Source: an uncultured bacterium (GTDB lineage: Bacteria; Planctomycetota; UBA1135; GCA-002686595). Taken from it: DNA of 64,000 nt. The notes under the pieces were generated by a model. It was not told where the DNA came from. It did not search any database and worked only from the letters and a program-made list of their open reading frames with translations. Positions within the stretch are counted from its first letter, which is position 1. The number at the start of each line of letters is the position of its first letter. Below, in pieces: positions 1 to 64,000 of this stretch. A program made the translations under genes and the position numbers. The DNA lies in contig CALJGV010000007.1 of NCBI GenBank assembly GCA_938075305.1, forward strand, positions 1 to 64,000, read 5' to 3'.

Positions 1-121
1 GGTATCCACCGCCGCCGCCGCCGCGGTACCCGCCGCCGCCGCCGCCGCGGTACCCGCCGCCGCCGCCGCCGCGGTATCCGCCGCCGCCGCCGCCGCGGTA
101 CCCGCCGCCGCCGCCGCCACC
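1..121. repeat. 24-bp tandem repeat, five copies, inside the glycine-rich tail of a coding gene
   Basis: The GGTAYCC core recurs at 1, 25, 49, 73 and 97, so the period is exactly 24 bp and the array stays in frame. Read on the minus strand, each unit encodes an eight-residue block of glycines with one Tyr-Arg pair (an RGG-like box). The array runs off the left edge, so the copy number is unknown. Such arrays expand and contract easily, so the protein's length probably varies between strains. Confidence 0.9.
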
Positions 122-733
122 CTCATCGGGGGGCGTGGCAGGACGAGCCTGTACGGCACGGCCGCGGACCTGGACCCCGGTGATCGAGCTGATCACCTGC
201 TCGCCCTTGTCCTCGGGAACCTCCACGAAGCTGTAGCGGGAGAAGATGTCGATGGAGCCGATCGAGGAGCCCTCGATGCCGGACTCGCCGGCGATGGCCC
301 CGACGAGATCTCCAGGTCGGACCCCGTCCATGCGGCCGACGTTGACGAAGAGGCGGGTCATCCCCTCCTCCACGGGCTTCCAGCCCTGGCCGTCGCCCTG
401 GTCCTGGCGGTCGTTGCCGCGAGGCCGGAACTCCGGGGTCCCCTGGCCGCGATACGGCGTGCTGTCGTCACCGGCCGTAACCGGTCGGACCACCTTCGCG
501 TCGGGGCGAGACTTCTGAAGCTCGTAGCCCGCGATACGCTCCAGCACGTCGGGCTCCTCTGCGCGCCGCGTGAGGCGCGCGCAGGCGGCGGCGACCTCGA
601 CCGGGGTCTTCCCGGTCTCGCTCGCGACCTCCTTGACGAGGTCCTCGAAGAGCTCGAGGTTTCCTTCCTCGAGGCTGAGGATCAGGGCGGACTTGAACTG
701 CGCCAGGGGCGCCTCTTCAACGGCGTCGGACAT
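1..733 (-). CDS. DbpA-type RNA-binding domain protein with glycine/Tyr-Arg-rich tail (3' end missing)
   Basis: The start is ATG at 733 (MSDAVEEAPLAQ) and the gene leaves the window before its stop. Residues 1-65 look like the helical linker that follows the helicase core in DeaD/CsdA enzymes. A region beginning RLFVNVGRMDGVRPGDL and ending near QVRGRAVQARP matches the RRM-like DbpA RNA-binding domain. After that comes the glycine-rich tail encoded by the 24-bp repeats. No DEAD-box helicase core is present: the next gene upstream is a sulfatase-fold protein. The likely role is RNA binding or chaperoning in the cytoplasm. It may be a free-standing homologue of a helicase C-terminus, or a relic of a split helicase. 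The domain call rests on motif similarity only. Confidence 0.72.
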   Translation of the reverse strand, partial: MSDAVEEAPLAQFKSALILSLEEGNLELFEDLVKEVASETGKTPVEVAAACARLTRRAEEPDVLERIAGYELQKSRPDAKVVRPVTAGDDSTPYRGQGTPEFRPRGNDRQDQGDGQGWKPVEEGMTRLFVNVGRMDGVRPGDLVGAIAGESGIEGSSIGSIDIFSRYSFVEVPEDKGEQVISSITGVQVRGRAVQARPATPPDEGGGGGGGYRGGGGGGYRGGGGGGYRGGGGGGYRGGGGGGY

Positions 734-740
734 CGTCTTG

Positions 741-762
741 ACCCGCCCTCTTCGGGGCGGGT
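741..762 (-). promoter_or_regulatory. Hairpin immediately upstream of the RNA-binding protein start
   Basis: 741-748 (ACCCGCCC) pairs perfectly with 755-762 (GGGCGGGT) around a 6-nt loop. In the minus-strand mRNA the stem ends 7 nt before the ATG at 733. The purine-rich stretch that could serve as ribosome binding site lies in the loop and the stem arm. It may modulate translation. No U-tract follows, so it does not look like a terminator. Confidence 0.45.
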
Positions 763-900
763 TGAGGGGGTCGAGTTGTGGAACTGGGAACAACGGGGCG
801 GGCCCCGGTCGCGTTTCGCGGCGAGAGAGGCTACTCCCGCGCCCAGCCCCTGCGGGGCCACCGGCTCTCAAAACTCCCGGGCGGCCCGCACCGGGACCGC

Positions 901-2310
901 TCAGGGGCCGAAGGGCGCCGCTTCGAGGTCAGGGACGCCGCCCCCGGGCACCTGGATCCCCGCGCGCTTGATCCACCGCGCGAGGCCCAGCCGCAGGTCG
1001 GCGTCGGCCCCGGTCACACCTTCAGAGGGGGCCCAGCGCCCCTCCTTGCGGGCTCCCTCCCCCACGCTACGAGCCCGGACGAGCGCGGCGGGCGGCTCGG
1101 CCTCCAGGATCACGGCGCGGTCCCCGTCGAGGCCAACGGCGGCGCAGATGCCTCGGGAGGTCACCGCGCGGATCGGTCGCTCCGGGATCGCGGATCCGGG
1201 GAAGACCGAGCTCCCATCCAGGCCCTCCGGGGGGGCGAGGTCGAGGGCTGAGAGCAGCGTCGGGCCGATGTCGAGCAGGGAGACCGGGGCCCCCACCACG
1301 CCGCGGAGCGGAGGCGAGGTGGCCTGGGGTGCAGGGACGTGCAGCCAGAGGGGGACCCGAAGGTCCTCCGGCTCCATCGAGGGTACGAGCCCGTAGCGGC
1401 CCCCCTCCCCGAGCGCCGTCCGCCGGAGCCCGGCGATCACGATGACAGGGGCGACGCCGCGGTGTGCTCGCGCGCCTTCGACGAGCTGACGCGTGAAGGC
1501 ATCCGCGGCGGCGACCTCTGTGGCGTGCAGGGCGGCGAGCTGGGCCAGGTCCACGGCGTCGAGGCTGGGACCGAGGCGCAGCAGATCGTCGTGGGCCAGG
1601 CCGGACTCCACCGGGCCTTCGTACGCCGGATCCGGGCCGCCGGCCCCTCCCTGATAGAGATGATGTGGGGCGCGGGGGTCCGCCAAGGTCACCACCAGGA
1701 GGGCGGGGCGCTCACTGCGCTCCAGCCAGTCCAGGGCAGCCGCCGCGACGGAGGAGCCCTCCGCCCCCGCCGGGTCATCGAGGCCCGCGGGCGACAGCAC
1801 CTCCGAGTAACCGGTCGGCACTGGCGCTGGGCCCCCGGCGCCGAGGGCGTGGCGAGGGTGGCCCGGCGCGAGCGCGGTCCGGTATCCGACCCGCTGCAGT
1901 TCGTCCGCGATCCCCGGAGCCCAACCCTCCGAGTCGCGGGGCGCAGGGCGGTGCTGGCTGGTCAGGAGCCCTCGCAGGGCCTCGCTCGCCCAGGGCGAGG
2001 GGGCGTAGGTGTCCCTGTAGACGACCGACTCCGCGCGGAACCCGTCCAGGAACGGGGTGCGCTGGGCACCGATATCCTCCGTCCCCAGGCCGTCGATGGC
2101 GACGATGATCACGTCCGGCCTCGGGGGCGGGGCGGGCTCGGCGGCGCGGCTCTGACCGGGGCCGCTTCCGGTCGCCATCACCACCGTGCCGACGATCACC
2201 AGGGCGGCGACCACGACCCATGCGAGGCGGGGAAGGGGTCCAACGGGTGCCTCCCCGGGGGGCGCCGATTCCCGCTCGACCGCCGCGTCATCCTCGTTCC
2301 CCTCGTGCAT
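901..2310 (-). CDS. Membrane-anchored alkaline-phosphatase/sulfatase-fold protein
   Basis: This 469-residue protein has a hydrophobic segment around residues 30-48, consistent with an N-terminal membrane anchor and an external catalytic domain. The stretch PDVIIVAIDGLG carries the first metal-binding Asp of the alkaline phosphatase superfamily, and later segments follow the sulfatase fold. The place where sulfatases carry CxPxR instead reads SPWASEALRGLLTS. The formylglycine nucleophile motif is therefore absent, and a classical sulfatase activity is unlikely. It could be a phosphodiesterase, a phospho-group transferase or an inactive relative. A 13-bp tandem repeat lies just upstream of its ATG. 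Confidence 0.65.
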   Translation of the reverse strand: MHEGNEDDAAVERESAPPGEAPVGPLPRLAWVVVAALVIVGTVVMATGSGPGQSRAAEPAPPPRPDVIIVAIDGLGTEDIGAQRTPFLDGFRAESVVYRDTYAPSPWASEALRGLLTSQHRPAPRDSEGWAPGIADELQRVGYRTALAPGHPRHALGAGGPAPVPTGYSEVLSPAGLDDPAGAEGSSVAAAALDWLERSERPALLVVTLADPRAPHHLYQGGAGGPDPAYEGPVESGLAHDDLLRLGPSLDAVDLAQLAALHATEVAAADAFTRQLVEGARAHRGVAPVIVIAGLRRTALGEGGRYGLVPSMEPEDLRVPLWLHVPAPQATSPPLRGVVGAPVSLLDIGPTLLSALDLAPPEGLDGSSVFPGSAIPERPIRAVTSRGICAAVGLDGDRAVILEAEPPAALVRARSVGEGARKEGRWAPSEGVTGADADLRLGLARWIKRAGIQVPGGGVPDLEAAPFGP

Positions 2311-2338
2311 GGGGCGAGCCTAGCGACTCCCAACCCCC

Positions 2339-2416
2339 GAACAAAGGGCCCCAACGGAGGGCCCGACCTGAGGGGCCGACCGGAGGGCCCGAAGAGCGGG
2401 CCCAAAGAGCGGGGCC
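2339..2416. repeat. 13-bp tandem repeat, six copies, between two minus-strand genes
   Basis: Six consecutive 13-bp units start at 2339, 2352, 2365, 2378, 2391 and 2404. Each ends in GGGCCC or GGGGCC. The variable half drifts between copies, but the period does not slip. The array lies 28 bp upstream of the start of the sulfatase-fold gene and 36 bp past the stop of the M28 peptidase gene. GGGCCC is self-complementary, so transcripts could fold in many ways. Function is unknown. Confidence 0.8.
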
Positions 2417-2452
2417 GAAGGCTGCCCTATCGGGAGCCCCCTCGGCGGATCG

Positions 2453-4465
2453 TCACGCTCCGCCACCTCGCGCCTTGAGAACGACCTCGACCTCCACGGT
2501 CTCGCCGCTGGCGCGGGTCACGCCGACCTTGACCTTGTCCCCGGGCTTGGCGGCCTTGAGCTTCTCGCTGAAGCCCGCGAGGTCCACGGCGTCCCCGTTC
2601 CAGGTCGTGATCCTGTCGTTCTTCATCAGTCCGGCGGTCGCGGCGGGTGAGCCCGGGGTGATGCCCTCGACCACGACACCGTCCTCGGTGTACGAGGGGC
2701 GAATCCCGAACTGCACGGTGGCAGCGCGCGGGGCGCCCCCCCCGCTGGGCTCGGGCTCGGTCGCCTCTTCGGCCGCCGCGTTCCGACGGCCACGGCGACG
2801 CGTCTGCTGCTCGACGAAGGGGAACGCTTCCGGCCGCTGGGCAGCGGCGAGCGCGATCTCGTAGAAGAGATTCGCCGCGTGAACCGCGTCCACGCGGTTG
2901 ATCAGGCTCGAGACGTCCCGGGGCGTGTGGTAGTCCGCGTGGAAGTCCGCGATGATGGCGAAGAGGACGGGCATGTCCTTCCGCATGAAGGAGGTGTGGT
3001 CGCTCGCCCCGCTCATGCGCTCGGGCTGGACGATCGCCAGGGGCGAGGCGTCGATGATCGGGGCGAGGAACTCCTGCAGGCCCGCCCCGGTCTCCGCCCC
3101 GGAGAGGGAGAGCCGACGATCCTTGATGCGCCCGATCATGTCGAAGTTCATCATCAGGACGTGCTTGCCGATCGGCGCGATCGGGTGGTTCGCGTAGTAG
3201 TTCGACCCGTTGAGGCCCGACTCCTCGGCGCTGAAGCCCATGAAGAGCACGGAGCGGAGATTGGCCCCCTCGCCAGCTGCCTCGTAGTCACGGGCCATCT
3301 TGTCCGCGATGAGGATGATCCCCGCACTCCCGGAGGCGTTATCGTCGGCGCCGGGGTGAAGAAGTCGGCCAGCGTTCCTGCGATCGCGCGAACCAAAGCT
3401 GCCCTGCCCAAGGTGGTCGAGGTGCGCGCCGACGACGATGTACTCGTCCGCGAGGGTCCCCTTGCCCGGCAGGAGCCCGATCACGTTCTCCGCCACCACC
3501 GCGCGACGCTCGAGGCCCGCGACGATCCTGGCAGTGCCTTCCATCTCGAGGACGAAGCCCCCGGCGTTGGCCGCATCTCGCAGCCCGGCCAGGTTCTGCG
3601 CGCCCCCGGTCCCCGCCTCGATGAGGCGCTCGCTCGCTGCCGTGGAGAGGTGCAGCACCGGGATCTCGGCGATCGCTCGCCCGCCGCCGCCCGCGTCGAG
3701 CAGCGTGTCCACCCGGGCGTCGTTTGCGCCGGGGGTGTTGACGATGATCGCTCCCACGGCGCCGCGCTCGGCCACCGCCTGCAGCTTCCCGTTGAAGCCT
3801 GCGCGCCGGGACCAACTCCCGTCACGCCGCGTCCACAGGCTGTTACCTTCGCCGTCCATGGGCTCGAAGCGCAGAAGCACGGCGATCTTGCCCGTCAGGT
3901 CGGTGCCCTCTTCGAAGCTCGTGAAGCGGTCGCGGCCATCCTCGATGCCGTAGCCCACAAACACCAGCGTGGCGTCGAGCTCGCCGCCGACACCGAGCCC
4001 GGTGACCGTGAAGTCCTTGCCCTTGCCATGCTCGAACGACGAGGCGCCGAGCGCGAGCGAGGCCGCCGTCACCTCGTTGGTCGAGCCGAGGTTGAAGGGC
4101 TGACGGAAGCTCGCAGACTCACCGCCAGCGCCCATCGCGGGATCCAGCTTCACCGCGGGGACCAGGCCCGATGCGCGGAACTGGAACTCCATGTACTCCT
4201 TGGCCAGCTCCATGCCGCGGGTGCCGGGGAGCCGCCCCTCCATCCACGGGCTGGCGAGGATGGTGAGGTGATCGTTGAAAGTCCGGACCTCGCCGCTGAC
4301 CTCCGCGAGCGCCTCCGCGATGAGCGCGCGGCCGCCTTGGGCGTCCTCGCTCGCCGTGGCCTGCTGCCCCAACACCGCGCTCGAGAAGACGGAGATGGTC
4401 GCCAAGAAGATCGCTCCGCGGGAGACGGAGCGGAGGGGGCTGACGCATTCGTCGGGGTGGATCAT
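2453..4465 (-). CDS. Secreted M28 family metallopeptidase with PA-like insert and C-terminal PDZ domain
   Basis: The start is ATG at 4465 (MIHPDECVSP), giving 670 residues. A longer reading frame continues upstream but lacks protein character, and a signal peptide (hydrophobic at about 18-33) begins right after this start. The M28 zinc ligands appear in order: H348 in GAHLDH, D374 in PGADDNASG, E414/E415 in FSAEESG, D442 in NFDMIG, and a His in GASDHTSF. Residues 150-320 resemble a protease-associated insert. A PDZ domain occupies about the last 80 residues (GVVVEGITPGSPAATAGL). The protein is predicted to be an exported di-zinc aminopeptidase. It is divergent from the transporter operon at 4668. 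Confidence 0.88.
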   Translation of the reverse strand: MIHPDECVSPLRSVSRGAIFLATISVFSSAVLGQQATASEDAQGGRALIAEALAEVSGEVRTFNDHLTILASPWMEGRLPGTRGMELAKEYMEFQFRASGLVPAVKLDPAMGAGGESASFRQPFNLGSTNEVTAASLALGASSFEHGKGKDFTVTGLGVGGELDATLVFVGYGIEDGRDRFTSFEEGTDLTGKIAVLLRFEPMDGEGNSLWTRRDGSWSRRAGFNGKLQAVAERGAVGAIIVNTPGANDARVDTLLDAGGGGRAIAEIPVLHLSTAASERLIEAGTGGAQNLAGLRDAANAGGFVLEMEGTARIVAGLERRAVVAENVIGLLPGKGTLADEYIVVGAHLDHLGQGSFGSRDRRNAGRLLHPGADDNASGSAGIILIADKMARDYEAAGEGANLRSVLFMGFSAEESGLNGSNYYANHPIAPIGKHVLMMNFDMIGRIKDRRLSLSGAETGAGLQEFLAPIIDASPLAIVQPERMSGASDHTSFMRKDMPVLFAIIADFHADYHTPRDVSSLINRVDAVHAANLFYEIALAAAQRPEAFPFVEQQTRRRGRRNAAAEEATEPEPSGGGAPRAATVQFGIRPSYTEDGVVVEGITPGSPAATAGLMKNDRITTWNGDAVDLAGFSEKLKAAKPGDKVKVGVTRASGETVEVEVVLKARGGGA

Positions 4466-4667
4466 GGCTGAGGGTCGCGCCGGGGAAAGGCAGGGCGAGG
4501 GATCGGTTGCCGGGGAGGGAAACGGCGCCTGCGGCTCGAAGCACGGCGCAGGGGACCTATCGTATGTAATGACCCGACCGGGCAAGCGTCCGGGGTTCCC
4601 CCCGGCGTAAGTTCGCCGTTCGGTCCTCCTTCGCCGCTGCCCCCGTGTGCGGTCCATCGTCCTTACC

Positions 4668-6020
4668 ATGCCCGCCCCGTACTCCTTCTGCCGCGCCATC
4701 CTCGCCGTGCTCACCGCCTGCGTCGTGGCGGGGACAGCCCGAGGAGCCGGGGAGCTCGACCCCAAGGACGGCCCGGACGTGGACCTCCGCATCGCCGTCG
4801 AAGACGACGAGGTGCGCTTCCAGATCATCACCAACCTCGCCTTCCTGGACGAGACCACCGACGCCTACCGGGAGGACGAGTCCACCCTCGACCCGTCCGA
4901 GGCGCCCGCCGCGATGGACGCGCTGGTGGAGCTCTTCCGCCGCGACATCGAGGTGAAGGTGGACGGCACGGTCGTCGCGCCCCTGGCCCCCGACCCGGAC
5001 CGTGACTTCGAGTACGACCAGGGCGACGCCAGCCTCATCCCCCACTTCGTGAACTTCGGCGCGCGCGCGGTCGCCCGCACGCGGCTGACCCTGCGCTACC
5101 CGTGCAAGTCGCCGCCGGATCGGGTCTCGATCATCTGGGGCACCTACCCCGACAACGTGACCCTCGCCGACGACGAGGGGGGCGCCCCCCCCATCGAGAT
5201 TCTCTGCCGGCTCGCGGCGGGGGGCGTGGATCGCATCGTCCGCTTCCAGCGGGAGGAGCCGCAGTTCATCTGGCACCGGGCGGCCGAGGAGGACGGCGCA
5301 CGCATGGCCCCGGTACCGCCCATCCGCCAGCAGGAGAGCCCCCCCCTGCCCGCCGCGGGGCTCGGCCTGTTCGGCGCGGCGCTGGCGGCCTTCGCTCTCG
5401 GGCCCGCGCGCCTCCGGCGCGTCGCGACGGGGCCGTTGCTCCTGCTGAGCGTCGCCTTCCTCGGCGTCCAGCTCGCCGGACGCGGTGTGGACCTGCCCAG
5501 CGACGCCGAGGCGGTGTCGGTCTTCGAGCCGCTGCACGAGAACATCTACCGGGCCTTCGACTACACCGACGAGAGCGACGTGTACGACGCCCTCGCGGAG
5601 AGCGTCGATGGCCCGCTGCTCGAGCGACTCTACGACGAGGTCTACCGCAGCCTGGTCCTGCAGGAGGCGGGCGGAGCCGTGAGCCGCGTCTCGTCGGTCC
5701 GCCACATCGACCTCGCCGTCGAGGAGATCGGGGTGGTCGGGGAGCGCGCGCTCCCCGGCTTCGTGGTGGACGCGACCTGGCAGGTGGACGGGGCGGTGTA
5801 CCACTGGGGCCACGCCCACACGCGCACCAACGAGTACCGGGCCCGGTACACCGTGCACGCCGCGGAGCAGGGATGGCGGATCGCGGCGAGCGAGGTCCTC
5901 GCCCAGCGCAGGGTGGACGCCGCGCCGCTCTCCGAGGTGGACATGGCGGGCGCGGGGCGCTTCGGGGACCGGGCGGTCCCCGGGACGAACGAGGAGGAGG
6001 ATCTTCCCGATGACTTCTGA
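4668..6020 (+). CDS. Exported membrane protein of unknown family, first gene of a putative metal-transport operon
   Basis: I chose the ATG at 4668 because it is followed directly by a signal peptide (hydrophobic core at about 8-25). An in-frame GTG at 4647 is an alternative. Residues 30-220 form an external domain with Cys in YPCKSPPD. Two hydrophobic segments follow (about 225-265), then a second soluble domain to the end. The arrangement loosely recalls the extracytoplasmic parts of HupE/UreJ-like proteins, but I do not recognise the family. Its stop lies 11 nt inside the ABC ATPase gene, so the two are translationally coupled. This suggests a role in the same transport process. Confidence 0.6.
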   Translation: MPAPYSFCRAILAVLTACVVAGTARGAGELDPKDGPDVDLRIAVEDDEVRFQIITNLAFLDETTDAYREDESTLDPSEAPAAMDALVELFRRDIEVKVDGTVVAPLAPDPDRDFEYDQGDASLIPHFVNFGARAVARTRLTLRYPCKSPPDRVSIIWGTYPDNVTLADDEGGAPPIEILCRLAAGGVDRIVRFQREEPQFIWHRAAEEDGARMAPVPPIRQQESPPLPAAGLGLFGAALAAFALGPARLRRVATGPLLLLSVAFLGVQLAGRGVDLPSDAEAVSVFEPLHENIYRAFDYTDESDVYDALAESVDGPLLERLYDEVYRSLVLQEAGGAVSRVSSVRHIDLAVEEIGVVGERALPGFVVDATWQVDGAVYHWGHAHTRTNEYRARYTVHAAEQGWRIAASEVLAQRRVDAAPLSEVDMAGAGRFGDRAVPGTNEEEDLPDDF

Positions 6021-6735
6021 CGCCGCCCCGGACGCCCGCCCCGCGGGCGCCTCCCTGCGGGGCGTCTCCTTCTCCTACGCCCCGAGCGCGGGGACCCGGC
6101 CCTTCCGGCTGGAGGTGGACGAGCTCACCCTCCACGCGGGCGAGGCCGCTGCGGTCATCGGCCCGAGCGGGTCCGGCAAGACCACCCTTGTCCACCTGTG
6201 CGCGGGCATCCTCGTGCCCGCGAGCGGGGAGCTCGCTGTGGGCGGCGTGCGCCTCGACCAGCTCACGGACGCGGAGCGCCGCCGGGAGCGCGCCAGGCAG
6301 GTCGGCCTCGTTTTCCAGGAGTTCGAGCTCCTCGACTACCTGAGCGCGCTCGAGAACATCCTCGTCCCCCTCCGGGTCCGGGGCGCGACCCGGGAGGAGC
6401 TCCGGGCCGGGAGGGTCCGCGCCACCGAGCTCGCGCAGGCGGTGGGGATCGCCGACCTGCTCGGCCGGACCCCGGCCCAGCTCAGCCAGGGGGAGCGCCA
6501 GCGGGTGGCCATCGCCCGGGCCCTGGTCACCGAGCCCGCCCTGGTGCTGTGCGACGAGCCCACCGGCAACCTCGACCCCGACGCGGCCTCGGGGGCCGTG
6601 GACCTGCTCCTGCAGGAGGCCCGCGCGAGGGGCGCGGCGCTGCTGATGGTCACCCATGACCACGGCCTCCTGGACCGCTTCGATCGGGTCCTCGACGTGA
6701 CCGCCCTCGCGGGGAGCGGGGGGGCGACGCCGTGA
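6010..6735 (+). CDS. ABC transporter ATP-binding protein, LolD/MacB type
   Basis: This 241-residue ATPase has Walker A GPSGSGKTT, Q-loop VFQEFELL, signature LSQGERQR and Walker B ALVLCDEPTGNLDPD. The DEPTGNLDP form is typical of the LolD/FtsE/MacB group, which works with FtsX-type permeases. The gene overlaps its upstream neighbour by 11 nt. It also overlaps the permease gene by GTGA, so all three should be made together. Confidence 0.93.
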   Translation: MTSDAAPDARPAGASLRGVSFSYAPSAGTRPFRLEVDELTLHAGEAAAVIGPSGSGKTTLVHLCAGILVPASGELAVGGVRLDQLTDAERRRERARQVGLVFQEFELLDYLSALENILVPLRVRGATREELRAGRVRATELAQAVGIADLLGRTPAQLSQGERQRVAIARALVTEPALVLCDEPTGNLDPDAASGAVDLLLQEARARGAALLMVTHDHGLLDRFDRVLDVTALAGSGGATP

Positions 6736-7898
6736 GTGGCATCCTGTTCCTGGCCTGGCGCCACGCCGCCGCCCATCGCGCGCGCACCTCGATCCTGATC
6801 GCCTGCGTCGCGCTCGCGCTCTGGGTGCCGTGGACGGCGGGCGCCCTCGCCGGTCAGTACGACCGGACCCTGCGGGCCCGGGCAGCGGAGACCCCGCTCA
6901 TCATCGGCGCGCCGGGGAACCGCTACGACCTGACCCTCGCCGCGCTCTACTTCCGCCCGAGTCGCCTGGAGACGGTGCCCTACCAGGAGCTCGAGCGGCT
7001 CCAGGAGGGCGGCAAGGCGACCTTCGTCCCCCTGCACATGCGCTTCACTGCGCGCGGCAACCCCATCGTCGCCACCAGCGTCGAGTACGTGGAGTTCCGG
7101 GGGCTCGAGCCCGCCGAGGGGCGTCACGCCCTGCGGCTGGGCGAGGTGGCCCTGGGCGCGGAGGTCGCGCAGACCCTGGGGCTCCGGCCGGGGGACGCAC
7201 TCCTCTCCGACCCCACCGAGCTCTACGACATCAGCCGTCCTCCCGCCCTGAAGATGCGGGTGGCCGGGGTCTACCGGCCCTCCGGCACCCCGGACGACGG
7301 GGCGGTCTTCTGCGATGTCCGCACCGCGTGGGTGCTCGAGGGCATCGCCCACGGCCACGCCCCGGCGGAGGAGATCGACGAGTCCCTGGTCCTCAGCCGG
7401 GCCGAGGAGTCCGTGGCGGTCAGCGGCGCGCTGATGGAGTACGCCGAGGTCACCGAAGAGAACGAGGGCACCTTCCACTACCACGGGGACACCGCGCTCC
7501 TCCCCCTCAGCGCGTTGCTCGCGATCCCGGCCAGCCGGAAGGACGGCACCCTGCTCAAGAGCGCGGTCAACGCCGCCGGGGACCTCCAGGCGGTCACCCC
7601 CACCTCGGTGATCGACGACCTCCTCGGCGTGGTGTTCCGGATCAAGGCGTTCTTCGACCTCGTCGGCGGCTTCCTCCTGGGGACCACCGCGCTCCTGGTC
7701 TACGTGGTCTTCCTGCTCTCCTCGCGGCTTCGGGCCGCGGAGATGCGCACCCTGGACCGGATCGGCGCGCCGCGGCGGGTCGGAGCCGGGCTCATCGGCC
7801 TCGAGGCCGTACTCGTCCTCCTGGTAGCGGGCGCCCTCGCGGGGGGCGCCACCGCGGCCACGCTCCGCTGGCTGCCCGACCTCGTGTCCACATTCTGA
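6732..7898 (+). CDS. FtsX/MacB-type ABC transporter permease
   Basis: The start is GTG at 6732, inside the GTGA overlap with the ATPase stop. The 388-residue product has an N-terminal membrane segment (about 12-35), a large extracytoplasmic region, and a C-terminal FtsX-like domain with hydrophobic segments between about 305 and 385. This is the standard layout of MacB/LolC-type permeases, which more often act in lipoprotein release or efflux than in classical import. The next gene is a ZnuA-like binding lipoprotein, an unusual partner. The substrate is therefore inferred to be a metal ion. Confidence 0.82.
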   Translation: MSGILFLAWRHAAAHRARTSILIACVALALWVPWTAGALAGQYDRTLRARAAETPLIIGAPGNRYDLTLAALYFRPSRLETVPYQELERLQEGGKATFVPLHMRFTARGNPIVATSVEYVEFRGLEPAEGRHALRLGEVALGAEVAQTLGLRPGDALLSDPTELYDISRPPALKMRVAGVYRPSGTPDDGAVFCDVRTAWVLEGIAHGHAPAEEIDESLVLSRAEESVAVSGALMEYAEVTEENEGTFHYHGDTALLPLSALLAIPASRKDGTLLKSAVNAAGDLQAVTPTSVIDDLLGVVFRIKAFFDLVGGFLLGTTALLVYVVFLLSSRLRAAEMRTLDRIGAPRRVGAGLIGLEAVLVLLVAGALAGGATAATLRWLPDLVSTF

Positions 7899-7926
7899 GC
7901 GTCCTGTAAGCTCCCGTTCAACGCCG

Positions 7927-8859
7927 ATGGGAACCGTACGAACCCTCCTCCTCTCCACCGCCATCGCCCTCTGCGGCTGCTCCGACCAGCTGGCGGGCAC
8001 CGAGGGCGCTCACGGGACCACTCCCTTGCGATCGGTGGTGGCGGTGACCTCCGGCCCTGCTGAGCTCCTCGCCGCGGCCGCGGTGGGCCAGGCTCGGGTC
8101 GAACGTGTCGCGCCCAGCGGCATTCCCCTGGACCGCTGGCGTCCCGACGACGGGGCGCTGGACGCGATGGTCTCCGCCAGGCGAGTCCTCGTCCTCGGCG
8201 ACGAGGGCGAGCCCTGGCTCCAGCGCGCCGGCCTCCCCCCCAGCCGGACCGCCCGTCTCGAGGCGGCGGTCCCGGTGGAGCGCTGGATCGAGGTGGGGAG
8301 CTTCACCCACACCCACGGCGGTGGAGAGTCCCACACCCACGGCGGGGTGGTGGTGGAGACGTGGACCGACCCTGACCTGCTGCGAGCCATGGCCCGTCGC
8401 AGCGCCGTGCAACTCCGGAGCGCGCTGGAGGGCGGCGGGGCGGCCCCGCCCCCTGGCGGCCTCGACGGGCGCATCGACGCGTACGCCGCCGAGCTCACCG
8501 CCCTGGCCGCCGCGCTCGACGGGCGCGCGCTGATCGCGACCCACCACGGGATGGAGTACCTGTGCCGCTGGGCGGGGATCCGCCTGGAGGTCACCGAGCT
8601 TGAGCTGGAGGGGAGCGGGGCCCCCCCCAACGACGCCGCCGTGCGTGAACTCGCGGAGCTCGCGGGCCAGGAAGGCGCCCAGGCGGGGGTCCTGGTGTGG
8701 CCTGGGCGGCTGGATCCCACCTTCGCCGAGATGGCCCAACAAGAGCTAGGGCTCAGGTCCGTAGACTTCGACCTGGGGGGCACGCTCTCCGATCGCGACA
8801 CCCTCACGCGCCTCACCCAGAGCGTCGCGCGTCTACGCGCTGCCATCGCGCCCGAATGA
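7927..8859 (+). CDS. ZnuA/TroA-like metal-binding lipoprotein with His-rich loop
   Basis: This 310-residue lipoprotein has a lipobox ending at Cys18 (IALCGC). Residues 127-138 hold a His-rich loop (FTHTHGGGESHTHGG), like the zinc-sensing or zinc-capturing loop of ZnuA. Next come a His pair in ATHHGMEYLCRWAGI (about 206-207), at the position of the second domain's metal ligand, and a C-terminal helix region like that of TroA-superfamily proteins. It should capture Zn2+ or a similar ion outside the inner membrane. It lies 28 nt downstream of the FtsX-type permease and overlaps the next gene by ATGA. Confidence 0.8.
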   Translation: MGTVRTLLLSTAIALCGCSDQLAGTEGAHGTTPLRSVVAVTSGPAELLAAAAVGQARVERVAPSGIPLDRWRPDDGALDAMVSARRVLVLGDEGEPWLQRAGLPPSRTARLEAAVPVERWIEVGSFTHTHGGGESHTHGGVVVETWTDPDLLRAMARRSAVQLRSALEGGGAAPPPGGLDGRIDAYAAELTALAAALDGRALIATHHGMEYLCRWAGIRLEVTELELEGSGAPPNDAAVRELAELAGQEGAQAGVLVWPGRLDPTFAEMAQQELGLRSVDFDLGGTLSDRDTLTRLTQSVARLRAAIAPE

Positions 8860-9290
8860 CCCGCATGACCACGATCTTCGATGCGATCCTCGACGGGGAG
8901 ATTCCCTGCCACCGCGTGTTCGAGAACGAGCACGTCCTCGCCTTCCTCGACATCGGCCCGCTGTCCCACGGGCACACGCTCGTCATCCCCAAGGAGCGGC
9001 GGGCCCAGCTCCACGAGCTGAGCGACGACGCCTCGGCCGAGATCGGGAGGGCCCTCCCCCGCATCGCGAGGGCGGTCCTCTCGGCCACCGGCGCCACCGC
9101 CTACAACGTCCTCCAGAACAACGGCTCCGAGGCCCACCAGGCCGTCTTCCACGTGCACTTCCACATCATCCCACGCTTCGGCGACGGCTCGGGGCTCGGC
9201 ATCGGTTGGACCCCGGGGGAGCTCACCAACGGCGAGGACCTCGCCGCCGCCGTGGCCCGCGCCCTCGAGGACGGGGAGGCGACCCAATGA
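8856..9290 (+). CDS. HIT-family nucleotide hydrolase
   Basis: The start is ATG at 8856, which overlaps the preceding stop as ATGA, giving 144 residues. The histidine triad reads HVHFHIIP at residues 99-106. The N-terminal part (IFDAILDGEIPCHRVFEN) and PLSHGHTLVIPK are typical of HinT/HIT hydrolases that cleave nucleoside phosphoramidates or dinucleotides. HIT proteins often bind a zinc ion, which may be relevant to the neighbouring zinc-binding lipoprotein. The gene overlaps the dihydroorotase gene by ATGA. Confidence 0.93.
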   Translation: MTRMTTIFDAILDGEIPCHRVFENEHVLAFLDIGPLSHGHTLVIPKERRAQLHELSDDASAEIGRALPRIARAVLSATGATAYNVLQNNGSEAHQAVFHVHFHIIPRFGDGSGLGIGWTPGELTNGEDLAAAVARALEDGEATQ

Positions 9291-10624
9291 GCGGCTCGAT
9301 CCTCATCCACGGCGGGACCGTCGTCGGCCGAACCGGCGCCTCCGCAGGCGACGTGCTCATCAAGGACGGGATCGTCGCCTCCGTGGGCAAGGACCTGGCC
9401 AGCCAGCCTCCGACCGCGGGCGTCGAGCGGCTGGACGCGACGGGGCGGCTGGTCTTCCCCGGTCTCACCGACCCCCAGGTTCACTTCCGTGAGCCTGGGA
9501 TGCCCCACAAGGAGGACCTCAGCTCCGGGTCCCTGGCCGCCATCGCAGGCGGCGTCACGGCGTTCTACGAGATGCCGAACACGAAGCCGAACACGGACTC
9601 GCCCGAGCGCCTCGAGGACAAGCTCTCCAGGGCCTCGGGCCGCTGCCACGCGGACTACGGCTTCTTCATCGGGGGCACGCGCGAGAACGCCGACCACCTC
9701 GGCGAGTGGGAGACGCTCCCCGGCTGCGCGGGCATCAAGGTCTTCATGGGGTCCTCAACCGGCTCGCTGCTCGTGGCCGATGACCCCACCCTCGAGCGCA
9801 TCCTCCGCTCGGGAGAGCGACGGGTGACGTTCCACAGCGAGGACGACTACCGGCTCAAGGACCGCTACGCCGAGGTCCAGCCGGGCACCCACGTGCGCGA
9901 GCACCCTCACATCCGCGATGTGGAGTGCGCGGTGCGCTCCACCCGCCGGCTCCTCGATCTGGCGGAGAAGACGGGCCGCAAGATCCACATCCTGCACGTC
10001 TCCAGCGCGGACGAGATCCACATGGTCCGCGAGCGCGACCTTGGGGACCTCGTGACGGTCGAGCTGACCCCCAACCACCTCTTCCTGGCGGCCCCCGACT
10101 GCTACGAGACCCACGGCACCTGGGCCCAGATGAACCCGCCCGTGCGGGATCGGGCCCACCAGGAGGTCCTGCGGGAGGCCGCGGCGGACGGCACCGCCGC
10201 CTGCATCGGCTCGGACCACGCCCCCCACACCGCCGAGGAGAAGGCCCAGCCCTTCCCGGTTTCTCCCTCGGGGATCGCCGGGGTCCAGACCACCCTCCCC
10301 CTCCTCATGACCGCCGTCCGAGACGGTTGGCTGCGGATGGAGGACATCGTCCGCCTCTGCGTGGACGGCCCGGCGCGGGTCTACGGCGACACGGGGCGTG
10401 GCCCATTGTCGCCTGGCGCCCTCGGGAACGCCGTGCTGGTGGACCCAGATGCCGTCGGGAGGATCGACCAGCGCCCGTTCCACAGCCGCTCGGGCAGGAC
10501 ACCCTTCGCGGACGTGGAGCTCTCCGGGTGGCCGGTGGCGACCGTCCTCCGGGGCAATGTGGCCTACCTGGACGGCAGCGCACGGGGCCCCTCGGCGGGG
10601 CGAATGGTCGCCTTTCCCGGCTGA
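9287..10624 (+). CDS. pyrC: Dihydroorotase, variant with Gln in place of the first HxH metal ligand
   Basis: The 445-residue enzyme starts at the ATG at 9287, inside an ATGA overlap with the HIT gene. Dihydroorotase closes carbamoyl-aspartate to dihydroorotate in pyrimidine synthesis. Visible motifs are TDPQVHFREPG (63-71), where Q64 replaces the first His of the usual HxH, the Lys in GIKVFMGS, HSED, HILHVSS and GSDHAPH. Allantoinase is a less likely alternative. I recall the Q-type as a known sub-branch of dihydroorotases, for example in Bacteroidetes. Its place behind a zinc-binding lipoprotein suggests a zinc-sparing isoform. Confidence 0.88.
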   Translation: MSGSILIHGGTVVGRTGASAGDVLIKDGIVASVGKDLASQPPTAGVERLDATGRLVFPGLTDPQVHFREPGMPHKEDLSSGSLAAIAGGVTAFYEMPNTKPNTDSPERLEDKLSRASGRCHADYGFFIGGTRENADHLGEWETLPGCAGIKVFMGSSTGSLLVADDPTLERILRSGERRVTFHSEDDYRLKDRYAEVQPGTHVREHPHIRDVECAVRSTRRLLDLAEKTGRKIHILHVSSADEIHMVRERDLGDLVTVELTPNHLFLAAPDCYETHGTWAQMNPPVRDRAHQEVLREAAADGTAACIGSDHAPHTAEEKAQPFPVSPSGIAGVQTTLPLLMTAVRDGWLRMEDIVRLCVDGPARVYGDTGRGPLSPGALGNAVLVDPDAVGRIDQRPFHSRSGRTPFADVELSGWPVATVLRGNVAYLDGSARGPSAGRMVAFPG

Positions 10625-10809
10625 CCGGGATCCCGGGCTGGCCCCCTCCCGAAAGTTCGGCGCCGGGACATCGCCCGCGGAGCTGGACCCTGGATAGAAT
10701 GCGCGCCAAATTTCGTGGTGGGCTCCGCTCCCACGGCCCATGAAAAGGCCGCGGGGTCTCCACGAAAGGACCTCCGATAGTCCACTTCCCAGCAGCCCCC
10801 GCGCCGACT

Positions 10810-10831
10810 CCCCGCCCCTCGAAGGGCGGGG
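10810..10831 (+). promoter_or_regulatory. GC-rich hairpin in the nqrA leader
   Basis: CCCCGCCC (10810-10817) pairs with GGGCGGGG (10824-10831) around a 6-nt loop, 28 nt before the nqrA start. There is no T-tract, so it is more likely a leader structure than a terminator. A TAGAAT hexamer at 10695-10700 could be the -10 box of the operon, although no good -35 box is visible. Confidence 0.35.
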
Positions 10832-10859
10832 GCCCCGGTCGCGACCTGACCCCGAATTC

Positions 10860-12209
10860 ATGGCAACGATCAAAGCCAGACGAGGCCTCGATCTACCGAT
10901 CCACGGCGCGCCCTCGGACGCCGCCGTCGTCGATCGCCTCGACGTCAACCGAGTCGCCCTTCTTCCCCAGGAAGTCCTGGGCGCAAAGGTCCGCCTCCTA
11001 GCCCAGGAGGGCGACACCGTCCAGGTGGGCACCCCGCTGATGTGCGATCGCCGCGACGAGGCGGCGATCTTCACGTCCCCGGCAGCGGGCAAGATCACGG
11101 CCATCCACCGCGGGAAGCGGCGGGCGGTCCTCTCCATCGTCATCGAGGTGTCCGGCTACGAAGACGCGATCCCCTTCGATCCGATCGACGTCAGCGCGGC
11201 CACTCGGGAGGAGATCAAGGCGTCCCTGCTCGGCTCCGGGCTCTGGCCGACGATCCGCCGCAGGCCCTTCGATCGGGTGGCCATCTCCACCGACGAGCCC
11301 GCGGGGATCGTCGTCCAGGCCTACGACTCCAGCCCCCTCGCCCCCGACCTCACCGAGGTCGTGGCGGGACGGGACGCCGACCTCAAGGTCGGACTCGCGG
11401 CGCTCCGCAAGCTCACCGACGGGCTCGTCCACGTCGCGGTGAAGGACGGCGTGCGCTGGGGTCGGTTCCTCGAGGACGGCATCCAGGTTCACCAGTTCCG
11501 TGGACCGCACCCTGCAGGGACCGCCGGCTTCTCCATCCACAGCCTGTGCCCCGCCGGCGCCAACCGCACGGTCTGGCACGTGGGCGTCCAGGACGTCGCG
11601 GACATCGGCCGCCTCCTCCGGGATGGCAAGCGCCCCACGGAGCGCATCATCAGCATCGGCGGGCCGGCCGCCCGCTCCCCGAAGATCGTCCGCACGCGCC
11701 CCGGCGCAGACCTCGAGCAGCTCTGCCTGGGCGAGGTCGAGGCCACCCAACCCCGCTTCGTGAACGGCTCCGCGGTCTGGGGCAACATCGCCAGCGTGGA
11801 GGACCACACCGGGTTCATCGGGCGCTGGAACACCCAGGTGACGCTGCTGGAGGACGGGGTGACCCGCGACCTCCTCGGCTGGGCCCTCCCCATCAGCGGG
11901 CGCTACACCCAGACCAACACCGTCTGGGACAAGTTCTTCCGCAAGGCGTTCCGGTACGACACCGACACCAACGGGAGCCTGCGGGCCATCGTTCCCATCG
12001 GCCAGTACGAGTCCGTGATGCCCATGGACGTGCTCGCCACCCAGCTCATCAAGGCCCTCGCGGCCAAAGACCTCGAGTCCGCCGAGAAGCTCGGCGTGCT
12101 GGAGCTCTCCGAAGAAGACCTGGCCCTCTGCCAGGTCGTGGACCCCTCCAAGGTGCCGATCACCGACTGGCTCCGCGACATGCTGACCACCATCGAGAAG
12201 GAGGGCTGA
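10860..12209 (+). CDS. nqrA: Na+-translocating NADH:quinone reductase subunit A
   Basis: The start is ATG at 10860 (MATIKARRGLDLPIHG), giving 449 residues, the usual NqrA length. The N-terminal stretch and the segment with LLAQEGDTVQVGTPLMCDR match the NqrA barrel-sandwich-like fold. NqrA is the cytoplasm-facing subunit that contributes to quinone handling next to NqrB. It is the first gene of a six-gene nqr operon, and nqrB starts 1 nt after its stop. Confidence 0.96.
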   Translation: MATIKARRGLDLPIHGAPSDAAVVDRLDVNRVALLPQEVLGAKVRLLAQEGDTVQVGTPLMCDRRDEAAIFTSPAAGKITAIHRGKRRAVLSIVIEVSGYEDAIPFDPIDVSAATREEIKASLLGSGLWPTIRRRPFDRVAISTDEPAGIVVQAYDSSPLAPDLTEVVAGRDADLKVGLAALRKLTDGLVHVAVKDGVRWGRFLEDGIQVHQFRGPHPAGTAGFSIHSLCPAGANRTVWHVGVQDVADIGRLLRDGKRPTERIISIGGPAARSPKIVRTRPGADLEQLCLGEVEATQPRFVNGSAVWGNIASVEDHTGFIGRWNTQVTLLEDGVTRDLLGWALPISGRYTQTNTVWDKFFRKAFRYDTDTNGSLRAIVPIGQYESVMPMDVLATQLIKALAAKDLESAEKLGVLELSEEDLALCQVVDPSKVPITDWLRDMLTTIEKEG

Positions 12210-12210
12210 G

Positions 12211-13428
12211 ATGAAGATCCTCAGGGACACCCTCGACAAGTTCGAGCCGCTCTTCACCAAGGGCGGGAAGCTCGAGAAGCTCTACCCGGTCTACGAGGCC
12301 GCGGACACCTTCCTCTACACGCCCGGCCATCGGACGGCCTCCGGCCCCTCCGTGCGGGACGGGATCGACCTCAAGCGCATGATGATCATGGTCGTCATCG
12401 CGCTCGTCCCGGCCACCCTGTTCGGGATGTGGAACGTGGGCTTCCAGCACCTGCGGGCGACCCAGGACTGGAACCTCGCCCCCACCGCCGCCCCGTTCTT
12501 CGAGTGCCTGCTCTACGGGGCCATCAAGTTCATCCCCGTCTACGCGGTGACCATCGTGGCGGGCGGCACGGCAGAGGCCATCTTCTCGATCCTGCGCAAG
12601 CACGAGATCAACGAGGGCTTCCTCGTGACCTCGCTGCTGTTCCCGCTCACCCTGCCGCCGGACATCCCGCTCTGGCAGGTCGCCGTCGGGATCATCTTCG
12701 GCGTCGTGATCGGCAAGGAGATCTTCGGGGGCACGGGAATGAACATCCTCAACCCCGCCCTCACCGCGCGGATCTTCCTCTACTTCGCCTACCCGGTGGA
12801 CATCTCCGGCGACCGCGTGTGGGTCTCGGGCAGCGGCTCGGGCGAGTGGATCGACGGGGCCACGGGCGCCACGCCCCTCGCGTTCTTCTACTCCAACGGC
12901 AACGCCCCCGAGGCGATGGCGGCGGCGGACTCCCTGAGCATCGGCTGGTTCGACGCCTTCATGGGCTGGATCCCCGGCTCCATGGGCGAGACCTCGACGC
13001 TGATGTGCCTGCTGGGCGCCGGCATCCTGATCTTCAGCAAGGTCGGCTCCTGGCGGATCATGGCGGGCTGCGGCCTGGGCATGCTCGCCTTCACGCTGCT
13101 GCTGAACTTCGTCGCCTTCGCCGCGGGCCTCGGCGCGGACCACTACACGGCCGTCTCCCCTGCCTGGCACTTCGTCATCGGCAGCTTCGCCTTCGGCTCG
13201 ATCTTCATGGCGACCGATCCCGTGTCTGCCGCCCAGACCAACACCGGGCGCTGGATCTACGGCTTCATGATCGGCGCCCTCACCATCCTCGTCCGCGTGC
13301 TGAACCCGGCCTACCCCGCCGGGATCATGCTCGCCATCGTCTTCATGAACGTGTTCGCACCCCTGATTGACCACTACGTCATGAAGGCGAACATCCGCCG
13401 CCGGGAGGTTCGCCTTGGACTTCAGTAA
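12211..13428 (+). CDS. nqrB: Na+-translocating NADH:quinone reductase subunit B
   Basis: This 405-residue polytopic membrane subunit carries a covalent FMN and forms much of the sodium path. The flavinylation motif DGATGAT is seen at residues 215-221, so FMN should sit on T221 after transfer by ApbE. Multiple hydrophobic helices span about residues 55-400. The gene overlaps nqrC by 14 nt. Confidence 0.97.
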   Translation: MKILRDTLDKFEPLFTKGGKLEKLYPVYEAADTFLYTPGHRTASGPSVRDGIDLKRMMIMVVIALVPATLFGMWNVGFQHLRATQDWNLAPTAAPFFECLLYGAIKFIPVYAVTIVAGGTAEAIFSILRKHEINEGFLVTSLLFPLTLPPDIPLWQVAVGIIFGVVIGKEIFGGTGMNILNPALTARIFLYFAYPVDISGDRVWVSGSGSGEWIDGATGATPLAFFYSNGNAPEAMAAADSLSIGWFDAFMGWIPGSMGETSTLMCLLGAGILIFSKVGSWRIMAGCGLGMLAFTLLLNFVAFAAGLGADHYTAVSPAWHFVIGSFAFGSIFMATDPVSAAQTNTGRWIYGFMIGALTILVRVLNPAYPAGIMLAIVFMNVFAPLIDHYVMKANIRRREVRLGLQ

Positions 13429-14176
13429 CAAGTATGTGCTCGGGTTCGCCCTGCTCCTCTGCGTCGTCTGCTCCGCGCTGGTCTCGTCCACCGCGGTCGC
13501 GCTCAAGGAGCGCCAGGACGCCAACAAGGAGCTCGATCAGCGCCGCCAGGTGATCCGCGTGGCGGGCCTCGCTCAGCCCGGCGACGCCCTCCCCAAGGAG
13601 ACCGTCGACACGCTCTTCGAGAGCATCCAGGGGCGGGTGATCGACCGCGAGACGGGCGACTACATCGACGTACCCGTGGCCAGCGTGGACCCGATCAAGG
13701 AGTCGAAGGACGCCGAGATGTCGGCCAAGACCCCGTCCGAGTTCAAGGCCGCCCAGGTCTCGCGCCTCTCGAACCGCCTCCAGGTGTTCGAGGTCAAGAC
13801 GCCGGGCAAGGAGTGCCTGGTCCTCCCCATCCACGGCAAGGGCCTGTGGTCCACCATGTACGGCTACCTGGCCGTCAAGAACGACCTCTCGGAGGTCGTC
13901 GGCATCACCTTCTACGCCCACGGCGAGACCCCCGGCCTGGGCGGTGAGATCGACAACCCCTCCTGGAAGGCGCAGTTCCCCGGCAAGAGCGTCTTCGGCG
14001 CCGACGGCGTGGGCCTGGGCGTCGTGAAGGCGAGCGCCCCGCGCGACGCGGACTACGAGGTTGACGGCCTCTCCGGCGCGACGATCACCACCAAGGGCGT
14101 CGACGCGACCATCAAGCTGTGGCTCGGCCCCGCCGGCTACGGCCCCTACCTCGAGCAGTTCAAGACTCAGGGCTGA
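13415..14176 (+). CDS. nqrC: Na+-translocating NADH:quinone reductase subunit C
   Basis: The start is TTG at 13415, supported by a GGGAGG ribosome binding site at 13402-13407 and by the family N-terminus. This places the start inside the end of nqrB. The 253-residue protein has one N-terminal membrane helix (about 7-29) and an external FMN domain. The flavinylation motif DGLSGAT at 217-223 predicts covalent FMN on T223. It passes electrons from the NqrD/E iron centre to NqrB. Confidence 0.96.
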   Translation: MDFSNKYVLGFALLLCVVCSALVSSTAVALKERQDANKELDQRRQVIRVAGLAQPGDALPKETVDTLFESIQGRVIDRETGDYIDVPVASVDPIKESKDAEMSAKTPSEFKAAQVSRLSNRLQVFEVKTPGKECLVLPIHGKGLWSTMYGYLAVKNDLSEVVGITFYAHGETPGLGGEIDNPSWKAQFPGKSVFGADGVGLGVVKASAPRDADYEVDGLSGATITTKGVDATIKLWLGPAGYGPYLEQFKTQG

Positions 14177-14197
14177 GCCCGAGACCCGACTCTTCCC

Positions 14198-14821
14198 ATG
14201 GATAAGGCAACACGGGGCATTCTCCTCGACCCCCTTCACGAGCAGAACCCGATCACCCTCCAGGTGCTCGGGATCTGCTCGGCCCTCGCGGTCACGACGA
14301 AGCTGGAGACGGCCTTCGTGATGAGCGCGGCGCTGACCTTCGTGCTCGTGTGCTCCAACACGACCATCTCGCTGCTGCGGAACAAGATCCCCGGCAGCAT
14401 TCGGATCATCACCCAGCTCGCGATCATCGCCTCCCTGGTGATCGTCGCGGACCAGGTGCTGAAGGCCTTCCTGTTCGACACGTCGAAGGCCCTCTCGGTC
14501 TTCGTCGGGCTGATCATCACCAACTGCATCGTCATGGGGCGCGCCGAGGCCTTCGCGATGGCGAACCCGCCCATGGCCTCCGCCCTGGACGGCTTCGCAA
14601 ACTCCATGGGCTACAGCGTGGTGCTGATCTACGTGGCCCTGTTCCGCGAGCTCCTCGGCTCCGGCAAGGTGCTCGGGAGCCCGGTGTTCGCCAGCGTGAG
14701 CGACGGCGGCTGGTACGTCCCCAACGGCCTGATGGTCCTCTCCCCCGGCGCCTTCTTCCTGATCGGTCTCCTGATCTGGGTCCAGCGCTCGATGACTCCC
14801 ACCCTCCAGGAGGCGGACTGA
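14198..14821 (+). CDS. nqrD: Na+-translocating NADH:quinone reductase subunit D
   Basis: This 207-residue protein with several membrane helices belongs to the NqrD/RnfE family. C27 (GICSAL) and C110 (ITNCIVMGR) are the two conserved cysteines that, with two from NqrE, hold the iron centre in the middle of the membrane. It lies 21 nt after nqrC and 4 nt before nqrE. Confidence 0.96.
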
Positions 14822-14825
14822 CGCC

Positions 14826-15443
14826 ATGGACCTCATCAACCTCGCGCTGAAGGCGATCTTCGTCGAGAACATCGCCCTGGCCTTCTTCCTCGGCATGTGC
14901 TCCTTCCTGGCGGTGTCCAAGAAGGTCGACACCGCCATGGGCCTCGGCCTCGCGGTCGTCTTCGTCCTGACCGTCGTCACGCCCCTCAACGCGCTGATCA
15001 ACAACTTCATCCTCAAGGAGGGCGCCCTCGCCTGGGCCCTCGGCGAGGAGAAGGCGGCCGGCTACGACCTCAGCTTCCTCGCGTTCATCACCTTCATCGC
15101 GACCATCGCGGCGGCGGTGCAGATCGTGGAGATGTCCATCGACAAGTTCGCCCCGGCGCTCTACTCGGCCCTGGGCGTGTTCCTGCCGCTGATCGCGGTG
15201 AACTGCGCCATCCTCGGCTCGTCCCTCTTCATGGTCGAGCGCGAGTACACCGTGATTCAGTCCACCGTCTTCGGGTTCGGCAGCGGCGTCGGCTTCTGGC
15301 TCGCCATCGTCGCCCTCGCGGCCATCCGTGAGCGCCTCAAGTACTCCAACGTGCCCCCCGGCCTCCGCGGCCTCGGCATCACCTTCATGATCACGGGCCT
15401 GATGGCCATGGGCTTCATGATCTTCGGCGGCATCCAGCTCTAG
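14826..15443 (+). CDS. nqrE: Na+-translocating NADH:quinone reductase subunit E
   Basis: This 205-residue membrane protein of the NqrE/RnfA family is a structural mirror partner of NqrD. C25 (FLGMCSF) and C127 (AVNCAILG) complete the four-cysteine iron site. A 74-nt gap separates it from nqrF. Confidence 0.97.
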
Positions 15444-15517
15444 GCCCTGCGGCGGGCCGTCGCCTGCGCATATACGCACACTCGAAACCGTCAACAGACC
15501 GGTTCAGACTTCTATCC

Positions 15518-16747
15518 ATGGACACCTTCATCTTCGGTGTGGCCGCGTTCTCGCTGGTCGGACTCTTCATCGTCGGCGTGCTGCTGATCGCCCGCTCGCA
15601 GCTCGTGAGCAGCGGCTCGGTGCGGATCATCGTCAACGGCGATGAGAGCCAGGCCATCGAGACCAAGGCAGGAGGCACCCTCCTCGCCACCCTCGCGGAA
15701 CAGAAACTCTTCATCCCCTCGGCGTGCGGCGGCGGCGGGACCTGCGCCCAGTGCCTCGTCAACATCGACGAGGGCGGCGGGGAGCTCCTCCCCACCGAGG
15801 AGGGACACATCACCCGCGGCATGGCCAAGGAAGGCTGCCGCCTCTCCTGCCAGGTCAAGGTGAAGAACGACATGCGCATCCGCGTGCCGGACTCCGTCTT
15901 CTCCGTGCAGAAGTGGGACTGCGAGGTCGTCTCGAACGAGAACGTCGCCACGTTCATCAAGGAGTTCAAGGTTCGCCTCCCCGAGGGCAAGAAGATCGAC
16001 TTCACGTCGGGCGACTACATCCAGATCGAGATCCCGCCCCACGACGTCAGCTACAAGAACTTCGAGGTCGAGGAGGAGTACCGGGAGGACTGGGACAAGT
16101 TCGACCTGTGGCGCTTCCAGTCGAAGACCGACGACACCGTCGAGCGCGCGTATTCCATGGCCAACTACCCGGCGGAGGGCGACGACATCGTCATGCTCAA
16201 CGTCCGGATCGCCTCGCCCCCCCCGAGGCTGCCCGACGTCCCCCCGGGCAAGGGCAGCTCGTACATCTTCGACCAGAAGCCTGGCGACAAGGTGACGATC
16301 TCCGGCCCGTTCGGTGAGTTCCACATCAAGCCCACCGAGCGCGAGATGATCTTCATCGGCGGCGGCGCCGGCATGGCCCCCCTCCGGAGCCACATCATGC
16401 GCATGCTCGAGACGGAGAAGACCGGGCGCAAGATGTCGTACTGGTACGGAGCCCGCTCCCTGCGCGAGATGTTCTACGTGGAGGATTTCGATCGCCTCCA
16501 GTCGGAGAACGACAACTTCAAGTGGCACGTCGCCCTGAGCGAGCCGCTGCCCGAGGACAACTGGGAGGGCCACACGGGCTTCATCCACCAGGTTGTCCTT
16601 GAGAACTACCTCAAGGACCACCCCGCCCCGGAGGAGTGCGAGTACTACCTCTGCGGCCCGCCGATGATGAACCAGGCCGTCCTCCAGATGCTGGACGACC
16701 TGGGCGTCGACCCCGAGATGATCGACCTCGACGACTTCGGCGGCTGA
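15518..16747 (+). CDS. nqrF: Na+-translocating NADH:quinone reductase subunit F, NADH-oxidising
   Basis: This 409-residue subunit takes electrons from NADH. It has an N-terminal membrane helix (about 5-26) and a ferredoxin-like domain with 2Fe-2S cysteines C70, C76, C79 and C111. It then has an FAD-binding domain with [13 protein letters not shown] and an NADH domain with [15 protein letters not shown]. It is the last structural gene of the operon and is followed by a strong terminator-type hairpin. Confidence 0.97.
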
Positions 16748-16766
16748 GCCACCCGGGCTAACCTGA

Positions 16767-16808
16767 GGAGCGGCGTGGCGAACGATCGCCACGCCGCTCC
16801 TTTCATTT
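16767..16808 (+). terminator. Intrinsic terminator-type hairpin between nqrF and apbE
   Basis: 16767-16781 and 16786-16800 form a perfect 15-bp stem with a 4-nt loop, followed by TTTCATTT. It lies 20 nt after the nqrF stop and 10 nt before the ATG of apbE, so it also shapes the apbE leader. An in-frame GTG at 16775, preceded by GAGGAG, lies within the stem. Confidence 0.85.
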
Positions 16809-16810
16809 CC

Positions 16811-17986
16811 ATGCGCACCCTCTGCCTCCTCCTCGCCCTCGCAGGGCTCTCCATCGCGGCCTCCCTGGCTTCCTGTGGCCCTGGCGGCGTGCAGGTCCCC
16901 ACCGCCGTCCGGATCGGCGGGCAGTGCATGGGCACCAGCTGGTCCGCCGTGGTGACCCTGCAGCCCGGCGAGCGCGCCGAGCGTGTGGGCGCCCTTGTTC
17001 AGGACCGCCTGGACGAGGTCGACCGCGCGCTGAGCACCTGGAAGGAAGACAGCGACCTCTCACGGCTCAACCGCGCCGCGCCCGACGCCCGGGAAGGGGC
17101 GGCCGCAGACACCCTGGAGGTCCTCCGCCTCGGCCGCGAGCTGTGGGAGGCGACCGGGGGAGCCTTCGACCCCTCGGTGGGACCGCTCACCCGCCTCTGG
17201 GGGTTCGGCTCCTACGAGGTCGAGCAGACCGCACCCACGCCAGAGGAGGTCGCAACCGCGCTGGAGCAGGTCGGCCTCGACGACCTCCTCATGGGCGAGC
17301 CCGGGATCGTGGTACAGGGGACCGTGGAACAGGGGACGGAGGAGTCCGAGGTCACCGCGGGCTGGATCGCCCGCTCCCGCGACGACCTCGAGATCGACGC
17401 CTCGGCCGTAGCCAAGGGCTACGGCGTGGACGTCGCCGCCGCCGCTCTCCTGGCGTCAGGCCACGACGAGTTCATGATCGAGGTGGGCGGCGAGCTGGTG
17501 CTCAGCGGCCGCAACCCCGAGGGCATCCCCTGGCGCATCGGCGTGGACGACCCGCTCCCGCCCGCCGGCAGCGACCCGCTCTCTCCCATGGCCCTGGCGC
17601 CCCGGCCACCCATCGCACGCCTCTCCATGACCCGCGGCGGCGTGGCCACCAGCGGGGACTACCGCAACGTGCGCCGCGTGGGCAGCCGGCTCGTGAGCCA
17701 CGTGATCGACCCCCGCACGGGCTACCCCATCGACCACGATCTCGCCTCGGCGACCGTCATCGCCCCCACCTGCGCCGAGGCCGACGGCCTCGCGACCGCG
17801 ACGATGGTGCTCGGGCCTATCGAGGGCCTCGAGCTGCTCGAGGCGCTGGAGGGCGTGGAGGGCTACCTGCTGGTGCGCACGCACAACGCCGAGGCGCCCA
17901 TCGAGGCCCTCATGACCTCGGGCATGTCGGCGGTGCTCATGGACGGGCCCGGCGACGGGCGCGTCTCCCGACAGCGCGGGCGCTGA
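16811..17986 (+). CDS. apbE: FAD:protein FMN transferase, lipoprotein
   Basis: ApbE transfers FMN from FAD onto the Thr of the DGx(S/T)GAT motif of NqrB and NqrC, both encoded just upstream. From ATG 16811 the protein begins with a lipoprotein signal ending at LASC (Cys22). It then carries the family region GTSWSAVV, the segment WGFGSY, DASAVAKGYGVDVAA and, near the C-terminus, HVIDPRTGYP. A GTG at 16775 with a nearby GAGGAG would add 12 residues but lies inside the terminator stem, so the start is uncertain. The gene converges on nqrM. Confidence 0.93.
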   Translation: MRTLCLLLALAGLSIAASLASCGPGGVQVPTAVRIGGQCMGTSWSAVVTLQPGERAERVGALVQDRLDEVDRALSTWKEDSDLSRLNRAAPDAREGAAADTLEVLRLGRELWEATGGAFDPSVGPLTRLWGFGSYEVEQTAPTPEEVATALEQVGLDDLLMGEPGIVVQGTVEQGTEESEVTAGWIARSRDDLEIDASAVAKGYGVDVAAAALLASGHDEFMIEVGGELVLSGRNPEGIPWRIGVDDPLPPAGSDPLSPMALAPRPPIARLSMTRGGVATSGDYRNVRRVGSRLVSHVIDPRTGYPIDHDLASATVIAPTCAEADGLATATMVLGPIEGLELLEALEGVEGYLLVRTHNAEAPIEALMTSGMSAVLMDGPGDGRVSRQRGR

Positions 17987-17995
17987 GGCGCTCTC

Positions 17996-18235
17996 CTACT
18001 GCTGGCCCTTGCGGGCAGCGTCGCGCTCGCTCTTGCGGCGCGCGAGGGCGAGGAGCTCCTTGCGAGCGTCACACACCGGCGCGTTCTGCATCTCGCACAG
18101 GCAGTCGGCCAGGGACTCGCCGTCCGGACCGACGCCGCCGCAGGAGCCCGAGAGGGCCCGGCCGCGGAGGAGGCCGACGGCCATCCCGCCCACGGCGAGG
18201 GCGAAGAAGGCGAAGACGATGAGGAAGTCCTGCAT
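17996..18235 (-). CDS. nqrM: Na+-NQR maturation protein NqrM
   Basis: This 79-residue protein has one N-terminal membrane helix (about 3-24), the motif SGSCGG (Cys32) and a downstream Cys cluster, CLC and VCD (about 45, 47 and 55). This matches NqrM (DUF539), which is needed to insert iron into the Cys site of NqrD/NqrE. It is on the opposite strand, 9 nt from the end of apbE. In its own direction it lies downstream of the large sulfatase gene. With it, the whole Nqr assembly kit is present in one place. Confidence 0.88.
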   Translation of the reverse strand: MQDFLIVFAFFALAVGGMAVGLLRGRALSGSCGGVGPDGESLADCLCEMQNAPVCDARKELLALARRKSERDAARKGQQ

Positions 18236-18324
18236 GGCTCGGGCGGAAACTTAGGACATCTCGGGGCCGAGGTGGCCGCGGGCCTCGACCAAATCGCCCG
18301 CAGCCCCTCCAGGAGACGGGCCCC

Positions 18325-21300
18325 TCAGCGATCCTGCCGCCGCTGGCCGCCCTTTCCAGACCCGCGCCGCTCCCGGGAGCCCTCCTTGCCCTTGTCCGGC
18401 CCCCGCCCCCGCCCACGGCTCGCCGACGGATCGAAGGTGGGGTTGGGCCCGCCAGGAAGCGCCGCCCCCGTGCTCCGCTGCCAGATCTCGAGCTCCTCCA
18501 GCAGCGCCTGGGCCACCTCGGGCCGGTCGCTGGCGAGGTCCGTGCGCTCGGACGGGTCCCGCGTCAGGTCGAAGAGCTCGGCGGGTTCCCCGTCGAAGGA
18601 CTGCACGAGCTTCCACCGGCCTCGCCGCATGGCGCTCGCGGGCGTGCCCTGCCCGGTGTAGCAGGGGAAGTGCCAGAAGAGGGCGCGCTCCTGCGGCACG
18701 TCACCGCCCCGGAGGAGCGGCGCGAGGGAGACGCCGTCGAGCCCCTCCCTGGGGGGCAAGCCCGCGAGGTCGAGCAGCGTGGGGAACACGTCCACCCCCG
18801 AGACCGGCACGTCGCTGCGCAGGGCCGCCGGGACCCCGCTCCCCCACAGGACCAGCGGGACGCGCGTGCCGCCCTCGTAGAGCTCCCCCTTGCCCCCACG
18901 GAGCGGCGCGACCCGGCGGCGCTCCCCGCCATTGTCCGAGGAGAACACGACCGTGGTCTTCCCGTCGATGCCCAGGCTCTCGAGCCGCGCGCGGAGCCGC
19001 CCCATGTTCCGGTCCACCGCGGCGACGGTGGCCGCGAACTCGGGGTCGCCGCCCTTCCCCTCGAAGCTCGCGAGGAGCTCGGGGTCGGGGTCGAAGGGGG
19101 CGTGGACGGAGTGCAGGGCGAGGTAGCACACGAAGGGCTCCCCGGCGTGCTCCTCGATGAAGGTGAGCGCCGCCCCGGTGAGCTCGTCCGGCAGCAACCG
19201 GCTGCCGTCGCGATAGGCGTTCCGCTCGAACCCCAGGTCCTTCGGCACAACGGCCACGTCGAAGCCCTGACCCTCCGGCCCCGCGTCGCGCTTGCCGAGG
19301 TTCCACATGCCGAAGAAGCCCGTGGCGAACCCGGCGCCCCCCAGCTCCTCGGCGAAGGTCTGGAACCCGGGGGCGAGCTCGGGCTCGCTGGCGGCGGCCA
19401 CGAGCGGGTGGTACGGCTGACCCGGCGCGTTGCGTCCGTCCACCACCGTGTACACGCCGTGGCGCCCGGGCCAGAGCCCGCTCAGGAGGCAGGCCCGCGC
19501 CGGAGCGCAGTTGGGAGCGCTCGCATAGGCCGCGTCGAACACGGCCCCCTCCGCCGCGAGGCGGTCGAGGTGGGGCGTTCGGAGCTCCCGGTTGCCCATG
19601 AAGCCCACGTCGTTCCAGCCCATGTCGTCGATCAGGACCACCACGAGGCCCTTGGAGGGACCCGCTCCCTCGGCCCCGTCCGGACGCCGCGCGGGAGGGG
19701 CCGTCCCAGGAGCCGAGCCCTCCGCCGGAGCGGCTGCCGGCACCTGGATCCGTCCGTCCCCGTCCCGGTCCTGTCGGTCGAAGAAGCCGCCGAAGAGCCG
19801 CCGCACCTCCCCTGCGGTGGCCTCGCCATCCCCGTCGACGTCCAGCTCGCCGCGGTGCCCCCGCAGGAACCCCGCCACGCTCGAACGGACCCGCTTGCCA
19901 TCGAGCTCGTCATCCGTGAGGACCCCGTCACCGTTGACATCGAAGGCGGTGCATGCGGTGGCCAGCTCCTCCATCAGCTCGACGCGTGTCAGCTGACCGT
20001 CGCCGTCCTCGTCGATCTCGGCCGCGTGTGCCAGGAGCCAGGGCTGGCGGCCCTCCCCCGCGTCTGCCCCCCCGCGCGCTCCGCTGCCGCCCGGCCCTTT
20101 CGGTCGGCGCTCCCCGCGCTCCGGCCGCTCGCGACGCTCGCCCCGAGGGCGCGCGCGGTCGGCACCGTCGCGGGCCGCCGCTCCGTACACCTCCTCCGTC
20201 GTGCTCCCATCAGGGTTCACGAACCGGAAGGTGACCTCGCCGCCCTCGCCCACCCGATAGTCGACTCGATGCTCCGCGCCGCGGAGCTGGTAGGTGAGCT
20301 GGTATCCGTCCTCGAGGGACCCCTCGAAGCCGGTGATGGTCGCGCCCCGGAGGGGCCGCGTGAAGGGCCGGACCCCGCGGGTTCGGGGCCTAGCGTCGAG
20401 GTCCACCTCGCCCGCGAAGCCGCCCATGAAGTACGGCTTCTCCCGCGTCCCGTGGTAGTGGTACGAACCATCGGCGTGCCGGTGGCCATGAGCGCCATCG
20501 AGCACCCCTGCGGCGGACCCGTCAGCCTCGCGCTCCCCGTAGATGGGCACGCCATCGAGGCCGAAGGCGATGGGCTGGTCCGGGCCCACGGTCGCCGCCA
20601 GGTGGAGCGGCGCCACGTGGTAGTGGTAGTCATCCGCTCGCCCCGCGTGCCCGCCGAACTCGTCGAGCTCCCCGTGCTCGAAGGCGTCGTGCTTGCCGCC
20701 CTGGGTGGTCGGGTCGAAGATCGGGATGCCGTTCACGGCCAGGGCGATCGGCCCCTCGAGGGTCGTTGGCGCCGGGGCCTCCAGCAGCTTCGGCCGCCGG
20801 GGGATCCTGAAGCCGTTGGACCCGGTGAAGGCCTGGGGCAGCGGGACCTGTTGGTTCCAGGCCCGGATCCCCACCATCATCCGGTGCTCCGGGAGCCCGT
20901 TGCCGCGGACGTGGATGAAGTCCTCGTCCCAGGTCACATCGAGGCCATCGAAGGCGAGGAACGGGCGGGCCTGCGCGGGGACCTCCGCCTCCGCAGGTCC
21001 TCCCCCCACCGATCCGCTCGGGGCCCGCGAGCCGGGAGCGGGGCCGCTGGGTGCCGCCGCGCCGCCGCCCCCGCGCTCGCGCCGCCGCTTGCCGCCGTCC
21101 CGGCCGTCCTCACGGCCGGGGCCCTTCTCTTCCCCACGGTCCGTGCCGCGGTCACCGCGGCGGTCTGGGCCTCGTCCGGTGCGACCTCTCCGCTCGCGGG
21201 CGTCGTCCCCGGCCCCCTTCCGCTCCTTGCGATCCGTGGGCTCGACCGCGGGGTCGTGGTTCGGGTTCGGCCGCCCGAACTCGGCGCCCAGCTCCTTGAG

Positions 21301-22638
21301 GTATGCCTGGAGAGCCAGCTTCAGCCGCGCGGCCACTTCAGGTTGCTGCTTCGAGAGGTCGCGCTGTTCGCCGGGGTCGGCGCCGAGGTCGTGGAGGGTG
21401 ACCTCGCCGGTCTCGTGGAACAGGGTCACCTTGAGGTTCCCTTCGCGCAGCGTGGATTGCGGCCCCGCGCTGCCCTGGTAGTGCGGGAAGTGGAACACCA
21501 GCCCCGGCCCCGGCCGCGACAGCCGGGACGCTGGGTCAGTCAGCAGCGGGACGAAGCTCGTCCCTTCAAGACCCTCCGGGAGACCCTTCGTCCTCCCCGC
21601 GAGGTCCGCGAACGTGGGCAAGAAGTCGAAGCCCACCACCGGCTCGTGACACCAGGAGTTCGCCTTGACGCCGGGCGCGCGAATGATGAAGGGGACGCGG
21701 ATGCCCCCCTCTCCCAGCCCGCCCTTGCCGCCGGCGAGCAGCCCGTTCCGGTTCCCACCGGCGCCGTTGTCCGACGTGTAGATGACCACGGTCGAGTCGT
21801 CGAGCTCCAGCCGGTCCAGCGCCGTCATCAGCCGCCCCACGCCGTCGTCCAGGTCCTCGGCGAGGGCCGCGCGCTGGAGGTCCTTGTCGCTCCTCCAACC
21901 GCCCCGCGCCTTCACCCGCTCGAGGGACGCAGCCCGAGCGTTCTGGGGGTAGTGGAGAGCGTGGAACGAGAGCTGGGCGAAGAACGGGCGCCCGTCGGCC
22001 TTGGCCTTCTCCATGAAGGCCTCCGTCCGCTCAACCATCCCGAAGATGTCCACGGGATTGGGGTCCACGAACGGGGCGGCGTCGCCGTTGCTCGTGTCAC
22101 CGTCATGGGCGTCGTAGCCGTGGTCTCCCGGCCCTCCGCCGGAGAGGTGCCACTTGCCGAAGTGCGCCGTGGTGTAACCCGCCTCCTTGAGCACCTCCCC
22201 CACCGTGACCTCCGCCCGCGGGAGCGACCGGGCGCTGACCGGCGGGATCAACCGATACCCGTCGTCGGCGGTCATGGACCTGGCTGCCTTGGTCCAGCCC
22301 AGCCGCGCGGGGTTCTTGCCCGTCTGGATCGAGGCTCGCGATGGAGAGCAGACAGGAGCGGGCGAGTACCCCTGGGAGAAGCGCATGCCTGCGGCGGCGA
22401 GCTCGGCGATCCGGGGGGTCCGCTGTCGCTCATCGGAGGCCCCGCGCTCGGTGGGATGCATGGGGACCGAGAGCCCGCTCCAGCTCTGGTCATCCGAGAG
22501 GATCAAGAGGATGTTCGGACGCTCGGGGAGCCCGTCTCGCGGCGGGGAAGCGGCGGGCGGAGCCGTCGGTACCGAGGCCAGGGCGGCCCCCACGAGGACG
22601 AGAACGGTGGGGATCGCGGATCGCAGGATCGGGCGCAT
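18325..22638 (-). CDS. Giant double-sulfatase protein: sulfatase, YHYH domain, EF-hands, second sulfatase
   Basis: From ATG 22638 (signal peptide at 1-30) the protein has 1437 residues. Sulfatase domain 1 (about 40-460) has CSPSR at 97-101, GKWHL at 161-165 and TSDNG near 289. A charged Arg/Gly/Asp-rich linker runs from about 465 to 550. A YHYH domain follows (about 560-760, YHYH at 671-674 and 726-729). Next come four EF-hand calcium loops at about 876, 900, 933 and 957 (DEDGDG, DVNGDG, DVDGDG, DRDGDG). Sulfatase domain 2 (about 995-1400) keeps CAPAR at 1044-1048 but reads GMWNLG at 1110-1115 where active enzymes have GKWHLG. Each sulfatase domain is followed by a basic tail after NPNHDP or NPTFDP. 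It is probably an exported enzyme acting on sulfated polysaccharides. Confidence 0.9.
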   Translation of the reverse strand: MRPILRSAIPTVLVLVGAALASVPTAPPAASPPRDGLPERPNILLILSDDQSWSGLSVPMHPTERGASDERQRTPRIAELAAAGMRFSQGYSPAPVCSPSRASIQTGKNPARLGWTKAARSMTADDGYRLIPPVSARSLPRAEVTVGEVLKEAGYTTAHFGKWHLSGGGPGDHGYDAHDGDTSNGDAAPFVDPNPVDIFGMVERTEAFMEKAKADGRPFFAQLSFHALHYPQNARAASLERVKARGGWRSDKDLQRAALAEDLDDGVGRLMTALDRLELDDSTVVIYTSDNGAGGNRNGLLAGGKGGLGEGGIRVPFIIRAPGVKANSWCHEPVVGFDFLPTFADLAGRTKGLPEGLEGTSFVPLLTDPASRLSRPGPGLVFHFPHYQGSAGPQSTLREGNLKVTLFHETGEVTLHDLGADPGEQRDLSKQQPEVAARLKLALQAYLKELGAEFGRPNPNHDPAVEPTDRKERKGAGDDARERRGRTGRGPDRRGDRGTDRGEEKGPGREDGRDGGKRRRERGGGGAAAPSGPAPGSRAPSGSVGGGPAEAEVPAQARPFLAFDGLDVTWDEDFIHVRGNGLPEHRMMVGIRAWNQQVPLPQAFTGSNGFRIPRRPKLLEAPAPTTLEGPIALAVNGIPIFDPTTQGGKHDAFEHGELDEFGGHAGRADDYHYHVAPLHLAATVGPDQPIAFGLDGVPIYGEREADGSAAGVLDGAHGHRHADGSYHYHGTREKPYFMGGFAGEVDLDARPRTRGVRPFTRPLRGATITGFEGSLEDGYQLTYQLRGAEHRVDYRVGEGGEVTFRFVNPDGSTTEEVYGAAARDGADRARPRGERRERPERGERRPKGPGGSGARGGADAGEGRQPWLLAHAAEIDEDGDGQLTRVELMEELATACTAFDVNGDGVLTDDELDGKRVRSSVAGFLRGHRGELDVDGDGEATAGEVRRLFGGFFDRQDRDGDGRIQVPAAAPAEGSAPGTAPPARRPDGAEGAGPSKGLVVVLIDDMGWNDVGFMGNRELRTPHLDRLAAEGAVFDAAYASAPNCAPARACLLSGLWPGRHGVYTVVDGRNAPGQPYHPLVAAASEPELAPGFQTFAEELGGAGFATGFFGMWNLGKRDAGPEGQGFDVAVVPKDLGFERNAYRDGSRLLPDELTGAALTFIEEHAGEPFVCYLALHSVHAPFDPDPELLASFEGKGGDPEFAATVAAVDRNMGRLRARLESLGIDGKTTVVFSSDNGGERRRVAPLRGGKGELYEGGTRVPLVLWGSGVPAALRSDVPVSGVDVFPTLLDLAGLPPREGLDGVSLAPLLRGGDVPQERALFWHFPCYTGQGTPASAMRRGRWKLVQSFDGEPAELFDLTRDPSERTDLASDRPEVAQALLEELEIWQRSTGAALPGGPNPTFDPSASRGRGRGPDKGKEGSRERRGSGKGGQRRQDR

Positions 22639-22929
22639 GGCGGGGTCGGGGGGGCTGGGCCCCGGGGGCGGGGCGAGGGCTCCATGGTGCTCTTCATGCG
22701 CAGGAACCCCCATGGCCGTGCCGGGTTCCGAGCCCGCGATCAAAAAGACCACCGGGGCGCTGGGCGGACGGACGCCGGAGACCTCGGGACCGCGACCGCT
22801 CGGCGCGACCACCGGGCGATTGCCCCCGAAACGTCATGAAACCTCGGCCCCCGGGGCAGCCCGCGGGCGCGTTGCGACTAACCTCTCTGCCTCGAACTCG
22901 AGCCTCCCCCCCGGCCCCACCTGAAGACC
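22639..22929. other. Divergent intergenic region between the sulfatase and icd genes
   Basis: These 291 bp should hold the promoters for both flanking genes. Open frames extend into it from the sulfatase side, but they have no recognisable protein character. I see no convincing -35/-10 pair and no clear operator. Confidence 0.4.
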
Positions 22930-25158
22930 ATGTCCTCCGCCACGATCACCTGGACCAAGATCGACGAAGCCCCGGCCCTGGCCACCCACGCCCTCCTGCC
23001 CATCGTCCGCGCCTTCATGAAGGGCTCGGGCGTCGAGATCGAGACGGCGGACATCTCCCTGGCGGGGCGGATCCTGGCGAACTTCCCGGAGGGGCTGACC
23101 GAGGACCAGCGGGTTCCCGACGAGCTCTCCCGGCTCGGTGACCTGGCCAAGACCTCCGCGGCCAACATCGTCAAGCTCCCCAATATCAGCGCCTCGATCC
23201 CGCAGCTGCAGGACGCGATCGCCGAGCTGCAGGCCCAGGGCTTCAAGGTCCCGGACTACCCCGAGGAGCCCAAGACCGACGAGGAGCGGGAGCTGCAGCG
23301 TCGCTTCGGCGCGGTGCTCGGCTCCGCTGTGAACCCCGTGCTGCGCGAGGGCAACTCGGACCGCCGGGCGGCGAAGTCCGTGAAGGCCTTCGCGCAGAAG
23401 CACCCCCACCGGATGATGAAGCCCTGGCCCGAGTCCGGGTCCAAGGCGAGGGTCGCCCACATGCAGGGCGACGACTTCTTCGGCAGCGAGCGGTCGATGA
23501 CCCTCACCGCCCCCACCACAGCGCGCATCGAGTTCGTCCCCGCGGGCGGTGAGGCCGAGGTCCTGAAGGACGGCATCGAGCTCCTCGCGGGCGAGGTCAT
23601 CGACACCTCCCGCATGAAGGCCGCCGCGCTGCGCGCCTACTTCGCCGAGGAGATCGCCCGCGCCAAGGAGGAGGGGGTGCTGTTCTCCCTGCACCTCAAG
23701 GCGACCATGATGAAGGTGTCTGACCCGGCGATGTTCGGGCACTGCGTCTCGGTCTTCTTCGGGGCGGCCCTCGACAAGCACGCCGACGCCCTCGCCTCCA
23801 TCGGCGTCAACCTGAACAACGGTCTCCAGGATGTCCTCGACAAGCTCGAGCGGCTCCCCGAGGACCAGCGCGCCGGGATCGAGCGGGACATCGAGGCCTG
23901 CTACGAGAGCGGGCCGGACCTGGCGATGGTCGACTCCCGCAAGGGCATCACCAACCTGCACGTCCCCAACAACGTCATCATCGACGCCTCCATGCCCGTT
24001 GTGGTCCGCGACGGCGGCAAGATGTGGAACCGCGCCGACGAACTCCAGGACACGGTCTCGCTGATCCCGGACCGCAGCTACGCCACCCTGTACCAGGCGG
24101 TGATCGAGGACTGCCAGGCCAACGGCCAGTTCGACCCCGCCACCATGGGCAGCGTCTCCAACGTTGGCCTGATGGCCAAGAAGGCGGAGGAGTACGGGTC
24201 CCACGACAAGACCTTCTTCGCCGCGGGGACCGGCACCATCCGTGTCGTCGACGCCGCGGGCGCGGTCCTGCTGGAGCAGTCCGTGGAGCAGGACGACATC
24301 TTCCGGATGTGTCAGACCAAGGACGTCTCCATCCGTGACTGGGTGAAGCTCGGCGTCACGCGCGCCAAGGCCTCGGGGGCACCCGCCATCTTCTGGCTGG
24401 ACCCGGCCCGCGGCCACGACGCCGAACTCCTCAAGAAGGTCGAGGTGTACCTGAAGGACCACGACACCGAGGGGCTCGACCTCCGGATGCTCAAGCCCGT
24501 GGACGCCATGCGCGCCTCGCTCGAGCGCGTGCGCCGCGGCGAGGACACCATCTCGGTGACGGGCAACGTCCTCCGGGACTACCTCACCGACCTCTTCCCC
24601 ATCCTCGAGCTCGGCACCAGCGCCCGCATGCTCTCGATCGTCCCGCTGCTCAAGGGCGGTGGCCTGTTCGAGACCGGTGCTGGCGGGTCTGCTCCCAAGC
24701 ACGTGGCTCAGTTCCTCGGCGAGGGGCACCTTCGCTGGGATTCCCTCGGCGAGTACTGCGCCCTGGTCCCCTCCATCGAGAAGGCCGCCGAGTCGAGCGG
24801 CTCCGGGAAGGCTGCGGCCCTTGCCGCCGCCCTGGACCAGGCGGTGGGCGCTTACCTGGAGAACTCGCGCTACCCCTCCAGGAAGGTCAACGAGATCGAC
24901 AACCGCGGCTCCAGCTTCTACCTCGCCCTGTACTGGGCGGAGGCCCTCGCGGCCCAGGACGGCGATGGGGAGCTGCGGGCGCGCTTCACGCCCATTGCGG
25001 CCGCCCTCGCTGGCGCCGAGGAGACCATCTGCGCGGAGCTACTCGCCGCCCAAGGCGCTCCCGTGGAGATCGGCGGGTACTTCCACCCCAGCGACGAGGC
25101 GTGCGCGCGGGCGATGCGGCCGAGCGCGACCCTCAACGGGATCATCGACGGGATGTGA
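22930..25158 (+). CDS. icd: NADP-dependent isocitrate dehydrogenase, monomeric type
   Basis: This 742-residue protein from ATG 22930 has the size and sequence of the monomeric (class II, about 80 kDa) isocitrate dehydrogenase rather than the common homodimer. Typical stretches are [33 protein letters not shown] and [17 protein letters not shown] (here [14 protein letters not shown]). It oxidises isocitrate to 2-oxoglutarate, giving NADPH in the TCA cycle. It appears to be a single-gene unit. Confidence 0.96.
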
Positions 25159-25201
25159 GCTCCGGGGGCGCGGGGAGAGGCGAGGCCGCGAGGGTGGCGT
25201 T

Positions 25202-25225
25202 CCATGGGAGATCGAGGTCCCATGG
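25202..25225 (+). promoter_or_regulatory. Inverted repeat just before the SGNH lipoprotein start
   Basis: CCATGGGA (25202-25209) and TCCCATGG (25218-25225) form a perfect 8-bp stem with an 8-nt loop. It ends 4 nt before the ATG at 25230 and would cover the ribosome binding region. No T-tract follows. It could be an operator or a translational hairpin. Confidence 0.4.
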
Positions 25226-25229
25226 CGCC

Positions 25230-25976
25230 ATGCGATTCACCCTCTCCAAGGCCCTCCCCCCCCTCGCCCTCCTTCTCGCCGCGGCGTGCGCGTCGCCGGC
25301 GTCGCCCCCGACCGAGGTGCCCGAGCCCCCCGCGCTCGCCACCCCCTATCGGGTGCTCATCCTCGGGGACTCGATCTCCATCGGGTACACCCCGTTCGTC
25401 CGACAGGAGCTAGAGGGAGTGGCGGAGGTGGTTCGGCCCATGCGGAACCGAGCGGAGGGCGCGAGCCCGAGGCCCGAGAACTGCGAGGGCACCAACAAGG
25501 GCGTGGGGTCCATCGAGCGGTGGCTGGCCATGGAGGGCGGCCCCTTCGACGTGATTCACTTCAACTTCGGGCTCCACGACATGAAGCGGGTGGACCCGGA
25601 ATCCGGGAGGAACTCCAACGACCCGCTGGACCCCCACCAGGCTTCCCCTGAGCGCTACCAGCGCCAGCTCCTCGAGATCACGCGCCGCTTGCAGGCCTCC
25701 GGCGCCCGGCTCGTCTTCGCGACGACCACCCCCGTGCCCACGGGCGAGCTACGGCCCTACCGGGAACCTGCGGACGCGGTGGAGTACAACCGCCTCGCCC
25801 TGGAGGTCATGGGCGCAGAGGGGATCGAAGTGAATGACCTCTTCGGCTTCATCGAGGCGGCTGCCCCCGAACTCCAGAAGCCTGCCGACGTTCACTTCAC
25901 CCGGGAGGGCTCACGGGCGCTCGGCGGCGCGGTGGCTGCGGCCGTTCGCGCGATCGCCGGCACCCGAGGGCCCTGA
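25230..25976 (+). CDS. SGNH/GDSL hydrolase lipoprotein
   Basis: ATG 25230 was chosen because it starts a lipoprotein signal ending in LAAAC (Cys20), giving 248 residues. LILGDSIS carries the nucleophile Ser48 (block I). FNFGLHD stands where block III normally reads GxND. DVHFTREG near the end supplies the catalytic Asp and His. It is likely an outer-membrane-facing esterase, for example for acetylated polysaccharide. The substrate cannot be read from the sequence. Confidence 0.85.
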   Translation: MRFTLSKALPPLALLLAAACASPASPPTEVPEPPALATPYRVLILGDSISIGYTPFVRQELEGVAEVVRPMRNRAEGASPRPENCEGTNKGVGSIERWLAMEGGPFDVIHFNFGLHDMKRVDPESGRNSNDPLDPHQASPERYQRQLLEITRRLQASGARLVFATTTPVPTGELRPYREPADAVEYNRLALEVMGAEGIEVNDLFGFIEAAAPELQKPADVHFTREGSRALGGAVAAAVRAIAGTRGP

Positions 25977-26047
25977 GCCCGGCGCGCTCGACCGGTCCCC
26001 AGGTGGTTGGACGACCCCCTCACCGCAGCGCCCAGAAAATTGGCAGA

Positions 26048-26076
26048 TTGACGCGGCGGTGAAGGGGGTCCAAATT
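26048..26076 (+). promoter_or_regulatory. Candidate sigma-70-like promoter in the gene-free stretch
   Basis: TTGACG at 26048-26053, a 17-nt spacer and CAAATT at 26071-26076 resemble a -35/-10 pair. The -35 box matches 5 of 6 positions but the -10 box matches only weakly. The local AT content is much higher than the surroundings. Transcription would start near 26083 and run into the hairpins that follow. Confidence 0.35.
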
Positions 26077-26082
26077 AAAGAT

Positions 26083-26156
26083 GGCAGCGAGGTCAGGCTC
26101 CTCCAGCCCGGGGAGCAGGAAGCGCAGGAGCTAGCAACACCCCCTGCGCTCCCTTT
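26083..26156 (+). ncRNA. Candidate small structured RNA ending in a terminator-like hairpin
   Basis: Downstream of the promoter-like pair, GCTCC and GGAGC near 26100-26115 can form an inner stem. AGCGCAGG (26121-26128) pairs perfectly with CCTGCGCT (26143-26150), followed by CCCTTTT. The implied transcript is about 75 nt. No coding frame here looks like protein. It was compared by eye with the SRP RNA apical region and does not fit. The call is an inference from structure and position only. Confidence 0.35.
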
Positions 26157-26177
26157 TCAAAATGACTCTGATTCCGC

Positions 26178-26210
26178 GGAGGCTTGCCGTTGCACGGCGA
26201 GCCTCCGTTT
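26178..26210 (+). terminator. Terminator-like hairpin in the gene-free stretch
   Basis: 26178-26189 pairs with 26195-26206 over 12 bp (one G-T pair) with a 5-nt loop, followed by GTTT. It lies 200 bp after the SGNH lipoprotein gene, so it may end that transcript or a small RNA made in between. Confidence 0.65.
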
Positions 26211-26226
26211 CATCTCTCTCTCTCTG

Positions 26227-26271
26227 ACGCCTGCGGAAACAGGCGTTGGCGGGCTCTCGATCGGACCCGCC
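26227..26271. other. Two further adjacent hairpins
   Basis: ACGCCTG (26227-26233) pairs with CAGGCGT (26240-26246). GGCGGG (26248-26253) pairs with CCCGCC (26266-26271). With the two upstream hairpins this makes four stem-loops within 151 bp. The rest of the 632-bp gap between the SGNH gene and the activator gene holds no gene I can support. Confidence 0.55.
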
Positions 26272-26563
26272 GGGTGAGGGAGGTATCGGGCTCTGGATTC
26301 CCCATCGAACCCGTCACCTTTCCACCCCCCTCGCCCCGCGGGCCAGGCTCGAAGATCTCGCGCGGACCTCGCCGCAGCACCACCCCTGCAGCGCCCCGGG
26401 CGACGCCGAGGGGCGAGAGTCCGCTCGGGTCAGGGCGCCATCGGCGTCGGTCCTTGGGCTCATATCCGGCCGGTTCGAAGCAACCCCCGTGCCGAGGGCA
26501 CAAGAGCGACGTAAGCCACTGTCGAAAAAGGACATAACATCCCCTTGATGTGCCACTATGGCG

Positions 26564-26609
26564 ACATTTATGTAGGATTGCTTGATTACCCCCACATCTA
26601 TGTAGGATT
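26564..26609. promoter_or_regulatory. Pair of 16-bp direct repeats, probable operator of the activator gene
   Basis: ACATTTATGTAGGATT (26564-26579) recurs as ACATCTATGTAGGATT (26594-26609) with one mismatch, exactly 30 bp apart (about three helical turns). Each begins with a near-palindrome ACATNTATGT. The second copy abuts the TTG start of the activator gene. The block is AT-rich in a GC-rich context. This looks like a binding site for two dimers on one DNA face, perhaps autoregulatory. Confidence 0.65.
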
Positions 26610-28174
26610 TGAAGCCTCGCTCGCCAGACCCTCCCCAGCCTCCCGGACCCTTGCCCCTCTCCTCCCAGCCCCTCGAGGGTGACCTCAGGCTGCTCTTCGC
26701 CATCAACCAGATCCTGGTGGGGAGCCTCGAGCCGCTCTCCGTCCTCGAACCGGTGCTGGCCGCCCTCGTGGAGGGGACCCACCTCCAGCACGCCGTCGTC
26801 ACCATGGTGCATCGGACCTCGGGCGAGCTGCGGATCGAGGCCGCCGTTGGGCTCACCGAGGAGGAGAAGTTCGAGGCGAGGAAGCGAGTGGACACCGGCC
26901 CGATCTCGGAGGCCGTTCAGCTGTCCCAGCCGCTGACCCTCCCCCTCGTGGACGGCGATCACCCGCTGCTGGGCGCCTGCTCACAGCCAGAGCCATGCTC
27001 GCTGCTGGTGATCCCCATCCAGCTGAGCGGGGAGATCGTGGGCGCGATCGCAGGGGACTTCCCCTCCACGCCCCACTCCGAGCTCAACCACGTCTCCATG
27101 CTCATGTCCACGGTGGCGTCGATGATCGCCCAGGCGGTGCGTTTGAGGCAGCGGGCCGCCGAGGAACGCGACTCTCTCCGGGCAGAGAACGAGCGGCTTC
27201 GAGACGAGCTCAAGGAGCGCTACCGGCCCGAGAACATCGTCGGCAACTCGCAGCCCATGCTCAGGGTCTTCGACCAGATCGCCAGGGTCTGCCGCGCGGA
27301 CGCCACGGTCCTCATTCGTGGCGAGAGCGGCGTGGGCAAGGAGCTTGTCGCCGCCGCGATCCACTACTCCAGCGATCGCGCAACCAAGCCCTTCATCAAG
27401 GTCAACTGCGCGGCGCTCCCAGCCACGCTGCTGGAGAGCGAGCTCTTCGGACACGAGAAGGGCGCCTTCACGGGCGCGGTCCAGGAGCGCATCGGCCGCT
27501 TCGAACTCGCGGACGGCGGGACGCTCTTCCTGGACGAGATCGGTGAGTTCCCCCTGACGACTCAGGTGCTCCTGCTTCGCTTCCTCCAGGAGCGGCAATT
27601 CGAGCGGATCGGGAGCGCGAAGACGCGCAGCACCGACGTACGGGTCCTCGCGGCCACCAACGCGGACTTGGAGGAGCTCGCCTCAAGCGGGACGTTCCGG
27701 GAGGATCTCTACTACCGCCTCAACGTCTTCCCGATCCACGTCCCGGCCCTCCGGGAGCGCGGGGTGGATGTGATCCCGCTGGCGGAGCATTTCCTGGAGA
27801 TCCACTCCAGCAAGGGCAACGCCGCCACGCCGCGGATCTCCTCCACCGCGCGGGCGCTGCTCAAGAGCTACCCCTGGCCCGGCAACGTCCGGGAGCTCGA
27901 GAACTGCATGCTGCGCGCGATGCTGCAGAGTGAGGGCGACGTGATCCGCTCGCATCATCTCCCCCCCAACATGCAGCCCGCCGGAGAGCAGCGCGCGGGG
28001 CCGAGCGGCAGCCTCGCGGCCACGATGGAGCGCGTGGAGCGGGAGCTCATCCTGGACGCCCTGCGCTCGACGCGCGGGAACCGCGCCAAGGCCGCCCGGA
28101 TCCTGGACATCACCGAGCGGCAGATGGGGCTGCGGGTCAAGCGCTACGGCATCGACCCAGGGACCCTGCGCTGA
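26609..28174 (+). CDS. Sigma-54 activator, NifA-like: GAF, AAA+ and Fis-type HTH
   Basis: This 521-residue protein has a GAF-like sensory domain (about 25-180), a short coiled coil (about 182-205), and an AAA+ domain with Walker A GESGVGKE (238-245), the sigma-54 contact loop GAFTGA (285-290) and Walker B GGTLFLDE (303-310). A Fis-type helix-turn-helix lies at about 475-515. It should remodel RNA polymerase with sigma-54 at target promoters. The start is uncertain: TTG 26609 is used, TTG 26651 is possible, and no ATG exists before the GAF domain. It has no receiver domain and no adjacent kinase, so the signal probably binds the GAF domain directly. Confidence 0.9.
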
Positions 28175-28206
28175 CCACGTTCAGCCCCAGTCGGTAACCT
28201 GGGGGC

Positions 28207-31200
28207 ATGCCCTCCCTGGCCTCGCTCGTCCCCGTGCTCACCCTCGCCGCGGCCTCCATCGGAGACGACCCGGTCAGCTTCAGCCAGGAGGTCCGCCCCC
28301 TCCTCGCGGACCGCTGCTTCCCTTGCCACGGCCCCGACGCTGCGACGCGGGAGGCCGACCTTCGGCTCGACCTGCGGCGCTCCGCGGTCGCCGACCGTGA
28401 CGGCTCCAGGGTCATCGACACCCGCGCGCCCGCGGACAGCGAGCTGTTGATCCGGGTCCGCGACGACCTCGACCCCATGCCGCCTGCGCCGGACCACGCG
28501 CCGCTCTCCGAGCAGGAGGCCGCGCTTCTCGAGCAGTGGATCTCCGAGGGCGCGCGCTATGACGAGCACTGGGCCTATGGCGCACCGGCACGGCCCGAGG
28601 TCCCGCACATCGACCCGCGCTCGCCCGAAGCCGCGTGGGTCCGCGGAGACATTGATCGGTGGGTGCTCGAGGGCCTCGCGGAGGCTGGGCTCCAGCCGGC
28701 CCCGCGGGCCGATGCCCGGAGCCTCATCCGTCGCGTCTCCTTCGACCTCCTCGGGCTCCCCCCCACCCAGGCCCAGGTGGAGGCCTTCGAGCGCGACCCT
28801 GGGCAGGCCGCCTTCGAGACCTTCGTGGACGAGCTCCTCGCGTCGCCCCACCACGCCGAGCGCCTGACCACGTTCTGGTTCGACCTGGTGCGCTTCGCGG
28901 ACACCACGGGGATCCACGCGGACAACCGCTGGAACATCACGCCTTACAGGGACTGGGTGATCGACGCGTTCGCGTCGAACATGCCCTTCGACCGCTTCAC
29001 CTTGGAGCAGCTCGCAGGCGACCTGCTCCCGGACGCCGACCGCTCCCAGCGAGTCGCCGCCGCCTACAACCGACTCAACCTCATCACCCGTGAGGGGGGC
29101 TCCCAGCCCAAGGAATTCCTGGCCCGTTACACCGCCGATCGCGTCCGTAACGTGACCGAGGTCTGGCTCGCCTCCACCGTCGGCTGCGCGGAGTGCCACG
29201 ACCACAAGTTCGACCCCTTCTCCGCCCGGGAGTTCTACGAGCTGGGCGCCTTCTTCGCGGACATCGAGCAGGTCGGCGTCTACCTCTCGGGTAACAACAC
29301 CTTCCCCCCTGAGCTGCCCGTCCCCTCGGCGGACCAGGAGCAGAGGATGAACGAGCTCTCCTCCGCGCTCGCCACCGTCGAGGCCGCCCTCGCCGCGCAG
29401 ACCCCGGAGCTCGCCGCGGACCGGGCGGCCTTCATCGACGAGCTGGCCGAGAGCCCCTGGGTCACCCCGGCGGGGCTCGAGGTGCGCTCGGCCGCTGGCC
29501 GGTCCTTCGAGGCCGACGCGGCGGGTGCGTGGCGCTCTCGCCCGGACGGGGACGACAAGGACACCTTCACCGCGCGGTTCCCGGCGCCCGCCGCGCCGGT
29601 CCGCTCCATCCGGCTCGAGCTCCTCGCGGACGACGCGCTCCCGAACCAGGGCCCGGGGCTCGCCTCCAACGGCAACCTCGTGCTGACCGAGGTGACCGTG
29701 CGAGTCGACGGGGAGGCCGTCCCCATCGCCGCGGCCCGCGCCTCCTTCGAACAGCCCGGCTACCCGGTGGCCAAGGCCCATGACGGGGAGCTGGGACGCG
29801 GCGGGTGGGCCGTGATGCGCGCCCAGGACGGGGCCCCCTCGGAGGCCATCTTCGACCTCGTGCGGCCCTTGGGCGGACCAGGAGCCGGCGCGGTCGAGGT
29901 GGAGCTCGCCCAGGTCCATGGCGGCCGGCACCTCCTGGGCCGCTGGCGCCTGTCGGTGGGCACCGAGGTAGACCGCCCCGCCCTCGCGCCGCGCCTCCGG
30001 GAGCTCCTCGCCCTCCCCGGAGAGGAGCGCCCGGAGGAGACCGAAGCGGAGCTGGACGTCCTGCACCGGGCGCACTGCGCGCTCCTGGCCGACGACCGCG
30101 AAGAGAAGGCACGCCTCGAGGGCGAGGTCATGGCCCTCCAGGGTCAGATCCCCCTCGTCATGGAGACCCGCGCCGTCGATCCCATGGTCACCCGGGTCCT
30201 GGCCCGGGGAGACTGGATGGACGAGAGCGGCGAGGTCGTGCAGCCCGGGGTCCCGGCCGCCCTCGGCGTGATCGCGGTCGAGGGACGACGCCCCACTCGC
30301 CTGGACCTCGCCCGGTGGCTGGTGGACGGGCGGAACCCGCTCGTCGCCCGGGTGCTCGTGAACCGTGTCTGGCGGCTCTTCATGGGCCGCGGGATCGTGG
30401 AGACCCTGGATGACTTCGGGGTCCAGGGCGCCTCCCCCACCCACCCTGAGCTCCTCGACCACCTGGCCACACGGCTGGTGGACTCCGGGTGGGACCTGCG
30501 CGCGCTGATCCGGGACATCGTGACGTCCAGCGCCTACCAGCAGACGTCCGCGGTCCCCGCCCCCTCGTCGGCCCGCGAGGAGCAGTTCGGATTGCAGGTC
30601 CGGCACCGGCTCGACGCGGAGTTCATCCGTGACGGAGCGCTCGCAGCCAGCGGACTCTTGCAGCGCGACGTTGGCGGGCCAAGCGTCCGCCCCTACCAGC
30701 CCGTCGGCTACTGGTCGCACCTCAACTTCCCCCGCCGGACGTACCGCCCCTCGGAGGGCAAGGCCCTCCACCGGCGCGCGCTCTACGGACACTGGCAGCG
30801 CCAGTTCGTCCACCCGAGCCTCGCGGCCTTCGACGCCCCGAGCCGCGAGCGCTGTACCTCGGAGCGGTCGCGCTCCAACACGCCCCTCGCGGCCCTCGCG
30901 CTGCTGAACGACCCCATCTTCGTGGAGGCCGCCCGCGCCCTTGCCAAGGAGGTCCTCACCGCTGCGGCCGAGGAGGACGACGCGCGCCTGACCGTGCTCT
31001 GGGAGCGAGTCCTCCAGCGGGCGCCAGAGGCCTCCGAGCGGGAGCTCCTCCTCGAGCTGCTCGCCGGCCAACGGGCCTCCTTCGCGGAGAACCCCGACGA
31101 CGCCGCGGCGCTCATCGCCGTCGGCGCGTCGCCCGCCCCCACCAACCTCGCGCCCGCCGAGCTGGCGGCGTGGACCTCCGTGGCCCGCGTGGCCCTCAAC

Positions 31201-31227
31201 CTCCACGAGGCGATCGTCAGGGAATGA
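28207..31227 (+). CDS. PSCyt1/PSCyt2/PSD1 protein (planctomycete cytochrome C, DUF1549 and DUF1553)
   Basis: This 1006-residue exported protein has a signal peptide and then a cytochrome-c-like domain with CFPCH (C37, C40, H41). DUF1549 follows (from about 150, with [11 protein letters not shown] and [11 protein letters not shown]), then a variable middle region, then DUF1553 ([21 protein letters not shown]). The biochemical role of the family is not established. It is strongly linked to Planctomycetota and is nearly always next to a DUF1501 gene, as here through an ATGA overlap. Confidence 0.95.
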
Positions 31228-32636
31228 GACCGCTCCTCCATCCAGGCCTGATGAACGCGCTCTCCCGCAGGACGTTCCTCACGGGCGCGGCCGCGGGGCT
31301 CGGGCAGGCAGCCCTGGCCTCGTTGAGCGCCGGGGCCCAGCAGGGTCCGGCGTCGATCCGGCTCCCGGGCGTCCCCCGGGCCAAGCGCGTCATCCACCTC
31401 TACATGGCGGGCGGCCCCAGTCACCTGGAGACGTTCGACGAGAAGCCCGAGCTCGCCAAGCTCGACGGCGACCCCATGCCGGAGTCGTACACCGGCGGCC
31501 AGCAGCTGGCGCAGCTCCAGGGGCGCGCGCTCAAGTGCCTCGGGCCCCGCTTCCCCTTCCGGGCCTTCGGGGAGAGCGGGCTCCGCATCTGCGAGAAGTT
31601 CCCGCGCCTCGGCGGCGTGATCGACGAGTTCTGCATCCTGAATTCGCTCGAGACCGACCAGATCAACCACGACCCCGCGCACACCCTCTTCAACACCGGG
31701 ACGACGCTGCCAGGGCGGCCGTCCATGGGGTCCTGGATCCACTACGGGCTGGGCTCCATGAACGAGAACCTGCCCGCCTTCGTGGTGCTCAGCTCCATCG
31801 GCAAGGGCGGCCAGTCCCAGCCCATCGCCGCCCGCCAGTGGCACTCGGGCTTCCTCCCCTCCCGCTTCCAGGGGGTCGAGCTCCGCTCCGTCGGCGACCC
31901 GGTCCTCTACGTACAGAACCCCGCGGGGGTCGACCGCGCCGGGCAGGGCGACGTGGTGGAGGCGATCGCGAAGCTGAACGGCGCGCGCGCCGCACGGAGC
32001 GGCGACCCCGAGGCGGCGGCCCGCACGGCCCAGTACGAGCTCGCCTTCCGCATGCAAGCCGCGGTGCCCGAGCTCGTGGACCTCTCCGACGAACCCCAGG
32101 AGGTGCTCGACCTGTACGGCACCGAGGGCCGCGACGGGTCCTACGCCAGCAACTGCCTCATGGCCCGCCGCATGGCCGAGCGGGGCGTGCGGTTCATCCA
32201 GGTGTACCACCGGGGCTGGGATCACCACGGCGGCGTACAGCGCTCCATGGAGATCACCGCCCGCGAGGTGGATCAGGCGAGCGCCGCGCTCGTCACCGAC
32301 TTGAAGCGGCGCGGCCTCCTGGAGGACACGCTGATCCTCTTCGGCGGTGAGTTCGGCCGCACCCCCATGGGCCAGGGTGACGGGAGGGACCACCACATCC
32401 GCGGCTTCTCCTACCTCATGGCCGGCGCCGGCATCCCCGGGGGTCGACGCTACGGAGCGACCGATCCCCTCGGCTACGCCGCCGTGGAGGACGTCGTCCA
32501 CGTCCGCGACCTGCACGCCACGGTGCTGCACCTGCTCGGCCTGGACCACCAGCGGCTCACCTACGACTTCCGCGGCCTCGACCTGCGCCTCACCGGCGTT
32601 GAGCCCGCGCGGGTCCTGCACGACGTCATCTCCTGA
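31224..32636 (+). CDS. DUF1501 protein with Tat signal
   Basis: The ATG at 31224 overlaps the upstream stop as ATGA and gives 470 residues. ATG 31251 (MNALSRRTFLTG) is an alternative that keeps the twin-arginine motif. The family has a sulfatase/alkaline-phosphatase-like fold. FGGEFGRTPMG and DHH are typical. It is exported by the Tat system, hence probably folded with cofactor before export. It is predicted to work with the PSD1 partner, though the reaction is unknown. Confidence 0.93.
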   Translation: MRPLLHPGLMNALSRRTFLTGAAAGLGQAALASLSAGAQQGPASIRLPGVPRAKRVIHLYMAGGPSHLETFDEKPELAKLDGDPMPESYTGGQQLAQLQGRALKCLGPRFPFRAFGESGLRICEKFPRLGGVIDEFCILNSLETDQINHDPAHTLFNTGTTLPGRPSMGSWIHYGLGSMNENLPAFVVLSSIGKGGQSQPIAARQWHSGFLPSRFQGVELRSVGDPVLYVQNPAGVDRAGQGDVVEAIAKLNGARAARSGDPEAAARTAQYELAFRMQAAVPELVDLSDEPQEVLDLYGTEGRDGSYASNCLMARRMAERGVRFIQVYHRGWDHHGGVQRSMEITAREVDQASAALVTDLKRRGLLEDTLILFGGEFGRTPMGQGDGRDHHIRGFSYLMAGAGIPGGRRYGATDPLGYAAVEDVVHVRDLHATVLHLLGLDHQRLTYDFRGLDLRLTGVEPARVLHDVIS

Positions 32637-32648
32637 GTCGAGTTCGGG

Positions 32649-32672
32649 TGCAGGCCCGGTGGGGCGCCTGCA
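32649..32672 (+). terminator. Possible terminator after the PSD1/DUF1501 pair
   Basis: TGCAGGC (32649-32655) pairs with GCCTGCA (32666-32672) around a 10-nt GC-rich loop, 13 nt after the DUF1501 stop. There is no T-tract, so its strength as a terminator is doubtful. The rest of the 299-bp gap to 32936 shows nothing else. Confidence 0.4.
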
Positions 32673-32935
32673 GCGTGGACCTCCAGCCGCGCGGCCGGGG
32701 TTCCGGGGTCGCCAGGGCTCCCTTCGGCCCGCAGCCCGCGCTTCGCCAGCCCGCCCGCCGGTGTTTTCCCTCCCCGCCCGCGGGGGGTGCCTTCAGAGAG
32801 CGACGGGCATTCCCGCCGTGCGTCTGAATCGGCGCCCGCTCGTCCCACGGGAAGCTCCATTAGGTCCCCTCGGGCGTGGAACTCAGGCGCTAGCTTGTGG
32901 GGACCAGCCGGCCTGCCCCCTGACCCCCGCGACCG

Positions 32936-34612
32936 ATGAGACTCTCCCTTCCCCTCGCCCCCGCCCTCCTCCTCGCCTCTTGCCAGCTCGGCGGCACGAC
33001 CCTCGAGGCGCCCGTCTCGGATCACCTCGAAGTGGACGCCTCCCGGGCCCAGCGGTTCGATGAGATCGGCCCCTACCGCCGACCGGTGACGACCACCTCC
33101 GACGAGGCCCAGTGGTACTTCGACCAGGGGCTCGCGTGGATGTACAGCTTCAACCATGACGAGGCGATCCGCTCGTTCGCCAAGGCGGCCGAGCTCGACC
33201 CGGAATGCGCCATGGCTTGGTGGGGCATCTCGATCTGCGAGGGCCCGAACTACAACGACCCGGTCATGACGGACGAGCGCTCCGGCGCCGCCTGGTCCGC
33301 GCTCAAGGAGGCCGAGGCCCGGATCGATAACGCGAGCCCCGTGGAGCGCGGGCTGATCCAGGCGCTCGCCACGCGCTACGCGTTCCCCTGGCCGAAGGAC
33401 AGGACGGACCTCAACGAGGCCTACGCCGCGGCCATGGAGGAGCTCCTCGCCCGCTTCCCCGATGACCCGGAGGTCGGGACCCTGTACGGCGAGTCGCTCA
33501 TGGTCCTGCGGCCCTGGCAGCTCTACACCATCGACCGCTTGCCCGAGGCGGACACCGCCAAGATCACCGCCGCCCTCGAGGCCGTGCTCGAGGAGCACCC
33601 CAACAACCCGGGCGCGAACCACCTCTACATTCACGCGGTCGAGCCGAGCCTCGAGCCCGAGCGGGCCCTCCCCGCCGCCGACCGACTGAGGAATCAGATC
33701 CCCGTCTCCGGCCACATGAACCACATGCCGTCGCACATCTACGTGCAGACCGGCGACTGGGACAAGTCCATCGTGCAGAACCGGGCCGCCATGCGCCGGG
33801 ACACCGCTTACCTGGAGCGGTCCCCTGACCAGGGCATCCAGCACATGTACATCGTCCACAACGCGCACATGCTCGCGTACTCGGCGATGATGGTCGGGCA
33901 GGAGACCGAGGCCATGGAGGCCGCGCGGTCCATGCTCCCCGGCGTCCCCGAGCAGATGCTCCCCGCGGTCGCCGACTTCGTGGACCTCTGGATGAGCTCG
34001 GTCTACGACGTGCAGAAGCGCTTCGGCCGCTGGGACGCCATCCTCGCAGAGCCCGCGCCCCCCGAGACCCTGCCCATCACCACCGCGATCTGGCGGGCAC
34101 ACCGGGCCATCGCCTTCGCCGCAAAGCACGAGTTCGAGGACGCCGAGGCCGAGTACGAGCGCTTCAAGGAGGCCCGCGACGCCTTTCCCGAGGACAAGAT
34201 GTCTGGCTCCGACGCCACGCGCCGGATCCTCGAGGTCAGCGACCACTTCATCCGCGGAGAGATCGCGCTGCAGCGGGGCCAGTGGGATCGCGCCATCGCG
34301 GCGCTCGAGCAGGCCGTGGAGGTCGAGGACTCCCTCAGCTACGGCGAGCCGCCCCAGTGGCTCCAGCCCACCCGCCACACCCTCGGCGCCGTCCTCCTGA
34401 AGGCCGGACGCCCGGCCGACGCCGAGGCGGTCTACCTGGAGGACCTGGAGCGGTGGCCCGGGAACGGATGGTCGCTCCTAGGGCTCTCTCGCTCCCTGCG
34501 CGCCCAGGGCAAGGTCGAGGCCGCCGCTGCTGCCCAGACCCGCTACGAGGCCGCCTGGAAGGGCGCGGACCGTCCCGTGACCTCCAGCTGCCTCTGCCTC
34601 CCGGACGCCTGA
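32936..34612 (+). CDS. TPR-repeat lipoprotein
   Basis: This 558-residue protein has a lipoprotein signal ending at LASC (Cys16). Tetratricopeptide-like helices begin around residue 58 (AQWYFDQGLAWMYSFNHDEAIRSF has been read as the first) and recur to the C-terminus. A His-rich central stretch (HMNHMPSHIY) is conspicuous. Similar proteins are usually annotated only as TPR-containing, and no enzyme motif is visible. Its stop overlaps the start of the next gene (TGATG). Confidence 0.82.
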   Translation: MRLSLPLAPALLLASCQLGGTTLEAPVSDHLEVDASRAQRFDEIGPYRRPVTTTSDEAQWYFDQGLAWMYSFNHDEAIRSFAKAAELDPECAMAWWGISICEGPNYNDPVMTDERSGAAWSALKEAEARIDNASPVERGLIQALATRYAFPWPKDRTDLNEAYAAAMEELLARFPDDPEVGTLYGESLMVLRPWQLYTIDRLPEADTAKITAALEAVLEEHPNNPGANHLYIHAVEPSLEPERALPAADRLRNQIPVSGHMNHMPSHIYVQTGDWDKSIVQNRAAMRRDTAYLERSPDQGIQHMYIVHNAHMLAYSAMMVGQETEAMEAARSMLPGVPEQMLPAVADFVDLWMSSVYDVQKRFGRWDAILAEPAPPETLPITTAIWRAHRAIAFAAKHEFEDAEAEYERFKEARDAFPEDKMSGSDATRRILEVSDHFIRGEIALQRGQWDRAIAALEQAVEVEDSLSYGEPPQWLQPTRHTLGAVLLKAGRPADAEAVYLEDLERWPGNGWSLLGLSRSLRAQGKVEAAAAAQTRYEAAWKGADRPVTSSCLCLPDA

Positions 34613-35349
34613 TGCGCGCGCTCGGGCTCCTCCTCTCCGTCGCCGCGCTCGGCGGATGCCAGCTGGGGGTTCGTCCGGCCTCCGCGCCCCCTCCCCCCCC
34701 GGCCATCCCGGAAGGGGAGGACCCCGGGCGGTGGACCGCCGCCCTCGAGGCGTTCGAGGCCCAATCGGTCGACATCGACCGGCCCGTGGTCTTCGTGGGC
34801 AGCTCGAGCATCCGCCTCTGGTCCACGCTCGAGGAAGACATCGCACCCGTCCCGGTGCTCAACCGCGGATATGGCGGCTCACGGATCTTCGACACGATCT
34901 ACTGGGCGGACCGGCTCGTCACCGCCCATGACCCGACGGTGGTCGTGGCCTTCACCGGGACGAACGACATCAAGGGAGAGACGCCGCGGCCCGCCGCGTG
35001 GGTCGCGGACCGCTTCGATGAGCTGGTGGTGAGGCTCCGGGCGCTCGGGTGCGACGCGCCCCTCGTCTACATCGCCATCAGCCCGACCCCAAGCCGCGCC
35101 GAGCACCTCGCCGTCGTCCTCGAGGCGAACCGCCTGATCCGCGAACGCTGCTCCCAGGAGGACGGCCTCCACTTCGTGGACACGGCGAGCCAGCTGCTCG
35201 ACGCCGACGGTCAGCCCGACCCGCGCTGGTTCGTCGAGGACCGGCTGCACCTGAACGCCGAGGGGTACGCCGCGTGGACGGCCATGGTTCGCCCCGTCGT
35301 CCACCGCCTCGACATGGCCGAGCGGGTCAGCGATCGGTCGCGGCCCTAG
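34612..35349 (+). CDS. SGNH/GDSL hydrolase lipoprotein
   Basis: This 245-residue protein has a lipobox LGGC (Cys16). GSSSIRLW (63-70) is the block I variant with a catalytic Ser. GTND (116-119) is block III. DRLHLNAEGY supplies Asp and His of block V. It is related to acyl-glycan esterases and lysophospholipase-like enzymes, and is coupled to the TPR lipoprotein gene by TGATG. Its TAG stop overlaps the convergent pdeM stop in the palindrome CTAG. Confidence 0.9.
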   Translation: MRALGLLLSVAALGGCQLGVRPASAPPPPPAIPEGEDPGRWTAALEAFEAQSVDIDRPVVFVGSSSIRLWSTLEEDIAPVPVLNRGYGGSRIFDTIYWADRLVTAHDPTVVVAFTGTNDIKGETPRPAAWVADRFDELVVRLRALGCDAPLVYIAISPTPSRAEHLAVVLEANRLIRERCSQEDGLHFVDTASQLLDADGQPDPRWFVEDRLHLNAEGYAAWTAMVRPVVHRLDMAERVSDRSRP

Positions 35350-36005
35350 CGGCAGAGCGCGGGGGGGACCTCGAGGACGGCGGTGGGCGTCACGGCGAAC
35401 AGTCGATCGGTCGGCGCAACCGGGATGATCTGGAGTCCCGTGAACTGACCGAACGCCGGCAGGACGACGCCCTCTGCCCGCGCCCAGAAGACCGGCAGTC
35501 GGGCGCTGTCGGCGCGATCCACCAGCCGCACGCCGGGGTGGACGTGGCCCGCTACGAAGGGGCCCTCGCCCCCCGGATGATGCCGGTAGACGAGGCCCCC
35601 CGAGGTCACTGGCTCCGCCACGGAGACCAGGTCCAGCCGGTCGATGAGCTCGGCGGCGTGGCGGTCGTGGTTGCCCCGAACCAGGGTCACCTCGACCTGC
35701 CGCTGATCTGCGAGCCAGGCCCCGAAGGTCCGGGCCGTGGGGCTCTCCGGCTCGATCTCGTCGTGGAAGAGGTCCCCGAGCAACGTCAGGCGGCGCGCGC
35801 CCAGCCGCGACACCAGGGCGTCGATCCGCTCGAGCTCGCGGCGGGTCGTGCCGGGAGGCATGGGGCGCCCGGCGCGGCGAAAGGCAGCGGCCTTGCCGAT
35901 GTGGACATCCGCCAGCAGCAGCTCCCCCTCGTCGGGCCGAAAGGCGGCCCGCTCGGGACAGAGCACCAGCGCCCGCCCCCCCAGCTCGATCTCGAGGTCG
36001 CTCAT
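35346..36005 (-). CDS. pdeM: Ligase-associated DNA damage response endonuclease PdeM
   Basis: This 219-residue metallophosphoesterase starts at ATG 36005, which overlaps the helicase stop as ATGA. Metal-binding motifs are LLLADVHIGKA, LLGDLFHDE, GNHDRH and AGHVHPG. PdeM is the nuclease member of a four-gene set known as ligase-associated DNA damage response. It is the last gene of a five-gene operon running from 43609 to 35346. Confidence 0.94.
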   Translation of the reverse strand: MSDLEIELGGRALVLCPERAAFRPDEGELLLADVHIGKAAAFRRAGRPMPPGTTRRELERIDALVSRLGARRLTLLGDLFHDEIEPESPTARTFGAWLADQRQVEVTLVRGNHDRHAAELIDRLDLVSVAEPVTSGGLVYRHHPGGEGPFVAGHVHPGVRLVDRADSARLPVFWARAEGVVLPAFGQFTGLQIIPVAPTDRLFAVTPTAVLEVPPALCR

Positions 36006-38512
36006 GCCTTCCTCCCCCGCGCCCCACGGGCGCCGTTCGCGGCCACGGCCCCGCGCCCCTGCAGCTGGTCGGCCATCTGCCGCACGCGGTCCTCCCAGGA
36101 CTCCGAGGAGACTCGCTCCCGCACGCGCTCCGCCCACAGGGGGAAGCCCAGCGGGGTCAGGGAACCAGGCCGCTCGACGCAGATCCGCCGCTCTCGCAGC
36201 TGCTCCAGGCCCGTCCGCAGGCGCGTGAACTCCAGGGTGCGCTCCATGACCTCGCGGCGCGCCTGCTCGAGCAAGAGGTTCTCCGGATCGTGCTCGGTGA
36301 GGACGTCGAAGACGAGGCCCGCCGACGCCTGGAGCTGTCGCTGTCCCTTGCGGGCCCCGGGCAGCCCCTGCTGGACCAGCCCGGCCACGCGGGCGATCTC
36401 CCGGAAGTGTCGCCGCGCGAGGCCCGAGCCGTCGAGGCAGGCGAGCAGGTCCTCCAGGAGCCCGTCGGGCGTGAGCAGCTGCGCCCACTCGTCGTCCCCC
36501 ACCGGCAGCTCACTGCGGGTCACCAGCTCGAGCCCCCAGTCGTTCACAGACTGGGTGACCGTGACCCGGGCGGCGCGCGTGGCGCGCCACGCGAGGAGGG
36601 CCGCGAGCCCCTCATGCACGAGGCGGCCCTCGAGGGGGAAGAGGAAGGCGTGGTCGCCGTCCCGGGTTCGCACCCGCTCGATGAGCAGTTCACCCGGCTC
36701 CGGGATGCGCGACACCGCTGCCTGTCGCGCGAAGAGCGGCGCCACGCCGTCGAGCTCAGGCGCCCCCGTGGACTCCCCGGTCTCCAGGGTCCGCTTGACC
36801 GCCGACATCGCCCGGCGCACGGCCTCGGCGAGCTCAGTGGAGAGCGGCATGCGCCCGCCGAACCAGCGCGGCACGAGGGTCGCGGGGTTCGAGGCCGCCC
36901 GCACGATGGCCGCGGCGTCCTCCACCTTGACCAGCTCGAGGGAGCGGCCGGAGAAGGTGAAGGCGTCCCCGGGCCGCAGGCGGGACACGAAGACCTCCTC
37001 GATGGAGCCGAGGCGCCTGCCGTTGCGGAACTTCACGTCGAGGCTGCCGTACCCGACGATGGTGCCGATGTTCAGGCGGTGATCCCGCGCGATCCGGCGC
37101 GAGGCGACGACCAGCTTGCCGCCCTTGCCCTCGACCACCCTGGCGAAGCGCTCGTACCCCGAGAGGGTGTCCCCCCCGAAGCGGGTGAAGTCCAGGGCCC
37201 AGGCCCACTCCCCGTCCGAGAGGTCGCGGAAGGCGTGGGTCGTGCGTACTTCAGCGAGAAGCTCCACGGGAACGAAGCCCCCGCCCACCGCCACCGTGAC
37301 GATGTGCTGGGCCAGCACGTCCAGGGGTCGGCGCAGGGGCAGCCGTGGCTCCGACGCGCCGCGCTCCAGCGCCTCCCGGGCCGCCGCGAACTCCACCAGC
37401 TCCAGGGCGTGGGTCGGGACGCACAGCAGCCGGCTGCCGAGCCCGGGGGAGTGCCCCGAGCGACCGGCTCGCTGGGCCAGCCGCGCGACCCCCTTGGGGC
37501 TCCCCACCTGGACGACGAGGTCCACCGGCGAGAAGTCCACGCCGAGGTCCAGGGATGAGGTCGCCACGACGGCGCGGTAGCGACCGCTGGCGAGCCCCGC
37601 CTCCACCTCGGCACGCTGCTCTCGGTCGAGGGATCCGTGGTGGAGCGCGATGCGCTCCCGGTCGTCGTAGCGGGCGTAGCAGAGCGCCTGGTACCAGCGC
37701 TCCGCCTGGGCCCGGGTGTTGGTGAAGACCAGCGCAGTGCGGGCCGTGTCCAGGGCCGCCGCCACCTCGTCAAGAAGACGGAGGCCCATGTGCCCGGCCC
37801 ACGGGAAGCACTCGATCTCCCGTGGGACCACGGAGCGGACCTCGAGCGACCGGCGCCGGTCACTCTCCACCAACGCGCCCTCACCACCCGTTCCCAGGAG
37901 AGAGCCCATGGCCTCGGCGAGGTTCCCGAGCGTGGCCGAGAGGCCCCATGTCCGCAGCCCGGGGGCGAGACGGCGGAGCCGCGCGAGGGCGAGCTCCGTC
38001 TGGACCCCGCGCTTCGTCCCGAAGAGCTCGTGCCACTCGTCCACGACAACGCACTGCAGATGAGCAAAGCGCTCCGCCGCGTCCTCCCGGCTCAGCAGCA
38101 CCGACAGGGACTCCGGCGTGGTCACCAGCGCCGTCGGGAGCTGCCGGGACTGGCGTCCGCGGTCGGTACTGCTCGTGTCACCCGTGCGCCCCTCCACGAT
38201 CCACCCCGGCGCCACCTCGCCGGTGACCTCGCGGAGGTTCTTGACGAGGTCCTGGGCCAGGGCGCGCATGGGCGTGATCCAGAGCACCGCGAGAGGCGGC
38301 GCATCGCCGCGCTTCGCGGGGACCGCCCGGGCGCCGGGCGCCGCGGCCCCCTCGATGACCGGTCCCAGCCAGGCCGCCAGGGTCTTGCCGAAGCCGGTGG
38401 CCACGTGCACGAGCCCGCTCTCCCCCGCGAGGTACCGCTGCCAGACCTCGCGCTGGAACGGGAAGGGCTCCCACCCGCGGGACTCGAACCAGCGCTCCAC
38501 GGACTCGATCAC
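36002..38512 (-). CDS. Ligase-associated DEXH-box helicase, Lhr-like
   Basis: The start is GTG at 38512, inside a GTGA overlap with the ligase stop, giving 836 residues. Walker A ATGFGKT lies at 38-44 and the DEWH box at 158-161. Motif VI reads QRAGRSGH. A large C-terminal Lhr-like region follows. It unwinds nucleic acid 3'-5' in its relatives. The context places it with the ligase, the MBL nuclease and PdeM in a repair pathway. Confidence 0.95.
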   Translation of the reverse strand: MIESVERWFESRGWEPFPFQREVWQRYLAGESGLVHVATGFGKTLAAWLGPVIEGAAAPGARAVPAKRGDAPPLAVLWITPMRALAQDLVKNLREVTGEVAPGWIVEGRTGDTSSTDRGRQSRQLPTALVTTPESLSVLLSREDAAERFAHLQCVVVDEWHELFGTKRGVQTELALARLRRLAPGLRTWGLSATLGNLAEAMGSLLGTGGEGALVESDRRRSLEVRSVVPREIECFPWAGHMGLRLLDEVAAALDTARTALVFTNTRAQAERWYQALCYARYDDRERIALHHGSLDREQRAEVEAGLASGRYRAVVATSSLDLGVDFSPVDLVVQVGSPKGVARLAQRAGRSGHSPGLGSRLLCVPTHALELVEFAAAREALERGASEPRLPLRRPLDVLAQHIVTVAVGGGFVPVELLAEVRTTHAFRDLSDGEWAWALDFTRFGGDTLSGYERFARVVEGKGGKLVVASRRIARDHRLNIGTIVGYGSLDVKFRNGRRLGSIEEVFVSRLRPGDAFTFSGRSLELVKVEDAAAIVRAASNPATLVPRWFGGRMPLSTELAEAVRRAMSAVKRTLETGESTGAPELDGVAPLFARQAAVSRIPEPGELLIERVRTRDGDHAFLFPLEGRLVHEGLAALLAWRATRAARVTVTQSVNDWGLELVTRSELPVGDDEWAQLLTPDGLLEDLLACLDGSGLARRHFREIARVAGLVQQGLPGARKGQRQLQASAGLVFDVLTEHDPENLLLEQARREVMERTLEFTRLRTGLEQLRERRICVERPGSLTPLGFPLWAERVRERVSSESWEDRVRQMADQLQGRGAVAANGARGARGRKA

Positions 38513-40101
38513 GACGGGTCCCCCATCAGCGCGCGCACCGCGTCCAGTGAGTCGGCGTCGGCCGGCGACTTGTCCTCTCGCCAGCGCGCGATGCGCGGGA
38601 AGCGCAGGGAGAGGCCCGCCTTGTGCCGGGCGCTGGGCTGGATCCCCTCGAACGCGATCTCGAACACGAGCTCCGGCTCCACGACCCGGACGGGACCGAA
38701 GCGGTCGGTGATGTGCCGCCGCACGAAGGCGTCGACGCGCCGAATTTCCCGGTCCGTCAGCCCCGAGTAGGCCTTGGCGACCGGGACCAGCTCCCCGTTG
38801 TCCCAGACCGCGAGGGTGTAGTCGGTGTACAGGGAGGCGCGGCGGCCGTGGCCTCGCTGGGCGTAGACCAACACCACGTCGAGGGTGAAGGGGTCCACCT
38901 TCCACTTCCACCAGTCGCCCCGCGGGCGCCCCGCCCCGTAGGGCGCGTCGCGACGCTTGAGCATCAGCCCCTCCACGCCGCGCTGCCGCGAGGTGCTGCG
39001 CGCCCGGGCGAGCTCCTCCCACGAGTCGCCCTCGACGACCTCCGCGATCCCGAGCCGCGGGAGCCCCGCGGCGCGCACGAGCGCCTCCAGGCGGCGGCGG
39101 CGCTCCGTCGTGGGGAGGGCCCGGAGGTCGGCGCCGCCCTCCTCGAGCAGGTCGTAGGCCATCAGCCGCACGGGGACCTCCTCCCTCAGCTTCTTCCCGA
39201 CCGACTTGCGGTTGATGCGGCGCTGGAGCTCGTGGAACCCCATGGGGCGATCGCCTGCCCAGGCGAGCAGCTCCCCGTCGATCACCGTCCCCGGCGCAAG
39301 GCCTCCGAGATCCTTGACGATCTCCGGGAAGCCACCGTTCACGAGGTCACCCCCGCGGGACCAGAGCACCGTCTCGCTCCCCCGCCGGACCGCCTGGGCG
39401 CGGATGCCGTCCCACTTCCACTCGGCCTGGAAGTCCACGGCATCGCCAAGCTCGGCGGGTTCGGCGGGGACCGCGTGGGCCAGGAAGAAGGGATACGGAC
39501 GGAGAGGATCCCCGCCCTCGTCCTCGGACATCAGGTCCTCCCACGCCGCCGCCGTGGGGTCCCAGCGGCCCGCGAGCCGGTGCATCATCGTGGCTCGGTC
39601 CACGCCGGCCACCTTGGCCAGCGCGCGCGCCACCAGGCCGCCCGCCACACCGACCCGGAAGCCCCCGGAGATCAGCTTGTGGAACAGGAAGCGCTCGCCC
39701 GCGTCGAGGTCGGCCCAGGTCTCGAGGACGAGCTCCCTCTGAGCCGCGGCCTCCAGCCCTGCCAGCCCGAGGACGCGGCGGTCGATGAACTCCGCGAGGC
39801 CCTCGGGTTCGCGGACACTCCCCTGATCGGGGACCAGCAGCGCGATCGTCTCCGCGAGGTCTCCCACCGCGTCGTAGCTCTCCTCCACGAGCCAGAGCGG
39901 CAGGCCACTCTTCTCGGCCGCCCACTCCCGCAGGAGACGGGTGTTCACGGCTCGCCGCCCTCGCCGGCCCAGCAGCAGGTGCGCGGCCCAGGCGGCGTCC
40001 GCCGGCGGGGTCGCCTCGAAGTACTCCACCAGGGCCGCCTCCTTGCGCGAGGTCCGCGTGGTGGCGTCCAGGGTTCGATACAGCCCGTGGAAGCGCCTCA
40101 T
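38509..40101 (-). CDS. ATP-dependent DNA ligase of the damage-response cluster
   Basis: This 530-residue enzyme starts at ATG 40101 (ATGA overlap with the exonuclease stop). The adenylation motif EWKWDGIR places the reactive Lys at 229. VIDGELLAW (motif III) and GLMLKRRDAPY (motif IV) follow, and WWKWK is the motif V region. An N-terminal helical DNA-binding domain occupies about 1-200. This is the signature ligase of the cluster and acts alongside the usual NAD-dependent LigA, presumably encoded elsewhere. Confidence 0.95.
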   Translation of the reverse strand: MRRFHGLYRTLDATTRTSRKEAALVEYFEATPPADAAWAAHLLLGRRGRRAVNTRLLREWAAEKSGLPLWLVEESYDAVGDLAETIALLVPDQGSVREPEGLAEFIDRRVLGLAGLEAAAQRELVLETWADLDAGERFLFHKLISGGFRVGVAGGLVARALAKVAGVDRATMMHRLAGRWDPTAAAWEDLMSEDEGGDPLRPYPFFLAHAVPAEPAELGDAVDFQAEWKWDGIRAQAVRRGSETVLWSRGGDLVNGGFPEIVKDLGGLAPGTVIDGELLAWAGDRPMGFHELQRRINRKSVGKKLREEVPVRLMAYDLLEEGGADLRALPTTERRRRLEALVRAAGLPRLGIAEVVEGDSWEELARARSTSRQRGVEGLMLKRRDAPYGAGRPRGDWWKWKVDPFTLDVVLVYAQRGHGRRASLYTDYTLAVWDNGELVPVAKAYSGLTDREIRRVDAFVRRHITDRFGPVRVVEPELVFEIAFEGIQPSARHKAGLSLRFPRIARWREDKSPADADSLDAVRALMGDPS

Positions 40102-41189
40102 GATCTCCCCTCCGGCGCCTCGCGGGCGGGCCCGGTCACCGGTTCCGCCACAGGGCCATCCGCCTCGCCGCTCACCGCAGACTCCTCGGTCCCGTCCCCT
40201 TCCCCCTCGAAGCGGCTGTCGAGCCGCTCCGCGCGGAGCCCGCGCTCCTCGGAGAGGTACCGGACGAGGGGGTCCACGTACCCATGGGTCACGAGCACCC
40301 GTGATGCCCCCGTGGCCTCGATGGCCCCGAGGAGGCCGCGCCAGTCGGCGTGGTCGGAGACCGTGAACCCCTGGTCGAATCCGCGGCGGCGCCTGGGACC
40401 CCGCAGGGTCATCCACCCGGAGGCGAAGGCCGTGGACACGTCGCCGAACTTCCTCATCCACGGGGTGCCGTTCGCGGAGGGCGGCGCGATGACGAGGCCA
40501 CGCCCGCGGACCTCCTTCGCCACCTCCACGGACGCGTACTCCGTGGGCGGGAGCTCGATCCCCTGATCACGGTAGGGGCCGAGCAGGCGGTCGAGGGCCC
40601 CGTGTACGGCGATCGGACCGGGCGGATCGAGCAGGCCGGCGAGGAGCCGTTGGGACTTCCCGAGGGCGTAGGCGCACAGGAGGCTCGTCCGACCGTTCGC
40701 CGCGTTGCCCTCCCACCAGGCGCGCACCTCGGCCGCGACCTTCTCCGGATCCGGCCACTGGAACACGGGCAGCCCGAAGGTGCTCTCGCTGATGAAGACG
40801 TCGCACGGCACCGCCTCGAACGCCGCGCACGTGGGATCGGCCCCGGTCTTGTAGTCGCCCCCCACCACCCACACTTCCCCCGCCCGCTCGATGCGGACCT
40901 GGGCGGACCCCAGGATGTGGCCCGCGGGATGGAAGCTCACCTGGACGCCCCCGATGGTCAGGCGCTCGCCGTACTCGAGGCCGTCCACCACCGCGCCCGC
41001 GTGGGTCCTGAGCCGGACCAGCTCGACCCCGGGGGCCGCCGTGAGGTAGCGCCCGGAGCCCGGTCGGGTGTGGTCCGCGTGGGCGTGGGTGACCACGGCC
41101 CGGTCGACAGGGCGCCACGGGTCGATGTGGAACCCGCCCGCCTCGCACCAGAGCCCGTCCTCAGTCGTGGTGACGAGGTCGCGGCTCAT
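40098..41189 (-). CDS. Ligase-associated exonuclease, metallo-beta-lactamase/beta-CASP fold
   Basis: This 363-residue protein starts at ATG 41189, overlapping the photolyase fusion stop as ATGA. THAHADH is the metal-binding core of the metallo-beta-lactamase fold. FHPAGHILGSAQV, GGDYKTG and SDHADW are further SNM1/CPSF-like motifs. Relatives process DNA ends or crosslinks. The C-terminal 40 residues are acidic and low-complexity. Confidence 0.94.
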   Translation of the reverse strand: MSRDLVTTTEDGLWCEAGGFHIDPWRPVDRAVVTHAHADHTRPGSGRYLTAAPGVELVRLRTHAGAVVDGLEYGERLTIGGVQVSFHPAGHILGSAQVRIERAGEVWVVGGDYKTGADPTCAAFEAVPCDVFISESTFGLPVFQWPDPEKVAAEVRAWWEGNAANGRTSLLCAYALGKSQRLLAGLLDPPGPIAVHGALDRLLGPYRDQGIELPPTEYASVEVAKEVRGRGLVIAPPSANGTPWMRKFGDVSTAFASGWMTLRGPRRRRGFDQGFTVSDHADWRGLLGAIEATGASRVLVTHGYVDPLVRYLSEERGLRAERLDSRFEGEGDGTEESAVSGEADGPVAEPVTGPAREAPEGRS

Positions 41190-43609
41190 CCCCAGGGGTC
41201 CCTCGTCTCGACCGAGGCGCAGGCGGCGAGCACCCGCCCCGCGAGGGCCCGCCCGGCGAGCCACGCACCCTGGACCTTGGAGCCGTTCATCCAGTCCCCC
41301 GCCACGCCAAGGCCCGCTGCGGCGTCGAACGCGGCCCCCTCGGCGCGCGGCGGGCTGGCCGCGCTGAACAGCCACCGCATCCGGTCCGCGTGAATGGGCG
41401 CGGGGACCGTGATGCCAGCGGCGCTCCCGAACGCCGAGAGCAGCTCGTCGCGGACCGGCTCCAGCTCGTCCTCGAAGTGGTCTCTCGACCAGTCCGGTCC
41501 GGCGTGCAGGACCCAGGCCTCCGGCTCCGGGCGGCCCGGCTTGGAGCTGTTGCGGCAGATCCAGGAGAGGGGCCCGTGGTTCACAAAGGCGCCATCGAAG
41601 GGGACGTCGATGGGACCGTCGAAGGTCACCATGAGCGCGACGCAGGGGTCCATGGATACGGACTCCGCGAGCCCCTGGAGCTTCGGCGAGCCGGCCAGCA
41701 GCGGAGCGGCCTGGGCGGGCGGCGTCGTGACGAGGACCAGGTCGAAGTCCGCCTGCGACCTCCCGCCCTCGAGGGTGACACCCCATCCTCCGTCGGTCCG
41801 CTGGACGGACTCCACGCGGCTGCCGCAGCGGACGTCCAGGTCCCGTGCGATCCGCTTTGCCATGGCGTTCATCCCCGGCACACCCACGAATCGAACGTCG
41901 TCCGCGCGCTCCTCCCGGGCGCGCATCACGGCGGGCTCATCGAGCACGGCGAGGCGCCCCCCCCAGGGCTCAACGATCCCCTCTTCGACCCACAAGTCGA
42001 CCACCCGCCGGAACCTCGGGTCCCTCGCCGTGAAGTACTGGGCACCGTGGTCGAAGCCCGTCGCGTCTGCCCTGCGGGTCGACGTCCGACCGCCCACGCC
42101 GCGCCCCTTGTCGAAGACCACGACCCCGTGCCCCGCGGCGTCGAGGGCCTCCGCAGCCGCGAGGCCCGCGAGGCCTGCGCCCACCACGGCGATCCGGAGC
42201 CTCGGCGTGGACGGCGAGGTGCAACGGGACCGGTACTTCACCGTGTCCAACCGGGTGGCGTGGAACTCCGTCGAGCGTCCGCGCAGCTCTCCGGTGATCG
42301 GCTCCGCAGGAGGGAACGGGCGGTCGAATTGCCCCAGGCACCAGAGCAGCCCGCCGTAGGAGGACGGGTCCCTGCCGTCGAGGGCATATCGGTGGTTGAG
42401 CTCCACGAGGCGCGCGAGGGCCGCCTCCGGGGACGGCGACCAGGGGAGGAGCGCCTTCCCCCAGGTCATCCGGACGTTGTTGTGGAGCTCGCCGTGCCGG
42501 AGGAGGGACTCCTGTGCGGCATCCCAGAGGTCGTCCCCGGTGTGCGCCAGCTCCAGCTCGAGCGCCGAGCGCACCTCCGGTCGTGGGTCGTCCCGGTGGG
42601 CGTTGAGCGTCTCGCGCGCCCACCCAGGGATGGCGTCGAGGGAGTCTAGGTCCACGCCCCCGTGGTGGCAGAAGTGCCACGCCGACTCGCGCCAGACGAG
42701 GAGCTCATCGAGGAACTTGTCTGCACCCCCGCCGCCGATCCCCACACACTCGCGAGCGACCCTGAGCGGCGAGAGCATGCCGAAGTGGAAGTAGGCGGAG
42801 AGGCGTGACACGCCGGGGCGCAGGGCATCGTTGCGATCCCGAGCGTAGCGCGTCAGGCGCTGGTCACGGAAGGCCGCCCAGCGGGCCTCACCGGCACGGG
42901 AGCCCCCCACCGTATGGGCCACCGGGCCGACCCCGTGATCCACGTCGCAGGCCGCGACGAGGGCTGCGACGTCCGCGGTGCCAAGGTCCACCGGCTCGAA
43001 GCCGAGGGCTCCCAGGTAGGGGCTGGGGGCGGGCTGCTCCTCTGGCTCCCAGCCAAGCCACTCCTTGCGCGCCTTCTTGGTCGCGTTCTTGAAGGCGAAG
43101 GCGCGCTCATAGGGCTTGCGCGTCGCGGTGAGCGGAACGACACAGGCAGCGTCGACCTCCACCACGGGAGCCTCCGAGGACGCCGCCAGCGCGGCGGTCC
43201 AGGTCGTGAACGGCGCCACGGGCACGGCGTCGCAGAAGATCAACGCCGCGTCGCGCGCGAGGACCTTCAGCGCGGGCTGGGTGTGTCCGGGTCGACGGAG
43301 GTGGAACGCATAGCGAACGCCCCGCGCCTCGAGGTCTCGGGCGAGGTCGCGCGCCCCTTGCATCACGAAGGTCCAGACGCGGTCCGAGGCGAAGGGGTGA
43401 CGGTCGTCGAGCCCCTGATAAACCAGCAGCGGCAAGTCCAGGCTGCGGGCGGCCGCGCAGGCGGCCTCGAGGGCCGGGTTGGAGTCGGCCCGCATGGCGG
43501 ACCGAACCCAGAACAAGACAAGGGTCCCCGCGGCCCGCGGCTCGACATCGGGGCTCAGGCACCTCCGGGCGAGGTCTTCGGGCAGCAACTGTCGGAGAAC
43601 CTGGGTCAT
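41186..43609 (-). CDS. Class II DNA photolyase fused to an FAD/NAD(P)-dependent amine-oxidase-like oxidoreductase
   Basis: From ATG 43609 the protein has 807 residues. Residues 1-460 form a photolyase: an N-terminal nucleotide-like fold (LVLFWVRSAMRADSNPAL), SRLSAYFHFGMLSP (268-281), and the class II flavin-binding region (LDELLVWRESAWHFC, then MTWGKALLPW and YALDGRDPSSYGG at 408-420). Residues 471-807 form a renalase-like oxidoreductase with the dinucleotide motif VVGAGLAGLAAAEAL (475-489) and a second FAD motif near the end (AGDWMNGSKVQGAW). The gene opens the damage-response operon through an ATGA overlap. The second domain might reduce or load the photolyase flavin, but this is inferred. 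The two domains could also be independent enzymes. Confidence 0.9.
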   Translation of the reverse strand: MTQVLRQLLPEDLARRCLSPDVEPRAAGTLVLFWVRSAMRADSNPALEAACAAARSLDLPLLVYQGLDDRHPFASDRVWTFVMQGARDLARDLEARGVRYAFHLRRPGHTQPALKVLARDAALIFCDAVPVAPFTTWTAALAASSEAPVVEVDAACVVPLTATRKPYERAFAFKNATKKARKEWLGWEPEEQPAPSPYLGALGFEPVDLGTADVAALVAACDVDHGVGPVAHTVGGSRAGEARWAAFRDQRLTRYARDRNDALRPGVSRLSAYFHFGMLSPLRVARECVGIGGGGADKFLDELLVWRESAWHFCHHGGVDLDSLDAIPGWARETLNAHRDDPRPEVRSALELELAHTGDDLWDAAQESLLRHGELHNNVRMTWGKALLPWSPSPEAALARLVELNHRYALDGRDPSSYGGLLWCLGQFDRPFPPAEPITGELRGRSTEFHATRLDTVKYRSRCTSPSTPRLRIAVVGAGLAGLAAAEALDAAGHGVVVFDKGRGVGGRTSTRRADATGFDHGAQYFTARDPRFRRVVDLWVEEGIVEPWGGRLAVLDEPAVMRAREERADDVRFVGVPGMNAMAKRIARDLDVRCGSRVESVQRTDGGWGVTLEGGRSQADFDLVLVTTPPAQAAPLLAGSPKLQGLAESVSMDPCVALMVTFDGPIDVPFDGAFVNHGPLSWICRNSSKPGRPEPEAWVLHAGPDWSRDHFEDELEPVRDELLSAFGSAAGITVPAPIHADRMRWLFSAASPPRAEGAAFDAAAGLGVAGDWMNGSKVQGAWLAGRALAGRVLAACASVETRDPWG

Positions 43610-43787
43610 GCTCAGGGGTTTCGCTAACCCGACGCGCCGCGATGCATCAACCGTGCCTCCGGTGGAGTCCCGTCGTCGCGCGCAGGGATCTTCCCCCGGC
43701 CCCGCCCGTAGAACCCGCAATTGCAGGGGCAGCAGGAGCAGGGGACGCTGTGTTCCATCTGATCACGCTCCCTTGATCTTCCCTGCC
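43610..43787. promoter_or_regulatory. Divergent promoter region of the repair operon and the sigma factor
   Basis: This 178-bp gap lies between two divergent start codons and must hold at least the repair operon promoter. I see no SOS-type LexA box and no clear -35/-10 pair on either strand. Given the neighbour, an ECF-type promoter is plausible but not recognisable by eye. Confidence 0.4.
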
Positions 43788-44381
43788 ATGTCCAATCCCC
43801 AGCGCCGCCCCCTCGACAGCCTCGTGCGGCGGAGCGCCGCTGGCGAGGACAGCTGCCAGGAGGAGCTCGTCGAGTTGCTCAAGCAGGAGCTGCTCGCGTC
43901 CCGAGACCGCTTCCGCGTGAAGTCGATCAAAGGGGACGGGTCCACCGTCCTGGACCCCCAGTCCGCGGCCCTCCAGCTCTCAGTCAAGCTCATGAGCGAG
44001 GGCGCATCGGCGGAGCTCCGCGCCGGGCTGACCGCGGGCATCGCCAGGGCTCTCCGTGACCTGATGAGCACCCACGACGTCGCCGCCTCCGAGGCTGGGC
44101 TGCCCAGCATGGGGCCCAGGATCCTGCTCTCCCCCATGGCCGCAGGGGGCGACCGGCGCGAGGTGAGCATCGGGGAACTCCACGAGGCCCTGGAGCGGAT
44201 GGACCAGCTCAAGGGCAGCAGCAGCCAGCTCACCGTGCTCTGCCTTGTCTTCGGCCTGACCGTCGACGAGGCCGCACGGGCGATCCAGCGGCCGACGGAC
44301 GTGGTCCAGCTCGAGTGGAACCTCTCCCGCGACTGGATGGTGCGCGAGCTCGACCTGCTGTTCAGGGCGACCCGGAGCTGA
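43788..44381 (+). CDS. ECF-type RNA polymerase sigma factor-like protein
   Basis: This 197-residue protein resembles the planctomycete-rich ECF family PF07638. The N-terminal region (RRSAAGEDSCQEELVELL) corresponds to sigma region 2 and is weakly conserved. The C-terminal part (SIGELHEALERMD, then VFGLTVDEAARAIQRPTDVVQLEWNLSR, read as region 4) has the expected helix-turn-helix and the RDWMVRELD ending. No anti-sigma gene is adjacent. It is divergent from the photolyase-led repair operon, so it may control it or respond to the same stress. Confidence 0.65.
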   Translation: MSNPQRRPLDSLVRRSAAGEDSCQEELVELLKQELLASRDRFRVKSIKGDGSTVLDPQSAALQLSVKLMSEGASAELRAGLTAGIARALRDLMSTHDVAASEAGLPSMGPRILLSPMAAGGDRREVSIGELHEALERMDQLKGSSSQLTVLCLVFGLTVDEAARAIQRPTDVVQLEWNLSRDWMVRELDLLFRATRS

Positions 44382-44456
44382 GGGCGCCTGACCCGTCGAA
44401 CGCACGCGGGCACCAGGGGCGCAACGGCGCCCGCCCACCGCGTACAGTGGGGCCAC

Positions 44457-45296
44457 ATGCTCTCCCCCCCCCATGACCTCGCCGAACGCTTTCGGGAGGA
44501 AGGCTTCGCCGTGTGGCCCGGAGCTATCGACGGGTCGACCCTCGACGAGCTCCGCCGAGCCATCGATCGGCACGTGGCAGCCCACGACCCCGAGGCCGAC
44601 CGTGCGGTCTTCCGCACCGACGACCGAGACGCGGGGCGAGAGGAGGTCTTCTTCGCCTCCGCCCGCAGCGTCCAGGGGTTCCTGGAGGCCGAGGCCGTGG
44701 ACGCCGACGGCGTGCTCAACGCGCCCCCTGACCGGCGCCTCAACAAGATCGGGCACGCGCTCCACGACCTCGACCCCGCCTTCAACGACCTGGCCAGGAG
44801 CAGGCCCGTGAGGGAGGGCTTCGCCATCGGCGGCCTCGAGCAGCCGCGGCTCGTCCAGAGCATGGTGATCCTCAAACCCCCTGGGATCGGCGGCGAGGTG
44901 CGGTGGCACCAGGACGCCAGCTACCTGCTGACCGATCCCCAGCGGGTGGTCGGCCTCTGGATCGCCCTCGAGGACGCGGACCGCACCAACGGCTGCCTGT
45001 GGATGGCGCCGGGCGCTCACCGCTCCCCGCTGAGGGAGCGGTACGAGGTGGACTGGGGCACCCGTGAGGGCGCGCTGCAAGATGTGGACTCCACTCCGTG
45101 GCCGACGGAGGCGACGCCGATCGAGGTGAGCGCGGGCTCGATGGTGATCTTCCATGACCACATGCCCCACCGCTCCGAGGCGAACCGGAGCCCGCGCTCG
45201 CGGGTCGCGGTCACGCTTCACGCCCACGCCGCCGACGCCCGGTGGGTCCCGCAGAACTGGCTCCAGCGGGCCCCGCTCCCCCACTTCGACCTGTGA
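44457..45296 (+). CDS. Phytanoyl-CoA dioxygenase (PhyH) family protein
   Basis: This 279-residue Fe(II)/2-oxoglutarate oxygenase has the metal ligands of the HxD motif in WHQDASYL and a distal His near HRSEANRSPRSR, whose Arg probably binds 2-oxoglutarate. SAGSMVIFHDHMPHRS is typical of the family. Substrates range from lipids to small molecules and cannot be deduced here. It stands alone, 75 bp after the sigma factor gene. Confidence 0.9.
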   Translation: MLSPPHDLAERFREEGFAVWPGAIDGSTLDELRRAIDRHVAAHDPEADRAVFRTDDRDAGREEVFFASARSVQGFLEAEAVDADGVLNAPPDRRLNKIGHALHDLDPAFNDLARSRPVREGFAIGGLEQPRLVQSMVILKPPGIGGEVRWHQDASYLLTDPQRVVGLWIALEDADRTNGCLWMAPGAHRSPLRERYEVDWGTREGALQDVDSTPWPTEATPIEVSAGSMVIFHDHMPHRSEANRSPRSRVAVTLHAHAADARWVPQNWLQRAPLPHFDL

Positions 45297-45316
45297 AGTG
45301 CGGCGAGCTGGCGGGT

Positions 45317-47419
45317 TCAGACCCCGCTCGGCTTTCCGAAGCGGCCGTACAGCTCGCTGATCGGCCCGGGCTCACCGATGACGAGGAGCCGATCCCCGCT
45401 CAGGAGGACGGTCTCCCCGCGTGGGACGAGCGTCCGGCCAGCGCGGCGGACAGCGACCACGAGGCTCTCCTCCGGGAGGCTGAGTTCCCGGACCCGGCAG
45501 CCGGCGAGCGCCTCCGCAGGGTGGCCTGGCTTGACCTCGATGGAGATGTACCGCTCGTTCCGAAGGAAGATCTCCCGCAGCTGGACCTCGTTGTCCGCGC
45601 TCAACCACTCGTCAACGAAGCGGTCCTCGTCGATCCTGCTCGCGAGCTGCGCCAGCATCCGAAGGTGCTGGCTCGGGTCCCCGGCGGGGCTCACCAGGAA
45701 GAACACGGCGTGTACGCCGTCGGTGCTCGTCTGCTGCCCGAAGACGTCGCCGCCTGCGATGGTCAGGCTCGCCCGGCTCCTGGCCAGCACCAGGAAGGGG
45801 CGGTCGAGGCCCTCCAAGTGCATGTGCGGGAGGGCGACGCCCTTCGAGACGGGGGTGGCCCCGGTCTTGGTCCCCTCGGTGAACCCCTCCACGAAGGTCT
45901 TCGCATCCGTGCCCGTCCGGGCGTGCAGCGCGCTCGCTGCGCGGCCCACGAGCAGGTCGAAGCCCTCTCCCTCAGCGAGGTCGATGACCGAGGCCGTGAC
46001 CACGACCTGGTCGAAGGGGTCGTCGTCCCGGAGCCCCTTCTGCTTCAGGATCCCCCGAAGCTCTGAGTCCAGGTCCTCGTGGCGCTGCTCGCCGAGCCGA
46101 GCGAACACGTGGAAGACGGCCCCCCGACGCTCCACTCGGCCCTTCGCGTAGGTCCAGTACCACGCGATGCCCCCTGCCACGAGGCCCAGGCTGAAGAGCG
46201 TCGGCATGAGCCCCATGGCCGCGATGAGGAAGAAGGGCGCGAAGATCCCGAAGAGCGGGAGCCAGGGATACAGGGGCGTCCGGAAGCCCGGGTCGTAGGA
46301 GCTGAGCCCGCTCTCTCGCATCACGATGACCGCGAGGCACTCGAGCGCGAAGATGAAGAGTTGGAACGAGCTCGCGAGCTTCGCGATCCCGAGAGGATCA
46401 AGGAAGAGGACGATGGCGATGACGATGCCCACGCTCAGCGCGATGGAGCGGGTCGGGGTCCCGCGAGCGCCAAGGCGCGCGAGCGACGGGGGCAGCAAAC
46501 TGTCCCCGGCCATCGCCATCGGGTAGCGCGACGCGCTGAGGATGCCGGCGTTGGCCACCGAGAAGAACGCGAGGACCGCCGCGAGGGTGATCACCGCCAT
46601 CCCCAGCTTGCCTGCGATGACCTCGGCCGCCTGGGCCATGGGCGTCTCGCTGCCGCTGAGCTCCGCCATCGGAACCACGCCGACCATCACCGACGTGGTC
46701 ACCAGGTAGATCACCACCGCCGTGAGCATGGAGAGGAAGACCGCGCGGGGGAGGGTCCGCTCCGGGTCCTTGATCTCCTCGGCCACGCTGATGACCTTGG
46801 TGACGCCCACGTAGGAGATGTAGACCGTGCCTGCGGTGGCGATGATCGCGTCCGGTCCGGCGGCAAAGAAGCCGCTGAACGCGGCGGGGTCGATCTCCGG
46901 GAGGCCGATCACGGAGAAGACCGTGAGGATGATCATCAGGCCACCCACCAGGAGGCGCTGGAACACGGCGGTCTTCTTCGCACCGAGAGCGTTCACGATG
47001 GCGAACAGCAGGGCGAAGCCGACGGCGATGGACTTCGTCAGCAGCGGGCTGGGCTCGAGGTAGAGCGAGACGTACGCGCCCAGGCCCACCAAGGCGAAGG
47101 ACGTCTTGAGGATCAGCGCCAACCAGGTGCCGATCCCGCCCACGGTGCCCGCCAGGGGTCCGAGGCTCCGGTCGAGGAAGTAGTACGTGCCGCCGGCCTT
47201 CGGCATCGCCGTGGCCAGCTCGACCTTGCAGAGGACCGCCGGGACGAGGGGGATCGCGGCGATCAGGTAGCAGAGCGTGATCGCCGCGCCCGCCTGGCCC
47301 GCAGCGATCCCCGGCAGGAGGAAGAGCCCCGCGGACAGCGTGGCTCCAGTCGCCAGGGCGTACACATCGAGCAGGCGCAGCTCCTTCGTGAGCTTCCCTG
47401 TTTCAGCGCTCTGTGCCAT
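45317..47419 (-). CDS. APC-family amino acid permease fused to PTS EIIA-like and RCK_C domains
   Basis: This 700-residue protein has about 12 membrane segments in residues 20-430, with APC motifs near the start (TGATLSAGLFLLPG). A cytoplasmic EIIA (fructose/nitrogen type) domain at about 450-610 keeps the phosphorylatable His in GVALPHMH. A TrkA-C/RCK_C domain at about 615-695 (HPAEALAGCRVRELSLPEE) is typically a small-ligand sensor. The layout suggests a transporter gated by phosphorylation state and a ligand. The substrate is unknown. Confidence 0.88.
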   Translation of the reverse strand: MAQSAETGKLTKELRLLDVYALATGATLSAGLFLLPGIAAGQAGAAITLCYLIAAIPLVPAVLCKVELATAMPKAGGTYYFLDRSLGPLAGTVGGIGTWLALILKTSFALVGLGAYVSLYLEPSPLLTKSIAVGFALLFAIVNALGAKKTAVFQRLLVGGLMIILTVFSVIGLPEIDPAAFSGFFAAGPDAIIATAGTVYISYVGVTKVISVAEEIKDPERTLPRAVFLSMLTAVVIYLVTTSVMVGVVPMAELSGSETPMAQAAEVIAGKLGMAVITLAAVLAFFSVANAGILSASRYPMAMAGDSLLPPSLARLGARGTPTRSIALSVGIVIAIVLFLDPLGIAKLASSFQLFIFALECLAVIVMRESGLSSYDPGFRTPLYPWLPLFGIFAPFFLIAAMGLMPTLFSLGLVAGGIAWYWTYAKGRVERRGAVFHVFARLGEQRHEDLDSELRGILKQKGLRDDDPFDQVVVTASVIDLAEGEGFDLLVGRAASALHARTGTDAKTFVEGFTEGTKTGATPVSKGVALPHMHLEGLDRPFLVLARSRASLTIAGGDVFGQQTSTDGVHAVFFLVSPAGDPSQHLRMLAQLASRIDEDRFVDEWLSADNEVQLREIFLRNERYISIEVKPGHPAEALAGCRVRELSLPEESLVVAVRRAGRTLVPRGETVLLSGDRLLVIGEPGPISELYGRFGKPSGV

Positions 47420-47481
47420 CGCGCACAGGGTAGCGAGTCACCCCACGTCCCCCACCATCGGAACCCGGTTCGCCGGGTCGG

Positions 47482-48372
47482 TCAGGACACAGGACAGACG
47501 AAGTCCTTGGGCTTGAAGCAGAGGATCGACTCCTCGACCTGGGGGAGCACCCGCTCCGCCACGGTCCCCACGTCAAAGCCCGGGCGCCCGCCCTTCGAGA
47601 GGCTCCCGAGGACCAGGACGTCCGGGCGCTCCTGCTCCACCTTCTCGAGGATCTGAACGTGCGGGTCCCCGCGCTCGAGGTGCAGCGTCGGGTCCACGTC
47701 CAGGACGTCCGCCTGCCGCTCGAGCGAGGCGAGCGCGCGGACCCGTGCGTCCTCCACGCGCACCGCGTAGTCCTCCTCGGAGAGGTCCGCCGCGGCCCGC
47801 TGCTCCGACCAGGTGAGGTTCCAGCCGTGGAGCAGGTGCAGCTCCCCGTCGGACTGCGCCGCCAGCCACGCGGACGCCGCGAGCGCCTCGTCGGTGACGG
47901 GCGAGAAGTCAGTGCACGCCAGCACGTGGCGGTGGTTCAGGTCGTGGTCCGGCTTGACCAGCCATACCGGCACCGGGCACTTGCGAAGCAGCTTGACCGC
48001 CGTGCTCCCGATCTGCCGCCGGCCCCGCTCGGCGACGGAGCGCTTGCCCGCGAGGACGAGCTCCGCCCCATCATCGAGGGCCGCGCGACAGAGCGCGAGC
48101 CAGGGGTAGTCCTCGACGATCCGGATCGCCGCGCTGACCCCGTCGGCCTCCACGAGTCCCCGCAGCTCCTCGAGCTCCTCCGCTGCCTTGGCGGCGAGCT
48201 CGACGGGCCCGCTGCCATCCTCCGCCCAGGCGGCGTGGAGCAACGTGACGCGCGCGCCGGTCCGCGAGGCGAGCCAGGCCGCCTGGCGTGCGGCCCGCAC
48301 CGAGCCGACGTCGGGGACGCCCGTTCGAGGGTGCAGGCTGACGCCCACGACCATGTGCTCGAGGGTATCCAA
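47482..48372 (-). CDS. Tandem universal stress protein (two UspA domains)
   Basis: This 296-residue protein has two UspA-like domains: about 1-142, ending with GSTAVKLLRKCPVPVWLVKP, and about 148-296 with DVLVLGSLSKGG and GTVAERVLPQ. The G-x9-GS/T ATP-binding pattern is visible in domain 1. TTG 48372 is used because it leaves room for the first beta strand. ATG 48354 is possible. The start lies 4 nt past the pgi stop, so the two are probably co-transcribed. Confidence 0.88.
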   Translation of the reverse strand: MDTLEHMVVGVSLHPRTGVPDVGSVRAARQAAWLASRTGARVTLLHAAWAEDGSGPVELAAKAAEELEELRGLVEADGVSAAIRIVEDYPWLALCRAALDDGAELVLAGKRSVAERGRRQIGSTAVKLLRKCPVPVWLVKPDHDLNHRHVLACTDFSPVTDEALAASAWLAAQSDGELHLLHGWNLTWSEQRAAADLSEEDYAVRVEDARVRALASLERQADVLDVDPTLHLERGDPHVQILEKVEQERPDVLVLGSLSKGGRPGFDVGTVAERVLPQVEESILCFKPKDFVCPVS

Positions 48373-48376
48373 GGGT

Positions 48377-49777
48377 TCAGACCGTCCGCCGGGGTCCGCT
48401 GAGGCTCTTCTCGATCTCCGCGCGGCGCTCCTCGTAGCCGTTCCGCCCCATCAGGGCGTACGCGGCCACCTTGCCCGCCTCGACGCCCGGCTGATCGAAG
48501 GCGTCCACTCCGTAGTGCTCTCCCATCACGGCGACCGCGAGCTCCATCAGGTAGAGGTACTGGCCGACATGGTGGGCGGTGACCGCGGGGAAGGACACGG
48601 TCACGTTCGGCCGCTGGGCGTCGGTCAGCGCGATGCGAGTCCCGTCGCGCTCCGCAGCGAAGAGCTCATTCATGGTGCGACCGCCGAGGTAGGCGAGCGC
48701 GTCATGCTCCTCGAAGGCCCTCGGGATCTCGACCGTGTGGTCCGGCCGATCGACGGAGAGGAGGGTGAACCACTTGTCGTGGGGTCCCTCCACATAGAGC
48801 TGGACCTGGCTGTGCTGATCGGTGACGCCGATGGCAGAGACCGGGGTCGGGCCCGCGAAGACCTCCTCACCATCGCGGGAGAGGCGCTTGCCGATCGACT
48901 CCGCGAGGAGCTGGGCGTACCAATCCCCCACGCAGGCGAGGCGCTGGCTGTAGGAGAAGGTCACCGACATCGGGTTCCCCTTCTTCTCCTGCATCAGGTA
49001 CTGGATGGCCGCGTAGACGAGCGCGGGGTTCTCCATGAGCGGCGCCTCGCGGCAGCGCTCATCCATGTCGGCCGCGCCGGCCAAGAGGCCTGGCACGTCG
49101 ATGCCGATCAGGGCGCTGGACACCAGGCCCACGGGGGAGAGCACGCTGAAGCGGCCGCCCACGCCGTCGGGGACGATGAAGGACTGGTAACCCTCCGACT
49201 CAACGATCGGGCGCAGCACGCCCTTCTCGGCGTCGGTGGTCACGACCATATGGCGGCGGTGCCCCTCCTTCCCCAGGGCCGCGATCAGGCGATCACGTAG
49301 CACCAGGAACTGGCTCATGGTCTCCGCCGTCGACCCGGACTTGGAGATGACGTTGAAGAGGCAGGTCTTGGGGTCCACCGTGTCCAGGAACTCGCCCACG
49401 AGGTCGGGGTCCACGTTGTCCAGCACGTAGAGCCGAGGCATGCCCGCCGGCGGCTGGATGTCGTGGAACGGGCTCGAGAGCGCCCGGTGCAGGGCGCGGT
49501 TCCCCAGGGCCGATCCGCCGATGCCCAGGACGACCACATTCTCGAACTGGCCCTGCACCGAGGCCGCGTAGTCCATGACGTCCTGTTGGACGGCGGACTG
49601 GTGGGGCAGGTCCAGCCAGCGCAGGTCCTGGTCCCGCCGGGCCTGGACGGCGGCGAGCGCGGCCGCGGAGCGCTCGGAGAGCGCCTCGAGGTCAGCTAAC
49701 TCGAGGCCGTGCTCGGGGCCGATGGCGTCGGAGAGGACGTTCGTGTAGTCGAGAGTGAGGCGGTCCAAGGGGGTCAC
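48377..49777 (-). CDS. pgi: Glucose-6-phosphate isomerase
   Basis: This 466-residue enzyme starts with GTG at 49777 and interconverts glucose-6-phosphate and fructose-6-phosphate. Sugar-phosphate binding is seen in VVLGIGGSALGNRAL and NVISKSGSTAETM. Other family segments are GGRFSVLSPVGL and QQ-less DQHSQVQLYVEGP. It is shorter than the E. coli type and fits the bacterial branch of about 450 residues. It is followed closely by the universal stress protein gene. Confidence 0.96.
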   Translation of the reverse strand: MTPLDRLTLDYTNVLSDAIGPEHGLELADLEALSERSAAALAAVQARRDQDLRWLDLPHQSAVQQDVMDYAASVQGQFENVVVLGIGGSALGNRALHRALSSPFHDIQPPAGMPRLYVLDNVDPDLVGEFLDTVDPKTCLFNVISKSGSTAETMSQFLVLRDRLIAALGKEGHRRHMVVTTDAEKGVLRPIVESEGYQSFIVPDGVGGRFSVLSPVGLVSSALIGIDVPGLLAGAADMDERCREAPLMENPALVYAAIQYLMQEKKGNPMSVTFSYSQRLACVGDWYAQLLAESIGKRLSRDGEEVFAGPTPVSAIGVTDQHSQVQLYVEGPHDKWFTLLSVDRPDHTVEIPRAFEEHDALAYLGGRTMNELFAAERDGTRIALTDAQRPNVTVSFPAVTAHHVGQYLYLMELAVAVMGEHYGVDAFDQPGVEAGKVAAYALMGRNGYEERRAEIEKSLSGPRRTV

Positions 49778-49933
49778 CTGGGGGGGAAGGGCGGCAAGGA
49801 GTGAGGCCGAGAGGGTACCCGCGCGCCGTCACCAGGGGACCCTCCGCCCGGGCGAGAGTCTCCTCACGCCCCCGGAAGGGCCCCGGGGCGTCAGCACGTC
49901 GCAGCCGGCCGCCAGGAGGCTGCCACGGCCCCG

Positions 49934-50635
49934 TCAGCCGTCCCGCTGCGCCCCGAGGAACAGGGACAGGTAGTAGGCCAGCGTCGCCACCGCGGAGATG
50001 GCGCCCGCGACGTAGGTCATCGCCGCTGCCCCGAGGACGCGATCCACGCCATGCCGCTCCGCGTCCGTTCGCGCGATGCCAGCCTCCGCCAGCACCAGCT
50101 TGGCCCGGTTGGAGGCATCGAACTCCACCGGGAGCGTCACGAGTTGGAAGAGGACCGTGACCGAGAGGAGCCCGATCCCCGCGGCCATGAGCAGGCCGCC
50201 CAGTGCGGTCGCCTGCATGAAGAGGCCCAGGATCAGCGGCAGGGTCCAGAAGCGTGAGCCGAACTGGACGGCGGGGACCAGCGCCGAGCGCATGCCCAGC
50301 CAGTGGTAACCCTTCGCGTCCTGGATCGCGTGACCAGCTTCGTGGGCTCCCACGGCGATGGCCGAGACCGACCGCCCGTCGTAGACCTCGGGGGAGAGCC
50401 GGAGGGTCTTGGTCCGGGGGTCGTAATGATCAGAGAGGAAGCCACTCGCGCGCTCGATCGTCACCACAGCCCCCCCGGCCCGCGCCACAGCGGCCGCCGC
50501 CTGGGCGCCCGACATGCCGCTGCTTACGCCAACCTGGGCGTACTCGTTGAAGATGGACTTGACCCGCGAGTTGGCCCAGAAGCCGAGCAACAAACAGGGG
50601 CCAAGAATGAGCCAGTAGACGGGGTCGAAGAGCAT
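49934..50635 (-). CDS. Membrane zinc metallopeptidase, YugP-like
   Basis: From ATG 50635 the protein has 233 residues. The frame extends upstream, but the membrane segment starting MLFDPVYWLILGP fits this start. AVGAHEAGHAIQD is the HExxH-type zinc site. Hydrophobic segments at about 125-175 and 205-228 anchor it. It matches the Zn_peptidase_2 family (PF04298), whose substrate is not known. Confidence 0.93.
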   Translation of the reverse strand: MLFDPVYWLILGPCLLLGFWANSRVKSIFNEYAQVGVSSGMSGAQAAAAVARAGGAVVTIERASGFLSDHYDPRTKTLRLSPEVYDGRSVSAIAVGAHEAGHAIQDAKGYHWLGMRSALVPAVQFGSRFWTLPLILGLFMQATALGGLLMAAGIGLLSVTVLFQLVTLPVEFDASNRAKLVLAEAGIARTDAERHGVDRVLGAAAMTYVAGAISAVATLAYYLSLFLGAQRDG

Positions 50636-50744
50636 GGTTCCGGTGGGTCCTCCCTCCCTTATAGGCCGGGAGCCCGCGGGGATTCCAGAGCCGCCTACCA
50701 GACCCCCCGCCTGACTCCGGGGAGGGTCTACAATCGAGGGGGTC

Positions 50745-51911
50745 ATGAGCCTCCACTTCGACTGCAACGCCACCACGGCCGCCTCGGAACCCGTGATCCA
50801 GGCCATGCTCCCCTGGCTCGGCCGACCGGGCGCGAATCCGTCCGCCGCTCACGAGGCAGGCCGCGAGGCCGCCCGCGCCGTGCGCCTCGGGCGGGAGGCC
50901 GTGGCCGCCCTCATCGGTGCGCGAACCCCCTCCACCATCGTTTTCACCTCCTGCGGTTCGGAGAGCACGTCGCTGGCGTTCCACAGCGCGGCCGTGGCGA
51001 CCCCGGGGCGACCCACCGTCATCTCCACGGCGGAGCACAGCGCCACGCGCAAGTGCGCCGAGCGCGCTGGAGGGGTGGTGGAAGTTGCGGTGGACCGGAC
51101 CGGCGCGTTGGACCAGGACGCCGTGATGGCGGCCATCGCCGAGGGGCCAGCCTTGGTCTCGCTCATCCTCCTCAACAACGAGACCGGGGTCATCAGCGAT
51201 CTCGGGGCCATCGGCGCCGCCTGCCGGGAGCGCGGCATCCTCTTCCACGTGGACGCCGTGCAGGCCCCGGGCAAGATGGTCATCGACGTGGAGCAGCTGG
51301 GCTGCGACTACCTCGGCCTCTCGGCCCACAAGTTCCATGGGCCCCGGGGAATCGGTGCGCTCTACGTGCGCGAGGGCGCGCCCATCACTCCCCTCCTGGC
51401 AGGTGGCCCCCAGGAGGATGGTCGGCGCGCCGGGACCGAGAACGTCCCCGGGATCGTCGGTATGGGTGTCGCCGCGGAGCGCGCGGCCGCGCTCGCAGCC
51501 TCCGAAGAGGCCCAGGCGGAGATCGCTTCGCGCCGGGACCGACTCGAAGGTCTTGTGGTGGAGAATTGCCCGGGGACCGTGGTGCACGGCGACCCCGCCC
51601 GACGCGCCTCCAACACCACCAACCTGGGCTTCGACCTCGCGGGCACGGGGCTGGACGCCGCCGCGCTCCTTGGCGTGCTCAACGCCCAGGGCGTCGAGGT
51701 CAGCGCCGGTTCGGCCTGCAACGCGACCCAGGCCGCTCCGTCCCCCGTCCTGCTGGCCATGGGCGTCAATGCGGACCTCGCGGCGTCCTCCCTGCGGTTC
51801 TCACTGGCTCACCAAGGGACACCAGACAGTTCGACGCAGGACGACGTGGAGCGTGGGGCAGCGGCCGTCTGCGAGGCCTACGCGACCCTCTCCATGCTCG
51901 CGGCGGACTGA
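50745..51911 (+). CDS. Cysteine desulfurase, NifS/IscS family
   Basis: This 388-residue PLP enzyme mobilises sulfur from cysteine for Fe-S clusters and thio-modification. The PLP Lys is K196 (SAHKFHGPRGIGAL). The catalytic Cys is C325 in SAGSACNAT. RAGTENVPGIVG is characteristic. No scaffold gene (iscU or nifU) is adjacent, so it may serve as the general desulfurase. Confidence 0.95.
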   Translation: MSLHFDCNATTAASEPVIQAMLPWLGRPGANPSAAHEAGREAARAVRLGREAVAALIGARTPSTIVFTSCGSESTSLAFHSAAVATPGRPTVISTAEHSATRKCAERAGGVVEVAVDRTGALDQDAVMAAIAEGPALVSLILLNNETGVISDLGAIGAACRERGILFHVDAVQAPGKMVIDVEQLGCDYLGLSAHKFHGPRGIGALYVREGAPITPLLAGGPQEDGRRAGTENVPGIVGMGVAAERAAALAASEEAQAEIASRRDRLEGLVVENCPGTVVHGDPARRASNTTNLGFDLAGTGLDAAALLGVLNAQGVEVSAGSACNATQAAPSPVLLAMGVNADLAASSLRFSLAHQGTPDSSTQDDVERGAAAVCEAYATLSMLAAD

Positions 51912-52006
51912 TCTCCCTCGCATGGAATGCGAATCGGAAGACGGAATCTGACCCGAGAGACAAGCACGGGTACCCTTCCGGCCGATAGCGCCCTTGGACT
52001 CGGACC

Positions 52007-52552
52007 ATGCCCTCCCCGAAGAAGACCTACACGACCAGCGTCTCCGGCTTCCTGTCGCCCCGCCACGTCCTCAGCGATGAGGAAGGAGCCGAGGTCGGGA
52101 CCCTTCAGGTGTCTCGAAATCGCCTCGGGCTGATTGTGGGCGCCACCTGGCGTCCTCTGAAGGGCGAGGTGGTCGAGATCCGGCGTGACCCTGGGCTCCT
52201 CCGGGCGCAGTTCGCCTGCTGGACCGAGGCCCGTGAATGGCTCGGATCCACGATTCGCCCCGGGTTCATGCGGCGGACGATCGAGATGTGGACCGGGGGC
52301 AAGCCCCTGCGGCTGGTCCCGACCCTGGGCTTCGAGCGAGGGTGGCGCGTCGTCGGCACCAAGTCGGGCCTGGTCGCTGAGACGAAGCACGGGTTCTTGA
52401 GCCGCGGTGCCACGCTCTGCACCTACCGCAAGATCGACCTCGAGCTCCTGATCTTCGCCTACTTCATCGGCGGCATCGCGCTCTGGGAGAGTGCCCTGCC
52501 CACCTCCCTCGAGTCCGTGGACCGGGCCGCCCCCACGGCCGCGCGCGGCTGA
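52007..52552 (+). CDS. Hypothetical protein, possibly LURP-one-like
   Basis: This 181-residue protein from ATG 52007 has alternating short strands (GTLQVSRNRLGLIVGATWRP) and a hydrophobic C-terminal segment (LELLIFAYFIGGIALWE, about 145-161). The strand-rich layout with one buried or membrane helix recalls LURP-one/scramblase-like proteins, but similarity by eye is weak. I do not recognise a catalytic motif. No operon partner is evident. Confidence 0.5.
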   Translation: MPSPKKTYTTSVSGFLSPRHVLSDEEGAEVGTLQVSRNRLGLIVGATWRPLKGEVVEIRRDPGLLRAQFACWTEAREWLGSTIRPGFMRRTIEMWTGGKPLRLVPTLGFERGWRVVGTKSGLVAETKHGFLSRGATLCTYRKIDLELLIFAYFIGGIALWESALPTSLESVDRAAPTAARG

Positions 52553-52867
52553 GCGCCCAGGGGCCCCTCGGGCGCGCCTGAATCGAGCGGTGCGCCTCCC
52601 CAAATGGCCCCTGCTCGACCCCTGAGCTAGGAAGAGGGAAATAGTCGCGGATTCCCGGCCCGCCGATTCCGGCCGCTCTTATCTGCGCTGGTCCCGACAG
52701 CCGATAGAAGCCTCAGCGCGCGCAACGTCCGTCGCCAACCCATTCCGAGCCCGCACCAACATTCTTGGAGGGTCCCGGGAAGAACCCGCACCGACACAAC
52801 GTCTGTTCGACCCGTGAGGGGTGTCTGCCCCTCCACAGACGCCTCCAAGGCCCTCCGCTCCGCCCAA
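52553..52867. other. 315-bp intergenic stretch with two small hairpins
   Basis: GCGCCC (52553-52558) pairs with GGGCGC (52570-52575) right after the upstream stop and may be a weak terminator. GTCTG (52823-52827) pairs with CAGAC (52836-52840), 27 nt before the next start. No T-tracts follow. I see no gene and no reliable promoter. Confidence 0.4.
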
Positions 52868-54856
52868 ATGAAGTTCCTCATCGCTCTCATCACCCTGGTG
52901 CTCGTCGCCGCAGGGCTGTTCTTCGCCGTGTTCGCTGTCTCCCCCGCGGAGGACGGCGGTGCAGACGCGACGGTGGAGGTCGTCAAGAAGGACGCCCCGT
53001 CCGGCCAGGACAGCATGTCGGGCAACCTCGTGGGCGTGGGAGACGCGGGCGGCCGTGAGATCGGCGATATCGGGACCGTCCCGACCACCGTGGGCGATGA
53101 CGAGCTCGCGTCCGTCGCGCTCGGCACGGGGATCCTCCGCGGAGAGGTCGTCGACCCCGAAGGCAAGCCGGTGGGCGGCGCCCAGGTCACGCTCACGCGC
53201 TTCGGCTCGGAGTCCTTCTTCCTGGCCGACCCGGACCCCTCGAAGGACGTCAACACGCTCACGGGCTCGGATGGCACCTTCGAGTTCGACGGCGTACCGG
53301 TCTTCTCGGACTACGCGCTGATCGCGACCATGACGGGTTACACCCGCACAGAGGTCCCCTCCATCGTCGTACAGGACGGCAAGGTCACGGAGGTCCCGGC
53401 CATCACGCTCGGGACCGGCGTCGTGGTGCGCGGCCGCGTCACGGACTCCGGCGGCAACTTCGTCAGCGGCGCCAAGCTGGTCCTGTCCCAGAGCGTGTTC
53501 AACGTGCGCGTGGCCGACGCGAACCAGACCGACGGCGCCGTCGAGGTCGAGTCGGACGAGAGCGGGCTGTTCCAGTTCAACAACGTCGCCCCGGGCGCCA
53601 ACTACGCCATGCGTATCTCCGCGGACGGATACGGCTCGATCACCGAGCTCGGGATCCCGGTCCTGGAGGACAAGGACACCGAGAAGGACTTTGTCCTCGA
53701 GGTCGCGTCGCTCATCGCCGGCACAGTGATCGCCGCGGATACCGGAGAGGCGATCCCCGGGGTCACGATCGAGGCGTACTCGGTCAACAACGTGAAGGCG
53801 CGCTCCGCGACCACGTCCAAGACTGGCGAGACCGGTGAGTTTGAGATCGCGGACATCAACCCCGGCCCCTACCAACTAGTGGCCCGCCACCCGCGTTACA
53901 AGCCGGAGGCCCGCACCCGGGTCGACTCGGGCGAGATGGATGTGTCCATCACCCTCCAGCCGCTCCCGATGGTCTCGGGCCAGGTCGTCGACCTTGCCAG
54001 CGGCAAACCCCTCGACCGCTTCGAGGTCCAGCTTCGCCAGTCCATCGCGAACAGCGAGGGCCTCTCGTCCGCGGTGCCCGGCACGAGGACCCGCTTCGAG
54101 AACACCGGCGGCCGGTTCGAGATCCTCGCCCCCAAGTCCGGCGAGTTCATCGTCGAGGCGATCGCATCGCGGTACGCGGAGACCAACTCGGACCCCTTCC
54201 AGGTGCAGACCGGGACGGACTTCTCGGGCGTCGTGATCCGCATGACGCGCGGCGGGAGCATCGCCGGGACGGTCCTCGGCGAGAACGGCCAGCCCCTGGA
54301 GGGCGCCGTTATCGAGACCCGAGACAAGGAGTGGTCGGACGACCTCTTCTGGCAGTCCCTCGGCGCGGCCGCCCCCGGCAACGCCACGGAGACCTCCGCC
54401 AAGTCCGGGGCGGACGGGACCTACAAGCTCACGGCCCTGACGCCCGCCAACTACCAGCTGGTGGTCCGGCACCGCGACTACGCGGTCAAGTACGTGAAGG
54501 ACCTGATCGTCGCCGAGGGGCAGGAGTTCGCTGCCCCGTCCATTCAGCTGGAGAAGGGCGCCGTGGTGGCGGGCATGGTCCTCGGCCCGAACGGCTCCCC
54601 CATGGCCGGCGCCGTCGTGAAGATGTACCCCACCTCGGCGGGAGGTAGCCAGCACACGGCCTCGACCAACCCCCAGGGGGAATTCTCGGTGAAGAACATC
54701 CGCGCTGGCTCCTACAAGATCCACGCCACTCGGGCCCGCAAGGGCGGGGACAGCCCCTTCCAGGAAAACAGCGACCTCAAGCGCACCCAGCGCACGATCA
54801 CGGTGCAGAACGGTCAGGTCCTCTCGGGCCTCGACTTCAAGCTCACCGATCGCTGA
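52868..54856 (+). CDS. Membrane-anchored protein with repeated carboxypeptidase-regulatory-like domains
   Basis: From ATG 52868 (MKFLIALITLVL) the 662-residue protein has an N-terminal membrane anchor or signal (about 3-25). It is followed by at least six beta-sandwich repeats of the carboxypeptidase-regulatory-like type. Repeat hallmarks are the phrases GEVVDPEGKPVGGAQV, GRVTDSGGNFVSGAKL, GTVIAADTGEAIPGVTI, GQVVDLASGKPLDRF, GTVLGENGQPLEGAVI and GMVLGPNGSPMAGAVV. There is no protease domain. It is likely a surface or periplasmic adhesion or scaffold protein. A strong terminator follows. Confidence 0.88.
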   Translation: MKFLIALITLVLVAAGLFFAVFAVSPAEDGGADATVEVVKKDAPSGQDSMSGNLVGVGDAGGREIGDIGTVPTTVGDDELASVALGTGILRGEVVDPEGKPVGGAQVTLTRFGSESFFLADPDPSKDVNTLTGSDGTFEFDGVPVFSDYALIATMTGYTRTEVPSIVVQDGKVTEVPAITLGTGVVVRGRVTDSGGNFVSGAKLVLSQSVFNVRVADANQTDGAVEVESDESGLFQFNNVAPGANYAMRISADGYGSITELGIPVLEDKDTEKDFVLEVASLIAGTVIAADTGEAIPGVTIEAYSVNNVKARSATTSKTGETGEFEIADINPGPYQLVARHPRYKPEARTRVDSGEMDVSITLQPLPMVSGQVVDLASGKPLDRFEVQLRQSIANSEGLSSAVPGTRTRFENTGGRFEILAPKSGEFIVEAIASRYAETNSDPFQVQTGTDFSGVVIRMTRGGSIAGTVLGENGQPLEGAVIETRDKEWSDDLFWQSLGAAAPGNATETSAKSGADGTYKLTALTPANYQLVVRHRDYAVKYVKDLIVAEGQEFAAPSIQLEKGAVVAGMVLGPNGSPMAGAVVKMYPTSAGGSQHTASTNPQGEFSVKNIRAGSYKIHATRARKGGDSPFQENSDLKRTQRTITVQNGQVLSGLDFKLTDR

Positions 54857-54880
54857 GCCCGACGCATCCGGCCCCCCGAG

Positions 54881-54927
54881 GGGAGGCACCGCGCGCCCAG
54901 GGACGGCGCCGCGGGGCCTCCCTTTCT
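54881..54927 (+). terminator. Intrinsic terminator after the beta-repeat protein
   Basis: GGGAGGC (54881-54887) pairs with GCCTCCC (54916-54922), and most of the interior (CCGCG..GGCG type pairs) also folds back. The stem is followed by TTTCTC. It lies 24 nt after the stop codon. Confidence 0.75.
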
Positions 54928-55004
54928 CGTGGGCCCCGCGCTGACCGGGCCGTCCTACGGTCCGCGGGTGTGCAAGATGGCTCGCTAGCTGCTTCAATGG
55001 GGCA

Positions 55005-55916
55005 ATGCCTGCTCACCGAGGGACCCGATCGCGGCGCACACCGCAGCCGCGCCCGAGCGCGCGCGTGACGGAGCCCTCTGCGCCCGAAACGGCGGAGACC
55101 GGGGAGTGGACCGAGGCGACCTGGTCCCACTTCCTCACGGAGCGCTTCTCTCTACCCATCGAGGTCTCCTTCGGGAGGTCCCGCTCGGCCCCCGTCCAGG
55201 CCCGCGCCTTCGAGGCAGCCTCCGGGCAACAGGGCTGGCAGCTCCGCTTGCACAAGCTGTTCGCCACGGCTCCAGAGGAGGTCCGGGACGCCCTCGCCAA
55301 GTGGCTCCGGGCGGGACGCCGCGCCCGCAAGGCCGGCCCCATTCTCGACGAGTGGATCCACACCGAGATCGCGAGCCTGCCCCGTAAGACGGCGAAGGTC
55401 TCCATCAACCCGACGGGCGACGTCCACGATCTCGAGCGGCTGGCCCTGCCCCTGATCGTCGGTGAGTTCGCGAACGACTTCCGCCCCAGGGGGCCCCATG
55501 AGCGGCCGCAGATCACCTGGGGCCGTAGGGCGCGGAGCAAGTCACGGCGATCCCTGCGCCTGGGCAGCTTCGAGCCGGAGAGCCGGGTCGTCCGGGTCCA
55601 CCCGGTCCTCGACCAGAGCGCCGTGCCAGAGTGGTTCGTCACGTTCGTGCTGAAGCACGAGCTCCTCCACTCGGTGGTGCCCTCCTACCGCGACGCGGCG
55701 GGGCGCTGGGTCCACCACGGGCCGGAGTTCCGGGCCCGGGAAGCCGGCTGGCCCGAGTACCGGGCGGCGCTCCGTTGGGAGCGGCAGAACCTCCCCCGGC
55801 TGATCCGCTCCGCGAGGCTGGGGACCGAGCTCCGCGTCCGAGCGGACGACATGAAGCTCCCGAGGGAGCTGTCGGATGCGCGCGCCAGCCTCCGTCAGCA
55901 CGAGCTGCCGTTCTGA
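55005..55916 (+). CDS. SprT-like zinc metalloprotease-fold protein
   Basis: This 303-residue protein has a zinc motif HELLH at 218-222 and a downstream HHGPEF at 237-242, the SprT/M48-like pattern with a third ligand. SRVVRVHPVLD and PEWFVTFVLKHE lead into it. SprT-like proteins include DNA-protein crosslink proteases, but bacterial members are mostly uncharacterised. The first 35 residues are low-complexity and probably disordered. An ATG at 55005 is used. Confidence 0.8.
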   Translation: MPAHRGTRSRRTPQPRPSARVTEPSAPETAETGEWTEATWSHFLTERFSLPIEVSFGRSRSAPVQARAFEAASGQQGWQLRLHKLFATAPEEVRDALAKWLRAGRRARKAGPILDEWIHTEIASLPRKTAKVSINPTGDVHDLERLALPLIVGEFANDFRPRGPHERPQITWGRRARSKSRRSLRLGSFEPESRVVRVHPVLDQSAVPEWFVTFVLKHELLHSVVPSYRDAAGRWVHHGPEFRAREAGWPEYRAALRWERQNLPRLIRSARLGTELRVRADDMKLPRELSDARASLRQHELPF

Positions 55917-55956
55917 GCCTCCTGGCCGAACGTCTGAGCCCGTGGACCCCGCAGGG

Positions 55957-56694
55957 TCACTTCTTGCGCTGACCGTAGCCCTCGGCCGTGTCCACGATGG
56001 ACGCGTCCGTCAGGCAGGTTCCGAGGATGTTGCCACCGAGCGCCTCGATGGTGTTGACCGTCTGCTCGACGTAGTGGCGCGGGGTGTAGCCGAGGCGGAC
56101 GACCATGAGCACGCCATCGGCGATGGCGCCGAGCTGGCTCGCGTCCGAGATCGTCAGCGCCTGCGGGGTGTCGATGAGCACGTAGCTGAACCGCTGCCTC
56201 AGGGCGTTGAGAACCGTCTTCATCCGCTCCGAGCCGATGAGCTCCGAGGAGTTCTTGGGCTGGGCGCCGGCGCTCATGACCGAGAGCCCCTTGACGGAGG
56301 TCTTCCGGATGGCCGCACCGATCGCGAGGGTCCCGGTGAGCACCTCCGTCAAACCCTGCCGCCGGGGCAGGTCAAGGTAGCGCTCCATGGACGGCTCGTG
56401 GAGGTCCGCGTCGACGACGAGGACCTGGATCCCCGGCAGCTCGCAGAGCGCGAGGGCGAGGTTCAGGCAGGCCACCGACTTGCCCTCACCACTCAGGGCG
56501 CTGGTCGTGACCAACGTGTGCGAGGCCCCGTCAGGGTTCATCGCGTGAACGGAGTTTCGGAGGGACCGGAACTGCTCGGCCACCTGACTCCGAGGGTTGA
56601 CGTGGACCGCCAGTTCTTCCCGCCGGACGGGGATCTCGCGAGCCTCGTCCGCGGGTGCCGGCTCGAGCTGGTCGGTGTTCTTACTGGGGGCCAT
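55957..56694 (-). CDS. BY-kinase-like (CpsD/CapB/Wzc-type) P-loop ATPase
   Basis: This 245-residue protein has Walker A SALSGEGKSV (65-74), Walker A' VLVVDADL (91-98) and Walker B YVLIDTP. VAEQFRSLRNSV at about 38-49 is the RSxR-type activator region of bacterial tyrosine kinases. The C-terminus has only one Tyr (GYGQRKK) instead of the usual cluster, and there is no transmembrane Wzz partner or polysaccharide gene nearby. It may be a regulatory ATPase of exopolysaccharide export acting at a distance. Confidence 0.85.
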   Translation of the reverse strand: MAPSKNTDQLEPAPADEAREIPVRREELAVHVNPRSQVAEQFRSLRNSVHAMNPDGASHTLVTTSALSGEGKSVACLNLALALCELPGIQVLVVDADLHEPSMERYLDLPRRQGLTEVLTGTLAIGAAIRKTSVKGLSVMSAGAQPKNSSELIGSERMKTVLNALRQRFSYVLIDTPQALTISDASQLGAIADGVLMVVRLGYTPRHYVEQTVNTIEALGGNILGTCLTDASIVDTAEGYGQRKK

Positions 56695-56784
56695 CGGTAA
56701 CGCTCATTTACTAGATCGTCTCGGGCGACGGAAGGGCCGAAGCCGAAACAGCGGCGCCGGGGAGATTATCGCGCATTCTCGCGC

Positions 56785-59118
56785 TCAGCGTGGCGGAAGT
56801 GGGGCTGAGAGCTGCTCAAGGTCTCTCGGTGGGAGCGGACGCGAAGGCGGCCACGCCTCATCCAGGAACAGATCGGCGAGGGGGTGTGAGCCCATGGTGG
56901 CCACCCGTCGCAGCTCTCCGGAGAACCGCTCGGAGAGATCGTCGCGCCTGGCCCGGTCCAGGGCCACGCAGGCGGCTTCAGCCGCCTGCCTGAGTGCGGT
57001 GGAGGTCCCGTCAGCTCCCCGTGCTCGCCCCTCGAGCGACTTCACCAGGGAGTCCTGCAGGGTCTCGAGCGCCAGGGCGCCAACCTCCGGGTCCCCCACC
57101 AGCGCGGCGAGGTTCATCCACGCGGCCTCGACCGCCTCGGCCTGATCCCTCGGCCCCTCCAGGACGTCCAGCGCTCCGTCGAGCGCGCCCCGCTTTACCT
57201 TGGCTGTGGCGAGCCCCGCGCGGAGGGACACCGCCCTTAGGGCCTCGAGCTCGTCGCCTGTCAGCTCCTGCGCCACCCTGGAAGCGAGGACCCCGAAGGC
57301 CCTCACGAGGTCGCCGCGCACGGTCCGAGAAGCGATCTCCATGGGCCCGGGTTGATCGAGCCGCCGGCACTCCTCCTCCAACTCCAGCGCCGCGCGGACC
57401 GCCGCCGCGCGCCAGGGAGGTGATGCGATCGGGGTCCCGTCGCGCTCGGCCGTCAGCGCCGCCCACACGAGCAGCTCCGCGACCTGCGCCGGCTCCTGCA
57501 CCGCACCCCCACTCCAGCCCTCCGGAGGGCGGACGCCCGCGAGGCCGAGCTCCAGGCCAAGCCCCGCGATGTCGCCGCCCGGTGACTCCCGCAGCAGCGC
57601 TCCGGGGTCGGGGATTTCCACGGGGGCGCGGGCGCCGAGGGGGCGAAGGACCAGGAGGGCGCGCAGGGCCTGGCGCCGGGATCGCCCCTCCAGCTCGCCG
57701 CGCAGCACGCGGATCGCCATGGATGCGGCGAGCGGGTCCGGGAGGCCGAGCCCCTCGAGGGCCACCAGCCTCGCCCACCGACCGGTAGGCGGCGCTCCGT
57801 CGAAGCCCTCCGTGAAGAGCGGCGCCATGGGCGCGCCCGAGGGGCCGTCTCCCTCTGCGGCCGTGATGGGAGCCAGCGCCGCCAGTCCCGCGGCGATTCG
57901 GGCCGAGCGCCGGTCCAGCATCGCCTCGGCCTCCCCGTGGAGCAGCCGCGCCTCGGCGATGTCCTCCTCACTCTCCGCCCGACCGATCGCTCGAGCAAGC
58001 GCCGCCACCTCCCGTGCCTCGCGGTCCACGAAGGCCAGGATCGTGCGCACCGAGGAGGCGCGCTGGAGGGAAGGTGCCACCCGGCCGCGGGCCGACGCCG
58101 CCATCAGCCCCTCGAGCGCGACCACGTCACCGCTGGACTGCCACCACTCCTCGAACCAGTGCACCGCCGCGGCCCAGTCCAGGGCCGCGAGGGCCCGGGC
58201 CGCCGCGCTCTGGCGGACCACGTTGCCCTGCCGTGCCGCCGTCACGCACCAGCGCTCGATGACGCTGCCCCCGCTCGCCCGGAGGTCACGCCCCACCGGC
58301 CCGCGCTCGGTACTCCCTCTCCCGACCACGTGGATCCAGGGGCGTGCAGGGGCCGCGTCCTCCGTGGACTCCGCGGCGCCGCGGTCCTCGGGGTAGCGAT
58401 AGCCCTGGATCTGGAAGGCCGCGTCATGAACGGTGGCCAACGCCTCCAGCACCTCCGCCCAGCTCCCATCCACGCGAGGGGCGTCCAGGGGCGGCGCGGG
58501 GCGGCGAATCATGCGCTCGACCACCTGCGGATCGAGGATGACCGGGGCAGGGCCGCGGCCATGGAGGTCCAGTCGATCGAAGGCCCCCACGCCACCGCCC
58601 GCGTTCGGGTCCACTTCCACCGCGGAGCTGCTTCGGTCTTCCCAGTCAGCCGGTAGCCGGACCGGGATCCGGGGCACGTCGTACGACGCCACCGTGGGCT
58701 CATCGAAGGCGCTCCGACTCCACCGGAGGAGCTGGGCATCGATGGCCTGGCGGCCCACGTCAGCGAACTCAGCGTTACCTGCCACGGCGAGCTCGACCGC
58801 GTGACGGAGCAGGCGGTCATCGGCGCCGAGGAGGAGGGCCAGGCGTCTCCGAACGCCGGGCGTCTTGCCCTCGAGGAGCGGAACGAGCTCGGCCCCTGAC
58901 TCGAGCGTGAGCAGACGCCCGGCGAGCTGCTGCTGGGCCAGGCCCCGCACCTCCAACTCGTCCGCCCCGAGCTCGGAGATCAGCCGCCCGAGGTCGCCCT
59001 GGGCCGGGCGCAGCGCGGTCCCTATCCATGGCCCAGATCCCGGGCTCGCGAGGGCGAGGCCGGACGCGAGGTACAGGAGCGCGAGGGAGGAGTGAATGCG
59101 GGCGAGCCAGAGCAGCAT
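56785..59118 (-). CDS. Secreted helical-repeat protein of unknown function
   Basis: This 777-residue protein has a signal peptide (hydrophobic about 8-25). It is rich in Ala, Leu and Arg helices. Residues 40-130 look HEAT-like (LGADELEVRGLAQQQLAGRL). Further helical stretches cover about 290-760. No catalytic motif is seen. It is divergent from accC across only 52 bp, which must contain at least one promoter. Confidence 0.65.
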   Translation of the reverse strand: MLLWLARIHSSLALLYLASGLALASPGSGPWIGTALRPAQGDLGRLISELGADELEVRGLAQQQLAGRLLTLESGAELVPLLEGKTPGVRRRLALLLGADDRLLRHAVELAVAGNAEFADVGRQAIDAQLLRWSRSAFDEPTVASYDVPRIPVRLPADWEDRSSSAVEVDPNAGGGVGAFDRLDLHGRGPAPVILDPQVVERMIRRPAPPLDAPRVDGSWAEVLEALATVHDAAFQIQGYRYPEDRGAAESTEDAAPARPWIHVVGRGSTERGPVGRDLRASGGSVIERWCVTAARQGNVVRQSAAARALAALDWAAAVHWFEEWWQSSGDVVALEGLMAASARGRVAPSLQRASSVRTILAFVDREAREVAALARAIGRAESEEDIAEARLLHGEAEAMLDRRSARIAAGLAALAPITAAEGDGPSGAPMAPLFTEGFDGAPPTGRWARLVALEGLGLPDPLAASMAIRVLRGELEGRSRRQALRALLVLRPLGARAPVEIPDPGALLRESPGGDIAGLGLELGLAGVRPPEGWSGGAVQEPAQVAELLVWAALTAERDGTPIASPPWRAAAVRAALELEEECRRLDQPGPMEIASRTVRGDLVRAFGVLASRVAQELTGDELEALRAVSLRAGLATAKVKRGALDGALDVLEGPRDQAEAVEAAWMNLAALVGDPEVGALALETLQDSLVKSLEGRARGADGTSTALRQAAEAACVALDRARRDDLSERFSGELRRVATMGSHPLADLFLDEAWPPSRPLPPRDLEQLSAPLPPR

Positions 59119-59170
59119 GGCGGACGTGTATTGTCGCCTCCCGCCTCCTCAAGCTGCTACCCTCCGCCCC

Positions 59171-60523
59171 ATGTTCAGGAGCCTACTCGTCGCGAACCGC
59201 GGAGAGGTCGCCGTGCGCATCGCGCGGGCCGCCCGCGACGCCGGAGTCCGCGCTGTCGGCATCGTGTCCTCCGCCGATCAGGGCGCCGCGTGGACCGAGG
59301 AGTTCGACGAGGTGGTTTGCGTCGGGGGCCCCGCCCCAGCGGAGAGCTACCTGAGAATGTCCGCCATCGTCCAGGCCGCGCGGCAGACGGGCTGCGCGGC
59401 GGTGCACCCAGGGTGGGGCTTCCTCGCGGAGAACGCTCGCTTCGCCGCCCTCTGCGAGCAGAACGGGCTGACCTTCATCGGCCCGGCCCCCTCCACCATG
59501 GAGCGTATGGGCCTGAAGTGGCCGAGCAAGGTCGCCATGCGCGCCGCCGGCCTCGACCTGACTCCCGGGAGCGACGGGCTCCTGACCGACGTGGATGAGG
59601 CGGTCCGCGTGGCGCAGGAGATCGGCTACCCGGTCATCCTCAAGGCCGACGCCGGGGGCGGGGGCCGCGGCATGAGGATCTGCCGGACCGAGGCCGAGGT
59701 CCGGGAGGCGTTCCCCTCCGCCCGCGCGGAGGCGACCGCAGCGTTCGGCAACGGCGCGCTCTTCCTCGAGAAGTTCGTCACCGGGGGGCGGCACATCGAG
59801 GTCCAGATCATCGGGGACCGCTTCGGCCGAGCGGTTCACCTCTTCGAGCGCGACTGCTCCGTTCAGCGCAATCACCAAAAGCTCATCGAGGAGAGCCCCT
59901 CCCCCGCGCTCTCCGAGGAAGAGCGCGCCGAGCTCGGCGCGCGCGCGGCCCAGGCGGCCGCGGCCATCGGATACGTGGGCGCCGGGACGATCGAGTTCCT
60001 CGCTGCCCCCGACACCGGGCGGTTGAGCTTCATGGAGATGAACACCCGCCTCCAGGTGGAGCACCCCGTGACCGAGATGGTGACGGGGATCGACATCGTC
60101 CGCGAGCAGCTCCGCATCGCCGCGGGCGGGGCCGTGGGCTTTACCCAGGAAGGCGTCTCCCTCGAGGGGCACTCCATCGAGTGCCGCATCAACGCCGAGG
60201 ACCCCGCCGAGGGGTTTCGCCCCACCCCTGGCACGCTGGATGAGTTCTCCATCCCGCTCGACCTCGGCCCCGGCAGGGTGCGCGTGGACACCCACGTACG
60301 GGAGGGTGCCGAGGTGCCGCCGTACTACGACTCCCTCATCGCGAAGGTGATCGTCCACGCTGAGGATCGCCCTCAGGCCATCGAGACCATGAAGCGGACC
60401 CTCGGCGGCGCGCGCATCACGGGCGTCTCCACCACGATCCCGCTGCACCTCGCGGTCCTCGGGAGCGACGAGTTCACGAGCGGCAAGTACGACACCCGCT
60501 CCATCCCCGGCTGGCCCGCCTGA
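59171..60523 (+). CDS. accC: Biotin carboxylase subunit of an acyl-CoA carboxylase
   Basis: This 450-residue protein from ATG 59171 uses ATP and bicarbonate to carboxylate biotin. The N-terminus FRSLLVANRGEVAVRI is diagnostic. The ATP-grasp glycine loop reads ADAGGGGRGM, ERDCSVQRNHQKLIEE follows, and EMNTRLQVEHPVTEM holds catalytic residues. It is the first gene of a three-gene carboxylase operon. Whether it serves acetyl-CoA or another acyl-CoA depends on the next gene. Confidence 0.95.
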   Translation: MFRSLLVANRGEVAVRIARAARDAGVRAVGIVSSADQGAAWTEEFDEVVCVGGPAPAESYLRMSAIVQAARQTGCAAVHPGWGFLAENARFAALCEQNGLTFIGPAPSTMERMGLKWPSKVAMRAAGLDLTPGSDGLLTDVDEAVRVAQEIGYPVILKADAGGGGRGMRICRTEAEVREAFPSARAEATAAFGNGALFLEKFVTGGRHIEVQIIGDRFGRAVHLFERDCSVQRNHQKLIEESPSPALSEEERAELGARAAQAAAAIGYVGAGTIEFLAAPDTGRLSFMEMNTRLQVEHPVTEMVTGIDIVREQLRIAAGGAVGFTQEGVSLEGHSIECRINAEDPAEGFRPTPGTLDEFSIPLDLGPGRVRVDTHVREGAEVPPYYDSLIAKVIVHAEDRPQAIETMKRTLGGARITGVSTTIPLHLAVLGSDEFTSGKYDTRSIPGWPA

Positions 60524-60529
60524 TCGACG

Positions 60530-62253
<1,724 letters not shown>

Positions 62254-62257
<4 letters not shown>

Positions 62258-62835
62258 GCGCCCCCAACCACCACCTCGACCTTCGCCTCTCCGAGGAGGA
62301 GGGGATCCTCACCCTCCGGGCGCCCGACGTCGGGTACTTCACCGCGCCGCTCACCCGGGGCGCGGTCGTCGCGCCGGGGATGCATGCGGGGGCGCTCCAG
62401 CGACTCGAGGGCACCGCGGCGTTGCGGGTCCCCGAGGGCGTGCGCGGGGCCGTGATCAGTGACCCGCCCGAGCGCGTGCTCGCCCCGGTGGGGTACGGCG
62501 ATGTTCTCTACCGCGTCGACCCCGCGGGTGCCGGTGAAGCCGTGCAGGACGAGGGCGAGGCCGAAGATGTCGGCGCGGGCCTCGTGCTCGTCTCCGAGCA
62601 GTCCGGGCGCGTCTGGCACCGACCCGGACCTGGTGAGGACCCGTTCTGCGCACCGGGCGATGTCCTCGAGGAGGGCGCGGCCGTGTGCCTGATCGAGGTC
62701 ATGAAGACCTTCTCGACGGTGCCGTACCGGCCGACCAGGGGACTCCCAGCCCGAGCGCGGGTGGTGCGCTGGCTCGCCGCCGATGGTGGCGATGTCCAGA
62801 AAGGAGACCCCATCCTGGGCCTGGAGCCCGCCTGA
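62254..62835 (+). CDS. Biotin carboxyl carrier-like protein with an additional degenerate N-terminal domain
   Basis: This 193-residue protein starts in the ATGA overlap at 62254. The biotin-accepting Lys is K151 in IEVMKTF, a variant of the usual EAMKM, with an APGDVLEEG lead and an [14 protein letters not shown] tail. Residues 20-90 ([25 protein letters not shown]) look like a second hammerhead-type domain without a Lys motif. It carries carboxybiotin between the two enzymes encoded upstream. Confidence 0.85.
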
Positions 62836-62966
62836 CACCTCCTTCGACGCCCCCAGAGCCCGCGGCGCGCTCGGTCGAGGCCCCGGACAGAGGGGTAGAC
62901 TTTCGCAGCCGAAGATCCCGGCCACCGGGGAAGAGAATCGCTCGTCCCCTCGTCCCAGACAGTGTC

Positions 62967-64000
62967 ATGAACCGCTCCGTACTCCTCATCGCATTCGCCG
63001 CCGTGATGGCCGCCGGACTCGTCCTGGTGGCCCTGGATCCGGGTGCGAGTGAACGGGAGGTGACGGAGATGGAGATCGAGGCCAGCACCGAGCCGGCGCT
63101 CCCCCCGGAGCCGGCCGGCGGGCCCGGCGAGAGCCTGGCCTCCATCGCGAAGGAGCGAGAGTTCAACCTGATCACCGATCAGGGGCCTGCGCGGTCCTGG
63201 GAAGTGGTGGTCCTCAACGAGGTGGGGCAGCCTCTCCCGGAAGCGCGGATCACGGCGACCCGGACCGGCATGTCCCTCGAGGCCAACGGACGCAAGCGCT
63301 GGGACACCGTCGACTCTGGCCCCTGGACCCTCAAGGTCGAGATGGACGGGCTCCCGACCTGGCGGCGCGAGGTCGTCCTCGAGTCGAACAAGCGAACCCG
63401 AACCGTCGCGCGCCTTGGGGAGTCGATCCGCATCTCCGGCGTCCTGGTCGACGAGCTTGGAGCCAAGGTCGCGGGCCAGCCCGTCTTCTTCCTCCCCCCG
63501 GGAGTCGGGCACCCCTCCTCGCGCGACCTCGTGCGGGATGAGTCCAACCCGCGGGCGCCCGCCCAACCCCGGAACGGTGCCGTGGCGGCGGAGCTCCTCC
63601 CCGGAGGACGCATCAAGGCGAGCCTCCCCAGCGACGGCACGTGGCGCGTCTCAGTGGGGCGCCCCGGTGACGCCCGGTGGACGGAGAAGGTCGGCCAGCA
63701 GCTCACCTATGGCGGCCAGGAGAAGGTCGAGATCACGGTGCCCGCGCTCGGACAGGTGCACCTGGAGTTCTCGCAGGAGGGCGAGGAGCGTCCCCGCCAG
63801 GTCAGCGTCCACGTCTTCGACCCCCAGCACGCCGCCTCGGTCCTCAGGTCCCTCCAGCAGGGCGTCAGTGACTACGCCACAGACGAGGCGGCCCTCGAGG
63901 CGTCCGGGGACGAGGTCAGCTCCGAACAGGTCAAGCAGAAGATGCAAGCCAAGCAGGCCGCGAAGGAGCTGGCCAACGCGCAGGGAACGGTCAAGCCCAT
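62967..64000 (+). CDS. Membrane-anchored protein with carboxypeptidase-regulatory-like domains (3' end missing)
   Basis: From ATG 62967 (MNRSVLLIAFAAV) the frame stays open to the window edge (344 residues seen). A hydrophobic segment (about 4-24) and an acidic Pro/Glu-rich linker lead to beta-rich modules (VVVLNEVGQPLPEARITATR; ISGVLVDELGAKVAGQPVFF). A charged coiled-coil-like stretch (EQVKQKMQAKQAAKELANAQ) lies near the end. It resembles the protein at 52868 in layout, but not closely in sequence. Confidence 0.75.
   Translation, partial: MNRSVLLIAFAAVMAAGLVLVALDPGASEREVTEMEIEASTEPALPPEPAGGPGESLASIAKEREFNLITDQGPARSWEVVVLNEVGQPLPEARITATRTGMSLEANGRKRWDTVDSGPWTLKVEMDGLPTWRREVVLESNKRTRTVARLGESIRISGVLVDELGAKVAGQPVFFLPPGVGHPSSRDLVRDESNPRAPAQPRNGAVAAELLPGGRIKASLPSDGTWRVSVGRPGDARWTEKVGQQLTYGGQEKVEITVPALGQVHLEFSQEGEERPRQVSVHVFDPQHAASVLRSLQQGVSDYATDEAALEASGDEVSSEQVKQKMQAKQAAKELANAQGTVKP

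Follow-up and report, generated by a model that had tools for sequence, protein, structure and literature searches.

The stretch analysed here, called the window, comprises 64,000 nucleotides of contig CALJGV010000007.1 from an uncultured bacterium of the Planctomycetota. At positions 18325-22638 of its minus strand lies a single uninterrupted gene of 1437 codons, running from an ATG at 22638 to a stop at 18325-18327. Its reading frame encodes a sulfatase (S1), a YHYH domain, EF-hand loops, and a second sulfatase (S2). The exact start is uncertain, since the longest possible start is a GTG at 22812. Its neighbours, a monomeric isocitrate dehydrogenase gene that diverges from it and an ApbE gene that converges on it, indicate that the fusion gene stands alone. 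The following features were assigned:

18325..22638, minus strand: whole gene, sulfatase-YHYH-EF-sulfatase, 1437 aa (ORF and Pfam)
22555..22638, minus strand: probable Sec signal peptide, MRPILRSAIPTVLVLVGAALAS... (read from the sequence by eye; start codon uncertain)
21253..22524, minus strand: S1 sulfatase domain, aa 39-462, canonical active-site residues complete (Pfam, alignment, tree)
22336..22350, minus strand: S1 formylglycine motif CSPSR, aa 97-101 (alignment)
22144..22158, minus strand: S1 catalytic motif GKWHL, aa 161-165 (alignment)
20965..21252, minus strand: basic low-complexity linker 1, aa 463-558 (in frame, GC3 0.83)
20134..20964, minus strand: YHYH domain, aa 559-835 (PF14240)
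20053..20133, minus strand: basic linker 2, aa 836-862 (sequence)
19741..20052, minus strand: EF-hand region, aa 863-966 (three full loops and one without its last Glu)
19657..19740, minus strand: Pro/Ala-rich linker 3, aa 967-994 (sequence)
18409..19656, minus strand: S2, divergent sulfatase domain, aa 995-1410 (Pfam, alignment, tree)
19495..19509, minus strand: S2 formylglycine motif CAPAR, kept, aa 1044-1048 (alignment)
19297..19311, minus strand: S2 GMWNL where GKWHL is usual, Met replacing Lys and Asn replacing His, aa 1110-1114 (alignment)
18328..18408, minus strand: basic C-terminal tail, aa 1411-1437 (sequence)

The four-part fusion in one polypeptide, as proposed in an earlier note on this DNA, was borne out by the open frame, by two stretches matching the sulfatase family PF00884 (E=1.6e-97 for the whole protein), by a match to PF14240, and by the presence of the EF loops. 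The locus could also be read as two proteins made through an internal start, or as an artefact of assembly. The GC-rich, low-complexity linkers are error-prone and the genome is a draft of 55 contigs; however, in-frame GC3 lies between 0.71 and 0.96 across every domain and linker, and YHYH-EF-S2 fusions recur in other genomes. The in-frame starts between the domains amount to one ATG and a few GTG codons, none of which precedes a signal-peptide-like stretch, which makes separate exported products unlikely. The note had named a stop or start used between the domains as evidence against a fusion; the frame holds no stop there and no start followed by a signal-peptide-like stretch, and this alternative is very improbable. 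The fusion protein is probably secreted, as a cleavable signal peptide was predicted by eye at its N-terminus. A plasmid search with the whole protein as query retrieved ordinary sulfatases only, none spanning 80% of the query. PADLOC gave no match to the protein, and PHROGs returned one family without assigned function, over the sulfatase region, and nothing else.

S1 has a complete set of catalytic residues. CxPxR, Asp-Asp, Asp-Asn, the Lys and His of GKWHL, and the further His and Lys are invariant in an alignment of 16 rows (S1 of the window and 15 relatives), and the GKWHL Lys and His are kept in all 29 YHYH-linked proteins of the S1 clade. An FGE-family protein is encoded in the same genome (E=1.6e-84), so that the cell can probably make formylglycine. 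S1 is probably an ordinary formylglycine-dependent sulfatase and, judging from its family, most likely desulfates a sulfated glycan from the environment.

The YHYH domain scored 46.7 bits to PF14240 (cutoff 25), over positions 2-117 only of the 193-position profile. It is 47-67% identical to 27 relatives, and His104, His112, His114, Asp99, Asp109, and Asp110 are invariant in the resulting 28-row alignment. An AF2 model of the domain (mean pLDDT 87.5) had no match among PDB folds under E 0.001 and only three matches in BFVD, two of them to phage proteins named YHYH; the fold therefore gave no function. In jumbo phages YHYH has been predicted to be a Zn-binding hydrolase (PMC7824862), and here too it is predicted to be a metal-binding, possibly hydrolytic, domain. 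Four calcium loops of the DxDxDG type follow YHYH, as the earlier note had said. Three of them (aa 876, 900, and 933) are complete over 12 residues, with Glu in the last position; the fourth (aa 956, DRDGDGRIQV) lacks the final Glu, and the Pfam EF-hand models remained below their cutoffs.

The unexpected feature of the gene is the active site of S2. The domain matches the sulfatase fold profile (173 bits to PF00884), and C50, R54, D10, D11, D241, and N242, which make up CxPxR and the metal ligands, are invariant in its alignment, as are the other sulfate-binding His and Lys. What S2 lacks is the formylglycine-binding Lys and His of GKWHL. GMWNL is found in 22 of the 23 YHYH-linked S2 proteins (the window, 19 linked loci, and genomes G447 and G485) and the remaining one, at locus L087, has GKWNL; Asn is thus invariant over all 23. 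Among the nearest unlinked relatives of S2, GKWHL is present in 26 of 27, the 27th not being readable by pattern. A reciprocal test was run with S2 as bait on 392 genomes of the same phylum at a cut-off of 600 bits. Only G447, G485, and the window exceeded it (the next best match reached 532); in each of these, S2 is either next to YHYH or in one protein with it. A search of 149 genomes from the phylum to which one Planctomycetes genome belongs found no S2 at 1e-165, which by itself says little. S1 is less exclusive to YHYH than S2 is: it adjoins YHYH in G447, G485, and G367, and several other S1-clade matches have no YHYH match.

In known sulfatases, the Lys and His at these positions (Lys123 and His125) are in contact with formylglycine, and the His has been suggested as the base that regenerates it (PMC4014121). 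S2 is probably non-canonical and unlikely to function as an ordinary sulfatase does. That it is still an ordinary sulfatase in which the substitutions are tolerated would agree with the conservation of the rest of the active site, but both residues occur in all six sulfatases tabulated (PMC4014121) and the nearest unlinked homologues keep them, so this reading is rather unlikely. S2 could instead be a non-catalytic, anion-binding pseudoenzyme: every member has lost side chains that contact formylglycine, and the Asn is invariant. The same loss lends some support to the suggestion of the earlier note that one domain is used for binding. However, the invariant Cys, CxPxR, Asp-Asp, Asp-Asn, and sulfate-binding His and Lys go beyond what a binding module needs, and some catalysis may remain, since these residues are kept; the pseudoenzyme is a serious possibility, though it falls short of an even chance.

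The origin of the two sulfatase domains was examined by comparing them with each other and with their neighbours elsewhere, as the earlier note had advised. S1 and S2 are 33% identical to each other, whereas each is approximately 50-56% identical to its own counterpart in other genomes. In a tree of 93 sulfatase sequences, S1 of the window and 15 cluster S1 proteins form one side of a branch with 100/100 support; S2 of the window groups with 13 cluster S2 proteins (100/99), far from the S1 clade. Both clades are common to several phyla.

Further genomic analysis, with the YHYH alignment as bait, gave 558 YHYH loci in the genome collection, of which 80 were listed. Among these 80, an S1-superclade sulfatase occurs in 39, S2 in 18, and both in 13. 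S1, YHYH-PBP, and S2 are three separate genes at L080, L108, L109, L113, L116, L136, and L149; S1 precedes a YHYH-EF-S2 gene at L081; a YHYH-EF-S2 gene precedes S1 at L073, L077, and L079; and YHYH-EF, S2, and S1 follow each other at L093. The S1/YHYH/S2 neighbourhood recurs in Planctomycetota, Verrucomicrobiota, Kiritimatiellia, and others. No second locus with the exact domain order of the window was found among the matches listed. Where YHYH has another partner than EF-hands, this is most often a PEBP-like (PBP) domain, present in 51 of the 80 loci listed (L073-L152).

The separate clades, together with counterparts that are neighbouring genes elsewhere, identify the gene of the window as the fusion of a cassette, and not as a duplication. 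The earlier note had raised the possibility that an ancestral single-sulfatase gene was duplicated internally and fused around YHYH and the EF-hands, because each half is a sulfatase with NPxxDP and a basic tail. The motif does follow each sulfatase (NPNHDP and NPTFDP). As a sign of duplication it fails, being a feature of the whole family that is also found in the solved sulfatase 9fo1 (NPNYDP) and in many single-domain relatives. Intragenic duplication was rejected on the 33% identity and on the tree, in which S1 and S2 occupy separate, widely distributed clades, and is scarcely credible. The fusion would have arisen, as we infer, from an arrangement like that of L081.

In genomes of the same family as the window, a different enzyme holds the place of S2. 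There a separate gene encodes YHYH (44-49% identical to that of the window), then EF or PBP, and then a calcineurin-like phosphatase (L061-L066 and L070). In several of these genomes an S1-superclade sulfatase is encoded directly upstream in an overlapping frame; unlike in the window, the C-terminal domain that follows YHYH-EF is the metallophosphatase and not S2. Such an exchange of S2 and phosphatase is suggestive only: the two occur together in 1 of 99 loci, where approximately 6 would be expected, with a Fisher p of 0.003 that ignores kinship, and among loci no shorter than 12 kb p is 0.14. It was considered from this that S2 might be a sulfatase-fold esterase acting on a phosphate or phosphonate ester or the like, and doing the job of the metallophosphatase in the related clusters. 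The phosphonate monoester hydrolase BcPMH, which shares this fold, is also altered at both the Lys123 and His125 positions (PMC4014121). However, its residues are Tyr and Thr while those of S2 are Met and Asn, the nearest relatives of S2 are sulfatases, and the exclusion is weak once short loci are set aside; an esterase of this kind is unlikely, on the whole. In one same-family genome (L187:1405-3219, G075:C23), an S1-type sulfatase reads into a partial YHYH in one frame, which is then broken; this gene is a frameshift or a pseudogene.

The explanation that we moderately favour is that an enzyme cassette, elsewhere usually spread over two or three adjacent genes, is here fused completely into a single chain, with a normal S1 and a non-canonical, conserved, YHYH-linked S2. 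S1 would desulfate a carbohydrate through the usual formylglycine mechanism, YHYH is predicted to bind metal and may be hydrolytic, and the EF-hands would take up calcium outside the cytoplasm. S2 represents a separate conserved subfamily with Met and Asn in the places of the Lys and His that bind formylglycine and serve its turnover, and it may bind an anionic substrate or hydrolyse another ester. Fusion would fix the stoichiometry and hold the partners on the same substrate, and external calcium could serve the sulfatase metal sites as well as the EF loops. As these genes are neighbours elsewhere, their fusion suggests that S1, YHYH, and S2 act together. It also places the enigmatic YHYH domain among partners, in a setting open to experiment, and points to a branch of sulfatases with an altered active site that lends itself to bench work. 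Among the neighbouring genes sampled around four related loci there is no glycoside hydrolase, so the arrangement does not resemble a classical polysaccharide utilisation locus.

A bolder proposal is more tentative and, at present, doubtful. S2 might be a sulfatase subfamily turned to a new use and devoted to YHYH partners, in which the formylglycine machinery is kept and the Lys and His are exchanged for work on a different ester; the conserved cassette of S1, YHYH, and S2 or phosphatase might then be a hitherto undescribed system for processing esters in PVC and neighbouring phyla, carried on one chain here.

Two loci come closest to the window. In a Kiritimatiellia MAG (JAPYUI010000263.1, L073), YHYH-EF-S2 is likewise one gene with GMWNL in S2, and identity to the window is approximately 66% for YHYH, 55% for S2, and 54% for S1; unlike in the window, S1 is a separate gene, next downstream. 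In a Phycisphaerae MAG (JAUIHC010000114.1, L087:2591-6907), two sulfatases, EF-hands, and YHYH share one frame of 1439 aa, but in the reverse order S2-EF-YHYH-sulfatase, with GKWNL in S2 and a last sulfatase outside the S1 clade; this fusion is independent of that in the window. The best solved sulfatase relative is the same for S1 (245 bits) and S2 (282 bits) and shares NPxxDP with them, but it is a single domain and has GKWHL where S2 has GMWNL. In pairwise alignments, the SulfAtlas S1_16 markers Trp79, His125, and His149 (AMOR numbering; PMC11760155) were not found together in either domain: at the Trp79 position S2 has Val and S1 has Ala, at the His125 position S2 has Asn and S1 has His, and His149 is unmatched in both.

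Multidomain sulfatases of the same wider group have been described in Kiritimatiellales and Planctomycetes (PMC6388578), though there the partner is a glycoside hydrolase and not YHYH or a second sulfatase. In the open-access literature (most subscription papers lie outside this scope), neither the fusion of YHYH with a sulfatase nor the GMWNL subfamily was found described, and on double or tandem sulfatases there was nothing relevant beyond the sulfatase-glycosidase fusions.

Sulfatase-rich bacteria carry dozens of sulfatases without assigned roles, and the genome of the window has 66 sulfatase matches in 4.4 Mb, spread on many contigs. One of its genes, of 862 aa, is a second and unrelated double sulfatase (C46:7116-9704; L260:1617-4205, minus strand) in whose first domain the formylglycine motif is degraded (LCRPSL). 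A further weak sulfatase-like match (28 bits) lies in the window itself at 1240-2118 on the minus strand. An expanded cluster at L117 encodes an S1, a YHYH protein with PKD, an EF protein, a second S1, a YHYH-phosphatase, and an EF protein, and the YHYH of its PKD protein matches the full Pfam profile.
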